Source: Clostridiales bacterium
Lineage (GTDB): Bacteria > Bacillota > Clostridia > Lachnospirales > Lachnospiraceae
Reading direction: 5' to 3'
DNA: 53,384 bases
NCBI GenBank assembly: GCA_012520815.1
Contig: JAAYNM010000060.1
Span: 1-53,384 of the forward strand
Part shown: positions 1-53,384 of the stretch, piece after piece
Numbering within the stretch: position 1 is the stretch's first letter
How the letters are laid out: each line of letters opens with the position of its first letter
Notes under the pieces: model-generated
Databases searched by the model: none
What the model was told of the DNA's origin: nothing
What the model saw: the letters and a program-made list of their open reading frames with translations, nothing else
Made by a program: the position numbers and the translations under genes

Positions 1-92
1 TGTTTTGTCACTTTAATTATACCAAACAAAGAGTCTGGATTCCTTATATTTTGGGCATTTTTTGAAAGTTGTTTATTGTAAAACTGATAAAA

Positions 93-118
93 TCCGCAGT
101 TGTGGATAAAACTGCGGA
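93..118. other. Hairpin with DnaA-box-like loop
   Basis: A perfect 9-bp inverted repeat (TCCGCAGTT at 93-101, AACTGCGGA at 110-118) encloses an 8-nt loop. The sequence TGTGGATAA at 101-109, reverse complement of the DnaA-box consensus TTATCCACA, sits across the loop. No U-run follows on the + strand; a short T-run would follow on the - strand, so it may be a terminator for a gene outside the window. Its function is unknown and a single DnaA-like 9-mer can be chance. Confidence 0.3.
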
Positions 119-137
119 AACTCAAGATTTATAAATA

Positions 138-166
138 TTGACATGAAAATCTTTCTGTGCTAAACT
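138..166 (+). promoter_or_regulatory. Sigma-A-type promoter of the pheST leader
   Basis: TTGACA at 138-143 is followed by a 17-bp spacer and TAAACT at 161-166. This predicts a transcript start near 173, just ahead of the T-box leader. Confidence 0.75.
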
Positions 167-172
167 TACAGA

Positions 173-419
173 AGTTTTATATTAAAAGGCTATGAAAGTG
201 CACAGTAGATGTATATATTCTTTTAAAGAGAACGGAAGTCATAGGCTGAAAACTTCCTAAGGTTCATATATATATTGAAATTCACACTGGAGCTTCATCT
301 TTGAAAGGTAGTAGAAGATGACGTTGTACGCGTTAAGTATTTGAGAGCCTGTAGAACAGGAAAACGGGTGGTACCGCGGATATGCTTCGTCCCAATTATA
401 TTGGGATGGAGCTTTTTTT
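173..419 (+). ncRNA. T-box leader, tRNA-Phe specific (upstream of pheST)
   Basis: This is an untranslated leader that binds uncharged tRNA and antiterminates transcription. The hallmark T-box sequence GGGTGGTACCGCGG occupies 366-379. Stem I is closed by AGTG (197-200) with CACT (285-288) and has an inner GGAAGT/ACTTCC helix at 235-240/252-257. In the specifier loop a TTC triplet at 281-283 followed by A reads as a Phe codon, matching the downstream synthetase genes. The segment CGTCCC can pair either with the T-box region (antiterminator) or in the terminator at 384-412. Family assignment is secure; helix details were folded by eye. Confidence 0.93.
384..419 (+). terminator. Regulated terminator of the T-box leader
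   Basis: GCTTCGTCCCAA (384-395) pairs with TTGGGATGGAGC (401-412) over a short AT loop, with two G-U wobbles, followed by a run of T. It is mutually exclusive with the antiterminator formed by the T-box sequence. Confidence 0.88.
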
Positions 420-527
420 ATGTAAATAGCTACCAGTATGTAAATAATTTTACACATATAAAATAGCTTTGCATACAAAATAATGCGTCGGCGGTACAAA
501 TTGTAAAAAAGAAAGGATATTACAATT

Positions 528-1547
528 ATGAAAGAGAAGTTGCAGAAAATCAGAGAGGAAGCAATTGAGAAGATCCAAAGTTCAGATAACCTTGATAAGT
601 TAAATGAAATCAAAGTTGCTGTTCTTGGAAAAAAAGGCGAGCTAACTGAAGTTCTTAAGGGAATGAAAGACGTTGCAGCAGAGGATAGACCAAAGGTTGG
701 ACAGTTAGTGAATGAAACTAGAGTGGCTATCGAAGAAAAAATGGAGGAGATGCGAAAACGTCTTGCAGATGTTGCAAGAGAGCAGAAACTCAAAAATGAA
801 GTAATCGATGTTACCCTGCCTTCAAAGAAAAACTTTGTGGGACATCGCCACCCTAATACAATTGCATTAGAAGAACTCTATAGAATATTTGTTGGTATGG
901 GCTATGAAGTAGTTGAAGGTCCAGAAGTTGAATATGATTACTACAATTTTGAAGCATTGAATATACCTGCAAATCATCCAGCGAAGGATGAACAGGATAC
1001 ATTTTATATTAATGAAAATATAGTTCTTAGAACACAGACATCACCTGTACAGGTTAGAGAAATGGAAAAAGGCAAGCTTCCAATTCGAATGTTGGCACCA
1101 GGTAGAGTTTTTAGATCTGACGAAGTGGATGCAACCCATTCACCATCATTCCATCAGGTAGAGGGTCTGGTTATTGACAAGAACATTACATTTGCAGATC
1201 TTAAGGGAACATTAGCTGAATTTGCCAAGGAATTGTTTGGAGAGGATACAAAGGTTAAGTTTAGACCACATCACTTCCCATTCACAGAGCCAAGTGCTGA
1301 GATGGATGTGTCATGTTTTAAATGTGGTGGCAAGGGATGTAGAATGTGTAAAGGTTCTGGATGGATTGAAATATTAGGATGTGGTATGGTTCATCCTAGA
1401 GTATTTACAATGAGCGGTATTGATCCAGATGAATATACAGGTTTCGCATTTGGTATTGGTCTTGAGAGAATTTCTCTTTTGAAATACGAAATAGACGATA
1501 TGCGCCTATTATATGAAAATGATACAAGATTTTTAAAACAGTTTTAG
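528..1547 (+). CDS. pheS: Phenylalanine--tRNA ligase alpha subunit
   Basis: This is the catalytic subunit of the cytosolic alpha2-beta2 enzyme that charges tRNA-Phe. The 339 residues match the usual bacterial length. An N-terminal coiled-coil arm (about residues 1-90) is followed by the class II synthetase core. Motif 2 is seen as FRSDEVDATHSPSFHQVEGL, and the Cys-rich segment CFKCGGKGCRMCKGSGW precedes the typical GCGMVHP. The GIGLERI motif 3 is near the end. The ATG is preceded by GAAAGG inside the loop of an 8-bp inverted repeat (AATTGTAA 499-506, TTACAATT 520-527), which could modulate initiation. It lies 30 nt ahead of pheT and is expected to be controlled by the T-box. Confidence 0.98.
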   Translation: MKEKLQKIREEAIEKIQSSDNLDKLNEIKVAVLGKKGELTEVLKGMKDVAAEDRPKVGQLVNETRVAIEEKMEEMRKRLADVAREQKLKNEVIDVTLPSKKNFVGHRHPNTIALEELYRIFVGMGYEVVEGPEVEYDYYNFEALNIPANHPAKDEQDTFYINENIVLRTQTSPVQVREMEKGKLPIRMLAPGRVFRSDEVDATHSPSFHQVEGLVIDKNITFADLKGTLAEFAKELFGEDTKVKFRPHHFPFTEPSAEMDVSCFKCGGKGCRMCKGSGWIEILGCGMVHPRVFTMSGIDPDEYTGFAFGIGLERISLLKYEIDDMRLLYENDTRFLKQF

Positions 1548-1577
1548 TTTGAAAATATAGAAAGGTAGGATTTTGAT

Positions 1578-3995
1578 ATGAATACTCCAATGTCTTGGAT
1601 TAAAGCATATGTACCTGAACTTGAATGTACTGATCAGGAATATACAGATGCAATGACTCTTTCAGGTACAAAAGTAGAAGGATTTGAAAGATTAGATGAA
1701 AATTTAGATAAAATAGTAGTAGGACAGATAGTAAAAATAGAGAAACATCCAGATGCCGATAAGCTTATTGTTTGTCAGGTTAATATTGGCACTGAAACTA
1801 TACAAATTGTTACTGGTGCACAAAATGTTTTTGAGGGTGCTATAGTTCCAGTTGTATTAGATGGTGGTAGAGTAGCTACAGATCACGACAGTAATAAGGT
1901 TGCTGGTGGTACAAAAATCAAGAAGGGAAAACTTAGAGGCATAGAATCTAATGGAATGATGTGTTCAATAGAAGAACTCGGTTCAACTAGAGATTTTTAT
2001 CCAGAAGCTCCAGAGGACGGAATATATATCTTCCCAGAAGGAACTACTATTGGTGCTAATGCTGTAGAAGTATTAGGACTTAATGATGTTGTATTCGAAT
2101 ACGAAATCACATCAAATAGAGTAGATTGCTTCGGTGTTATTGGTATAGCAAGAGAGGCCGCAGCGACATTTAGAAAACCATTAGTATTACCGGAAGTTAA
2201 GGCTACGGGAAATAATGAAAATGCTAGTGATTACATTAGTATAGATGTTCAGGATGCAAAACTTTGTCCAAGATACTGCGCTAGAGTAGTAAAAAATGTT
2301 AAGATTGGACCATCACCTGAATGGATGCAAAGAAGACTTGCAGCATGTGGAATTAGACCAATTAACAACCTTGTAGATATTACAAATTATGTTATGGAAG
2401 AATACGGTCAGCCAATGCATGCTTATGATTTAAGCACTATAAAAGGTAATAAAATTGTAGTTAGACGTGCAAATGAAGGGGAAAAGTTCACAACTCTTGA
2501 TGGACAGGAGAGAACTTTAGATGAAAATATTCTTATGATTTGCAATGCCGAAGAACCTGTATGTATAGCAGGTATCATGGGCGGCGAAAATTCAAAGATT
2601 ACAGATGATGTTAAAGATGTATTATTGGAAGCTGCTTGTTTTGATGGAACAAATATTAGATTATCATCAAAGAGACTTGGACTTAGAACAGATTCATCTA
2701 GTAAGTTTGAAAAGGGTCTAGATCCAAACAATGCTTCTGCTGCAGTTGACAGAGCTTGTCAGTTGATTAGCGAATTGGGTGTAGGTGAAGTAGTCAGTGG
2801 ATTGGTTGATGACTATAAGACAGTAAAAGAACAAAGAAGAATTAAATTTGAGCCACAAAAGTACAATTCACTTTTAGGAACAGATATCTCAGTTGAAGAA
2901 ATGCTTTCTTATTTTAAAAGACTTGAGCTTGAATATGATGAGACTAACAATGAACTTGTTATTCCAACATTTAGACAAGACCTTGAGTGTAGTGCAGATA
3001 TTGCAGAAGAAGTTGCAAGATTTTTCGGCTATGATAAAATCCCCGTTTCACTTCCAAGTGGAGAGGCAACTACAGGTAAGTTGAGCTATAAGATGAGAAT
3101 TGAAGATGTTGCTAAAGATATCGCTGAATTCTGCGGATTTTCCCAGGCTATGACCTACTCATTTGAAAGTCCTAAGGTTTTTGATAAATTATTAATTCCT
3201 TCGGATTCAAAACTTAGAGAAACAGTAAACATTTTAAACCCACTAGGAGAAGATTTTAGTATAATGAGAACTACTTCTTTGAATGGTATGCTTACATCAC
3301 TCGCAACGAATTATAATAGAAGAAATAAAGAAGCTAGACTATATGAATTGGCAAATGTATATGTACCAAAACAGCTTCCACTTACAGAATTACCTGATGA
3401 AAGAATGACTTTCACATTGGGAATGTATGGAGATGGCGACTTCTTTACTATGAAGGGTGTTGTCGAGGAATTCTTTGAAAAAGTTGGAATGAAACGTAAA
3501 ACAGAATATGATAATAAATCAGGCAAACCATTCCTCCATCCTGGTAGACAGGCAAATATTGTTTACGATGGTAAAGTAGTTGGATATTTAGGTGAAATTC
3601 ATCCAACAGTTCTTGATAACTACGATATTGGAGATAGAGCATATGTTGCAGTTATTGATATGCCAGAGATTATTTCAGATACATCATTCGATAGAAGATA
3701 TGAAGGAATTGCAAAATACCCTGCAGTATCAAGAGATTTAAGTATGATTATGTCTAAAGAGATACTTGTTGGTGATGTAGAGAAGATTTTTGAGAAACGT
3801 GGCGGAAAGCTTCTTGAAAGTTATAAATTATTTGATGTCTACGAAGGTGCACAGATTAAATCAGGATATAAATCTGTAGCATATTCATTATCATTCAGAC
3901 ACAAAGAGAGAACTCTTGAAGATAAAGATATTACAGAAATTATGGAAAAGATACTTGCTGATCTTAAGGAAATGGATATTGAACTTAGAGCATAG
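1578..3995 (+). CDS. pheT: Phenylalanine--tRNA ligase beta subunit
   Basis: This is the large partner of PheS, providing tRNA binding and editing of mischarged Tyr-tRNA-Phe. At 805 residues it is full length for the family. The order is an EMAP/OB-type tRNA-binding domain (about 40-150), the B3/B4 editing domain, the B5 domain, a catalytic-like core, and a C-terminal ferredoxin-fold anticodon-binding domain (about 710-805, containing FDVYEG and SLSFRHKERTLED). RBS AAAGGTAGGA lies 7 nt before the ATG. It is co-transcribed with pheS and followed 20 nt later by ychF. Confidence 0.98.
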   Translation: MNTPMSWIKAYVPELECTDQEYTDAMTLSGTKVEGFERLDENLDKIVVGQIVKIEKHPDADKLIVCQVNIGTETIQIVTGAQNVFEGAIVPVVLDGGRVATDHDSNKVAGGTKIKKGKLRGIESNGMMCSIEELGSTRDFYPEAPEDGIYIFPEGTTIGANAVEVLGLNDVVFEYEITSNRVDCFGVIGIAREAAATFRKPLVLPEVKATGNNENASDYISIDVQDAKLCPRYCARVVKNVKIGPSPEWMQRRLAACGIRPINNLVDITNYVMEEYGQPMHAYDLSTIKGNKIVVRRANEGEKFTTLDGQERTLDENILMICNAEEPVCIAGIMGGENSKITDDVKDVLLEAACFDGTNIRLSSKRLGLRTDSSSKFEKGLDPNNASAAVDRACQLISELGVGEVVSGLVDDYKTVKEQRRIKFEPQKYNSLLGTDISVEEMLSYFKRLELEYDETNNELVIPTFRQDLECSADIAEEVARFFGYDKIPVSLPSGEATTGKLSYKMRIEDVAKDIAEFCGFSQAMTYSFESPKVFDKLLIPSDSKLRETVNILNPLGEDFSIMRTTSLNGMLTSLATNYNRRNKEARLYELANVYVPKQLPLTELPDERMTFTLGMYGDGDFFTMKGVVEEFFEKVGMKRKTEYDNKSGKPFLHPGRQANIVYDGKVVGYLGEIHPTVLDNYDIGDRAYVAVIDMPEIISDTSFDRRYEGIAKYPAVSRDLSMIMSKEILVGDVEKIFEKRGGKLLESYKLFDVYEGAQIKSGYKSVAYSLSFRHKERTLEDKDITEIMEKILADLKEMDIELRA

Positions 3996-4015
3996 TTATC
4001 GGAAGGAGAAATTTT

Positions 4016-5113
4016 ATGAAATTAGGAATTGTTGGATTACCAAACGTTGGTAAAAGTACATTATTTAATTCCTTAACAAAGGCTGGTGCTGAATCAGCAA
4101 ATTATCCATTCTGTACGATTGATCCTAATGTAGGAGTGGTTGCTGTTCCAGATGAAAGACTTAATAAACTGGCGCAGTTATATGATTCAGATAAGGTTAC
4201 ACCAGCAGTTATTGAATTTGTTGATATAGCAGGACTTGTAAAGGGTGCTTCAAAAGGTGAAGGCCTTGGTAATCAATTCTTGTCAAATATTCGAGAGGTT
4301 GATGCGATTGTTCATGTAGTTAGATGTTTTGAAGATACAAACATTATCCATGTGGATGGCAGCATTTCTCCTATTAGAGATATTGAAACAATCAATTTAG
4401 AATTGATATTTTCAGACGTAGAAATACTTGATAGAAGAATTTCTAAGGTTACAAGAGGTGCTAATAACGATAAGACTTTAGCTAAGGAATTAGCACTTTT
4501 AAATAGCATTAAGGCTCATTTAGAATCAGGAAAACTTGCAAAAAGTTATGAGACTGATGATGAAGATGAACTTGGATGGATTAAAGAATATAATCTGTTG
4601 ACAAATAAACCAGTTATATTCGCAGCAAATGTTAAAGAAGATGACTTAGCAGATGATGGAGCAGCCAATGAAAATGTTGCAAAAGTTAGAGAATTTGCAG
4701 CAAATGAAGGATGCGAAGTATTTGTTGTTTGTGCCCAAATCGAGCAAGAGATTTCTGAACTTGATGATGACGAAAAGGCAATGTTCCTAGAAGAACTAGG
4801 CTTAAAGGAATCAGGTTTAGATAAACTTATAAAGGCTAGTTACTCATTACTAGGTCTGATTAGTTACTTAACAGCTGGAAAACAGGAAACAAGAGCCTGG
4901 ACAATAACAAAAGGTACAAAAGCTCCAGGAGCAGCTGGAAAAATCCATAGTGATTTTGAACGTGGCTTCATTCGTGCAGAAGTAGTTAATTATCAGGATT
5001 TACTTGATTGTGGCGGAACTACGGTTGCAAAAGAAAAGGGTCTTGTAGGCATCGAAGGTAAAGAATATGTTGTTAAAGACGGGGATGTAATACTCTTCAG
5101 ATTTAACGTATAG
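4016..5113 (+). CDS. ychF: Redox-regulated ribosome-associated ATPase YchF (Obg family)
   Basis: The P-loop is GLPNVGKSTLFN at the N terminus, the switch region reads VDIAGLVKGASKGEGLGNQFL, and a C-terminal TGS-like domain ends in VKDGDVILFRFNV. The length of 365 residues is normal. The family binds the ribosome and, unusually for Obg-related proteins, prefers ATP; this is family knowledge and was not tested here. RBS GGAAGGAG is well placed. It sits in the pheS-pheT-ychF-lgt run with short gaps, consistent with one transcription unit. Confidence 0.96.
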   Translation: MKLGIVGLPNVGKSTLFNSLTKAGAESANYPFCTIDPNVGVVAVPDERLNKLAQLYDSDKVTPAVIEFVDIAGLVKGASKGEGLGNQFLSNIREVDAIVHVVRCFEDTNIIHVDGSISPIRDIETINLELIFSDVEILDRRISKVTRGANNDKTLAKELALLNSIKAHLESGKLAKSYETDDEDELGWIKEYNLLTNKPVIFAANVKEDDLADDGAANENVAKVREFAANEGCEVFVVCAQIEQEISELDDDEKAMFLEELGLKESGLDKLIKASYSLLGLISYLTAGKQETRAWTITKGTKAPGAAGKIHSDFERGFIRAEVVNYQDLLDCGGTTVAKEKGLVGIEGKEYVVKDGDVILFRFNV

Positions 5114-5126
5114 ATGGAGGTATATT

Positions 5127-6032
5127 ATGCTTTCGGATGTAAGTATTAGTTTTCCTAATTTAGGAATAGAGATAGAAAACCTTCACAAAACATTTTCTGT
5201 ATTCGGCATTGACATTGCTTACTATGGACTTATTATTGGCATTGGAATGCTTCTTGCGATAGTCTTTTGTTTTAGAGAGGCAAAAATCACAGGACAAGTA
5301 GTGGATAATTACCTAGATATTGCATTGTTTGGTATTATATTTGCCATTGTTGGTGCAAGAATATACTATGTCGTTTTTGAATGGGATAGATATAAAGACA
5401 ATATTATGAGCGTATTTAATATACGTCAAGGTGGGCTTGCAATATACGGAGGAATCATCGGCGGAGTTCTTGCTGGATACATTGTATGTAGAGTTAAAAA
5501 GATTAATTTTTGGCAAGTGGGCGATACAGCTTGCTTAGGATTGCTTATTGGACAGATTATTGGAAGATGGGGCAATTTTATAAACAGAGAGGCATTTGGC
5601 GGTGATAGTAATGGTCTATTTGCGATGAGAATTAATGTTGATGATATTTATGCTAATGTTTCAGTACCAAATGGTGTAAGCTATATTGATGAAGCACATC
5701 AGTTTATTCAAGTTCAACCTACGTTTCTATATGAATCGTTTCTTAATTTGATGTTGTTTATACTTATTTTGATATTTAGAAGAAAGAAAAAATATCATGG
5801 AGAAGTATTTTTGTGGTACTTCTGTGGCTATGGTGTAATCAGATTCTTTATAGAAGGAATGAGAACAGATCAACTTATAATATCAGGAATAAACCTTCCG
5901 GCTTCACAACTTTTATCAGCAGTATTGGTAATTGTGTGTGGAGGAATTTTAATTGCAAACAGAGTAATGCTACAAAAGAAGCAAAAAACTGTATTCTCTT
6001 TTTTAAAAGTTGGAGAATGGAAAAATAAATAA
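5127..6032 (+). CDS. lgt: Prolipoprotein diacylglyceryl transferase
   Basis: This integral membrane enzyme transfers diacylglycerol from phosphatidylglycerol to the lipobox Cys of prelipoproteins. Several hydrophobic segments are visible. The family signature appears as GRWGNFINREAFGG near residues 146-159, and the conserved IYGGIIGG stretch precedes it. The 301 residues are typical, and the C terminus is a basic tail (KKQKTVFSFLKVGEWKNK). GGAGG lies 6 nt before the ATG. It is the last gene before a strong terminator, 13 nt after ychF. Confidence 0.96.
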   Translation: MLSDVSISFPNLGIEIENLHKTFSVFGIDIAYYGLIIGIGMLLAIVFCFREAKITGQVVDNYLDIALFGIIFAIVGARIYYVVFEWDRYKDNIMSVFNIRQGGLAIYGGIIGGVLAGYIVCRVKKINFWQVGDTACLGLLIGQIIGRWGNFINREAFGGDSNGLFAMRINVDDIYANVSVPNGVSYIDEAHQFIQVQPTFLYESFLNLMLFILILIFRRKKKYHGEVFLWYFCGYGVIRFFIEGMRTDQLIISGINLPASQLLSAVLVIVCGGILIANRVMLQKKQKTVFSFLKVGEWKNK

Positions 6033-6060
6033 ACACTAAATGTAGTTATTAAAAAAGTAT

Positions 6061-6107
6061 AAACCCCAAGATATGCGATGGCAAATCTTGGGGTTTATTT
6101 TTTTTGC
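6061..6107 (+). terminator. Rho-independent terminator after lgt
   Basis: The stem is AAACCCCAAGAT (6061-6072) with ATCTTGGGGTTT (6085-6096), perfect over 12 bp, followed by a T-rich run. It separates the pheST-ychF-lgt unit from the division cluster. Confidence 0.92.
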
Positions 6108-6124
6108 AAAAAAGTAAAAAAACC

Positions 6125-6153
6125 TTGATTTTACAGCGCATTTGAAGTAATAT
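6125..6153 (+). promoter_or_regulatory. Promoter of the mraZ/dcw cluster
   Basis: TTGATT at 6125-6130, a 17-bp spacer and TAATAT at 6148-6153 form a sigma-A-like promoter. The predicted start, about 6160, lies at the first MraZ-type box. Confidence 0.55.
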
Positions 6154-6161
6154 TATCTAAG

Positions 6162-6208
6162 AAGTGGTAGAAAGTGGATGTTTATGGATGGAAAGTGGTA
6201 CGAAGTGG
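6162..6208 (+). promoter_or_regulatory. MraZ-type operator: phased AAGTGG boxes
   Basis: Four exact copies of AAGTGG begin at 6162, 6172, 6193 and 6203. A degenerate copy with only the TGG core falls at about 6182, giving a near-helical 10-11 bp period. MraZ proteins are known to bind direct repeats with a GTGG/TGGG core in front of their own gene, so autoregulation of the cluster is likely. The boxes lie just downstream of the best promoter and would block its transcript start. Confidence 0.75.
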
Positions 6209-6270
6209 TAGATTTATATCTAAAAAGTTCCTAAACCCATTCATAACATAACGAAAAGAAGGTGTTACTA

Positions 6271-6702
6271 ATGTTCATGAGTGAATACAATCATTCAATC
6301 GATGCTAAAGGACGTGTTATTGTCCCTGTGAAGTTTCGTGAGGCATTGGGCGATGAGTTTGTTGTAACTCAAGGGCTTGATGGCTGTTTATTTGTGTTTC
6401 CTAATGAAGAATGGGGCAACTTCGAAGAAAAACTTAAGTCACTTCCAATGTCAAATAAAGATGCCAGAAAGTTTGTACGTTTCTTCTTGGCTGGAGCCGC
6501 TACGGTAGAAGTGGACAAGCAAGGAAGAATCTTATTACCATCCGTTCTTAGAGAATTTGCAGCATTAGAAAAAGACGTTGTCTTAGTAGGTGTTGGCAGC
6601 CGCGTTGAAATTTGGGACAAGGCTAGATGGGATGAAAGCACAAGCTTTGAAGATATGGATGAGATTGCTGAAAACATGTCCGATTTAGGAATAACAATTT
6701 AA
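6271..6702 (+). CDS. mraZ: Transcriptional regulator MraZ
   Basis: This is a DNA-binding protein of the AbrB-like double-psi fold and the usual first gene of the division and cell wall cluster, whose transcription it represses. The chosen start ([19 protein letters not shown]) gives 143 residues, the normal length, with AGAAGG spaced well. A GTG three codons upstream overlaps that RBS and is rejected. The two SpoVT/AbrB-like repeats are visible as [19 protein letters not shown] and [19 protein letters not shown]. The phased AAGTGG boxes upstream are its probable target. Confidence 0.95.
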
Positions 6703-6713
6703 GGTGGGAGAAT

Positions 6714-7664
6714 ATGGAATTTAATCATAAATCAGTATTGTTAGAAGAAACAATAGATAGTCTTAATATAAAACCTAATGGAATTTATGTGGACGGAACA
6801 CTAGGCGGGGCAGGACATGCATCGGTAGTGTGCAGCAAACTATCTGAAAATGGAAGATTTATTGGTATTGATCAAGATAATGATGCACTTAGTGAAGCAA
6901 GAAATAGACTTGCACCTTTTGCGGAAAAAATACAGGTAGACATTGTAAAGAGCAATTATTGTGAAATCGGACGAGTTCTAAAGGAACTTGGAGTTGAAAA
7001 AGTTGATGGAATATTACTTGATATCGGAGTTAGTTCTTATCAAATAGATACAGCACAACGTGGATTTACATACAAGGAGGAGAGTGCTCCTTTAGATATG
7101 AGAATGGATCAATCGAATCCATTTACAGCAAAAGATATAGTTAATGATTATAGTGAGATGGAACTCTTTAGAATAATCAGAGACTATGGAGAAGATAAAT
7201 TTGCAAAAAATATTGCCAAACATATTGTAGCGGCTAGAGCGATTAAGCCTATAGAAACAACAGGCGAGCTAATAGAAATCATTAAAGCAGCAATACCAGC
7301 TAAGATTAGGGCTAAGGGAGGTCATCCGGCAAAGAAGACATTCCAGGCAATAAGAATTGAACTTAATAAAGAATTGGAAGTTCTTGAAGATTCTATTGAT
7401 ACTATGATTGATTTGTTGAACGAAGGCGGAAGGCTTTCTATAATAACATTCCATTCACTAGAAGACAGAATTGTAAAGAATAAATTTAAAAATAACGCAG
7501 ATCCATGTACATGCCCAAGAAACTTTCCGGTATGTGTATGTGGCAACAAGTCAAAAGGAATAGTAGTGACAAGTAAGCCGATTATTCCAGACGAAAGGGA
7601 AATAATAGAAAATAAGCGTTCAAAAAGTTCTAAACTCAGAGTATTTGAAAAGAGAACCTCTTAG
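6714..7664 (+). CDS. rsmH: 16S rRNA (cytosine(1402)-N(4))-methyltransferase
   Basis: RsmH (MraW) methylates N4 of C1402 in the P-site of 16S rRNA using SAM. The SAM-binding motif is seen as [12 protein letters not shown] (about residues 25-36), followed by GIDQDNDAL, and [12 protein letters not shown] marks the catalytic core. The 316 residues match the family, and the C-terminal [15 protein letters not shown] is typical. RBS GGTGGGAG precedes the ATG, 11 nt after mraZ, in the conserved mraZ-rsmH order. Confidence 0.97.
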
Positions 7665-7693
7665 GAAGGCTATTTCAGGGAAGGAAGAAAAGT

Positions 7694-8218
7694 ATGGAAA
7701 AGAAAATGATGAACAGACAATTGAATAGGGAAAGAAATTACGTGATTGATGGAAATGTAGTAAGAAATGCTGAAGTCGCTCCTAAGCGAACACCTAAAAC
7801 TCCTGTTAGAAGGGAACTTACACCTGCACAGAAGAGAGAGGTAAGAAGGGAAAACAGACAGCACAGAGTATCATATAGGGAAAATGAAAATGCTTTTACA
7901 ATGAGCGTTCCGTATGTTATATTTTTAACTGTAGCAGTTGTTTGCGTTGTATGTTTATGTATCAAGTTTCTAGAGATTAACTCAGAGATTTCAGCTGTGA
8001 AGGGTAATATTTCTGGATTAGAAGATAATATTGATGCACTTGCGGCTCAGAATGATTCATTAGATTACGAGATTAATGCTTATGTGGATGTAGAGTATAT
8101 CCAAAAAGTTGCCAAAGAAGAATTAGGTATGGTGAATGCATGTGAGGAACAAATAAGAACATATAAAAGCACTGATAGTGAATTTATGCAACAGTATGGA
8201 GATATACCAAAAAACTAA
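7694..8218 (+). CDS. ftsL: FtsL-like septal protein
   Basis: This is a bitopic membrane protein placed between rsmH and the division PBP, the standard position of ftsL. A long basic cytoplasmic region (residues 1-69, rich in R and K) is followed by one transmembrane segment (about 70-93) and a short extracellular coiled coil (about 95-135, SAVKGNISGLEDNIDALAAQN). The DivIC/FtsB-like YIQKVAKEELGMV pattern follows. FtsL forms a trimer with FtsB/DivIC and FtsQ/DivIB to activate FtsW and the PBP. Primary sequence is poorly conserved, so the name rests on topology and synteny. RBS GGAAGGAAG is good. Confidence 0.8.
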   Translation: MEKKMMNRQLNRERNYVIDGNVVRNAEVAPKRTPKTPVRRELTPAQKREVRRENRQHRVSYRENENAFTMSVPYVIFLTVAVVCVVCLCIKFLEINSEISAVKGNISGLEDNIDALAAQNDSLDYEINAYVDVEYIQKVAKEELGMVNACEEQIRTYKSTDSEFMQQYGDIPKN

Positions 8219-8233
8219 TTAACAGGTGTAATT

Positions 8234-10306
8234 ATGAACGAGAAAAGACAGAAAATAAAGAAAAAAGGACTAGCAAAATTAAACAGAGGAATGAGAGGCA
8301 GATTAGGTGTCACATTCCTACTTGTTGTATTATTACTAGTCTTTTTAATTGGTGTTTTAATATTTATAAAGAAAGACAGTGGCAGCGATTACACTATTAA
8401 AGTACTTGAGCAACAAAACTACTCCAGTACGGTACTCCCATATAAAAGGGGAGATATTTTAGATAGAAATGGCACAGTATTAGCCACAAGTATCAAGGTA
8501 TATAATCTTATTATAGACCCAAAGATTATTCTTTCGGATTCTGGAAAATACGAAGAAGATACATTAGATGCGTTAACAGAGTGTTTTGGATATGATAGAG
8601 AAGCTTTGAAAAAGCTGGTTAATGAAAATAGTAGCAGAAGTTATTATATATATGAGAAAAAACTGACATATGAACAGATAAAAGGTTTTATAGAGGTACA
8701 AAAGGATAAGGAGAAATATCCAAACATACAAGGTGTTTGGTTTGAAACAGAGTATGAGAGGAAATATCCATTTTCAAGTTTGGCATGTAATATAATTGGT
8801 TTTACATCTTCAGGAAATGTTGGAACATGGGGAATTGAGGAATACTACAACAATTATCTTAATGGTGTTGATGGTAGAGAATATGGCTACGTAAACAATG
8901 AGAACATAATGGAAAAGACTGTAGAAAATGCCAAAGATGGAGATACAGTTGTTTCTACAATTGATTTTAATATCCAAACAATAGTTGAGAGATATATAGC
9001 TCAGTATAATACAGATTACAATCCTGAAAATATAGGTGTGGTGATAATGGATCCAAGGAATGGAGAGATTCTTGCAATGTCAGGAAAATTATCCTACGAT
9101 CTTAATAATCCAAGGGATCTTAGCACATATTACACAGAAGAAGAAATTAATGCTATGACGAATGAAGAAAAGTTGGATGCATTAAATAATATTTGGAGAA
9201 ATTATTGTATTAGCGATAGTTTTGAGCCGGGTTCAACAGCTAAACCATATACTATAGCAGCAGCCTTAGAAGAGGGCTTTATAAAACCTTCAGATAAATT
9301 CTTATGTGATGGCTCAGAATTGGTGGGTGGTTGGACAATCAGATGTCATAAGACAGAAGGCCATGGTGAAATTGATTTATATAAAGCTATTGCTTATTCT
9401 TGTAACGATGCCCTTATGGATATTGCAGCAAAAGAGGGTGCAGGTGTGTTTACAACATATCAAAGAAGATTTAACTTTGGTATGAAGACTCGTGTAGATT
9501 TACCAGGAGAGGAAAGTTGTGAGAAATTATTGCATTCAGCTGAAAGTATGGGCGATGCCGATTTAGCCACAAACTCATTTGGACAGAACTACAATGTTAC
9601 TATGATTCAAGAAGCATCAGCATTTTCATCATTGGTAAACGGTGGAAAATACTATCAACCACATGTTGTTAAGGAAATATTAAACAGCAATGGTGGCGTT
9701 GTTGAATCAATGGATAAAACATTGATCAAACAGACAGTGACACTTGATACTTCAAAGGCTATAAAAGAAGGTCTTAGACAGTGTGTAGATATTGGAACAG
9801 GTAGAACAGCAGGTATAGAGGGGTATATTATTTCTGGAAAGACTGGTACGGCAGAAAAATATCCTAGAGGCACAGGTGAATACTTACTTTCATTTATTGG
9901 ATTTGCAGGATTTGAAGATCCAGAATTAGTTTGTTATGTGGTTGTAGATAATCCAGATGTGGAAAATCAGTCAACAACACTTGCGACAAATCTTTTCAAA
10001 ATGATTATGGAGGAAGTTCTTACATATAAAAATATTTTCCCTGATGCAGGTAAAGTGGTAATTACAGATCCAAATACAGGTGAAACATATATACCAGGAG
10101 AAACTACTACACCAGCAGCAACACCTACTAATGGAGGAGATACACCACAAGATGCTACCACACCAGATGGCGCTACTCAAGGAAACGAACAGACAACACC
10201 TTCGGGAAATGATGATGAATCTTTTTCAGGAGGAATTATCCAAGGTGAAGACCCGCAATCCCATAATCCTCCAGAACCGGAGGGACAAAGTTCTGGCAAT
10301 AATTAG
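8234..10306 (+). CDS. Class B penicillin-binding protein (FtsI/SpoVD-type transpeptidase)
   Basis: This septal D,D-transpeptidase works with FtsW. A single N-terminal membrane anchor (about residues 26-46) is followed by the PBP dimer domain (RGDILDRNGTVLA) and the transpeptidase domain. Catalytic motifs are STAK (S334, K337), SCN (S389) and KTGTAEK (K536). After the catalytic domain comes a Pro/Thr/Gly/Asn-rich tail of about 85 residues with no PASTA domain, unlike typical SpoVD. The gene follows ftsL and is ended by a terminator, where mraY and murD often continue the cluster. Given the broken spoIIGA nearby it is more likely the vegetative FtsI-type enzyme, but I leave the symbol open. Confidence 0.9.
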   Translation: MNEKRQKIKKKGLAKLNRGMRGRLGVTFLLVVLLLVFLIGVLIFIKKDSGSDYTIKVLEQQNYSSTVLPYKRGDILDRNGTVLATSIKVYNLIIDPKIILSDSGKYEEDTLDALTECFGYDREALKKLVNENSSRSYYIYEKKLTYEQIKGFIEVQKDKEKYPNIQGVWFETEYERKYPFSSLACNIIGFTSSGNVGTWGIEEYYNNYLNGVDGREYGYVNNENIMEKTVENAKDGDTVVSTIDFNIQTIVERYIAQYNTDYNPENIGVVIMDPRNGEILAMSGKLSYDLNNPRDLSTYYTEEEINAMTNEEKLDALNNIWRNYCISDSFEPGSTAKPYTIAAALEEGFIKPSDKFLCDGSELVGGWTIRCHKTEGHGEIDLYKAIAYSCNDALMDIAAKEGAGVFTTYQRRFNFGMKTRVDLPGEESCEKLLHSAESMGDADLATNSFGQNYNVTMIQEASAFSSLVNGGKYYQPHVVKEILNSNGGVVESMDKTLIKQTVTLDTSKAIKEGLRQCVDIGTGRTAGIEGYIISGKTGTAEKYPRGTGEYLLSFIGFAGFEDPELVCYVVVDNPDVENQSTTLATNLFKMIMEEVLTYKNIFPDAGKVVITDPNTGETYIPGETTTPAATPTNGGDTPQDATTPDGATQGNEQTTPSGNDDESFSGGIIQGEDPQSHNPPEPEGQSSGNN

Positions 10307-10324
10307 AAAATAGAAAAAAGAATA

Positions 10325-10376
10325 ACCTCGTAATATCCTTAATAGAATATATTGAAGATATTGCGAGGTGTTTTTT
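10325..10376 (+). terminator. Terminator after the division PBP gene
   Basis: CCTCGTAATATC (10326-10337) pairs with GATATTGCGAGG (10357-10368), one wobble pair, followed by a seven-base T-rich run. It splits the division cluster in two. The rest of the 300-bp gap holds a promoter for ftsW and nothing else I can recognise. Confidence 0.88.
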
Positions 10377-10448
10377 ATGAATGGAATTGCTACTCCAATA
10401 AAGAAGAATATAGTAATATATTGCCCTACATTGGAATAGAATAAATAG

Positions 10449-10477
10449 TTGATAAAAGAATGAAAAAATATTATACT
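10449..10477 (+). promoter_or_regulatory. Promoter for ftsW
   Basis: TTGATA at 10449-10454, a 17-bp spacer and TATACT at 10472-10477 give a strong sigma-A match. It restarts transcription after the terminator behind the PBP gene. Confidence 0.65.
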
Positions 10478-10606
10478 AGTAGCAGTGGTATGCAATTTAA
10501 TTGAATGGAGTAAAAATTATTATAAAGAACGTACAAATCTAGGAAAAGTATTATTAGGAAAGATATAAAGTTATTTAGTACATAAAAAGTAGAAAGGTAG
10601 ATTAAC

Positions 10607-11749
10607 ATGAGGGAAGAAGCTCGTAATGTAGAAAACAAATCTATAGAGAGTCAAAAAGGAAGGATGGATTACAGTCTGTTGATAGTTATTATCTTCCTTG
10701 TTTGCTTTGGTTTGATTATGATATATAGTACTAGTTCGTATGAGGCGCAAATGAAATTCAATGATGCGTCCTTTTATTTGAAGAAGCAGATTTTTGCTAC
10801 AGCGATAGGTATTGTGGCTATGCTTGCAATCAGTCGAATTGATTATCATTTTTGGAAGAGATTTGCAGTTGTTGCTTATTTTGCAACGATAGTTTGTATT
10901 TTATTAGTTAAATCGCCTATTGGTATTGAGGCCAATGGTGCATCTAGATGGATTGGAGTTGGTCCACTTTCATTTCAACCGGCAGAACTTGCAAAACTTG
11001 CAGTTATTTTATTTTTAGCAGTATATATATCTAAGAAACGAGATAGAATAAACGAGCCTAAGTATTATATGACTGTAGCAGGTTTGGTGCTTTTAGTAGC
11101 AGGATTGATTGTTATAGTAACAAGTAACTTAAGTTCTGCGATTATTGTGTTAGGCATAGCATTTATTATGCTTTTTATTGCTAGTAAAAATTACAAAAAA
11201 TATATTTTCAGTGTGGTTATTGTGGCTGTAGTAGGTGGTGCTGTTCTCTTTTTGGTAGGTGGATACAGATTACAACGAATTCAGGTGTGGTTAAATCCAG
11301 AAGCATATGCTCAAGATGGTGGATTCCAGACTTTACAAGCACTGTATGCAATAGGTTCTGGTGGCCTGTTTGGCAAGGGTTTAGGGCAGAGCGTTCAGAA
11401 ACTTGGGTTTGTACCAGAGGCGCAAAATGATATGATTTTTTCTATCATATGTGAAGAGTTAGGTCTTTTTGGCGGAATTGCCATTATTATATTATTTGCC
11501 TTTATGATTTGGAGATTTGTATCCATAGCTACGAAGGCACCAGATTTGTATGGTTCTTTAATAGTTGTAGGCGTAATGGCACACATTTCACTACAAGTTA
11601 TTTTAAATGTTGCGGTTGTTACAAATACCATACCGAATACAGGCATTACACTTCCGTTCATTAGTTATGGAGGTACATCTGTTTTGTTTTTGATGGCGGA
11701 AATGGGATTGGCATTGTCGGTATCAAAAGGTAGCAACAAATTACGATAG
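10607..11749 (+). CDS. ftsW: SEDS-family peptidoglycan glycosyltransferase FtsW
   Basis: This polytopic membrane protein polymerises lipid II at the septum together with its cognate class B PBP. The SEDS signature is clear: an early LIMIYSTSS, the GANGASRWIGVG-like loop (seen as EANGASRWIGVGPLSFQPAELAK), NDMIFSIICEELGLFGG, and the terminal TGITLPFISYGGTS. Around ten hydrophobic segments fit the family and the length is 380. RodA is the alternative, but the position between the septal PBP and ftsQ/ftsZ favours FtsW. RBS AAAGGTAG precedes the ATG. Confidence 0.93.
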   Translation: MREEARNVENKSIESQKGRMDYSLLIVIIFLVCFGLIMIYSTSSYEAQMKFNDASFYLKKQIFATAIGIVAMLAISRIDYHFWKRFAVVAYFATIVCILLVKSPIGIEANGASRWIGVGPLSFQPAELAKLAVILFLAVYISKKRDRINEPKYYMTVAGLVLLVAGLIVIVTSNLSSAIIVLGIAFIMLFIASKNYKKYIFSVVIVAVVGGAVLFLVGGYRLQRIQVWLNPEAYAQDGGFQTLQALYAIGSGGLFGKGLGQSVQKLGFVPEAQNDMIFSIICEELGLFGGIAIIILFAFMIWRFVSIATKAPDLYGSLIVVGVMAHISLQVILNVAVVTNTIPNTGITLPFISYGGTSVLFLMAEMGLALSVSKGSNKLR

Positions 11750-11762
11750 GTAGGAGAAGTTA

Positions 11763-12545
11763 ATGAAGAAACGAACTAAGATAATAGTTTTTCTGATTAT
11801 ATTATTTTTATTAGCAATCATTGGTTTTTTTATTTCAACTCTTAGGATTGGCGTAGTATACACAGATAAAGATGGTAAGCCGATAAATGAAAATGAGCTT
11901 GGTAAGTTTAGAGTTACGTTTACAGGCTCCATAAGATATACAGAATCTGATTTGGAAAATTTTTTCTTTGAATCAGATATGGACAAGAATCCAGTTGCAT
12001 TTTTGTTTAAGCATAAATTTGGGAGCGAGATAGAGATTCCCTTTATAGAAACATACGATATGGAAATGATTTCACTCACTGAATACAAAATTACGATTTA
12101 TGAAAAAAGTGTTGTAGGATATATAAACTACATGGGTAGCAATATGTATTTTGACAAAGATGGTATTGTCGTTGAAAGTTCTACTAAGACATTAGAGGAT
12201 GTGCCACTTATTTCTGGAATTAGTTTTGATTATATTGTTCTTCATTCCAAACTTCCTGTTGAAGATGAAAAGGTGTTTACAGTTTTACTTGATGTTACTC
12301 AGTTAGTAGAAAAATATGATATGAGTACAGAGAAAATACATATTTCTCCAGATTTGCAGATTGTAATTTATGTTGGCAATGTTAAAGTGGAACTTGGTAC
12401 GAAGGACAACCTTAATGAGAAAATGCAAGATCTAAGTGATATTATTCCTGAATTTGGTGATGTGAGTGGTACACTAAATATGAAGGAATATAATTTTGCC
12501 CATACAGGTTACACTCTGAAGAGAGACGATATGGGAACAAATTGA
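11763..12545 (+). CDS. ftsQ: FtsQ/DivIB-like cell division protein
   Basis: This is a bitopic membrane protein with a short basic N terminus, one transmembrane helix (about residues 7-26) and an extracellular domain. The family pattern is visible where YEKSVVGYI is followed by MYFDKDGIVVESS and VPLISGI, corresponding to the FtsQ beta domain (E-R-x-P-V-A, Y-x-D-x-x-G, P-x-I-x-G). The POTRA-type region before it is poorly conserved. At 260 residues it is typical of DivIB/FtsQ. It sits 13 nt after ftsW and before ftsZ, supporting the name; no ftsA follows. Confidence 0.85.
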   Translation: MKKRTKIIVFLIILFLLAIIGFFISTLRIGVVYTDKDGKPINENELGKFRVTFTGSIRYTESDLENFFFESDMDKNPVAFLFKHKFGSEIEIPFIETYDMEMISLTEYKITIYEKSVVGYINYMGSNMYFDKDGIVVESSTKTLEDVPLISGISFDYIVLHSKLPVEDEKVFTVLLDVTQLVEKYDMSTEKIHISPDLQIVIYVGNVKVELGTKDNLNEKMQDLSDIIPEFGDVSGTLNMKEYNFAHTGYTLKRDDMGTN

Positions 12546-12597
12546 TAAAATTTGGATATTTAGGAAATTAGGACTAGTAAAAAAAATCATTTTTAGG

Positions 12598-12626
12598 TTG
12601 ATTATTTTCTGAAAAAATTATATTAT
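12598..12626 (+). promoter_or_regulatory. Promoter for ftsZ
   Basis: TTGATT at 12598-12603, 17-bp spacer and TATTAT at 12621-12626. It lies in the 179-bp gap between ftsQ and ftsZ and would allow ftsZ to be expressed separately. Confidence 0.55.
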
Positions 12627-12724
12627 ATAGGTTAGAATGTAAATCTAATGGGAAACAGCTTTCTTTTAGATTATGATATATAAAAATATACAAAAAACCA
12701 GGGACTTTGAAGGAGGATATAACC

Positions 12725-13909
12725 TTGCTTGAAATTAGAACAAACGAAGCAGAAGCAGCGGCAAAAATCATAGTAGTAGGTGTTGGCGGTGCTGGCAATA
12801 ATGCGGTTAATAGAATGATAGATGAAAATATAAGCGGTGTAGAATTTATTGGTATTAACACTGATAAGCAGGCTTTGAAGCTTTGTAAAGCACCTACATC
12901 CCTCCAGATTGGCGAAAAACTTACCAAAGGACTTGGAGCCGGAGCTCAACCAGAGGTTGGTGAAAAAGCAGCTGAAGAAAATATTGATGAACTCACAGAA
13001 GCAATTAAAGGCGCAGATATGGTATTTGTTACCTGCGGTATGGGTGGTGGTACTGGAACTGGTGCAGCACCTGTAGTGGCTAAGATTGCAAAAGATATGG
13101 GTGTTCTTACTGTAGGCGTAGTTACAAAACCTTTCAAGTTTGAATCGAAGACCCGTATGAACAATGCTACTAGTGGTATTGACAGATTACAAGAAAATGT
13201 AGATACTCTAATTGTCATTCCAAATGACAAGCTGTTAGAGATAGTTGATAGAAGAACAACGATGCCAGAAGCACTTAAGAAGGCTGATGAGGTATTACAA
13301 CAGGCAGTGCAAGGTATTACAGATTTGATTAATGTTCCAGCACTTATCAATTTGGATTTTGCAGATGTACAAACTGTTATGAAGAACAAAGGTATTGCAC
13401 ATATCGGTATTGGTACAGCAAAGGGTGATGATAAGGCAAATGAAGCAGTTAGATTGGCTGTTACTAGCCCATTGCTTGAGACAACCATCTCTGGTGCGAC
13501 ACATGTTATTATTAATATTTCTGGTGATATTAGCTTGATGGAGGCAAATGAAGCAGCAAGTTTTGTTCAGGAACTTGCAGGTGATGAAGCCAATGTTATC
13601 TTTGGTTCTAGATATGATGATACATCCCCTGAAGAATGTACGATAACCGTTATTGCTACAGGACTTGATGGATCGGCATCGCCAGTGGCACAGACTGTTG
13701 CAGGGATTACAGCTGGAGCGCTTAATGGATATAGACCAAATACAGTGAAGCCTGTTGGTGGTTACGCAAAGCCAGAATTAAAATATTCTCAAGTACAACC
13801 TGCTTCACCTGTTCGTCCAGTTGGTGGTATTCAGACACAGGCGGTAGAGAGAAGTGTACAAGAAAAATCCCTTAATATCCCAACTTTCTTACAAAAAAAG
13901 AGGGATTAA
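12725..13909 (+). CDS. ftsZ: Cell division GTPase FtsZ
   Basis: This tubulin homologue forms the Z-ring. The start is the TTG at 12725, placed 8 nt after AAGGAGG (12710-12716). It yields the family-typical beginning [19 protein letters not shown], while an in-frame TTG at 12707 would lie upstream of that RBS. The tubulin signature [11 protein letters not shown], the nucleotide-binding [11 protein letters not shown] and the T7 loop NLDFADV are intact. The C terminus carries the conserved peptide [12 protein letters not shown] used to bind SepF/FtsA-type anchors after a variable linker. It comprises 394 residues. A terminator follows, then a decayed spoIIGA. Confidence 0.98.
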
Positions 13910-13935
13910 TTTAGAACTTTTGCTTTTGATATTTA

Positions 13936-13968
13936 GGATTACCTTATATATAGGGTAATCCTTTTTTT
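13936..13968 (+). terminator. Terminator after ftsZ
   Basis: GGATTACC (13936-13943) pairs perfectly with GGTAATCC (13954-13961), followed by seven T. Confidence 0.92.
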
Positions 13969-13985
13969 ATTTTCAAGATGAGTGT

Positions 13986-13992
13986 TGTCGAA
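13986..13992 (+). promoter_or_regulatory. Possible Spo0A box upstream of the spoIIGA remnant
   Basis: The heptamer TGTCGAA matches the core 0A box. It lies about 46-52 bp upstream of a start predicted from the TAATAT at 14026-14031, similar to the placement of Spo0A sites at the Bacillus spoIIG promoter. A single heptamer may be chance, and the association with the remnant is the only support. Confidence 0.3.
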
Positions 13993-14067
13993 AAATTCTT
14001 TTTCTAGGATTTTACTTGAGCTTGATAATATAAACACCTATTTTAGGTAAAATGCTAACAAATATAA

Positions 14068-14362
14068 GCGAGGTATGTGGTTATTAAAGGTGGAATTACG
14101 CTAATTGAGGAAAGAAAAAGACCAGTTCTTTTACAACCCTTGAGAGCAAAAATATATTGCAATGATAGTATGTTTTGTGTAAAGGCCATTTATGACACTG
14201 GAAATGACCTTAAAGAGCCATTAGGGGGGTGAAGCCGTTCATTTATTAGATGGGAAGTATAAGGAGCTAATAGGGGGTGTTTATGACATAAAAAGAACAC
14301 CAAGAATAATTAAACTATCATGTTGCACATCTTTTAGCAATATCTCAATCATATATTTCTAG
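14068..14362 (+). pseudogene. spoIIGA: Decayed spoIIGA (sigma-E processing protease) remnant
   Basis: No intact gene occupies the 586 bases between ftsZ and nadA. One frame from 14068 reads through KAIYDTGNDLKEPLGG to a TGA at 14230. Skipping one base after a run of six G, the next frame continues EAVHLLDGKYKELIGG and on to a TAG at 14360. The DTGN motif with downstream DP/EP-L-G is the active-site region of SpoIIGA, the membrane aspartic protease that activates pro-sigma-E. The spoIIGA gene normally follows ftsZ in spore-forming Firmicutes. The N-terminal membrane half, a start codon and the sigE-sigG genes are all missing. Assignment is by motif plus synteny, and the remnant is clearly non-functional. 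Confidence 0.72.
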
Positions 14363-14420
14363 ACTTGAGAAGAAAATCATAAAATATTGAAGAGAGAAAT
14401 TAATTATTTTTGTTAATTTA

Positions 14421-14449
14421 TTGACAATCCATATAAAAAGTGGCATATT
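14421..14449 (+). promoter_or_regulatory. Promoter of the nadABC operon
   Basis: TTGACA at 14421-14426, 17-bp spacer and CATATT at 14444-14449. No clear NiaR-type operator was recognised nearby. Confidence 0.6.
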
Positions 14450-14495
14450 TATAACAATTAAATTTAGATAACTAGTTTACTTGGAGGATTGAAAA

Positions 14496-15407
14496 ATGTC
14501 ACACGATGAACTGATAACCCGAATAGAGGAACTTAAGAAAGAAAAGGACGCAGTTATTTGCGCTCATTACTATGTTGATGAAGAGGTTCAAAAGATCTCT
14601 GATTATGTAGGCGATTCCTTTTATCTGGCGAAAGTCGCTGCAAACCTAAAAGAACAAACTATAGTATTTTGTGGGGTTTCATTTATGGGAGAGAGTGCAA
14701 AGGTTTTAAGTCCTGAAAAGACTATCCTTATGCCAGATCCAACAGCAGATTGTCCTATGGCACATATGGCTATGGTTTCAGCTATTGAAAAGTATAGGAA
14801 ACACTATGATGACCTTGCGGTTGTATGTTATGTTAATTCAACAGCTGAGTTAAAAATGCATTCAGATGTATGCGTTACATCATCTAATGCTCTTAAAATA
14901 GTTAGAAAGCTTCCAAATAAGAACATATTTTTCATACCAGATATTAATCTTGGAAGTTATGTTAAAAAGATGGTTCCAGAGAAGAATATTATATTAAACG
15001 AGGGATTTTGTCCGGTGCACAAGGAAATAGAGGCGACGGATGTTGAGACTGCAAGAGTAGCACATCCAAATGCCAAGCTTCTAGTTCATCCAGAATGCAG
15101 TCCAGATGTTATTGAACTTGCAGATTATGCTGGAAGCACATCGGAGATAATAGAGTATGCTAATCAGTCAGAATGTGATGAGTTCATTATTGGTACAGAG
15201 ATTGGTGTATTTTATGAATTAAAAAAGAGATGTCCTAACAAGGAGTTTTTCCCTATAAAGAATAATCAGATATGCAAAGATATGAAGAAAATATCATTGG
15301 AGAAAGTGTATAATGCATTAAATACAATGTCACCAACAGTAGAGTTGTCTGATGAAGAGATAAGTAGGGCTAAAAGCCCATTGATGAAGATGCTTGAACT
15401 GGCATAA
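14496..15407 (+). CDS. nadA: Quinolinate synthase
   Basis: NadA condenses iminoaspartate with dihydroxyacetone phosphate to quinolinate using an oxygen-sensitive [4Fe-4S] cluster. Three Cys fit the known ligand spacing: residue 86 in DCPMAHM, 172 in GFCPVHKE and 260 in CKDMKKISLEK. At 303 residues it is the compact form found in anaerobes. RBS TTGGAGG precedes the ATG. It is the first gene of nadA-nadB-nadC, whose products act consecutively. Confidence 0.97.
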   Translation: MSHDELITRIEELKKEKDAVICAHYYVDEEVQKISDYVGDSFYLAKVAANLKEQTIVFCGVSFMGESAKVLSPEKTILMPDPTADCPMAHMAMVSAIEKYRKHYDDLAVVCYVNSTAELKMHSDVCVTSSNALKIVRKLPNKNIFFIPDINLGSYVKKMVPEKNIILNEGFCPVHKEIEATDVETARVAHPNAKLLVHPECSPDVIELADYAGSTSEIIEYANQSECDEFIIGTEIGVFYELKKRCPNKEFFPIKNNQICKDMKKISLEKVYNALNTMSPTVELSDEEISRAKSPLMKMLELA

Positions 15408-15426
15408 CATCAAACAGGAGACAGAT

Positions 15427-16758
15427 ATGATAAAAGATGAATATGATGTAATAATTGTAGGCACAGGTGCGGCAGGATTATTTGCTGCACTAAAAATAGA
15501 TGAAAAATATAATGTGCTTATGATTACTAAAGATACACTTGAAAATAGTGACTCATATCTTGCACAGGGTGGCATTTGTATGCTGCTTGATGAAACAGAT
15601 TATGACAGTTATTTTGAGGATACAATGAGGGCGGGAAGATATGAGAACAACAAAGAATCTGTTAAGGTAATGATTCGCTCATCCCAAGAAATAATAAAGG
15701 AATTGATTGAATACGGTGTTGATTTTGATAAGAATGAAAATGGAGATTTTTCCTTTACAAGGGAGGGAGCTCATTCAACATATAGGATTCTTCACCATAA
15801 AGATGTAACAGGTAGAGAAATAACTAGCAAACTCCTTGCGAATGTGAAAAAAAGAGATAATATTACTCTGAGCGAATTTACTACTATGACAGATATTCTT
15901 GAAAAAGATAATATATGTCAGGGTATTATTGTAAATCACAAGGGACAAACAAAGGCTGTAAAAGCTAAAAAGGTTATTCTAGCTACTGGTGGCCTTGGTG
16001 GGTTGTTTGAGAATTCTACCAATTTCAGGCATATAACAGGCGATAGTTTTGCTATTGCTATTAAGCATGGAATAGAATTGGAAAACATCAATTACATTCA
16101 GATTCACCCAACAACCCTATACTCAAAAAAATCTGGAAGAAGATTTTTAATTTCAGAATCAGTTAGAGGTGAAGGAGCAGTACTTTTAAATAGTAAAGAA
16201 GAGCGATTTGTCGATGAATTACTTCCTAGGGATGTGGTAACCGCAGCTATCAAAAAGCAGATGGAAGAAGATGGAAAGGATTATGTTTACCTATCTCTTC
16301 TGCATATGCCAAGAGAAGAAATTATTTATCGATTTCCCAATATATATGAACATTGTCTTAAAGAAGGATTTGATTTATCGGAAGAATATATTCCAGTAAC
16401 CCCTGCTCAGCATTATTTAATGGGTGGAATAAAGACAGATACTTATGGAAGAACGACAATGAAGAATCTCTTTGCAGCTGGAGAGACAGCTTGTAACGGA
16501 GTCCACGGAGCAAATAGATTGGCGAGTAATTCATTGCTTGAAAGTCTTGTTTATGCAAAGAGGGCCATTGGTGTAATAGAGGATGAAATACAAAGGGAAA
16601 ACATTGACCTAGGAAATCTCCATATTGAATCATTTATGGGCAATGAAATTGTGGATAGATTAGATCAATGGTTTAAAAATAACAAAAAATCTATACTTAA
16701 TGAAATAAAAGGAAAGGATGTACAATTCTATGATCAATGGTGTGACCATGAAAATTAA
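15427..16758 (+). CDS. nadB: L-aspartate oxidase
   Basis: This FAD enzyme oxidises aspartate to iminoaspartate for NadA; in anaerobes fumarate can be the acceptor. The chosen ATG follows ACAGGAG by 6 nt, and an in-frame ATG 11 codons upstream lies inside nadA. The FAD motif is VIIVGTGAAGLFAAL, with further family motifs AQGGICML, EGAHSTYRILHHKDVTG, HPTTLY and CNGVHGANRLASNSLLE. At 443 residues it is about 100 shorter than the E. coli enzyme, the shortfall being in the C-terminal helical domain. The catalytic and FAD parts look complete. It overlaps the start region of nadC. Confidence 0.93.
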   Translation: MIKDEYDVIIVGTGAAGLFAALKIDEKYNVLMITKDTLENSDSYLAQGGICMLLDETDYDSYFEDTMRAGRYENNKESVKVMIRSSQEIIKELIEYGVDFDKNENGDFSFTREGAHSTYRILHHKDVTGREITSKLLANVKKRDNITLSEFTTMTDILEKDNICQGIIVNHKGQTKAVKAKKVILATGGLGGLFENSTNFRHITGDSFAIAIKHGIELENINYIQIHPTTLYSKKSGRRFLISESVRGEGAVLLNSKEERFVDELLPRDVVTAAIKKQMEEDGKDYVYLSLLHMPREEIIYRFPNIYEHCLKEGFDLSEEYIPVTPAQHYLMGGIKTDTYGRTTMKNLFAAGETACNGVHGANRLASNSLLESLVYAKRAIGVIEDEIQRENIDLGNLHIESFMGNEIVDRLDQWFKNNKKSILNEIKGKDVQFYDQWCDHEN

Positions 16759-17587
16759 TATCGACGAGTACATTTTAAATGCACTTAGAGAGGATATTAC
16801 AAGTGAAGATGTAACAACAAATGCAGTTATGAGGGAGGCACGCAGAGGAAAGGCTGAACTTATTTGTAAGCAGGATGGTATTATTTGTGGGCTTAATGTA
16901 TTTAAAAGAACATTTGAGTTACTTGATGATACAGCTTCTTTTGAGGTTAATGCACAGGATGGTGATTTCGTAAGAAATGGTCAAGTAATTGGCGTGATTT
17001 ACGGGGATATTCGTGCATTACTTTCAGGCGAGCGAACAGGTCTTAATTATTTACAAAGAATGAGTGGTATTGCAACACTTACTCATAATATGGTATCCGA
17101 ACTTTCTGGATATAAAACTAAACTTTTAGATACAAGAAAGACTACCCCTAATATGCGTCCTTTTGAAAAGTATGCAGTTAAAATTGGTGGAGGTACAAAT
17201 CATAGATATAACCTATCAGATGGTATTTTAATCAAGGATAATCATATAGGAGCAGCTGGAAGTGTAGCCAATGCTATTAATATGGCTAAGGAATATGCTC
17301 CATTTGTTCGTAAGGTTGAAGTTGAAGTAGAAAATCTTGAAATGCTTAAAGAGGCTATTGAGGCTAAAGCAGACATTATTATGCTAGATAATATGGATAA
17401 TGAAACAATGAAAAAGGCTGTAGCTATGATAGATGGAAGAGCCGAAACAGAGTGCTCAGGTAATGTAACAAAAGAAAGACTTAAGGAAATTGCAGAAATC
17501 GGTGTAGATTATGTTTCTTGCGGAGGACTTACACATTCAGCTCCAATTATGGATATTTCATTGAAAAATCTTGTGCCAATAGAGTAG
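16748..17587 (+). CDS. nadC: Nicotinate-nucleotide pyrophosphorylase (carboxylating)
   Basis: NadC makes nicotinate mononucleotide from quinolinate and PRPP, completing the NadA-NadB-NadC route. Typical motifs are EDITSEDVTT, ERTGLNYLQRMSGIAT, LDTRKTTPNMRPFEKYAVKIGGG, HRYNLSDGILIKDNHI and SCGGLTHS. The start used gives MKINIDEYILNALREDI, which fits homologue N termini. ATGs at 16718 and 16730 lie closer to the purine run AAAGGAAAGG, so the true start may be up to 10 codons earlier. In every case it overlaps the 3' end of nadB, suggesting translational coupling. Confidence 0.95.
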   Translation: MKINIDEYILNALREDITSEDVTTNAVMREARRGKAELICKQDGIICGLNVFKRTFELLDDTASFEVNAQDGDFVRNGQVIGVIYGDIRALLSGERTGLNYLQRMSGIATLTHNMVSELSGYKTKLLDTRKTTPNMRPFEKYAVKIGGGTNHRYNLSDGILIKDNHIGAAGSVANAINMAKEYAPFVRKVEVEVENLEMLKEAIEAKADIIMLDNMDNETMKKAVAMIDGRAETECSGNVTKERLKEIAEIGVDYVSCGGLTHSAPIMDISLKNLVPIE

Positions 17588-17597
17588 AGGGAATGTT

Positions 17598-18191
17598 ATG
17601 GACGAAAGACTTAGTAAACAATTAGAGTTTGCATTAGAAATGGATAAAGAAAAAAGTATAGGCCGTCAGACTTATATTTTAAAAGGAGCAAGAAAGGAAA
17701 ATGATGCGGAACACGCGTGGCATTTATCCTTGATGACCCTACTTTTAAGTGAATACTCAGATGAAACCATTGATATAGCTAGAACATTGGCATTAGTCAC
17801 ATTACATGATGTAATCGAGATAGATGCTGGTGATACATATGCCTATGATTCGAAGGGGAATGCTACAAAAAGAGAACGAGAAGTAAAAGCCGCTGATAGA
17901 ATATTTTCTATTTTACCAGAAGATCAAAGAGAATATTTTAGAGGTTTGTGGGATGAATTTGAAGAGGCAAAAACCCCAGAGTCAAAATTTGCCCATAGTA
18001 TGGATTCAATCCAACCGATAATGTTAAATGATGCATCGGGTGGACTAGCCTGGAGAGAACATGGAGTTTTTGCACCTGCTGTTGAAAGAAGAGCACAAAA
18101 CACCATTAGACCCGGCTCTGAGAAACTATACAGACTTGCTATGGAAATTATAGAAAAAAATGTAGAAAAGGGAAACCTTAAAAGGGACTAA
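17598..18191 (+). CDS. HD-domain phosphohydrolase (YfbR/HDDC2-like)
   Basis: A 197-residue soluble protein shows the HD-domain metal ligands in order: H of ENDAEHAWHLSLM (near residue 39), HD of LVTLHDVIEIDAGDTY, and a distal Asp in SMDSIQPIMLND. This arrangement is typical of the HD_3 group that includes 5'-deoxynucleotidases. The gene starts 10 nt after nadC and is almost certainly co-transcribed with the NAD genes. This suggests, as inference only, a role on a nucleotide such as NMN or a housekeeping dNMPase. Exact substrate unknown. Confidence 0.8.
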   Translation: MDERLSKQLEFALEMDKEKSIGRQTYILKGARKENDAEHAWHLSLMTLLLSEYSDETIDIARTLALVTLHDVIEIDAGDTYAYDSKGNATKREREVKAADRIFSILPEDQREYFRGLWDEFEEAKTPESKFAHSMDSIQPIMLNDASGGLAWREHGVFAPAVERRAQNTIRPGSEKLYRLAMEIIEKNVEKGNLKRD

Positions 18192-18210
18192 ATAATATAG
18201 ATATTAGCAC

Positions 18211-18239
18211 TTGAATTTTTTGTCAAAATCGTGTAACCT
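18211..18239 (+). promoter_or_regulatory. Probable promoter of the ZTP riboswitch leader
   Basis: TTGAAT at 18211-18216, 17-bp spacer and TAACCT at 18234-18239. The predicted start falls just before helix P1 of the riboswitch. The -10 is weak. Confidence 0.4.
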
Positions 18240-18248
18240 ATTAAAGGA

Positions 18249-18330
18249 TTGCACGACTGGCGGAAAGCGATATAGTCGTGGTAGGTAAACTACAGGAAGT
18301 GCAAGAATTTAATGCCGACCGCCTGGGCGA
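18249..18330 (+). ncRNA. ZTP riboswitch (pfl motif)
   Basis: P1 is TTGCAC (18249-18254) with GTGCAA (18299-18304). Inside are ACGACT/AGTCGT (18253-18258/18274-18279) and GTAG/CTAC. The conserved ACTGGCGG region can form the pseudoknot GGCGG/CCGCC with the hallmark CCGCCTGGGC at 18319-18328. ZTP (or AICAR monophosphate) builds up when 10-formyl-THF is short and turns on purine and folate genes. The next two genes perform exactly the AICAR to IMP steps, so the assignment is strong. Confidence 0.9.
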
Positions 18331-18361
18331 AGATAAAAACAAGCTCAGGGTTGGCTTTTTT
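18314..18361 (+). terminator. Riboswitch-controlled terminator
   Basis: GCCGACC-GCCTGGGC (18314-18328) pairs with GCTCAGG-GTTGGC (18343-18355) with wobbles and a bulge, followed by six T. It sequesters the CCGCC strand of the aptamer pseudoknot, the expected OFF-state mechanism. Confidence 0.85.
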
Positions 18362-18423
18362 ATTTTGAGATATTTTTTCTGTAATAGAAGTAACCTTAGC
18401 TCACAACCACAGGAGGATTTAAA

Positions 18424-19140
18424 ATGAACATGTTATCACTTGAAAATGAACTAAGTACTAATGCATACCCAGGTAGAGGAATCGTCATTGGTAAATCAAA
18501 GGATGGTAAGTACGCAGTAACAGCATACTTTATTATGGGTAGAAGCCAAAATAGTCGTAATCGTGTGTTTATTGAAGTGGATGAAGGTATTAGAACACAA
18601 GCTTTTGATCCATCTAAATTAGAGGATCCAAGTCTTATAATTTATGCACCTGTTCGTGTACTTGACAATAAAACTATAGTTACAAATGGAGATCAGACAG
18701 ATACAGTATTTGATGGTATGAAAGATGGATTGACATTTGAGCAGTCACTAAGAAGCCGTGAATTTGAACCAGATGGCCCTAATTATACACCACGTATTTC
18801 TGGTGTTATGGAAGTAGAAAATGGCAATTACGCATATTCAATGAGCATATTAAAGAGCAATAATGGTAATCCGGATGCTTGCAATAGATACACATATTCT
18901 TATGAAAATCCAGTAGCAGGTGAGGGACACTTTATCCATACTTATATGCATGATGGCAATCCACTTCCAAGCTTTGAAGGTGAGCCAAAATTAGTTGAGA
19001 TTGACAAATCAATTGATGAATTTACAGACAGTGTTTGGAATAACTTAAATCAAGAAAATAAGGTTTCTCTTTTTGTTAGATACATTGATATTGCTACAGG
19101 AAAATACGAAACACGTATTGTTAATAAAAACGTTGAATAA
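18424..19140 (+). CDS. IMP cyclohydrolase, PurO-like
   Basis: The 238-residue protein resembles the PurO-type IMP cyclohydrolase family (LSTNAYPGRGIVIGKS, AYFIMGRSQNSRNRVF, PNYTPRISG). This family was first known from archaea and is unrelated to the cyclohydrolase domain of PurH. It would close FAICAR to IMP, the last step of purine synthesis. Its location between a ZTP riboswitch and a stand-alone AICAR transformylase supports the role. RBS AGGAGG lies 6 nt before the ATG; a second ATG two codons later is possible. Confidence 0.9.
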   Translation: MNMLSLENELSTNAYPGRGIVIGKSKDGKYAVTAYFIMGRSQNSRNRVFIEVDEGIRTQAFDPSKLEDPSLIIYAPVRVLDNKTIVTNGDQTDTVFDGMKDGLTFEQSLRSREFEPDGPNYTPRISGVMEVENGNYAYSMSILKSNNGNPDACNRYTYSYENPVAGEGHFIHTYMHDGNPLPSFEGEPKLVEIDKSIDEFTDSVWNNLNQENKVSLFVRYIDIATGKYETRIVNKNVE

Positions 19141-19225
19141 TCGAGATATGCAGAAATAGTTCAGACAAACAAGTAAAAGAAACCTATAAAAATATATAAA
19201 AGATAAAGGAAAAGTGAGGCATAAT

Positions 19226-20404
19226 ATGAACGAAATTCAATTAAAATATGGATGTAACCCTAATCAAAAACCATCGAGAATATATATGGAGGACGGTAGT
19301 GATCTTCCTGTTAAAGTATTGAATGGCAACCCAGGATATATTAATTTTCTAGATGCTTTTAATGGCTGGCAATTAGTTAGTGAACTTAAAACAGCAACAA
19401 ACCTTCCAGCAGCAACATCATTTAAGCATGTTTCTCCAGCAGGAGCAGCAGTAGGTCTTCCGCTTAGTGATACACTTGCAAAGATTTATTGGGTAGATGA
19501 CTTGGGAGAACTTTCTCCACTTGCATGCGCATACGCAAGAGCAAGAGGCGCAGATAGAATGTCTTCATTTGGAGATTTCATAGCATTATCAGATGTATGT
19601 GATGCAGATACAGCTAGACTTATTAAGAGAGAAGTTTCAGATGGTGTTATCGCACCTGGATATACAGATGAAGCATTAGAAATATTAAAGGCTAAGAAGA
19701 AGGGTAACTATAACGTTATTGAAATTGATCCATCATTTGAGCCAGAACTAATCGAAGAGAAGCAAGTATTTGGAATTACATTTGAGCAGGGTAGAAACAA
19801 ATTAGACATTAATGAGGAACTTTTATCTAATGTTGTGACTGCAAATAAGGATATTCCAGAAAATGCTTTAATAGATATGAAAATTTCTCTTATCACATTA
19901 AAATATACACAATCTAATTCAGTATGTTATGTTAAAGATGGACAAGCTATAGGTATTGGAGCTGGACAACAGTCAAGAATACATTGTACAAGACTTGCTG
20001 GCAGTAAAGCAGATAATTGGTTTTTACGTCAAGCACCACAGGTTCTTGGATTACAGTTTGTAGATGCACTTGGTAGAGCTGATAGAGATAATGCAATAGA
20101 CGTATATATCGGCGACGAATATGAGGATGTACTTAGAGAAGGCACATGGCAGAAAACATTTAAAGTTAAGCCAGAAGTTTTTACAAGAGAAGAAAAAAGA
20201 GCTTGGCTTGATAAAATGCAGGATGTGACATTAGGTTCAGATGCATTTTTCCCATTCTCAGATAATATTGAGAGAGCAAATAAGAGTGGTGTTAAATACA
20301 TTGCTCAGCCAGGTGGTTCAGTAAGAGACGATCTTGTTATAGACTGTTGTGATAAGTACAATATGGCTATGGCATTTACAGGAATAAGATTATTCCATCA
20401 CTAA
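19226..20404 (+). CDS. AICAR transformylase, stand-alone (PurH-like without cyclohydrolase domain)
   Basis: This is 5-aminoimidazole-4-carboxamide ribotide formyltransferase, which uses 10-formyl-THF to make FAICAR. Homology to the C-terminal half of PurH is visible in CNPNQKPSRIY, VLNGNPGYINFLDA and the catalytic Lys-His of ATSFKHVSPAGAAVG. The later motifs YTQSNSVCYVKDGQAIGIGAGQQSRIHCTRLA and SDAFFPFSDNI are also present. The N-terminal IMP cyclohydrolase domain of PurH is absent (392 residues instead of over 500). The ATG at 19226 follows GTGAGG; the GTG inside that RBS is rejected as a start. It pairs functionally with the PurO-like gene just upstream. Confidence 0.93.
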   Translation: MNEIQLKYGCNPNQKPSRIYMEDGSDLPVKVLNGNPGYINFLDAFNGWQLVSELKTATNLPAATSFKHVSPAGAAVGLPLSDTLAKIYWVDDLGELSPLACAYARARGADRMSSFGDFIALSDVCDADTARLIKREVSDGVIAPGYTDEALEILKAKKKGNYNVIEIDPSFEPELIEEKQVFGITFEQGRNKLDINEELLSNVVTANKDIPENALIDMKISLITLKYTQSNSVCYVKDGQAIGIGAGQQSRIHCTRLAGSKADNWFLRQAPQVLGLQFVDALGRADRDNAIDVYIGDEYEDVLREGTWQKTFKVKPEVFTREEKRAWLDKMQDVTLGSDAFFPFSDNIERANKSGVKYIAQPGGSVRDDLVIDCCDKYNMAMAFTGIRLFHH

Positions 20405-20428
20405 AATAGATGAAGCGAGGAATTGAAA

Positions 20429-20956
20429 ATGAAGAACATTGAAGAATATGTAAGAAGCATACCTGATTTTCCAGAAGAGGGAATAATATTTAGAGATATA
20501 ACAAGCGTTCTAGAAGATGGAGAAAGTTTAAAACTTTCAGTAGACCTAATGCAGGAAAAAATTAAGGATATTGATTTTGATGTTGTAATAGGTCCAGAAT
20601 CAAGGGGATTCATTTTTGGTATGCCTATAGCTTACAATATGGGTAAACCTTTTGCTCCAGTAAGAAAAAAAGGCAAACTTCCTTGTGAAACGGTATCAGT
20701 AGACTATGACTTAGAGTATGGTCATGCTACTATTGAGATGCACAAAACATCTATTAAGCCAGGGCAGAGGGTTGTTATTGTAGATGACCTTATGGCTACA
20801 GGCGGAACGATTGAAGCCATAGTTAAATTAGTAGGTCAGTTAGGTGGCGAAGTGGTGGGAGCTGTATTTTTTATTGAACTTGCTGGCTTAAAGGGTAGAG
20901 AAAAACTCAAAAATATTCCGAATGTAGAAAGTATAATTTGCTACGAAGGTAAATAA
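20429..20956 (+). CDS. apt: Adenine phosphoribosyltransferase
   Basis: Apt salvages adenine with PRPP to AMP in the cytosol. The PRPP-binding motif VVIVDDLMATGGT, the family segment IPDFPEEGIIFRDIT and GPESRGFIFG are intact. The product is 175 residues. The ATG at 20429 lies 8 nt after GCGAGG, better placed than the TTG two codons earlier. The 24-nt gap after the AICAR transformylase suggests that it shares the riboswitch-controlled transcript. Confidence 0.97.
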   Translation: MKNIEEYVRSIPDFPEEGIIFRDITSVLEDGESLKLSVDLMQEKIKDIDFDVVIGPESRGFIFGMPIAYNMGKPFAPVRKKGKLPCETVSVDYDLEYGHATIEMHKTSIKPGQRVVIVDDLMATGGTIEAIVKLVGQLGGEVVGAVFFIELAGLKGREKLKNIPNVESIICYEGK

Positions 20957-20962
20957 TAATAG

Positions 20963-20990
20963 ACACAGCTCATTTTGGGCTGTGTTCTTT
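20963..20990 (+). terminator. Terminator after apt
   Basis: ACACAGC (20963-20969) pairs with GCTGTGT (20979-20985) with an inner extension, followed by a T-rich run. Confidence 0.85.
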
Positions 20991-21018
20991 TATATTTGCT
21001 TGAAATTTAAACTTGCTA

Positions 21019-21047
21019 TTGATTTTTCCTATAGAAATAACTATAAT
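21019..21047 (+). promoter_or_regulatory. Promoter for rel
   Basis: TTGATT at 21019-21024, 17-bp spacer and a perfect TATAAT at 21042-21047. Confidence 0.7.
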
Positions 21048-21085
21048 TTATTAATTAGAAGTAAAGTGGAAGTGAGGGATAAAGA

Positions 21086-23374
21086 ATGTCAGAGACTAAG
21101 CAAATGGAAATTCAAATTGAAAAAGAATCACCAAAACTTAAAAATCCAGAAGAGTTCGAAAATCCTCAGGAGCTCTACCAAAAACTAATAACTACGATTA
21201 ATAAATATCATCCCTCTGATGATATAACTATGATTGAAAAGGCATATTCTATTGCCTATGAAGCTCATAAAGAGCAAAAGAGACGCTCTGGAGAGTCCTA
21301 TATTATCCATCCAGTTTCCGTTGCTATTATTTTGGCAGAGTTGGAATTGGATAAGGAAACGATGGTAGCAGGAATTTTGCACGATGTTGTAGAGGACACC
21401 GTGCTTACTTTGGATGAAATTACGGAAATGTTTGGGGCCGAAGTGGCACTATTAGTAGATGGTGTTACAAAATTAACACAGTTATCTTATTCTAAGGATA
21501 AGGTGGAGATACAGGCAGAAAATCTTCGTAAAATGTTTTTAGCGATGGCTAAGGATATTAGAGTAATTCTTATTAAACTGGCAGATAGGCTCCACAATAT
21601 GCGAACTCTCGAATATATGAATACCGCAAAACAGGCAGAAAAAGCTAGAGAAACTATGGATATTTATGCTCCAATTGCCAATCGTTTAGGTATTTCTAAA
21701 ATTAAAATTGAACTTGATGATTTATCCCTCAAATATTTAGAACCAGAAAAATTTAATGAAATCTCTCTTCAAAGAGATGGAAAATTAAGCTCAGGAGAAG
21801 TCTTAATAAAAAATCTTGTTGCAGAAGTTGAGCAAGAGATGATAGATTCAAATATAAAAGCTAGAGTATATGGACGTATGAAACATATATTTAGCATATA
21901 TAAGAAGATGGTTAACCAGAATAAGTCATTTGATCAAATTCTGGATATTTTTGCTATACGAATAATTGTAGATTCAGTGAAAGACTGTTATGCTGCGTTA
22001 GGTATTATCCACGAACAGTATAAGCCTATTCAAGGCCGTTTTAAGGATTATATAGCTATGCCAAAGCCTAATATGTATCAATCTCTCCACACTACTTTGA
22101 TTGGACCAGAAGGACAACCTTTTGAAATTCAGATTAGAACTGAAGATATGCATAAGACTGCAGAGTATGGTATTGCAGCACATTGGAAATATAAGGAAGA
22201 TCCAAACGGAAAATTAACACCAAACACAGAGGAAGAAAAACTTAGTTGGTTAAGACAGATTCTTGAATGGCAGTGTGATATGTCAGATAACAGAGAATTT
22301 ATGAGTTTGCTTAAGAGTGATTTGGATTTATTTTCTGAGGATGTATACTGCTTTACACCATCAGGAGATGTTAAAAACCTTCCAAATGGCTCAACACCTA
22401 TTGATTTTGCATACAGTATTCACAGCGCTGTTGGAAATAAAATGGTTGGCGCAAGAGTAAATGGAAAGATGGTCCATATTGATTATGTTATCCAAAATGG
22501 TGACAGAATCGAAATTATCACATCACAAAATTCAAGAGGTCCAAGTAGAGATTGGCTTGGAATTGTTAAGAGTACTCAGGCCAAAAATAAAATTAATCAG
22601 TGGTTTAAGACTGAACTTAAAGAAGACAATATTCTTAAAGGTAAGGAACTTGTTGAGAAGTATTGTAAATCAAAATCTATTGTTTTGTCTGATATTTTAA
22701 AAACAGAGTATATGGAGAGAGTTCTTGCTAAATATAGTTTTAGAGATTGGGACTCTATTTTAGCATCTATTGGTCATGGTGGTCTTAAAGAAGGACAAAT
22801 AATTAATAAACTTGTCGAGGAATACGATAAAAAAAATAAAAAGAAGGTTACAGACGAAGAAATATTAGATGAAATAGGCAATATGGACAAGAAATATCAC
22901 GGAGGTTCTAAGGGTGGTATTATCGTAAAAGGAATCCATGATATTTCAGTTAGATATTCAAAATGTTGTAATCCAGTGCCAGGCGATGAGATAATTGGAT
23001 TCGTAACGAGAGGTAGAGGTGTCTCTATCCACAGAACAGATTGCATAAATGTAATGAGCCTTCCGGAGATTGAAAGAGCTAGACTTATTGAAGCTGAATG
23101 GCAGGCAGAGGAGGATAGTTCAAAGAAGGGTGAAAAATATTTGACTGAAATCCAAATATTTGCGCGTAATAGAACAGGTCTGTTAGCTGATATATCAAAA
23201 GTATTTACAGAAAGAGACATAGATGTTCAAAGTATTAACAGCCGTACCAGTAAGCAAGAAGTTGCAACTATTTCTATGACATTCCTTATTGGAGGCAGAA
23301 GCGAATTAACAAAAATTGTTGGGAAGATTCGCCAAATTGAAAGTATTATCGACATTAAGAGAACAGCAAGCTAG
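21086..23374 (+). CDS. rel: Bifunctional (p)ppGpp synthetase/hydrolase Rel
   Basis: This long RSH protein (762 residues) controls the stringent response. The N-terminal HD hydrolase domain keeps HDVVEDT (about residue 97). The synthetase domain carries RFKDYIAMPKPNMYQSLHTT; the RFKD form is that of bifunctional Rel rather than synthetase-only RelA. A TGS domain (VYCFTPSGDVKNLPNGSTPIDFAY), a zinc-finger-like CCNPVPGDEIIGF segment and a C-terminal ACT domain follow. RBS GTGAGGG lies 8 nt ahead of the ATG. It is first in a run with the MBL hydrolase, hemZ and synthetase genes. Confidence 0.96.
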   Translation: MSETKQMEIQIEKESPKLKNPEEFENPQELYQKLITTINKYHPSDDITMIEKAYSIAYEAHKEQKRRSGESYIIHPVSVAIILAELELDKETMVAGILHDVVEDTVLTLDEITEMFGAEVALLVDGVTKLTQLSYSKDKVEIQAENLRKMFLAMAKDIRVILIKLADRLHNMRTLEYMNTAKQAEKARETMDIYAPIANRLGISKIKIELDDLSLKYLEPEKFNEISLQRDGKLSSGEVLIKNLVAEVEQEMIDSNIKARVYGRMKHIFSIYKKMVNQNKSFDQILDIFAIRIIVDSVKDCYAALGIIHEQYKPIQGRFKDYIAMPKPNMYQSLHTTLIGPEGQPFEIQIRTEDMHKTAEYGIAAHWKYKEDPNGKLTPNTEEEKLSWLRQILEWQCDMSDNREFMSLLKSDLDLFSEDVYCFTPSGDVKNLPNGSTPIDFAYSIHSAVGNKMVGARVNGKMVHIDYVIQNGDRIEIITSQNSRGPSRDWLGIVKSTQAKNKINQWFKTELKEDNILKGKELVEKYCKSKSIVLSDILKTEYMERVLAKYSFRDWDSILASIGHGGLKEGQIINKLVEEYDKKNKKKVTDEEILDEIGNMDKKYHGGSKGGIIVKGIHDISVRYSKCCNPVPGDEIIGFVTRGRGVSIHRTDCINVMSLPEIERARLIEAEWQAEEDSSKKGEKYLTEIQIFARNRTGLLADISKVFTERDIDVQSINSRTSKQEVATISMTFLIGGRSELTKIVGKIRQIESIIDIKRTAS

Positions 23375-23404
23375 AAATCTAGTTAAGCTGTTAAAAGGAG
23401 TTTT

Positions 23405-24022
23405 ATGCCAGAATTAAATATGAAACAGTTGGTTCTTGGTCCACTTAGAACCAATTGTTATATTTTATATAACGAGAAAAAAGAAGCAGTAGTTATTGAT
23501 CCTGGAGATGAGTACAGTAGAATCAAAGATATGTTATTAAAAGATTCACTTACCCCAGTCGCAATATTACTAACACATGGACATTTTGATCATATTGGTG
23601 CCGCAGCAAAGTTAAAGGAAACATACGGCATCAATATTTATGCCTATATGACAGAAAAAGAAGTTCTTGAAAAAGAAGAATTAAATTTGTCTGTTATGTT
23701 TGGAATGGGTATAACTTTAAAGGCAGATATTTACCTTGAAGATAACGAAGAGGTGTGTATTGCAGGATATGATTTTAAAGTTATACATACACCTGGACAT
23801 ACACAGGGAAGTTGCTGTTATTACCTGCCTTCATTTGAAGCTATTTTTAGCGGTGATACTTTGTTTAGTGGAACTCATGGTAGAAGTGATTTTCCTACAG
23901 GAAGCGAGACAACGATAATTAAATCTATTCGAGAAAGATTGCTTGTTATGGATGGAGATATTGATGTTTTTCCTGGACATGAGCAGTCAACAACTATTGA
24001 AGATGAAAGAAAATGGTATTAG
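23405..24022 (+). CDS. MBL-fold metallohydrolase (glyoxalase II-like)
   Basis: A 205-residue soluble metallo-beta-lactamase fold protein has the metal-binding THGHFDHIG, the second histidine region HTPGHTQGSCCYY, GDTLFSGTHGRSDF and a final FPGHEQST. It matches the small YcbL/glyoxalase II-like hydrolases found directly after rel in many Clostridia; substrate unproven. It lies 30 nt after rel with RBS AAAAGGAG and 9 nt before hemZ. Confidence 0.88.
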   Translation: MPELNMKQLVLGPLRTNCYILYNEKKEAVVIDPGDEYSRIKDMLLKDSLTPVAILLTHGHFDHIGAAAKLKETYGINIYAYMTEKEVLEKEELNLSVMFGMGITLKADIYLEDNEEVCIAGYDFKVIHTPGHTQGSCCYYLPSFEAIFSGDTLFSGTHGRSDFPTGSETTIIKSIRERLLVMDGDIDVFPGHEQSTTIEDERKWY

Positions 24023-24031
24023 GAGCCCCCT

Positions 24032-25516
24032 ATGAATATAATTGTTCGCATGAATAAAAAAGAATTGGAATACGATGTCTTTACTTTAGTGAGATCATTC
24101 TTTCCTGGTAGTAATGTTGTAACAGATGAAGAAAAAATAATCGAAGCAAAAACAAAAACAGAAGAAGTGCCGATACATTTAGAGATAAGTGTAGAGGTGA
24201 AGCAGAAAGATAATGAAATTATTCATATTTTCACTGAGATTCTCGGTGGTAAATCAAGTGATATAGATTGTAGCTTTAGTGATATAAAAGAGGCTAAAAA
24301 CGAGATAAAACGCCAGATTTATTATTTGCTTAAAGATTACAAGGGTGAGGAACTCCCATGGGGAATTCTTACAGGTATAAGACCTACGAAGCTTATAGTT
24401 GCTAAGTTAGAGGAAAAATGTACAGACGATGAAATATATGAGTATATGAAGCAAGAATATTTGGCTACAGATGAGAAGATAAAATTAGGCCTTGAGATTT
24501 CAAAAAGAGAACTTAAACTTCTAGATAAAATAGATTATGTAGAAGGATATAGCTTATATATAGGTATTCCATTTTGCCCTAGTACATGTCTTTATTGTTC
24601 GTTTACATCTTATCCAGTAAGTATGTATAAGAATAAAATGGATGCATATGTGGATGCCCTTATTCAAGAAATAGAATTTTCAAAAGAAGCATTTAAGGAT
24701 AAGAAATTAAACACTGTATATTTTGGTGGTGGAACGCCTACAGCCTTAAGTGCCGAACAATTAGATAGATTATTGCAAAAAGTAAGGGAAAGTTTCGATT
24801 TTACATGGTGTCAAGAATTTACAGTGGAGGCTGGCAGACCAGATTCCATTACGAAAGAAAAACTTTTGGTTTTAAAGAAGCACCAAGTTTCTAGAATATC
24901 TATTAATCCTCAGACAATGAAACAGGAAACATTAGACATTATAGGTAGACATCATACAGTGAATCAAGTGGTTGAAACTTATAATCTAGCTAGAAATTTA
25001 GGATTTGATAATATTAATATGGATTTTATAGTAGGGCTTCCTGATGAATCTATAGATGATGTAAAAAATACTATGGAGGAAGTTTTAAAACTTAATCCCG
25101 ACAGCATTACGGTTCACTCACTAGCTATTAAGAGGGCAGCTAGACTTAATATTTTCAAAGATAAATATAGTGAAATGACGATTGAAAACAATATGGAAAT
25201 AATGAAACTTTGCGAGGAATATGCAAGACAAATGGAAATGACTCCTTATTATATGTACAGGCAAAAGAATATGGCTGGAAATATGGAGAATGTTGGATAT
25301 GCAAGGGTTGACAAAGCCGGAATTTACAATATACTAATTATGGAAGAAAAGCAAACCATTCTTGCACTCGGTGCAGGAGCTGTAACTAAGTATGTTTTCC
25401 CAGAGGGAGGACGTATTGAACGAGTGGATAATGTTAAAAATGTAGATATTTACATAGACAAAATCCAAGACATGATAGAAAAGAAGAGAAACTTTTTATG
25501 GGAAATGTTATCTTAA
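24032..25516 (+). CDS. hemZ: Radical SAM coproporphyrinogen dehydrogenase HemZ
   Basis: This 494-residue protein is related to oxygen-independent coproporphyrinogen III oxidase. The radical SAM cluster motif is IPFCPSTCLYCSFTSYP near residue 175, followed by FGGGTPTALS and EFTVEAGRPDSI. The long N-terminal extension is typical of the HemZ branch found beside rel and hisS in clostridia. No other heme genes are nearby, so a role in heme synthesis is not certain; the family also includes heme chaperones. GGAG precedes the ATG, and the 3' end overlaps the next gene by 19 nt. Confidence 0.88.
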   Translation: MNIIVRMNKKELEYDVFTLVRSFFPGSNVVTDEEKIIEAKTKTEEVPIHLEISVEVKQKDNEIIHIFTEILGGKSSDIDCSFSDIKEAKNEIKRQIYYLLKDYKGEELPWGILTGIRPTKLIVAKLEEKCTDDEIYEYMKQEYLATDEKIKLGLEISKRELKLLDKIDYVEGYSLYIGIPFCPSTCLYCSFTSYPVSMYKNKMDAYVDALIQEIEFSKEAFKDKKLNTVYFGGGTPTALSAEQLDRLLQKVRESFDFTWCQEFTVEAGRPDSITKEKLLVLKKHQVSRISINPQTMKQETLDIIGRHHTVNQVVETYNLARNLGFDNINMDFIVGLPDESIDDVKNTMEEVLKLNPDSITVHSLAIKRAARLNIFKDKYSEMTIENNMEIMKLCEEYARQMEMTPYYMYRQKNMAGNMENVGYARVDKAGIYNILIMEEKQTILALGAGAVTKYVFPEGGRIERVDNVKNVDIYIDKIQDMIEKKRNFLWEMLS

Positions 25517-26097
25517 AACAGGATTTTTCAGAGGCTATTTTACATGGAATCTATGTAAGCAATATGGCTTATGAAATAGGAAAAGAACTTGGCTTAGATG
25601 ATGATAAACTTCATGAGTTAGCTATTGCAGGGATGCTCCATGATATCGGGAAAATGAGATTATCTCAAACTACTGCTGGGGAAGAGAATCTTGTAGTAAA
25701 GCAGTTAAGATATGTTAGAATGCATACGCAGTTAGGATATGAAATACTTAAGAGTCAAGAATACTCTGATGTGATATTACAATCAGTATTGCATCATCAT
25801 GAAAATTTTGACGGCTCAGGATATCCAGACAATCTTAGAGGTGATTCCATCCCACTTGAAGCTAGGATACTGAGAATCTGCGATGTATTCATAGCATTAA
25901 TTTCAGATAGAGCTTATAGAAAAGGGTTTGATATAAACACAGCTATAAGAATGATGATGGATGAGGCGAGCAATTACGATATGAAGATTTTTCTTGCTTT
26001 CCTAAATGTAATAAATTATATAGATATTGAGAAAACCATAATAAATAGAGAAAAGAATTGTATAAACCAGGAGGATATATTGGATGGCATTAAGTAA
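25498..26097 (+). CDS. Stand-alone HD-GYP domain protein
   Basis: The protein of 199 residues is essentially one HD-GYP domain: LHDIGKMRL (HD pair near residue 49), HHHENFDGSGYPDNLRGDSIPLEARIL (the GYP signature) and CDVFIALISDRAYR. HD-GYP enzymes hydrolyse c-di-GMP or related cyclic dinucleotides, and the metal ligands look intact, so activity is plausible. No sensor or receiver domain is attached. It starts inside the end of hemZ (19-nt overlap) and ends 14 nt inside hisS, indicating tight coupling in the operon. Confidence 0.85.
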   Translation: MGNVILKQDFSEAILHGIYVSNMAYEIGKELGLDDDKLHELAIAGMLHDIGKMRLSQTTAGEENLVVKQLRYVRMHTQLGYEILKSQEYSDVILQSVLHHHENFDGSGYPDNLRGDSIPLEARILRICDVFIALISDRAYRKGFDINTAIRMMMDEASNYDMKIFLAFLNVINYIDIEKTIINREKNCINQEDILDGIK

Positions 26098-27343
26098 AAA
26101 GCCTGTTACAGGTATGAAAGACATTCTCCCAAAAGAGATGAGAATTAGAGATTATGTAATGACAGTGATTAAAGAAACCTATGGGAGTTTTGGTTTCACA
26201 TCTATTGAAACACCATGTATGGAAAATATTTCCAACCTTTCCAATAAGCAAGGTGGGGAAAATGAGAAACTTATTTTTAAAGTCTTAAAAAGAGGCGAGA
26301 AATTAAATATAGAAACTGCAAAAGAAGAAAATGATTTAGTGGATTTTGGTATGAGATATGATTTAACGGTACCTCTTGTAAGATTTTATTCAAATAATGC
26401 AAATAGTTTACCTTCACCATTTAAAGCGTTACAAATGGGAAATGTGTGGAGAGCTGATAGACCTCAAAGAGGAAGATATCGTCAGTTTATGCAGTGTGAT
26501 ATTGATATTTTGGGTGAGCCTAGTAACTTGGCTGAAATAGAACTTATTCTTGCTACAACGACTACGTTAGGAAAGATAGGATTTAAGAATTTTCAAATTC
26601 GCATAAATGAAAGAAGAATTCTTAAGGCAATGGCTGCATATAGCGGATTTGCCGAGGAAAGTTATGATTCAGTTTTTATTATACTTGATAAAATGGATAA
26701 AATCGGAAAAGATGGTGTTTATGCGGAACTTATTAGTGCTGGATTTAGCAAGGAAAGTGCTGATAAGTACTTGAATTTATTTAGAAGTATGGAAACTTCT
26801 AAAAATGGCCTTGAGTATATAAGAGATGAATTAAAAGATTATCTTGAAGAGGAAGTAGCCATTTCACTTACAGAAATTATAGACAGTGTTAGAGCGACAA
26901 AAGCTTCAGATTTCGAAATTGTATTTGATCCAACATTAGTAAGAGGAATGTCTTACTATACAGGAACTATATTTGAAATTGCCATTCCAGAGTTTGGAGG
27001 TAGCTGCGGTGGTGGTGGTAGATATGATAAGATGGTAGGAAAATTTACTGGTAACGATGTTCCAGCCTGTGGATTTTCAATTGGATTTGAAAGAATAGTA
27101 CTATTACTACTTGAAAGTGGATTTGAAATTCCAAATGAAAGTAAAAAAACGGCATACCTCATTGAAAAAGGTGTTTCAGGTGATAAATTATGTAGTATAA
27201 TTGCTTTAGCTCAAAAAGCTAGAAGCGAGGGTGAGCAGATTCTTGTAGCAAGGATGAACAAGAACAAAAAACACCAAAAGGAACAGCTTATGGCTGAAGG
27301 ATATAACGAATTTAAAGACTTCTACAAAGAAGAACTAAAGTAA
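26084..27343 (+). CDS. hisS: Histidine--tRNA ligase
   Basis: This class II synthetase charges tRNA-His. Motif 2 appears as WRADRPQRGRYRQFMQCDIDI and the histidine-A motif as LVRGMSYYTGTIFE, with GGGGRYD and GFSIGFERI following. The 419 residues include a C-terminal anticodon-binding domain. AGGAGG lies 9 nt before the ATG, inside the preceding HD-GYP gene. No T-box or other leader separates it from upstream genes. The hisS-aspS order is common in Firmicutes. Confidence 0.97.
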   Translation: MALSKKPVTGMKDILPKEMRIRDYVMTVIKETYGSFGFTSIETPCMENISNLSNKQGGENEKLIFKVLKRGEKLNIETAKEENDLVDFGMRYDLTVPLVRFYSNNANSLPSPFKALQMGNVWRADRPQRGRYRQFMQCDIDILGEPSNLAEIELILATTTTLGKIGFKNFQIRINERRILKAMAAYSGFAEESYDSVFIILDKMDKIGKDGVYAELISAGFSKESADKYLNLFRSMETSKNGLEYIRDELKDYLEEEVAISLTEIIDSVRATKASDFEIVFDPTLVRGMSYYTGTIFEIAIPEFGGSCGGGGRYDKMVGKFTGNDVPACGFSIGFERIVLLLLESGFEIPNESKKTAYLIEKGVSGDKLCSIIALAQKARSEGEQILVARMNKNKKHQKEQLMAEGYNEFKDFYKEELK

Positions 27344-27361
27344 TAGAAAGGTGCAAATAAA

Positions 27362-29167
27362 ATGGCAGAATCAATGAAAGGACTTCGTAGAAGTCATAGA
27401 TGTACAGAATTATCTAATAGCAATATAGGCGAAACAGTTACAGTAATGGGCTGGGTTCAAAAAAGAAGAAATTTAGGTAGCTTGATTTTTATTGACCTTA
27501 GAGACCGTTCGGGATTACTTCAAATAGTATTTGATGAAAATGACGTAAAGACAGAGGGCTTTGCAAAGGCAGAAACATTAAGAAGTGAATTTGTTATTGC
27601 TGTAGTAGGTACTGTATCAAAACGTGGTGGTGCCATTAATGATAATCTTGTAACTGGAGATATAGAAATAAGAGCAAATGAATTACGTATTCTTTCTGAA
27701 AGTTTAACACCACCATTTCCAGTGGAAGATAACATTGATACTAAGGAAGATTTGAGACTTAAATATAGATATCTAGATTTAAGAAGACCAGAATTGCAAA
27801 GCAATATAATTATGAGAAGTAAGGCAGCTACACTTGTTAGAGCATTTCTTGCAGAAGAAGGTTTCCTTGAGATAGAGACACCTATTTTAAATAAGAGTAC
27901 ACCAGAAGGAGCAAGAGATTATCTTGTACCTAGTCGTGTGCATCCAGGAACTTTTTATGCACTACCACAGTCACCACAGTTATTTAAACAGTTACTTATG
28001 TGTTCTGGATATGATAGGTATTTCCAAATAGCAAAATGTTTTAGAGATGAAGATTTACGTGCGGACAGACAGCCCGAATTTACACAAATAGATATGGAAC
28101 TTTCTTTCGTAGATGTAGATGATGTAATAGATGTAAATGAAAGATTGTTGGCGAAAATATTCAGTGAGATTCTTAATGTAGAGGTTAAATTGCCAATGCA
28201 AAGAATGACTTGGCAGGAGGCAATGGATAGATTCGGTTCTGATAAGCCAGATACAAGATTTGGTATGGAACTTATTAATGTTTCAGATGTTGTTAAGGAT
28301 TGCGGTTTTGGTGTATTCACTGGTGCTCTTGAAAATGGAGGTTCAGTTCGTGGTATTAACGCATCAGGTCAGGGCTCAATGCCAAGAAAGAAAATTGATG
28401 CACTTGTAGATTTTGCAAAGGGATATGGAGCAAAGGGTCTTGCATACTTAGCTATAAATGAGGATGGAACATATAAGTCATCATTTACTAAGTTTATGAC
28501 AGAAGAGCAGTTAGAGATATTAGTAAAAGCAATGGATGGTAAGCCAGGAGATTTACTATTATTTGCAGCAGATAAGAACAACATTGTATACAGTGTTTTA
28601 GGAGCTCTTAGAATTGAGCTCGCTCAGCAGTTAGAATTACTTGATAAAAATGTATACAACTTCCTTTGGGTTACAGAGTTCCCACTTTTTGAGTACTCAG
28701 AAGAACAAAATAGATTTGTTGCTATGCATCATCCATTTACAATGCCAATGGAAGAAGATCTTATGTATCTAGAGTCAGACCCTGGCAAAGTTCGTGCAAA
28801 GGCATACGACATTGTACTTAATGGTACAGAAATTGGCGGAGGTTCAGTTAGAATTTTCCAAAGCGATGTTCAAGAAAAGATGTTTGAAGTTCTTGGATTT
28901 AATAAAGAAGATGCTTATGATAGATTTGGATTTTTACTTGATGCATTTAAGTATGGGGTTCCGCCTCATGCTGGATTAGCATATGGTCTTGATAGATTAA
29001 TAATGCTTATGGCAAAGGAAGACAGTATCCGTGATGTAATCGCTTTCCCAAAAATAAAAGACGCATCATGTCTAATGACAAAGGCGCCTGATGTTGTAGA
29101 AAAAAAACAGTTAGATGAGTTGTGCATTGCCCTTGATTTACCTGAAAAAGAGGTAACAAAGGAGTAA
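27362..29167 (+). CDS. aspS: Aspartate--tRNA ligase
   Basis: A class II synthetase of 601 residues, the full bacterial form. It has an N-terminal OB-fold anticodon-binding domain (VMGWVQKRRNLGSLIFIDLRDRSG without a break), motif 2 around CFRDEDLRADRQPEFTQIDME, the bacterial GAD insertion (about residues 300-400) and the C-terminal GLAYGLDRL. Whether it also charges tRNA-Asn depends on the presence of gatCAB elsewhere. Its last 30 nt overlap, tail to tail, the 3' end of a DUF1294 gene on the other strand. Confidence 0.97.
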   Translation: MAESMKGLRRSHRCTELSNSNIGETVTVMGWVQKRRNLGSLIFIDLRDRSGLLQIVFDENDVKTEGFAKAETLRSEFVIAVVGTVSKRGGAINDNLVTGDIEIRANELRILSESLTPPFPVEDNIDTKEDLRLKYRYLDLRRPELQSNIIMRSKAATLVRAFLAEEGFLEIETPILNKSTPEGARDYLVPSRVHPGTFYALPQSPQLFKQLLMCSGYDRYFQIAKCFRDEDLRADRQPEFTQIDMELSFVDVDDVIDVNERLLAKIFSEILNVEVKLPMQRMTWQEAMDRFGSDKPDTRFGMELINVSDVVKDCGFGVFTGALENGGSVRGINASGQGSMPRKKIDALVDFAKGYGAKGLAYLAINEDGTYKSSFTKFMTEEQLEILVKAMDGKPGDLLLFAADKNNIVYSVLGALRIELAQQLELLDKNVYNFLWVTEFPLFEYSEEQNRFVAMHHPFTMPMEEDLMYLESDPGKVRAKAYDIVLNGTEIGGGSVRIFQSDVQEKMFEVLGFNKEDAYDRFGFLLDAFKYGVPPHAGLAYGLDRLIMLMAKEDSIRDVIAFPKIKDASCLMTKAPDVVEKKQLDELCIALDLPEKEVTKE

Positions 29168-29413
29168 TACTTGAATTATTAGGATAAGAGGCATAAAAAC
29201 CACGAAATACCAATGCTTGGTTTTGTGTCTGAAAAATTCCATTCCGCAGTTGGAACCAACACTGCCACCTAGTAGCGCAAATAAAAACAAGGTTTTTTCA
29301 GGGATTCGCCATTTGTGCTTGATTGCACGACGCTTATCAATTCCCATTGATAAAAATCCAGCTAGATTCATTAAAATTAAGTATGCAATTAGTATTATCG
29401 TTGGTGTTTTCAT
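29138..29413 (-). CDS. DUF1294 small membrane protein
   Basis: A 91-residue protein begins MKTPTIILIAYLILMNLAG with GAAAGGA upstream on this strand. Two to three hydrophobic segments and the family pattern GIDKRRAIKHKWRIPE, then FALLGGSVGSNCGM and KTKHWYF, identify DUF1294. Its function is unknown. It is the only clear protein gene on the - strand in this window. The C terminus is encoded within the last 30 nt of aspS, so the two genes converge and overlap, with no terminator between them. Confidence 0.85.
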   Translation of the reverse strand: MKTPTIILIAYLILMNLAGFLSMGIDKRRAIKHKWRIPEKTLFLFALLGGSVGSNCGMEFFRHKTKHWYFVVFMPLILIIQVLLLCYLFFR

Positions 29414-29458
29414 AAAAATCCTTTCGTGTTTCGAAATTTTGTAATAATCTAAGATAGT

Positions 29459-29503
29459 TATAACATATACTAACATTATACTATATGTTATAGAATTTTA
29501 TAA
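29459..29503 (-). promoter_or_regulatory. Promoter and inverted repeat upstream of the DUF1294 gene
   Basis: On the - strand TATAAT (29480-29475) is preceded at 17 bp by TTATAA (29503-29498). A perfect 11-bp inverted repeat, TATAACATATA (29459-29469) and TATATGTTATA (29482-29492), brackets the -10 box. This is the position of a repressor operator, though AT-rich chance palindromes are possible. Confidence 0.45.
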
Positions 29504-29597
29504 CCATCTTTTTTGTGGCAGAAAACCAAATGATATGGTAAACTTAAAATAATAAAGTCCAATGTAGTGGGCAATAATTCGGAAGGAGCAAAAGGTT

Positions 29598-32234
29598 ATG
29601 GACAAGCTATACAATCTTATGAACTGGAGAAATATTGAGGGCGTTGTTTATTCGGATATTGACAATCCATCAACAGTACTTGGCCCAAAACAGGTTAAAG
29701 GGGGCAACCTTGTTTGCACGTTTGTTCCAGATGCTACTAGAGTTTCTATTAAGGTAGATGGAGTGAAAAAGACATATCCTATGGAACTTATGGATGATGC
29801 GGGATATTATGCTGTACTTTTACCTAGAACAGTTAAGGGTAAGTATAAGATTTCGGCAGAATATGCCGACGGATTGGTGAATGAATATTATGATGCATAC
29901 GCATTTACACCAAGCACACCAATAGAAGTTTTTAAGAAATTTAATGCTGGTATTTGTTATGATATCTATGATTATCTTGGAGCTCATAAAGCAACCATTG
30001 ATGGAGTTAGTGGATATACTTTTGCAGTATGGGCACCTTTTGCATTGAGAGTAAGTGTTGTGGGCGACTTTAATGCGTGGGATGGTAGACGTCATATGAT
30101 GAACAAAGTAGAGGATACAGGTGTATTTACTCTGTTTATCCCTGAAGTTAAAGAAGGCGAATTATATAAATTCGAGATTCGAAAAAAAGATGGTACATTA
30201 GTAATGAAGGCTGACCCTTATGCTAATGCTAGTCAGAAAAGACCAGAGACTGCGTCGATTACCAGTGATTTAGATGGATTTTCATGGAATGATGATGCAT
30301 GGATCAAATCTAGAGAAAATAAAGAACCTCTGAAGGAGCCATTGTCAATTTATGAGTTACATTTAGGTTCATGGAAGAAACCAAAGCAGCAAGATGTTGA
30401 TCCTAGAGAAGATTACTATAATTACAAAGAACTTGCTCCTATGATAGCTGAGTATGTAAAGGATATGGGATATACTCATATTGAATTGATGCCTATTATG
30501 GAGTATCCGTTTGATGCCTCTTGGGGTTATCAAGTAACAGGATATTATGCAACAACCTCTAGATATGGAACACCGAAAGATTTTATGTACTTTATGGATT
30601 ATATGCATAAAGAAGATATAGGTGTTATTTTAGACTGGGTTCCAGCTCATTTTCCAAAGGATATGTTTGGATTGGCAGTATTTGATGGAACTTGCTTATA
30701 TGAACACGAAAATCCAATTCAGGCTAATCATCCTGATTGGGGTACTCTTATATTTAACTATGGACGACCAGAAGTTAGTAATTTTCTTATAGCAAATGCA
30801 TTTTTCTGGGTTAAGAAATTCCATATTGATGGAATAAGAATGGATGCTGTCGCATCTATGCTCTATTTAGATTATGGGAAGCAAAATAGTCAATGGATTC
30901 CAAATATATATGGCGGTAATGAAAATCTTGAAGCGGTTGAATTTTTTAAACATCTTAATTCTCAATTTAAGAAGCAGTGTAAGGGTGCATTATTAATTGC
31001 AGAGGATTCTTCAGCATGGCCAAAGATTACAGGTTATGTGGAGGATGAAGATGGTCTAGGATTTGATTTCAAGTGGAATATGGGATGGATGAACGATTTC
31101 CTAGCATATATGCAATGTGACCCATATTTTAGAAAAAATAATTATAATCAGCTTACCTTTAGTATGATTTATCAGTATAGTGAAAATTTCTGTTTAGTAT
31201 TTTCACATGATGAGGTAGTACATGGTAAAAAGTCTATGTTTTCTAAGATGGCAGGTCAAACAGATGATGAGAAATATGCAAATCTACGTGCAGCCTACGC
31301 ATATATGATGACACATCCAGGTAAGAAATTGATTTTCATGGGTCAGGATTTTGCTCAAAGAGGCGAATGGAATGAAGAGGAAAGCCTTCCTTGGGATTGC
31401 CTAGAAGATGAACGATGTAAGCAGGTAAATGATTTTGTTAAGGCTTTGAATAAAATGTATAAAAGTCAACCTGCATTGTATCAGTTAGATAGTGATGTGG
31501 ATGGATTTAGTTGGGTAAATTGCGTTTCTTCTGTAAACAGCACAGTTTCTTTTGTTAGACAAGGAATAGACGAGGGAGAAACACTTTTAGTTATTTGTAA
31601 TTTTGATACGATTTCATATAAGGAATTTATAGTAGGGGTACCTAAACCAGGTAAATATAAAGAAATATTAAACAGTGATGATACGAAGTTTGGCGGATCT
31701 GGTCTTGTAAATGGCAGGGTTAAGTCCTCTAAATCAGCTGCATACGATGGAAGAGAAAACTCAATTACTATATCTTTACCTGCTCTTTCAGTGGTAGTAT
31801 TAAAATATGCAGGACCATTACCTACCCCAAAGAAGAAGGCAGTTGGTATTGAAGTCAAAGGAAGGAGTGATGTAATTGCCACTAAATCATCTGCAAAGTC
31901 AAAGATAGCACTTGCGTTGGAAAAAGAGATTGCAAAGGCGGATGCTATTAGAGAAAGGGAAGAAAAGAAGAACATAGAGAAGATAATAAAAAAACCAGTA
32001 GCAAGAAAGACGGTGGCAAAGAGCGGAGCAGCCACAGAGACTGCAAAGACAAAGACGACGGCAGCAACCGAGAAAAAGGCTACAACGGCAAAGGATACAG
32101 CGGTTACTGGGACAAAGGCTATGGCAGCAAAAAAGACTACCACAGTCAAGAAGGCTACCCCAGCAAAAAAGACTACTACATCCGAAAAGGCTACATCAAC
32201 AAAAAGAGTGACAAAACCAAAAACAACAAAATAA
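29598..32234 (+). CDS. glgB: 1,4-alpha-glucan branching enzyme with basic C-terminal tail
   Basis: This GH13 enzyme introduces alpha-1,6 branches in glycogen. N-terminal CBM48-like modules (about residues 30-220) precede the catalytic barrel. The nucleophile is D416 in GIRMDAVAS, the acid/base is E469 in IAEDSS, and FSHDEVVHGKKS supplies the third active-site region. After the C-terminal beta domain (ending near residue 740) come about 130 extra residues. These start with a charged helix-like part and end in a Lys/Ala/Thr-rich, histone H1-like tail (repeats of AKKTT and KKAT type). Ordinary GlgB lacks this tail. The gene stands alone, without other glg genes nearby. Confidence 0.95.
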   Translation: MDKLYNLMNWRNIEGVVYSDIDNPSTVLGPKQVKGGNLVCTFVPDATRVSIKVDGVKKTYPMELMDDAGYYAVLLPRTVKGKYKISAEYADGLVNEYYDAYAFTPSTPIEVFKKFNAGICYDIYDYLGAHKATIDGVSGYTFAVWAPFALRVSVVGDFNAWDGRRHMMNKVEDTGVFTLFIPEVKEGELYKFEIRKKDGTLVMKADPYANASQKRPETASITSDLDGFSWNDDAWIKSRENKEPLKEPLSIYELHLGSWKKPKQQDVDPREDYYNYKELAPMIAEYVKDMGYTHIELMPIMEYPFDASWGYQVTGYYATTSRYGTPKDFMYFMDYMHKEDIGVILDWVPAHFPKDMFGLAVFDGTCLYEHENPIQANHPDWGTLIFNYGRPEVSNFLIANAFFWVKKFHIDGIRMDAVASMLYLDYGKQNSQWIPNIYGGNENLEAVEFFKHLNSQFKKQCKGALLIAEDSSAWPKITGYVEDEDGLGFDFKWNMGWMNDFLAYMQCDPYFRKNNYNQLTFSMIYQYSENFCLVFSHDEVVHGKKSMFSKMAGQTDDEKYANLRAAYAYMMTHPGKKLIFMGQDFAQRGEWNEEESLPWDCLEDERCKQVNDFVKALNKMYKSQPALYQLDSDVDGFSWVNCVSSVNSTVSFVRQGIDEGETLLVICNFDTISYKEFIVGVPKPGKYKEILNSDDTKFGGSGLVNGRVKSSKSAAYDGRENSITISLPALSVVVLKYAGPLPTPKKKAVGIEVKGRSDVIATKSSAKSKIALALEKEIAKADAIREREEKKNIEKIIKKPVARKTVAKSGAATETAKTKTTAATEKKATTAKDTAVTGTKAMAAKKTTTVKKATPAKKTTTSEKATSTKRVTKPKTTK

Positions 32235-32256
32235 AGATACCTAGGAGGAAAAAGAG

Positions 32257-33132
32257 ATGTTATTAGATGCAGGAACAGTAGTTAATGGCGAAGAAGTCAT
32301 TAAAGAAGCAAATAAGCTTATTCAAGCAATGGAGAATTTTATACCAACGCTATTGAATTTTGCTTTAAATGTATTAGTAGCAATAATTCTATTTGTTATT
32401 GGCAAACTTGTAATAAAACTAGTCCTTAAATTTGTAAAGAGATTTTGTGAAAGAGCAAAAATAGAAGTAAGTGTAAGAAAATTTTTAGAATCACTAGTAA
32501 AATTTGTTTTATATATTATTTTACTTGTAATTATTTGTGATAGAGTAGGTATTGAAACTACATCATTCATTGCAGTTTTAGGATCAGCAGGTTTGGCGTT
32601 AGGCTTGGCACTTCAGGGAAGTCTATCAAATTTTGCTGGTGGTGTACTCATCCTGATATTAAAACCTTTTAAAGTTGGAGACTATATTTTAGATGGTTCA
32701 TCTGGCAAGGAAGGTACTGTAAGAAAAATCGATCTTTTTTACACATATCTTGATACAGGAGACAACAAAAAACTTATCATACCTAATGGTAATTTGTCTA
32801 ATACTCATCTTATAAATACTTCAGCAAACAATAAACGCAGGGTAGATTTTGACTTAGGTATTAGTTATGCAACGGATATTGACGAGGCAAAACGAGTTAT
32901 TTTGGATACTATCTCAAAAGAAGATAAAGTATTGAAGGAAGAAGAGATATTTGTATTTATCAAAGAACTTGCAGCATCTCAAGTTACAGTTGGTGTTCGT
33001 ATATGGGCATATAGCAGCGATTACTGGGATGTGTACTTTAGATTAAATGAGAATTTTAAGAAGGCATTTGATAAGGCACAGATAAAAATTCCTTTGAATC
33101 GATTATCAGTTCATATTGAAGAAAATAAATAA
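32257..33132 (+). CDS. MscS-family mechanosensitive channel
   Basis: The 291-residue membrane protein has three N-terminal hydrophobic helices. The pore helix is GSAGLALGLALQGSLSNFAGGVLILILKPF, given here as GSAGLALGLALQ followed by SLSNFAGG, which is the MscS TM3 signature. The beta domain begins FKVGDYI and carries GTVRKIDLFYT and IPNGNLSN. Such channels release solutes on osmotic downshock. RBS AGGAGG is well placed 22 nt after glgB, so the two may be co-transcribed up to the terminator that follows. Confidence 0.94.
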   Translation: MLLDAGTVVNGEEVIKEANKLIQAMENFIPTLLNFALNVLVAIILFVIGKLVIKLVLKFVKRFCERAKIEVSVRKFLESLVKFVLYIILLVIICDRVGIETTSFIAVLGSAGLALGLALQGSLSNFAGGVLILILKPFKVGDYILDGSSGKEGTVRKIDLFYTYLDTGDNKKLIIPNGNLSNTHLINTSANNKRRVDFDLGISYATDIDEAKRVILDTISKEDKVLKEEEIFVFIKELAASQVTVGVRIWAYSSDYWDVYFRLNENFKKAFDKAQIKIPLNRLSVHIEENK

Positions 33133-33170
33133 TTGAAGTTAATAAGTAATTAAAGTTAATATTGATTTTA

Positions 33171-33201
33171 AAAGCTCCTGTCAATGACAGGAGCTTTTTT
33201 T
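33171..33201 (+). terminator. Terminator after the MscS gene
   Basis: AAAGCTCCTGTC (33171-33182) pairs perfectly with GACAGGAGCTTT (33186-33197) around a 3-nt loop, followed by T. Confidence 0.93.
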
Positions 33202-33202
33202 A

Positions 33203-33233
33203 TACAATACAGAAATAATATTTCTGTATTGTA
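33203..33233. repeat. Perfect 14-bp palindromic hairpin
   Basis: TACAATACAGAAAT (33203-33216) and ATTTCTGTATTGTA (33220-33233) are exact inverted repeats with a 3-nt spacer. It is immediately after a complete terminator and lacks its own T-run. It lies 70 bp before a small exported-protein gene, so an operator or a protective RNA hairpin are both possible. Confidence 0.6.
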
Positions 33234-33305
33234 ATTGTTCAAGAAGATTTTTTGGTGTTAAAAAAGCAACTGCACGTTCATAGTCAGCGGGGTGAATGAT
33301 TTCTT

Positions 33306-33518
33306 TTGAGTAAAAATCTATTGTTTTCTGCTATTTTGATGTTATCTATATGTATGCCAGTGTATGCAAATAATATAGGTAATAAGGGAAAAAATGCAAA
33401 AGCACCAGTAACAGGAATTGACGGAAAGAATGTATTAGCGATAATGATTACTATGTTTGCAGGAGTTGCTTTATTTGGAATTGTCAAAAATGTAAAAAAC
33501 ACCACTAATATGGAGTAA
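33306..33518 (+). CDS. Tiny exported protein with sortase-like C terminus
   Basis: A 70-residue frame begins at TTG, 10 nt after GGGGTGA. It has a signal peptide (hydrophobic LLFSAILMLSICMPVYA with a VYA-NN type cleavage site near residue 21). A short Gly/Asn/Lys linker follows, then APVTG, a hydrophobic helix (VLAIMITMFAGVALFGIV) and a basic tail (KNVKN). This order resembles a cell-wall sorting signal of the xPxTG class. If processed at both sites, only about 15 residues would remain. I do not recognise a family. The TTG start and small size leave real doubt that it is translated. Confidence 0.5.
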   Translation: MSKNLLFSAILMLSICMPVYANNIGNKGKNAKAPVTGIDGKNVLAIMITMFAGVALFGIVKNVKNTTNME

Positions 33519-33533
33519 AATGGTGAAAATTTC

Positions 33534-33562
33534 TTGTAATTCTCTCGCAAATAATCTATAAT
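33534..33562 (+). promoter_or_regulatory. Promoter for serS
   Basis: TTGTAA at 33534-33539, 17-bp spacer and perfect TATAAT at 33557-33562. The leader of about 50 nt holds a small hairpin (AAATATGG 33568-33575, CCATATTT 33586-33593) but no T-box. Confidence 0.7.
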
Positions 33563-33618
33563 TAACCAAATATGGCATTGTGACACCATATTTTGAAGAA
33601 ATCCTTAGGAGGAAGAAA

Positions 33619-34902
33619 ATGTTAGATATTAAATTTGTGAGAGAAAATCCAGAGATAGTAAAACAAAACATTAAAAATAAATTTCAGGATAACAAGCTTT
33701 CACTTGTAGATGAAGTAATAGCCCTAGATATTGAAAGTAGAGAGACTCAACAGAAGGCAGACTCTTTGAGGGCGAATAGAAACAAGATCTCAAAGCAAAT
33801 CGGTGCATTAATGGCACAGGGTAAAAAAGAAGAGGCTGAGGCTACAAAAAAGCTTGTAACTGAAAATTCTGAAAAATTGGCGCAATTAGAGGCTAAGGAA
33901 GCAGAACTTGAAGATAAAATAAAGAATATAATGATGATTATCCCAAACATTATAGACCCATCAGTTCCAATTGGTAAGGATGATAGTGAGAACGTTGAAA
34001 TTGAGAGATTTGGTGAACCAGTGGTTCCAGAATTTGAAATACCATATCATTCAGAAATAATGGAAAATTTTGATGGTTTGGATTTAGACAGTGCAAGAAA
34101 AGTAGCCGGCAATGGTTTTTACTACCTTATGGGAGATGTTGCTAGACTTCATTCAGCAGTTATTTCTTATGCTAGAGATTTCATGATTAATAGGGGATTC
34201 ACATATTGTGTGCCGCCATTTATGATTAGAAGTGATGTAGTTACTGGTGTTATGAGCTTTGCTGAAATGGATGCCATGATGTATAAAATTGAAGGAGAAG
34301 ATTTGTATCTTATTGGTACAAGCGAACATTCAATGATTGGTAAATTCATTGACACTATTGTTCCAGAAGAAAAATTGCCATATACACTTACAAGTTATTC
34401 ACCATGTTTTAGAAAAGAAAAGGGTGCCCACGGAATAGAAGAAAGAGGAGTATATAGAATTCATCAGTTCGAGAAGCAAGAAATGATAGTTGTATGTAAG
34501 CCTGAAGAAAGTAAAATGTGGTTCGATAAGTTATGGCAGAACACGGTGGATTTATTTAGAAGTTTAGATATTCCAGTTAGAACACTTGAATGCTGTTCTG
34601 GTGATTTAGCAGATTTAAAGATTAAGTCTATAGATGTAGAAGCATGGTCTCCAAGACAAAAGAAATATTTTGAGGTTGGAAGTTGTTCTAACTTAGGTGA
34701 TGCTCAGGCAAGAAGATTAAAGATTCGTGTTAACGCAGATGAGGGAAAATATTTTGCTCATACGCTTAATAATACCGTTGTTGCTCCACCACGTATGCTT
34801 ATTGCATTTCTTGAGAATAACTTACAAGAAGATGGTTCTGTAAGAATTCCTGAAGCATTGAGACCATATATGGGTGGAATTGAAGCAATTACAAAAAAAT
34901 AA
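33619..34902 (+). CDS. serS: Serine--tRNA ligase
   Basis: SerRS charges tRNA-Ser (and tRNA-Sec where present). The N-terminal long coiled-coil arm (about residues 25-105, rich in K/E/A) is followed by the class II core. Visible motifs are LIGTSEHSMIG, CFRKEKGAHGIEERGVYRIHQFEKQE and the motif 3 region NNTVVAPPRMLIAFLEN. The ATG at 33619 follows AGGAGG by 6 nt and gives the usual MLDIKFVREN, 427 residues. A longer frame starting 13 codons upstream lacks an RBS. Confidence 0.97.
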   Translation: MLDIKFVRENPEIVKQNIKNKFQDNKLSLVDEVIALDIESRETQQKADSLRANRNKISKQIGALMAQGKKEEAEATKKLVTENSEKLAQLEAKEAELEDKIKNIMMIIPNIIDPSVPIGKDDSENVEIERFGEPVVPEFEIPYHSEIMENFDGLDLDSARKVAGNGFYYLMGDVARLHSAVISYARDFMINRGFTYCVPPFMIRSDVVTGVMSFAEMDAMMYKIEGEDLYLIGTSEHSMIGKFIDTIVPEEKLPYTLTSYSPCFRKEKGAHGIEERGVYRIHQFEKQEMIVVCKPEESKMWFDKLWQNTVDLFRSLDIPVRTLECCSGDLADLKIKSIDVEAWSPRQKKYFEVGSCSNLGDAQARRLKIRVNADEGKYFAHTLNNTVVAPPRMLIAFLENNLQEDGSVRIPEALRPYMGGIEAITKK

Positions 34903-34985
34903 AATAAAGACATAAAATGTAGTCTCAAACTAATAGCATAAGGCCTAAAACTCAAACTAAAACGTGGAATGAGGTGAAAGAGACA

Positions 34986-36275
34986 TTGAATGAAAAACTG
35001 CTTAAGAATATAAAGAGAGACACAATAACCAACTTACCTTACTTTGATAATTTTTGTATGATAGCTGAAAATGTATTGGCAAAAGAAGATGATAGATATC
35101 ATATTGTGGCCTCCGATATTTCTAATTTTAAGCTAATAAACAAAAACTATGGGTTTTCCCAGGGCGATATTCTCTTGAACAAGCTGATAAAAGACTTTTG
35201 CATGGATAATGAAAGATGTGTTGTAGCTACTCGTATTTATTCAGATCATATTGTTGGATTATTTATTACAGACGAATCAGATGAGACGGTAGTTGAAAGA
35301 GTAACAAAATTCAACAGTAAATTCATTAATGAGAACCAAAAAGATTATCCTATTGTTCCTATTCATATTCATTCTGGAATTTATAAAATAACAAGTAATG
35401 ATGGTCATATTACAAATTACATAGATAGAGCGAATATGGCGCGAAAGGCGGCAAAGGGACACTATAAGATAAATTGTGTAGAGTATAGCGAGGTACTCCT
35501 TAAAGAGCAAGAACGTGTGGCGGAGGTACTTACCGTACTTGAAGAGAACATAAGAAACAAAGAAATAGTTGTTTTATTACAACCGAAAGTAAACATCAAG
35601 TCTCAGAAGGTAGTGGGTGCAGAGGCGTTAAGTAGACTGAAGGATAGTGATGGAAACACAATAAGTCCCGGTGAGTTTATTCCGATTTTAGAAAAAACAG
35701 GTAAAATATTAGATTTGGACAAGTATGTTATTAAGTATGTTTTTGCTATGATGAAACGATGGTATGAATCAGGATATAAAGATATTGTGGTTTCAGTTAA
35801 TCTTTCGAGAATTCATTTTTACACAGATGACATAGCCGAGGAGATTATAAAGGGATATGAAAAACTAAATATCCCCCCAAGTCTTGTAGAATTTGAAGTT
35901 ACAGAATCTGTATTTTTAAGAGATACAGATATGGTAATTGAAAAGATAGGAAAACTCCGCGAATATGGTTTTAAGGTTAGCATAGATGACTTTGGTTCAG
36001 GATATTCTTCCCTAAATCTAATTAGCATTCTGCCAATTGATATTGTGAAATTGGACAAGGGCTTTATAGATACAAGCCTCGATACTAAAAGAGGAAAAGA
36101 TATTATGGGTGGACTGATTAAAATGCTAAAGGATGTTGATTTAGATATTGTTTGCGAAGGAATTGAAACAAAGGAAGTTGAAGAAGTTGTATATAAGTTC
36201 GGATGTAATGAGGTTCAAGGCTATTTGCACGACAAGCCAATAAGTATAGAAGAATTTGAAAGGAAATATTTATAA
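34986..36275 (+). CDS. EAL-domain c-di-GMP phosphodiesterase with degenerate GGDEF domain
   Basis: The C-terminal EAL domain keeps its catalytic signatures: EAL at residue 213 (GAEALSRL), [31 protein letters not shown] and the final QGY. It should therefore hydrolyse c-di-GMP. The N-terminal GGDEF domain is recognisable in [18 protein letters not shown], but the active-site loop reads YSDHI instead of GGDEF, so it cannot be a cyclase and may be regulatory. No membrane segment or sensor is attached. The TTG at 34986 lies 8 nt after GAGGTGA; a GTG at 34974 is the alternative but overlaps that RBS. Confidence 0.88.
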
Positions 36276-36289
36276 TCAGGAGGAAAGAA

Positions 36290-37531
36290 ATGTATTCATT
36301 CGATTTAATTAACGATTACGACAAAGAAATTGCGGTGGCAATGCAAAGTGAGATTGAAAGACAAAATTGTCATATTGAGCTTATCGCATCTGAGAATTTT
36401 GTAAGCAAGGCTGTTATGGCAACTATGGGAAGTCCATTAACAAACAAATATGCAGAGGGTTATCCAGGAAAGAGATACTATGGAGGATGCGAATTTGTTG
36501 ATGTAGTGGAAAATCTTGCTATTGAAAGAGCTAAAGAGCTATTTGGTTGCGAGTATGTTAATGTACAACCACATTCAGGAGCACAAGCCAATTTAGTAGC
36601 ATTCTTTGCAATGGTAAATCCAGGAGATACAGTTATGGGTATGAGCCTTGCAGATGGAGGACATTTAACACACGGAAGTCCAGTTAATATTTCGGGAAAA
36701 TATTTTAATATTGTACCATATCATGTGGATGCAGATGGTTTCTTGGATTATGACAATGTATTAGCAGTTGCAAAAAAATTTAAACCAAAGCTTATTGTTG
36801 CGGGTGCTTCTGCATATCCAAGAGAAATAGATTTTAAGAAATTTAGAGAAATTGCTGATGAAGTTGGTGCATTACTTATGGTAGATATGGCACATATTGC
36901 AGGTCTTGTAGCGGCAGGGATCCATATGAGTCCTATTCCTTATGCAGACGTTGTGACTACAACTACTCATAAGACATTAAGAGGACCTAGAGGTGGTATG
37001 ATACTTGCTAGTGCTGAAAGTGCAGCTAAATTTAATTTTAATAAAGCTGTATTCCCAGGAATTCAAGGTGGCCCATTAATGCATGTTATTGCAGCAAAGG
37101 CAGTTTGTTTTAAAGAAGCATTAGATGATGATTTTAAAACATATATGGTTAATGTTAAGGCAAATGCAGCAGCATTAGCAAAGGGTCTTATTTCAAGAGG
37201 ATTTAACCTAGTATCAGGTGGTACAGACAATCATTTAATGTTAGTTGATCTTCAAAATATGAATGTTACTGGTAAAGAGTGTGAAAAACTTCTTGATGCT
37301 GCAAATATAACATGTAATAAAAATGCAATTCCTAATGATCCAGCATCTCCATTTGTTACAAGTGGTATCAGACTTGGTACAGCAGCTGTAACAAGCCGTG
37401 GAATGAAAGAAGAAGATATGGATGTAATTGCAGAAGCAATTTCATTACTTGTTAAGGATGCAAAAACTAATAAAGATAAAGCAATGGAAATGGTTAAGGA
37501 ACTCACAGATAAGTATCCATTGTACAAATAA
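36290..37531 (+). CDS. glyA: Serine hydroxymethyltransferase
   Basis: This PLP enzyme interconverts serine and glycine and loads THF with one-carbon units, feeding the purine formyl transfer steps. Signatures include [24 protein letters not shown], the PLP lysine in [13 protein letters not shown] and [13 protein letters not shown]. The 413 residues match the family. RBS CAGGAGG is strong. It is 14 nt after the EAL gene, so transcriptional linkage is likely even though the functions are unrelated. Confidence 0.97.
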
Positions 37532-37610
37532 ATATTTTGAATAAATTGTTTTACAGTAAATAACCACTATAAAGTGAAAGCTATATGTAACTTTTAGGAA
37601 AGGAAATACA

Positions 37611-38714
37611 ATGGCAGGTTCAAGTTTTGGAAATATATTTAAGATTTCTACATGGGGTGAATCCCATGGCAAGGGTATTGGAGTTGTTGTGGACGGATGT
37701 CCTGCAGGTTTAAATCTTTGCGAAGAGGATATTCAAAAATACCTTAATAGAAGAAAACCAGGTCAATCAAAGTATACTACACCCCGTAGTGAAGATGATA
37801 TGGTAGAGATATTATCAGGAGTATTTGAAGGAAAGACAACAGGTACCCCTATTTCTATGGTAGTATTCAACAAAACGCAGAGACCCTCTGATTATACGCA
37901 GATAGCTAATTATTACAGACCTGGACATGCAGATTATACCTTTGATGAGAAGTATGGCTTTAGAGATTACAGAGGTGGCGGAAGGTCTTCGGGCAGAGAG
38001 ACCATTGGCAGAGTGGCTGGTGGCGCTGTGGCAGCATTACTATTAGAAGAACTTGGAATTAAAGTAAATGCATACACAAAATCTATTGGTAATGTTTCAA
38101 TAGATTATGATAGATTTGATTTAGCAATGAGGGATTCAAATCCCGTATCGATGCCGGATGAAGAAGCTGCTAAGCTTGCGGCAGAACTGCTTGATAATAA
38201 AATGGCGGATTTGGATTCCGTAGGCGGTGTAATTGAATGTGTTGTCACAGGGATGAAAAGTGGAATTGGCGAACCTGTATTTGAAAAATTAGATGCAAAT
38301 CTTGCTAAGGCTATTATGTCTATTGGTGCTATAAAGGGTATTGAGGTAGGCGCGGGATTTGAAGTGGCTACAAAATCAGGCTCAAATAATAACGATAGCT
38401 TTACTACAGATTCCGAAGGAAATGTGATTAAAAGAACAAATTATGCAGGAGGGATTCTTGGAGGCATATCAGATGGAAGTGATATCGTACTGAGGGCTGC
38501 AGTTAAACCAACACCATCTATTTTTAAAGAACAAAAAACAATAAACAGAAGCCATGAAGATATTGATATTAAAATCAAAGGACGTCATGACCCTGTTATT
38601 GTTCCAAGAGCAGTTGTAGTGGTTGAAGCGATGACAGCTATAACAATATTAGATATGTTATTACTTAGCATGACTTCTACTGTTTCCAAAATTAAGAATT
38701 TTTTCAAAGAATAA
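37611..38714 (+). CDS. aroC: Chorismate synthase
   Basis: AroC makes chorismate from EPSP with reduced FMN as cofactor. Signature runs are FKISTWGESHGKGIGVVVDG, RRKPGQSKYTTPR, YRPGHADYTFDEKYGFRDYRGGGRSSGRET (in pieces GHADYTFDEKYG and GGGRSSGRET) and GGISDGSDIVLRAAVKPTPS. The product is 367 residues. No other shikimate gene is nearby. RBS AGGAAAGGA precedes the ATG. It ends before a terminator. Confidence 0.97.
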   Translation: MAGSSFGNIFKISTWGESHGKGIGVVVDGCPAGLNLCEEDIQKYLNRRKPGQSKYTTPRSEDDMVEILSGVFEGKTTGTPISMVVFNKTQRPSDYTQIANYYRPGHADYTFDEKYGFRDYRGGGRSSGRETIGRVAGGAVAALLLEELGIKVNAYTKSIGNVSIDYDRFDLAMRDSNPVSMPDEEAAKLAAELLDNKMADLDSVGGVIECVVTGMKSGIGEPVFEKLDANLAKAIMSIGAIKGIEVGAGFEVATKSGSNNNDSFTTDSEGNVIKRTNYAGGILGGISDGSDIVLRAAVKPTPSIFKEQKTINRSHEDIDIKIKGRHDPVIVPRAVVVVEAMTAITILDMLLLSMTSTVSKIKNFFKE

Positions 38715-38731
38715 ACCAACAACAAACCAAG

Positions 38732-38765
38732 CGGGCGCGTAATCTATTCTTACGAGCCCGTTTAT
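38732..38765 (+). terminator. Terminator after aroC
   Basis: CGGGCGCGTAA (38732-38742) pairs with TTACGAGCCCG (38750-38760) with one G-A mismatch, followed by TTTAT. Confidence 0.75.
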
Positions 38766-38842
38766 ATTATATTTGCAATCTTTTTTACTTAAAGTATTGC
38801 CAAATGTGACTGAAATATTCAAATAAGGAATCCCCATAAAGG

Positions 38843-38871
38843 TTGAACAAATAAATATTTTATGATAAAAT
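38843..38871 (+). promoter_or_regulatory. Promoter for tgt
   Basis: TTGAAC at 38843-38848, 17-bp spacer and TAAAAT at 38866-38871. Confidence 0.55.
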
Positions 38872-38923
38872 AATCAAAGTTTGCACTGAAATGTAATACT
38901 ATAATATCTTATCGAGGTAAAGT

Positions 38924-40060
38924 ATGTACAAATTACTTAAACGTGATGGTAATGCTAAACGTGGAGAATTTCACACAGTTCATGGAGTGATACAAACACC
39001 AGTATTTATGAATGTAGGTACGGCTGCTGCTATTAAAGGGGCTGTTTCTACTGAAGATTTACAGCAGATAAAAACCCAGGTTGAACTTTCAAACACTTAT
39101 CACCTACATGTAAGACCGGGTGATGAGATAGTTAAAGCTATGGGGGGACTCCATAAGTTTATGGTATGGGATAAACCTATACTTACAGATTCTGGAGGAT
39201 TTCAGGTTTTTTCACTTGCTGGATTACGAAAGATTAAAGAAGAAGGCGTATATTTCCATTCTCACATAGATGGACGAAAGATTTTTATGGGTCCAGAAGA
39301 GAGTATGCAAATACAATCTAATTTGGCATCTACGATAGCTATGGCATTTGATGAATGTCCACCAGCTAAAGCAGAGAGAAGATATATTGAACAGTCTGTT
39401 GAAAGAACTACTAGATGGCTTGAGAGATGTAAGATAGAGATGGATAGGCTAAATACTCTACCTGATACTATTAATAATAAACAGATGCTTTTTGGTATCA
39501 ATCAGGGCGGAATATTAAGTGATGTCCGAATTGAACATGCCAAACGCATTAGCGAGATGAATCTTGATGGATATGCCATTGGCGGATTAGCTGTTGGTGA
39601 ATCACATGAAGAAATGTACGAAGTTATTGAGGCTACTGTACCATATTTACCATTAGAGAAACCAACATACCTTATGGGTGTAGGAACACCAGCCAATATT
39701 TTAGAAGCTGTAGATAGAGGCGTAGATTTCTTTGACTGTGTTTATCCTAGCAGAAATGGTAGACATGGACATTTATATACAAATAAAGGAAAAATCAATC
39801 TTTTTAATGCTAAGTATGAAAAAGACCCTCTTCCAATAGAAGAAGGTTGTCAGTGTCCGGCTTGTAAGACCTACAGCAGAGCCTACATTAGGCATCTACT
39901 TAAGGCCAAGGAAATGTTAGGCATGCGATTATGCGTATTGCATAATTTGTATTTCTATAATACAATGATGGAAGAAATTCGCTTAGCCATTGAAGAAGGC
40001 AGATATAAAGAATATAAAAATAAAAAACTTGCTGGCATGAATGATGCAGCAAATAACTAG
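38924..40060 (+). CDS. tgt: Queuine tRNA-ribosyltransferase
   Basis: Tgt exchanges guanine 34 for preQ1 in tRNAs with GUN anticodons. The catalytic Asp regions are ILTDSGGFQVFSL and VDFFDCVYPSRNGRHG, and the zinc site is CQCPACKTYSRAYIRHL with a later LHNLYFY. The 378 residues are standard. The short upstream sequence GAGGTAAAGT gives a fair RBS. It precedes yajC by 10 nt, a conserved pairing, although queA and secD are not here. Confidence 0.97.
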   Translation: MYKLLKRDGNAKRGEFHTVHGVIQTPVFMNVGTAAAIKGAVSTEDLQQIKTQVELSNTYHLHVRPGDEIVKAMGGLHKFMVWDKPILTDSGGFQVFSLAGLRKIKEEGVYFHSHIDGRKIFMGPEESMQIQSNLASTIAMAFDECPPAKAERRYIEQSVERTTRWLERCKIEMDRLNTLPDTINNKQMLFGINQGGILSDVRIEHAKRISEMNLDGYAIGGLAVGESHEEMYEVIEATVPYLPLEKPTYLMGVGTPANILEAVDRGVDFFDCVYPSRNGRHGHLYTNKGKINLFNAKYEKDPLPIEEGCQCPACKTYSRAYIRHLLKAKEMLGMRLCVLHNLYFYNTMMEEIRLAIEEGRYKEYKNKKLAGMNDAANN

Positions 40061-40070
40061 GAGGAATATT

Positions 40071-40403
40071 ATGAACAATTTATCAATTTTAGCAGAAGGA
40101 GTATCAGGATCAAATATGATTATCACAATAGTACTTTATATTGTGGTTTTTGGTGGTATTCTCTATTTTCTTATGTATAGACCACAAAAGAAACAGCAGG
40201 AAAAGCAGCAAGCAATGCGTACTTCACTTATGGAATCAATTGAAGTCGGAGATCCAGTACTTACTTCATCAGGATTTTACGGTATAGTTATTGATGTTCA
40301 AGAAGATATGGTTATTGTAGAGTTCGGAAACAATAAAAATTGTCGTATTCCAATGAAAAAAGAAGCTGTAGTTGAAGTAGAAAAGGCAAATGACTCAGAA
40401 TAA
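40071..40403 (+). CDS. yajC: Preprotein translocase subunit YajC
   Basis: A small bitopic membrane protein of 110 residues is associated with SecDF. One transmembrane segment (about residues 18-36, IITIVLYIVVFGGILYFLMY) is followed by the hallmark RPQKKQQEKQQ and a cytosolic domain with GDPVLTSSGFYGIV and VEFGNNKNCRI. AGGAGG precedes the chosen ATG; an earlier in-frame ATG lies within tgt. Confidence 0.95.
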   Translation: MNNLSILAEGVSGSNMIITIVLYIVVFGGILYFLMYRPQKKQQEKQQAMRTSLMESIEVGDPVLTSSGFYGIVIDVQEDMVIVEFGNNKNCRIPMKKEAVVEVEKANDSE

Positions 40404-40437
40404 TATTAAATAATATATAATGAAAGAAGGCATACCA

Positions 40438-41523
40438 ATGAATTTTAATATCGCATCAATATCAGGTGATGGTATCGGCCCTGAAATAGTAAGGGAAGCA
40501 AAAAAAGTCTTAGATGTAGTCGCAAAAAAGTATAATCACACATTTAATTATACAGAAGTACTTATGGGTGGATGTTCAATAGATGCCCATGGAGAACCAC
40601 TTACAAAAGAAGCACTTGAAACAGCAAAAGCTTCAGATGCAGTGCTTTTAGGTGCCGTCGGTGGAACAGTCGGAGTGGATAAATGGTACGATTTAGCACC
40701 AAATCTACGACCAGAAGCAGGTCTTCTTGCAATAAGAAAAGGGCTTGGATTATTTGCTAATCTTAGACCATCTTTTTTGTACGATGAATTAAAAAGTGCA
40801 TGTCCTCTTAAGGAATCTGTTGCAGACGCTGGATTTGATATGATGATAGTTCGCGAACTTACAGGCGGTTTATACTTCGGTGATAGAAAAACTGAGACCG
40901 TGGATGGAGTCGTCACAGCAACAGACACTCTTAAATATGATGAAAATGAAATAAGAAGAATAGCAATAAAGGGTTTTGAGATTGCTATGAAGAGAAGAAA
41001 GAAAATTACTAGTGTCGATAAGGCTAATGTTCTTGATACTTCTAGACTTTGGAATAAAGTCATAGCAGAGGTAGCAAAAGATTATCCTGAGGTCGTAGTT
41101 GAAAATATGCTTGTGGATAATTGCGCAATGCAGTTAGTTAAGAATCCAGCGCAATTTGATGTCATCTTAACAGAGAATATGTTCGGTGATATTTTATCAG
41201 ACGAAGCGAGTATGGTTACAGGTTCTATTGGAATGTTATCTTCAGCGTCACTTGGTGCTACAAAGCTAGGTCTGTATGAGCCAAGTCACGGCGCAGCGCC
41301 TGATATTGCAGGTCAAGATATTGCAAATCCAATCGCGACCATTCTTTCAGCAGCGATGATGCTTCGTTATAGCTTTGATTTAGATAAAGAAGCAGATGCT
41401 GTGGAAGCAGCTATTAAGCAAGTGTTAAAGGAAGATTACAGAACAGTTGATATTATGACTGAGGGAATGAAGCAGGTTAAGTGTAGCGAAATGGGAGACC
41501 TTATTTGCGAGAGAATAGCCTAA
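40438..41523 (+). CDS. leuB: 3-isopropylmalate dehydrogenase
   Basis: LeuB oxidises and decarboxylates 3-isopropylmalate in leucine synthesis using NAD. Motifs include ISGDGIGPEI, the substrate-binding VRELTGGLYFG and TENMFGDILSDEASM, and the NAD site HGAAPDIAGQDIANP. The chosen ATG is 7 nt after AGAAGG and gives 361 residues. The other leu genes are absent. It begins a leuB-ilvD-ilvB group and is only 34 nt from yajC, with no leader attenuator. Confidence 0.96.
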   Translation: MNFNIASISGDGIGPEIVREAKKVLDVVAKKYNHTFNYTEVLMGGCSIDAHGEPLTKEALETAKASDAVLLGAVGGTVGVDKWYDLAPNLRPEAGLLAIRKGLGLFANLRPSFLYDELKSACPLKESVADAGFDMMIVRELTGGLYFGDRKTETVDGVVTATDTLKYDENEIRRIAIKGFEIAMKRRKKITSVDKANVLDTSRLWNKVIAEVAKDYPEVVVENMLVDNCAMQLVKNPAQFDVILTENMFGDILSDEASMVTGSIGMLSSASLGATKLGLYEPSHGAAPDIAGQDIANPIATILSAAMMLRYSFDLDKEADAVEAAIKQVLKEDYRTVDIMTEGMKQVKCSEMGDLICERIA

Positions 41524-41581
41524 ATACAAGTATTTACCTGTTTAGATATATATGGCTTTTGTATAGAAAGGAAGTAATAAA

Positions 41582-43249
41582 ATGAAAAGTGATGCAGTAA
41601 CAAAAGGGATGCAACAGGCACCTCACCGTTCATTGTTTAACGCACTTGGTATGACCAAGGAAGAACTAGAGAGACCATTAATTGGTATCGTAAGTTCCTA
41701 CAACGAAATAGTACCTGGTCACATTAATATTGATAAAATCACCAATGCTGTAAAGATGGGTGTAGCAATGGCAGGAGGAACTCCTATTATGTTCCCAGCA
41801 ATCGCAGTATGTGACGGTATTGCAATGGGTCATACAGGAATGAAATACTCCTTAGTAACTAGAGATTTAATTGCCGATTCTACAGAATGTATGGCTCTTG
41901 CTCATCAATTTGATGCATTAGTTATGATTCCTAACTGTGATAAGAATGTTCCAGGACTTCTTATGGCAGCTGCAAGACTTAATATACCAACAATCTTTGT
42001 AAGTGGTGGCCCTATGCTTGCAGGTCGCGTAAAAGGTTGTAAAACTTCTCTTTCAAGTATGTTTGAAGCAGTTGGATCTTATGCAGCAGGCTCGATGTCA
42101 CTTGAAGAAGTGGAAGAATTTGAAGCAAAAGCTTGTCCAACATGTGGTTCATGTTCAGGAATGTACACAGCAAACAGTATGAATTGTCTTACAGAGGCAC
42201 TTGGTATGGGATTAAGGGGCAATGGTACAATCCCAGCTGTATATTCAGAGAGAATTAAACTTGCTAAACATGCAGGTATGAAGATCATGGAATTGCTCAA
42301 AAATGATATTAAACCAAGAGATATAATGACAAAGGCTGCATTTGAAAATGCATTAACAGTAGATATGGCGTTAGGATGCAGTACAAATTCTATGCTTCAT
42401 TTACCAGCTATAGCCCATGAGGCAGGTGTTGATCTTGATATTGAGATGGCAAATGAAATCAGTGCTAAGACACCTAATCTTTGTCACCTTGCTCCAGCAG
42501 GTAACACATATATGGAAGACCTTAACGAAGCTGGTGGTGTGTATGCAGTAATGAACGAGTTAAATAAAAAAGGACTTCTCAATACAGATATTATTACAGC
42601 TACAGGCAAAACAGTTGGCGAAAATATCGCAGGCTGCATAAATAAAGATACACAAATCATTCGTGATATAGAAAATCCATATAGCCAAGTTGGTGGTATT
42701 GCAGTTCTTCGTGGAAATATTGCACCAGATACTTGTGTTGTTAAAAGATCAGCAGTTGTTCCAGAGATGCTTCAACATTCAGGACCTGCTAGAGTATTTG
42801 ATTGTGAAGAAGATGCTATTGCAGCAATTAAGGGCGGAAAAATCGTCGCTGGTGATGTAGTAGTTATTAGATATGAAGGACCTAAGGGTGGCCCAGGTAT
42901 GAGAGAGATGCTTAATCCAACATCTGCCATTGCAGGTATGGGACTTGGTTCATCAGTTGCTCTTATTACAGATGGTCGTTTCTCAGGTGCATCAAGAGGA
43001 GCTTCTATAGGTCACGTTTCACCAGAAGCAGCAGTTGGTGGTCCTATAGCATTAGTTGAAGAAGGGGATATTATTAGTATTGATATCGATAACAATTCAA
43101 TTAATGTAGAATTATCTGATGAAATTTTAGCTGAAAGAAAAGCAAAATGGCAACCAAAAGAACCAAAAGTTAAAACAGGTTACCTTACAAGATACGCTTC
43201 ACTTGTTACATCAGCAAACAAGGGTGCAGTGCTAAGAAGTACATTATAA
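41582..43249 (+). CDS. ilvD: Dihydroxy-acid dehydratase
   Basis: This iron-sulfur enzyme makes the 2-keto acids of valine and isoleucine synthesis. Cluster and active-site motifs CDKNVPG and [19 protein letters not shown] are clear, with [19 protein letters not shown] near the C terminus. The 555 residues match the family. RBS AGGAAG is good. It sits between leuB and ilvB. Confidence 0.97.
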
Positions 43250-43318
43250 TCCTTTGCTTTAAATTTTATAAGATAAAATTGGTATTTGAAACATAAGTAT
43301 ATTTGTAATATGCTAGTC

Positions 43319-43327
43319 TGATATAAT
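43319..43327 (+). promoter_or_regulatory. Extended -10 promoter for ilvB
   Basis: TG-A-TATAAT at 43319-43327 is a perfect -10 box with TG extension. No good -35 is at 17 bp, as expected for extended -10 promoters. No T-box or attenuator is seen in the leader. Confidence 0.5.
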
Positions 43328-43356
43328 AAAATGAGACAACAGAGAGGAAAACGAAA

Positions 43357-45033
43357 ATGCAGTTAACAGGTTCAGAAATTCTTATCGAGTGCTTAAAAGA
43401 GCAAGGCGTAGATACAGTTTTTGGATATCCAGGTGGAACTATTCTTAACGTATATGACGCATTATATATGCATCAAGACGAAATTAAACATATTTTAACA
43501 TCCCATGAGCAGGGAGCTTCCCACGCAGCGGATGGATATGCACGTGCAACTGGTAAAGTTGGAGTTTGTATGGCGACTTCAGGCCCAGGAGCAACAAATC
43601 TTGTAACAGGTATTGCTACAGCTTTTATGGATTCCATTCCTATGGTAGCCATTACAGCAAATGTTGCGAAACCACTTCTTGGTAAGGATACATTCCAAGA
43701 AATAGATATTACAGGTGTTACGATGCCTATTACAAAGCATAATTACATCGTAAAAGATGCCGCAGATATTGCAGATACAATACGAGAGGCATTTTATATC
43801 GCAGCATCAGGCAGACCAGGCCCAGTGCTTGTTGACATCACAAAGGATGCAACAGCTAATAAGGCAGATTATGTAAAGACTGCTCCAAAGGCTATTGAAA
43901 GACAAAGTTCTACTATAAAAGAATCAGATATAGAAAAGGCAGTTAAGATTATTGGAAAAGCAAAGAAACCATACATATTTGTTGGTGGTGGTATAGTTGC
44001 TTCTGATGCTTGCACAGAACTTAAGGAATTTGTTGAAAAAGTTGATGCACCTGTTTGTGATACACTTATGGGTAAAGGCGTTTATGATGGTACTTCTGAT
44101 AGATATACCGGTATGATAGGTATGCATGGAACCAAAACATCTAATTTTGGTGTAACACAATGCGACTTACTTATTGCCATTGGTGTAAGATTTAGCGATC
44201 GTGTAACGGGTAATGTTAAGAGATTTGCTCCACATGCTAAAATAATTCATATTGATATTGATGCTGCGGAGATAAACAAAAACGTTAGAACTGATGCTAG
44301 CATTATTGGTGATGCAAAAGAAATTCTTACAAAACTTAATGAGAAACTTACAAAGGCTGATAGAAGCGAGTGGATGAACACTATTATAGACTTTAAGCAA
44401 AAATATCCACTTAAGCATGGCGAAGGCCTTACTGGACCATATATTATTGAAAAATTATATGAAGTTACGAATGGTGAAGCAATAATTACTACTGAAGTTG
44501 GCCAACATCAGATGTGGGCAGCACAGTTCTATAAGTATACACAGCCAAGAACATTTATTTCTTCAGGCGGATTAGGAACTATGGGATATGGACTTGGCGC
44601 CTCGATTGGTGCTAAGCTTGCTAAACCAGATAAGATTGTATGCAATATTGCAGGTGATGGTTGTTTCAGAATGAATATGAATGAAATAGCTACAGCTGCA
44701 AGGTATAATGTACCAATCGTTCAAGTAGTAATTAACAATCATGTTTTAGGAATGGTTAGACAATGGCAAACATTGTTCTATGGTCAGAGATATTCTAATA
44801 CAATGTTAAATGACAATGTGGACTTTGTAAAACTTGCAGAGGCAATGGGGGCTGTAGGCATCCGAGTTACTAAGAAAGAAGAAGTAGAAGATGCTTTACG
44901 TAAGGCTATTGAACTCAATAGGCCAGTTGTTATTGACTGCGTTATCGATAGTGATGACAAAGTATTCCCAATGGTTGCACCAGGTGCTCCAATTTCAGAA
45001 GCATTTAGTGAAGAAGATTTAGGAACAAAATAA
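43357..45033 (+). CDS. ilvB: Acetolactate synthase large subunit
   Basis: This ThDP/FAD enzyme forms acetolactate from pyruvate for branched-chain amino acids. The N-terminal glutamate region is FGYPGGTILNVYDAL with TSHEQGASHAADGYARATG. The ThDP-binding motif is GDGCFRMNMNEIATAARYNVPIVQVVINN, seen as GDGCFRMN and VINNHVLGMVRQWQ. The 558 residues are typical. A regulatory small subunit (ilvN/ilvH) is not adjacent. RBS AGAGAGG. Confidence 0.96.
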   Translation: MQLTGSEILIECLKEQGVDTVFGYPGGTILNVYDALYMHQDEIKHILTSHEQGASHAADGYARATGKVGVCMATSGPGATNLVTGIATAFMDSIPMVAITANVAKPLLGKDTFQEIDITGVTMPITKHNYIVKDAADIADTIREAFYIAASGRPGPVLVDITKDATANKADYVKTAPKAIERQSSTIKESDIEKAVKIIGKAKKPYIFVGGGIVASDACTELKEFVEKVDAPVCDTLMGKGVYDGTSDRYTGMIGMHGTKTSNFGVTQCDLLIAIGVRFSDRVTGNVKRFAPHAKIIHIDIDAAEINKNVRTDASIIGDAKEILTKLNEKLTKADRSEWMNTIIDFKQKYPLKHGEGLTGPYIIEKLYEVTNGEAIITTEVGQHQMWAAQFYKYTQPRTFISSGGLGTMGYGLGASIGAKLAKPDKIVCNIAGDGCFRMNMNEIATAARYNVPIVQVVINNHVLGMVRQWQTLFYGQRYSNTMLNDNVDFVKLAEAMGAVGIRVTKKEEVEDALRKAIELNRPVVIDCVIDSDDKVFPMVAPGAPISEAFSEEDLGTK

Positions 45034-45066
45034 GCTTTAACTTAATGTTTATAGGAGGATGTTAAA

Positions 45067-46149
45067 ATGAGTAGAGTGTACAATTTCTCAGCAGGTCCAG
45101 CAGTTTTACCTGAAGAAGTATTAAAAGAAGCTGCAGCAGAGATGTTAGATTACAAAGGTACAGGAATGTCAGTTATGGAGATGAGCCACCGTTCTAAGGC
45201 TTTTGACGAGATTATTAAAACTGCTGAAGCAGATTTAAGAGAAATAATGAATATTCCAGACAATTACAAGGTATTATTCTTACAGGGTGGAGCTTCACAA
45301 CAGTTTGCTATGATTCCAATGAACCTTATGAAGAACAAAAAAGCAGCGTATATTATTACTGGACAGTGGGCAAAGAAGGCTTACCAGGAAGCAAAAATGT
45401 ATGGTGATGCAGTAGAAGTTGCATCTTCAGCTGATAAGACATTCTCATATATTCCAGATTGTTCAGATCTTGATATTCCAGAAGATGCTGATTATGTTTA
45501 TATCTGTGAAAACAATACAATTTATGGTACAAAATTCAAAGAATTACCTAATACAAAGGGTCATACATTAGTAGCAGATATTTCATCATGTTTCTTATCA
45601 GAGCCAGTTGATGTTTCAAAATATGGCGTTATATATGGTGGTGTTCAAAAAAATGTTGGTCCTGCAGGCGTTGTAATTGCTATCGTAAGAGAAGACCTTA
45701 TTACAGAGGATACCCTTCCAGGAACACCTACAATGCTTAAATATAAAACTCATGCAGATGCAGAATCTTTATATAATACACCTCCTTGCTATGGAATTTA
45801 TATCTGTGGCAAAGTATTCAAATGGATCAAAAACATGGGTGGTCTTGAATCAATGAAGGAATTAAACGAAAAGAAGGCAAAAATTCTTTATGATTTCCTT
45901 GATCAGAGCCAATTATTTAGTGGAACAGTTGTTGCAAAAGACCGTTCTCTTATGAATGTACCATTTATTACAGGTAATGACGAAGTAGATGCTAAGTTTA
46001 TTAAGGAAGCTAAAGCAGCAGGCTTTGAAAACCTTAAGGGACATAGAAGCGTTGGCGGTATGAGAGCAAGTATTTACAATGCTATGCCAATGGAAGGTGT
46101 AGAAAAGTTAGTAGACTTTATGAAAAAATTTGAGGAGGAAAACAAATAA
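45067..46149 (+). CDS. serC: Phosphoserine aminotransferase
   Basis: SerC transaminates 3-phosphohydroxypyruvate to phosphoserine with PLP. The N terminus YNFSAGPAVLPEEVL is diagnostic, followed by MEMSHRSKAFDEI, LQGGASQQFAMIPMN, the PLP lysine in YGGVQKNVGPAG and HRSVGGMRASIYNAM. The 360 residues are standard. AGGAGG precedes the ATG. Its stop overlaps the start of serA (TAATG). Confidence 0.97.
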   Translation: MSRVYNFSAGPAVLPEEVLKEAAAEMLDYKGTGMSVMEMSHRSKAFDEIIKTAEADLREIMNIPDNYKVLFLQGGASQQFAMIPMNLMKNKKAAYIITGQWAKKAYQEAKMYGDAVEVASSADKTFSYIPDCSDLDIPEDADYVYICENNTIYGTKFKELPNTKGHTLVADISSCFLSEPVDVSKYGVIYGGVQKNVGPAGVVIAIVREDLITEDTLPGTPTMLKYKTHADAESLYNTPPCYGIYICGKVFKWIKNMGGLESMKELNEKKAKILYDFLDQSQLFSGTVVAKDRSLMNVPFITGNDEVDAKFIKEAKAAGFENLKGHRSVGGMRASIYNAMPMEGVEKLVDFMKKFEEENK

Positions 46150-47312
46150 TGACTAAAATAAATTGTTTGAATCCAATCGCAAAAATTGGTATGAATTTAT
46201 TACCAAATACATTTGGTACTACAGATAATTTCGCTGAAGCAGAAGCTGTACTTGTAAGAAGTGCATCTATGCATGAACTTGAACTTCCAGACAGCTTATT
46301 AGCTGTTGCTAGAGCAGGTGCAGGCGTTAATAATATTCCACTTGATAAGTGTGCCCAAAAGGGTATTGTTGTATTTAATACTCCAGGAGCAAATGCTAAC
46401 GGTGTTAAAGAACTTATCGTTGCTGGTATGCTTCTTGCATCTAGAGATTTAAAAGGTGGAATGCAGTGGGTAGAAGAAAATAAAGATGATGACAACATTT
46501 GTAAGACAATGGAAAAGGCAAAATCTAAGTTTTCTGGATGTGAAATTCAAGGAAAAAAACTTGGTGTTATAGGTCTTGGTGCTATCGGCGTTAAGGTTGC
46601 TAATGCAGGTATTGCACTTGGAATGGAAGTAATGGGATGCGATCCATATCTTTCAGTAAAAAATGCACTTAATATTTCTAGCCAGGTTCAAATTGTAAAA
46701 GCAAATGCTGATATCTATGCAGAATGTGACTTTATTACAGTTCATGTACCTCTTTTAGATGATACAAAAGGTATGTTCAACAAGGCTTCTTTCTCAATGA
46801 TGAAAGACGGAGTTGTTATCCTTAATTTCTCAAGAGATTTGCTAGTTAATGAAGATGATATGAAGGAAGCATTAGAATCTGGTAAAGTTAAGAAATACGT
46901 AACAGATTTCCCTTCAAAGAAAGTTGCAAATATGGAAAACGTAATTGCATTCCCTCATCTTGGAGCTTCAACAAAAGAATCAGAAGACAATTGTGCAGTT
47001 ATGGCAGTAAAAGAAATCGTTGATTACATAGAGAATGGTAATATTACAAACTCTGTAAACTATCCAGCATGTGATATGGGTGTATGTACAAAGGCAGGCC
47101 GTATGGCAATCTGTCATAAAAATGTACCTAACATGTTAAGTCAATTCACTGGAGTATTTGCTGCAGAACATGTAAATATTTCAGAAATGTCAAGTAAGTC
47201 AAAAGGCGACTACGCATATACAATGTTAGACCTTGACATGAGTGCAACTACAGTCTCTGTAGAAAAAATATCAGCACTCGAAGGCGTAATAAAAGTAAGA
47301 ATTATAAAATAG
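46149..47312 (+). CDS. serA: D-3-phosphoglycerate dehydrogenase, short clostridial type
   Basis: SerA starts serine synthesis from 3-phosphoglycerate, upstream of SerC in the pathway. NTPGANANGVKEL and the Rossmann motif GVIGLGAIGVKVA mark the family. The catalytic Arg is in NFSRD and the His in FPHLGAST. The usual DVFxxEP block that supplies the catalytic Glu reads YVTDFPSKKV, without that Glu. A C-terminal ACT domain (about residues 315-387) probably senses serine. The 387 residues are shorter than B. subtilis SerA. It is translationally coupled to serC. Confidence 0.93.
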   Translation: MTKINCLNPIAKIGMNLLPNTFGTTDNFAEAEAVLVRSASMHELELPDSLLAVARAGAGVNNIPLDKCAQKGIVVFNTPGANANGVKELIVAGMLLASRDLKGGMQWVEENKDDDNICKTMEKAKSKFSGCEIQGKKLGVIGLGAIGVKVANAGIALGMEVMGCDPYLSVKNALNISSQVQIVKANADIYAECDFITVHVPLLDDTKGMFNKASFSMMKDGVVILNFSRDLLVNEDDMKEALESGKVKKYVTDFPSKKVANMENVIAFPHLGASTKESEDNCAVMAVKEIVDYIENGNITNSVNYPACDMGVCTKAGRMAICHKNVPNMLSQFTGVFAAEHVNISEMSSKSKGDYAYTMLDLDMSATTVSVEKISALEGVIKVRIIK

Positions 47313-47317
47313 GCGCG

Positions 47318-47479
47318 AGCACTGAGCCACACATAAAAATAAAGAAGCATCAAGTCAAGTTTACTTGAAAGTTGATGCTTCTATGTTTTTATACGCGGCG
47401 AACGCCGCGACCTCCTAGATATATCAAACCCATCTCAAAAATGAGATGGGTTTGATATATCTACTTGTGGCTCAGCGCT
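47318..47479 (+). other. Nested multi-hairpin element after serA
   Basis: An outer inverted repeat, AGCACTGAGCCACA (47318-47331) and TGTGGCTCAGCGCT (47466-47479), matches at 13 of 14 positions. It encloses three hairpins: a terminator-like one (47343-47382), a GC-rich one (47394-47409) and a perfect 22-bp stem with a 4-nt loop (47416-47463). The sequence ACCTCC stands unpaired between the last two. No coding frame is seen. It may be a structured RNA or a small non-autonomous repeat. I found no flanking target duplication. Confidence 0.6.
47333..47392 (+). terminator. Terminator of the serC-serA transcript
   Basis: AGAAGCATCAA (47343-47353) pairs with TTGATGCTTCT (47372-47382), with an inner CAAGT/ACTTG helix. 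ATAAAAA before it can pair with TTTTTAT after it (47386-47392), so it could act in both directions. Confidence 0.75.
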
Positions 47480-47645
47480 ATACGAAGATTTTTACTCTTT
47501 TTTAGGGCAAGATAATTTTCTCGAAATGCCCCAGAGAGTGTTTGTATTGTAAAATATTAGTATGAGTGTTAATATAAACAAAGCAAATAAAATAGTAGAT
47601 GAAAAAGCAAAAATAAAGTAATTATCTCAATATTAGGAGGCCCAA

Positions 47646-48944
47646 ATGAAGGAATATCTAGTTAGTGCAGAACATTTAACAGATATGTTAGGTGAGTGTA
47701 CCTGCCAGTTTACAACCGTTAAAAAATCCATTCAGATACTAAAGGACAATGGCTTTAATGAACTTAAATTAAACGATAATTGGAGGATATATAGAGGAGG
47801 TAAATATTATATTAATATATATGACTCATCCCTTTTTGCAGTAGATATTGGCACAAACTATGATATTAGAAATGGTATGAAGATTGTGGCAGCGCATACA
47901 GATCATCCTTGCTTATGTATTAAGCCAAACCCTGAAATAAAAAAGAACAAGTATGGTTTGTGTAATGTAGAGATTTATGGTGGGATGATACTTAATACAT
48001 GGCTAGATAGACCACTTTCAGCTGCAGGGAAAGTTACATACAGAAGTGAAGAAACATTCAGACCTAATACACAGATATTTGATTTTAGAAAATCCCTGTT
48101 TACTATACCTAATATCGCTATTCATCAAAATCATGAGGTAAATAAAGGAATAGAATTAAATAGACAGAAGGATATGATTCCATTGTGTACCATTATTAAC
48201 GATACTATGAATAAGGATAATTTCTTTATAAATTATTTATCAGAGAATATACAGGTACCAGTTGAGGATATTTTGGATTTTGAAATTTATATCTATAACA
48301 ATGATATACCTGAAATAATAGGACTGAATGACGATTTTATTTCAGCCCCAAGATTAGATAATATAACATCAGTAGTGGCAGCACTAGAAGGTATAATAGA
48401 GTGCAAAAATCACACGGGATTCAATGCCATAGCCTTATTTGACAACGAGGAAATTGGAAGTAGAACTAAACAAGGCGCGGATTCATCACTTTTATCTATG
48501 ATATTAGAAAAAATGTATCTATCTTTAGGCTTTGAAAGAAGTGAATACATTGATGCTATTACATCAGGCTTCTTTCTTTCAGTCGATGTGGCCCATGGTG
48601 AGCATCCAAATAAAATGGAAAAATCAGATATTACAAACAAAAATCCATTAAATAATGGAATAGTGATAAAACGTGCATGCTCACAAACTTATGGGACAGA
48701 TTCAGAATCAATAGCCATTATTGAACAGGTTTGTTTAGAGAATGATATTCCATATCAAAAGTTTGTTTCAAGATCAGATGTGTCCACAGGAAGTACATTA
48801 GGTGGGTTGTCAAATAAGTATTTGCCAATGAGACTTGTAGATGTGGGAGTGCCTATACTAGCAATGCACTCTGCAAGAGAGACTATGGGTTCTAAAGATC
48901 AAAGAGCTCTGGAGAAATTAATTATAAGTTTTTTTATGGCATAA
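47646..48944 (+). CDS. M18 family aspartyl aminopeptidase
   Basis: This cytosolic metallo-aminopeptidase has 432 residues. M18 metal and catalytic motifs are in order: AAHTDHPCLCIKP, SAPRLDNITS, ALFDNEEIGSRTKQGADS, VDVAHGEHPN, SRSDVSTGSTLGG and MHSARETMGS. RBS AGGAGG lies 5 nt before the ATG. It is separated from serA by the multi-hairpin element and followed by a DUF1015 gene 54 nt later. The rest of the 166 bases between element and gene is AT-rich with no strong promoter that I can defend. Confidence 0.94.
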   Translation: MKEYLVSAEHLTDMLGECTCQFTTVKKSIQILKDNGFNELKLNDNWRIYRGGKYYINIYDSSLFAVDIGTNYDIRNGMKIVAAHTDHPCLCIKPNPEIKKNKYGLCNVEIYGGMILNTWLDRPLSAAGKVTYRSEETFRPNTQIFDFRKSLFTIPNIAIHQNHEVNKGIELNRQKDMIPLCTIINDTMNKDNFFINYLSENIQVPVEDILDFEIYIYNNDIPEIIGLNDDFISAPRLDNITSVVAALEGIIECKNHTGFNAIALFDNEEIGSRTKQGADSSLLSMILEKMYLSLGFERSEYIDAITSGFFLSVDVAHGEHPNKMEKSDITNKNPLNNGIVIKRACSQTYGTDSESIAIIEQVCLENDIPYQKFVSRSDVSTGSTLGGLSNKYLPMRLVDVGVPILAMHSARETMGSKDQRALEKLIISFFMA

Positions 48945-48998
48945 AGCAGAAATATATTGTATACTCATACAGAGAAAATTCAAAGGAGAAATTTTATT

Positions 48999-50237
48999 AT
49001 GGCAAACGTTAAACCATTTATTTGTGTTAGACCAAACGAAAAAGTTGTAGATAAGGTAGCTGCCTTACCTTATGATGTATATAATAGAAAGGAAGCTAGT
49101 GATGTAGTTGCAAATAATAAATTATCTTTTCTTAATATTGATAGAGCAGAAACTCAGTTTGACGACTCTGTAGATACATATGCCCCAGAGGTATATTCTA
49201 AAGCGAAAGAGTTGCTTGATGGTATGATGGAAGAAGGCACGTTTATTACAGATAGTGATAAATGTTACTATATATATGAATTAACTATGGATGGAAGAGT
49301 TCAGACAGGCCTTGTGGCGTGTTCTTCTATAGACGATTATCAAAATAATGTTATAAAAAAGCATGAAAATACTCGTGCAGATAAGGAACAAGATAGAATT
49401 AATCACGTGGATACTTGTGATGCACAGACAGGTCCTATCTTCTTAGCATATAGAGCAAATGATGTTATTAGAGGTGTGGTAAACAAAACAAAAAATGAAA
49501 AGACAATATATGATTTTATATCAGATGACGGTATTAATCATAGAGTTTGGAAAATAGAAGATTCGTCAGATATTACAGATGTTGAAAATGCTTTTGGAAA
49601 CATTAATAGCATATATATTGCAGATGGACATCATCGAGCAGCATCGGCTGTAAAGGTCGGCCTTAAGAGAAGGGAAGAAAATCCAAACTACGATGGTACC
49701 GAGGAATTTAACTACTTCCTTTCTGTTTTATTTTCAGATGAAGAATTAATGATTATGCCATATAACAGAGTCGTAAAAGACTTAAATGGACATTCAAAAG
49801 AAGAATATATAAAATTGGTATCAAATTGCTTTGATATTACAAATGTCGGTAAGACACCATATTCACCAAACGCTAAGGGAACAATTGGAATGTACTTGGA
49901 TGAAGAATGGTATGAACTTGTAGCAAAAGAGGAAATCAAGGTGGATGATCCCGTGGAAAGTCTAGATGTTGCAATTTTGCAGAATAACCTGCTTACACCT
50001 ATTCTTGGTATCAAGGATCCAAGAGTAGATAAAAGAATAGATTTTATCGGCGGTATTCGAGGGTTGAGTGAACTGGAAAAGAGATGTCATGAGGATATGA
50101 GCATTGCATTTTCAATGTATCCAACATCTATCCAAGAATTATTCAATGTTTCTGATGCTGGAATGCTTATGCCACCGAAATCTACATGGTTCGAGCCAAA
50201 GCTTAGAAGCGGATTATTCATACACAAATTAAGTTAA
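48999..50237 (+). CDS. DUF1015 family protein
   Basis: A 412-residue soluble protein begins MANVKPFICVRPNEKVVDKVAALPYDVYNRKEA, cited here by its start MANVKPFICVRPN and the run VAALPYDVYN. DGHHRAASA and the C-terminal region with MYPTSIQELFNVSDAGMLMPPKSTWFEPK (parts MLMPPKSTWFEPK) are the conserved DUF1015 blocks. The biochemical function is not established to my knowledge. In Clostridia it recurs beside serC-serA, so a link to serine or phosphoserine metabolism is a reasonable inference. AAAGGAGA precedes the chosen ATG; an in-frame ATG 14 codons upstream has no RBS. Confidence 0.9.
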   Translation: MANVKPFICVRPNEKVVDKVAALPYDVYNRKEASDVVANNKLSFLNIDRAETQFDDSVDTYAPEVYSKAKELLDGMMEEGTFITDSDKCYYIYELTMDGRVQTGLVACSSIDDYQNNVIKKHENTRADKEQDRINHVDTCDAQTGPIFLAYRANDVIRGVVNKTKNEKTIYDFISDDGINHRVWKIEDSSDITDVENAFGNINSIYIADGHHRAASAVKVGLKRREENPNYDGTEEFNYFLSVLFSDEELMIMPYNRVVKDLNGHSKEEYIKLVSNCFDITNVGKTPYSPNAKGTIGMYLDEEWYELVAKEEIKVDDPVESLDVAILQNNLLTPILGIKDPRVDKRIDFIGGIRGLSELEKRCHEDMSIAFSMYPTSIQELFNVSDAGMLMPPKSTWFEPKLRSGLFIHKLS

Positions 50238-50280
50238 AAAGACATCATATTAAAACAGATTAAGAAATTTGGAGGCTTTA

Positions 50281-51003
50281 ATGGCTCAACTGATATGTAA
50301 AAGTGTGTCAATCGCATATGAAAAAGAAAATGTAGTAGAAGATTTTTCAATGGAAGTGGAAAAGGGCGACTATATAAGTGTTATAGGCGAAAATGGCACA
50401 GGAAAGAGTTCACTACTAAAGGGAATACTGGGTATAATTCCTTTGAAATCTGGTGAAGTTACTTTTTCAGATGGTGTAAAACGAAATAATATCGGATATT
50501 TATCCCAGCAAAACCCGATGCAAAAGGATTTTCCGGCATCTGTCGGAGAAGTGGTGCTATCAGGTTGTCTTACTAGAAAAGGTTTTCTACCATTTTTTTC
50601 TCATAGAGAAAGAGAGAGAGCTATAAAAAATATGGACAGGCTTGGAATTCTTGAATTAGAGCATAAGTCATTTGCAGATTTATCTGGTGGACAACAGCAA
50701 AGAGTATTGCTAGCGAGGGCACTTTGTGCTACAGATAAGATTATTTTTTTGGACGAACCTATTACTGGTCTGGATCCTATTGCAAGTAAAGATTTCTATG
50801 CATTAATAGAAAAATTGAACAAAGAGCTAGGAATAACTATCATTATGATAACTCATGATGTTGAAAATGCTCTTAAATATTCCAATAAGATTTTACATAT
50901 GCATAAATACAAGTATTTCTTTGGAAATAAAGCTGAATATCTGATTGATGGTGGATGTACAGAGGAATGTATGTGTGAGAAACACCAGAAGGGAGGAAAA
51001 TAG
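50281..51003 (+). CDS. Zinc/manganese ABC transporter ATP-binding protein
   Basis: The ATPase has Walker A GENGTGKSSLL, signature LSGGQQQR and Walker B IIFLDEP followed by the H-loop MITHD. It fits the ZnuC/MntB-type metal importer class. The C terminus ends in CTEECMCEKHQKGGK, a Cys/His cluster suited to metal binding or sensing. GGAGG lies just before the chosen ATG (240 residues), while the in-frame TTG at 50269 precedes that RBS. The permease gene follows after 1 nt. No substrate-binding lipoprotein is adjacent. Confidence 0.9.
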   Translation: MAQLICKSVSIAYEKENVVEDFSMEVEKGDYISVIGENGTGKSSLLKGILGIIPLKSGEVTFSDGVKRNNIGYLSQQNPMQKDFPASVGEVVLSGCLTRKGFLPFFSHRERERAIKNMDRLGILELEHKSFADLSGGQQQRVLLARALCATDKIIFLDEPITGLDPIASKDFYALIEKLNKELGITIIMITHDVENALKYSNKILHMHKYKYFFGNKAEYLIDGGCTEECMCEKHQKGGK

Positions 51004-51004
51004 C

Positions 51005-51832
51005 ATGTCTGATTTCTTCAACCAGATAGCAACAATGTTTTCTTACTCCTTTATGGTTAGAGCTATGTTTATTGGTGGTCTAGTAGCATTATGTGCATCA
51101 CTACTTGGAGTTATTTTAGTATTAAAAAGATACTCAATGATTGGAGATGGCTTATCTCATGTTTCATTTGGGGCAATGGCAGTTGGACTTGCCTTTAATC
51201 AAGCACCTTTGTATGTTGCTATTCCTGTGGTAATAGTGGCGGCATATTTATTGTTACGTGTTAGTGAGAATAGCAAAATAAAAGGTGATGCAGCAATTGG
51301 ACTTATTGCATCTAGTTCTATAGCTATCGGTATCATTATTAATACGCTCTCAAAGGGAACAAATATTGATTTGAATAGTTACATGTTTGGAAGTATACTT
51401 GCAATCAATAAAGAAGATTCTGTGCTTTGCATTATACTTGGAATAGTGATTTTAGTGGTATTTATATATTGCTATCATTATATTTTTGCAATTACATTTG
51501 ATGAAAATTTTGCAAAGGCCTGTGGAATTAAAATAGAAATCCATAAAACGATATTGGCTATACTTACTGCTCTGACGGTGGTAATAGGTATGAGAATTAT
51601 GGGAACGCTACTTATATCCAGTCTGATAATATTCCCAGCGGTTACATCTATGAGAATATTTAAGAGATTTAAACCAGTGCTGATTTCATCAGTTGCGATA
51701 TCGATGTTTAGTTATTTTGTGGGTATGATAGCTTCATATATGTTAGAAATACCTACAGGTGCTAGTATTGTCGTATGTAATATGTGTGTGTTTATTTTTG
51801 CAACAGTCATTGCAAAGATTCTAAAAAAATAA
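51005..51832 (+). CDS. Zinc/manganese ABC transporter permease
   Basis: A 275-residue polytopic membrane protein of the ZnuB/ABC-3 permease family. Many hydrophobic helices and the typical runs [20 protein letters not shown] and [26 protein letters not shown] (in parts [17 protein letters not shown]) identify it. GGGAGG precedes the chosen ATG inside the end of the ATPase gene. Together with the ATPase it would form the importer core; the solute-binding partner must lie elsewhere. Confidence 0.92.
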
Positions 51833-51869
51833 AAATCGTCGTTGGGACTTTCCCGGAATGGAGGACATC

Positions 51870-53243
51870 ATGAAACTTTGGGGCGGACGCTTCACTAAGG
51901 AAACAAATCAGTTAGTGCATAATTTCAATGCATCTTTATCATTTGACCAAAAGTTTTATAAGCAAGATATTGATGGAAGTATTGCTCACGTAACTATGTT
52001 GGCAGCTACAGGAATTATATCAGAGAATGATAAGAATATTATAATAGAAGGCTTAAAAGGCATTAAAAATGATATTGAAACAGGTGCTCTAGAAATTAGT
52101 GAAGAACATGAAGATATTCACTCGTTTGTTGAGGCACATCTTATTGATAGAGTAGGAGAACCAGGTAAAAGACTTCACACAGGAAGAAGTAGAAACGATC
52201 AGGTTGCTCTTGATATGAAACTTTATACAAGAGATGAAGTTGAGAATGTAAATGAGTTACTCAAGAATTTACTTGAGGTAATTCTTAGAATAATGAAAGA
52301 AAATACGAAAACTTTTATGCCAGGTTTTACACATTTACAAAAGGCGCAACCTATTACAGTGGCACATCATTTTGGTGCATACTTTGAAATGTTTAAAAGG
52401 GATAGAGGCAGATTAAATGATATATATAATAGAATGAACTACTGTCCATTAGGTTCTGGAGCGCTTGCAGGAACTACATATCCGTTGGATAGAGATTTGA
52501 CAGCAAAATTACTTGGCTTTGATGGTCCTACCCTTAATAGTATGGATTCAGTTGCAGATAGAGATTACTTAATTGAATTTTTATCAGCAATGTCCACTAT
52601 AATGATGCATTTAAGCAGATTTTCAGAGGAGATTATCATATGGAATTCTAATGAATATAGCTTTATAGAATTAGATGATGCATACTCAACAGGTAGCAGT
52701 ATTATGCCTCAAAAGAAAAATCCAGATATAGCAGAATTAGTTCGTGGTAAGACTGGTCGTGTTTATGGTGCATTAATGTCATTGCTTACAACTATGAAAG
52801 GAATTCCTCTTGCTTACAATAAAGATATGCAAGAAGACAAAGAACTTTGTTTTGATGCAATTGATACTACAAAGGGATGTATTTCATTGTTTACGGGAAT
52901 GATAGATACAATGTCATTTAATAAATCAGTTATGGAAAATAGTGCTAAAAATGGTTTTACCAATGCTACAGATGCAGCTGATTACCTAGTAGGTAAAGGA
53001 GTACCATTTAGAGATGCTCACGGAATAGTGGGACAATTGGTATTGTATTGCATAGATAAAAATATGGCACTTGACGATATGACACTTGATGAATTTAAGG
53101 CTATTAGTCCAGTTTTTGAAGAAGATATATATGAGGCAATCTCACTTCGTACATGTGTAGAAAAGAGAACGACCATAGGAGCACCAGGTGCTGAAGCTAT
53201 GGAAAAGGTTATAGCTATTAACGAAGAATATTTAAGATCTTAA
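51870..53243 (+). CDS. argH: Argininosuccinate lyase
   Basis: ArgH splits argininosuccinate into arginine and fumarate, the last step of arginine synthesis. [13 protein letters not shown] at the start, [13 protein letters not shown], the catalytic-Ser loop [20 protein letters not shown] ([12 protein letters not shown]) and [12 protein letters not shown] identify the fumarase/aspartase superfamily member. The 457 residues are complete. GGAGG lies 5 nt before the chosen ATG; the upstream in-frame ATG overlaps that RBS. No argG is adjacent. Confidence 0.97.
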
Positions 53244-53384
53244 TGAAGACTATTTAAGCTTGAGTTTCCGCAAAATGTAATTAAAAAATGAATATATCCT
53301 TCCAAAGTACCAATCTATCGAATTTTTGAATTATTCAGAGTGACAGTGACTGGAGTAGTGGCACTTTAATAAGCCCCGTTGGAA

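Follow-up and report, generated by a model that had tools for sequence, protein, structure and literature searches.

Loss of sporulation is established in Lachnospiraceae and other gut Firmicutes (PMC3971600, PMC8340488), and surveys connect it with adaptation to the host and with changes in transmission (PMC8340488). In the available portions of these surveys of Former-Spore-Formers (Browne et al. 2021, PMC8340488; Meehan and Beiko 2014, PMC3971600), presence and absence were scored and relics are not described; the word 'pseudogene' is absent from PMC8340488. A search of the full-text literature in a partial library for spoIIGA together with pseudogene returned nothing on such a relic, as judged by titles and the beginnings of abstracts. 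Sporulation losses are usually recorded as absences, and a legible relic gives sequence from which the loss might be dated. The locus described here, found in the window (the whole stretch of 53,384 nucleotides analysed), is a new and unusually legible instance of this known loss. What remains of a spoIIGA-sigE operon lies between ftsZ and nadA (13910-14495), and we consider it close to certain that this is a double pseudogene, left in a lineage in which the ability to form endospores was lost. Like the Former-Spore-Former Lachnospiraceae in the available parts of those surveys (PMC8340488, PMC3971600), the genome, designated G000, is without Spo0A and sporulation genes and is smaller. It was compared with seven congeners, of which the sister genome G004 is the nearest relative. 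The features of the region are as follows:

12707-13909, plus strand: ftsZ, intact (TIGR00065, E=1.2e-121)
13935-13968, plus strand: intrinsic terminator of ftsZ, a 12-pair stem and a T run
13985-13993, plus strand: TTGTCGAAA, a Spo0A-box-like sequence containing the only TGTCGAA of the window, both strands counted
14074-14229, plus strand: spoIIGA relic, first frame, with the DTGN motif, equivalent to G004 residues 143-194 (PF03419, congeneric profile and G004 alignment)
14224-14232, plus strand: lesion, a GGGGGG run with a frameshift, then an in-frame TGA (sequence and alignment to intact G004)
14231-14315, plus strand: spoIIGA relic, second frame, equivalent to G004 residues 195-222 (raises the PF03419 match; DNA match to G004)
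14312-14322, plus strand: deletion junction between spoIIGA and sigE (matches jump in G004 from L036:4738 to L036:5618)
14322-14413, plus strand: sigE relic, the last 32 of 247 codons, forming the end of the region 4.2 helix-turn-helix (sigE profile and G004 DNA match)
14421-14449, plus strand: putative nad operon promoter, TTGACA-17-CATATT, conserved in the sister G004 before nadB
14496-15407, plus strand: nadA, intact, downstream of the relic (NF006878, E=3e-118)

The frame at 14068-14232 translates as ARYVV...AIYDTGNDLKEPLGG* and carries both DTGN and KEPLGG. After the six-G run (14224-14229) and the TGA (14230-14232) it reopens one base off as EAVHLLDGKYKELIGGVYDIKRTPRII. The original prediction had read this arrangement as a fossil of spoIIGA between ftsZ and nadA, and profile searches bear this out. 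With the Pfam profile for SpoIIGA, the sigma-E processing protease (Peptidase_U4, PF03419), the first open piece alone gives E=2.4e-6 and 27.5 bits, slightly below the cut-off, while both pieces read together give E=1.7e-7 and 31.3 bits, above the cut-off of 28.4. When the same profile is run against the whole genome, its best match falls exactly here, with internal stops. A profile of the seven congeneric SpoIIGA sequences has a single significant match in the six-frame translation of the window (14068-14229, E=6.8e-6), and at the DNA level 14182-14311 matches G004 spoIIGA (E=5e-7). The NCBIfam SpoIIGA model TIGR02854 matches weakly (0.035), far below its whole-protein cut-off. The piece is about 30-38% identical to G004 SpoIIGA; over the same stretch intact congeners are only 37-42% identical to each other, though their FtsZ proteins are 94-96% identical. 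We therefore rejected SpoIIGA divergence as a clock, as the intact protein evolves too fast.

In its profile, its DTGN motif and its place after ftsZ and before sigE, the relic resembles spoIIGA, whereas it differs in what is left of the gene. About 79 of 282 codons survive (14074 to about 14315); they are disrupted by the frameshift and stop, and the start, the membrane half and the C-terminal end are gone. The loss of the start and the membrane half had been predicted and is borne out. A functional SpoIIGA would need a membrane domain and, in the same frame, a complete aspartic protease domain; no such protein is encoded here. The SpoIIGA-like tail that was proposed to follow the shift holds to about 14315; past about 14320 it is the 3' end of sigE read in another frame, and we rejected the whole 14225-14362 frame as SpoIIGA for this reason. 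We likewise rejected the idea that a gene start survives at about 14067: 14063-14096 resembles the sigE start of G003 (E=0.06), a match both weak and out of order.

At 14310-14390 a different frame encodes the end of SigE. In the original prediction sigE was deleted up to nadA, which is not supported. A profile of SigE from eight relatives has its only significant match in the window at the surviving 3' end (E=1.7e-8); the DNA agrees with the end of G004 sigE at 77% over 92 bp (E=5e-16), a match that extends nearly to the stop, and the protein is 90% identical to G004 SigE over 21 aa. The relic thus shares its C-terminal sequence with this sporulation sigma factor (sigma factor E). It differs in that all preceding codons are missing, in a frameshift near 14380, followed by KILKREINYFC and the stop TAA (14414-14416), and in the replacement of a glycine that is invariant in the eight relatives. 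With homology to SigE and these lesions, it is a pseudogene like its neighbour. Because the matches jump in G004, about 880 bp relative to that genome are missing near the junction, where spoIIGA codon ~222 is fused to sigE codon ~216 (G004 numbering).

Intact spoIIGA is found in all seven congeners and follows ftsZ directly in most of them (G003-G007 and G010). In G004, where spoIIGA and sigE both stand intact after ftsZ, the order is ftsZ, spoIIGA, sigE, nadB, nadC and a yfbR-like gene. The spoIIGA relic keeps the position seen in relatives, 3' of ftsZ and with the end of sigE next at 14322. Given a legible relic and an intact sister genome, the comparison of sequences shows deletion and frameshift, and not ancestral absence, as the route of loss, and it fixes the ancestral gene order.

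The terminator of ftsZ is the only terminator-like site between ftsZ and nadA. On the other side, the putative nad promoter lies outside the relic, and the DNA conserved with G004 directly 5' of nadA is this promoter. Since it is conserved in G004 and the window, the relic appears to lie between the terminator of ftsZ and a nad promoter that is still in use. Once sporulation was no longer selected, deletions (through deletion bias) and slippage would have removed the operon; the terminator and the nad promoter would have been retained because they still serve the living genes ftsZ and nadA, and the remaining spoIIGA-sigE sequence would be without function. Against the last point, one might argue that a short product is still made from the fragment or that the region is reused, for example as a nadA leader, since the first frame runs for 54 codons without a stop and retains DTGN and the DNA 5' of nadA is conserved with G004. 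However, sequence inspection revealed no convincing ribosome site with a start codon at a suitable distance, the C-terminal end of the protease and its substrate sigE are gone, and the conserved DNA, being the nad promoter, also occurs in G004, where the sigE upstream of it is intact. We therefore regard expression or reuse as very improbable.

It is possible, if only faintly so, that TTGTCGAAA at 13985 is a Spo0A box surviving from the promoter of the operon. Upstream of spoIIGA the TGTCGAA core is present in G001 and G010 and absent from G004 and the others, and we set the box aside as proof of a promoter relic because only two of the eight relatives checked have the core motif. As a separate observation, nadA of the window is flanked by the conserved nad promoter and nadB; in G004 the gene does not occur at this site, and the promoter is directly 5' of nadB. 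The gene was either gained in the lineage of the window or lost in G004. Elsewhere, the closest relatives of NadA found reach no more than 66% identity, and most are labelled as Lachnospiraceae genera.

The double pseudogene agrees with the rest of the genome, a 96-contig draft of 1.82 Mb that is 99% complete (congeners, 1.9-2.9 Mb). Profile searches of G000 gave no match for Spo0A (Spo0A_C), SpoIVA, SpoIIR or the SpoIVB peptidase, each of which is present in seven of seven congeners. Sigma-70 region 2 occurs in four of its proteins versus 10-20 in congeners. Two are RpoD, one is FliA/WhiG and the fourth, which lacks region 4, is RpoD-like; none is a sporulation sigma factor. This is the content of a former spore former, with spo0A and other sporulation genes absent here and present in relatives, and the predicted loss of sporulation by the lineage is upheld. 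No relic of spoIVB-spo0A was found beside recN (L163), and none of spoIVA was seen beside yicC (L176), where the stretch reaches only about 190 bp past yicC. The RpoD-like sigma factor (L173, G000:C96:2800-5200, minus strand, 951-1751) has 256-267 aa and ends before region 4, being either truncated or divergent.

It might be objected that errors of assembly or sequencing produced the lesions and that the real genome sporulates, as in a draft of so many contigs a missing gene could sit in a gap and one lesion lies in a homopolymer. Yet the locus is well inside a 53 kb contig and carries several lesions of differing kinds; a homopolymer error could explain one frameshift, but not the deletions or the second frameshift. 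Moreover, in a genome 99% complete, each of five sporulation markers and every sporulation sigma factor is either absent or damaged, whereas the five markers are found in all congeners, even in one at 74% completeness, which makes an artefact highly improbable. The chance that a DTGN-bearing intergenic frame without spoIIGA ancestry merely resembles the gene is practically negligible: although the open piece has only 54 codons and by itself falls slightly under the Pfam cut-off, adjacent pieces match both genes that should follow ftsZ, with order and strand as expected, each outscores all 1000 dinucleotide shuffles of the region (spoIIGA profile, 20.1 bits against a best of 12.7; sigE profile, 30.3 against 4.5), and the idea is refuted by the sigE match, which is independent evidence, and by synteny with G004, which has spoIIGA and sigE at the same place.

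Read as a double pseudogene, the locus also bears on the age of the loss, which the original prediction had called recent. Over 21 comparable sigE codons, the relic shows about 9 synonymous and 3 non-synonymous differences from G004, close to what is seen in functional pairs. Since replacements are few against many synonymous differences, most of the branch was probably spent under selection, with decay as a minor late part; with 21 codons and nearly saturated synonymous sites this is only an indication, and it lends recency slight support. Within the family, a survey of 396 genomes at least 90% complete found spoIIGA above the cut-off in 266 and no match in 126, so that sporulation loss is common there.

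The fate of sigG appears to be a different matter. The gene lies 3' of sigE in G001, G003 and G010, but not in G002, G005, G006 or G004, and its supposed deletion together with sigE up to nadA finds no support. In G004 it is located between recJ and nrdR and is followed by a sporulation gene of the YlmC/YmxH family (TIGR02888, E=6e-15). The recJ-nrdR interval of G000 has no sigG, and it contains a second relic:

L177 (G000:C51), 2121-2002, minus strand: 3' end of a YlmC/YmxH-family spore gene (compare recJ-sigG-ylmC/ymxH-nrdR in G004)

In this relic about 41 codons remain from the end of the gene (57.5% over 40 aa, E=1.5e-11; DNA, 72% over 123 bp), after which comes a conserved stretch before nrdR. 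Judging from these gene orders, sigG was most likely lost separately, at recJ-nrdR, by a deletion of its own. Both relic loci are alike in shape, with only the 3' tail of the last spore gene left directly before what would be the intact promoter of a housekeeping gene, and the two (ftsZ-nadA and recJ-nrdR) could help to date the loss of sporulation. One may wonder whether this reflects a general rule, namely that deletions consume sporulation operons from inside until halted by a downstream promoter, in which case the shape of relics could date losses family-wide; we put this forward tentatively and consider it somewhat doubtful.

In a tree of FtsW, DivIB and FtsZ that included G000, G004, four other congeners and an outgroup, G000 and G004 split from the four other congeners with a support of 97.8/98; for the two as a pair, placed next to the outgroup, support is only 71.8/65. 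The gap between ftsZ and spoIIGA in G004 (L036 3633-4075, about 440 bp) contains a long near-perfect inverted repeat around TATAGCATAGAAACCGTATAGAAAAGT, a structure without counterpart in the window. PheT (1578-3995 of the window) is 81% identical to that of G004 and 39-41% identical to those of four other congeners in which it was found, a gap between lineages far larger than the gaps for FtsZ or DivIB. These congeners may carry a different PheT lineage, and it is possible that in one of the lineages a foreign or divergent copy took the place of pheT.
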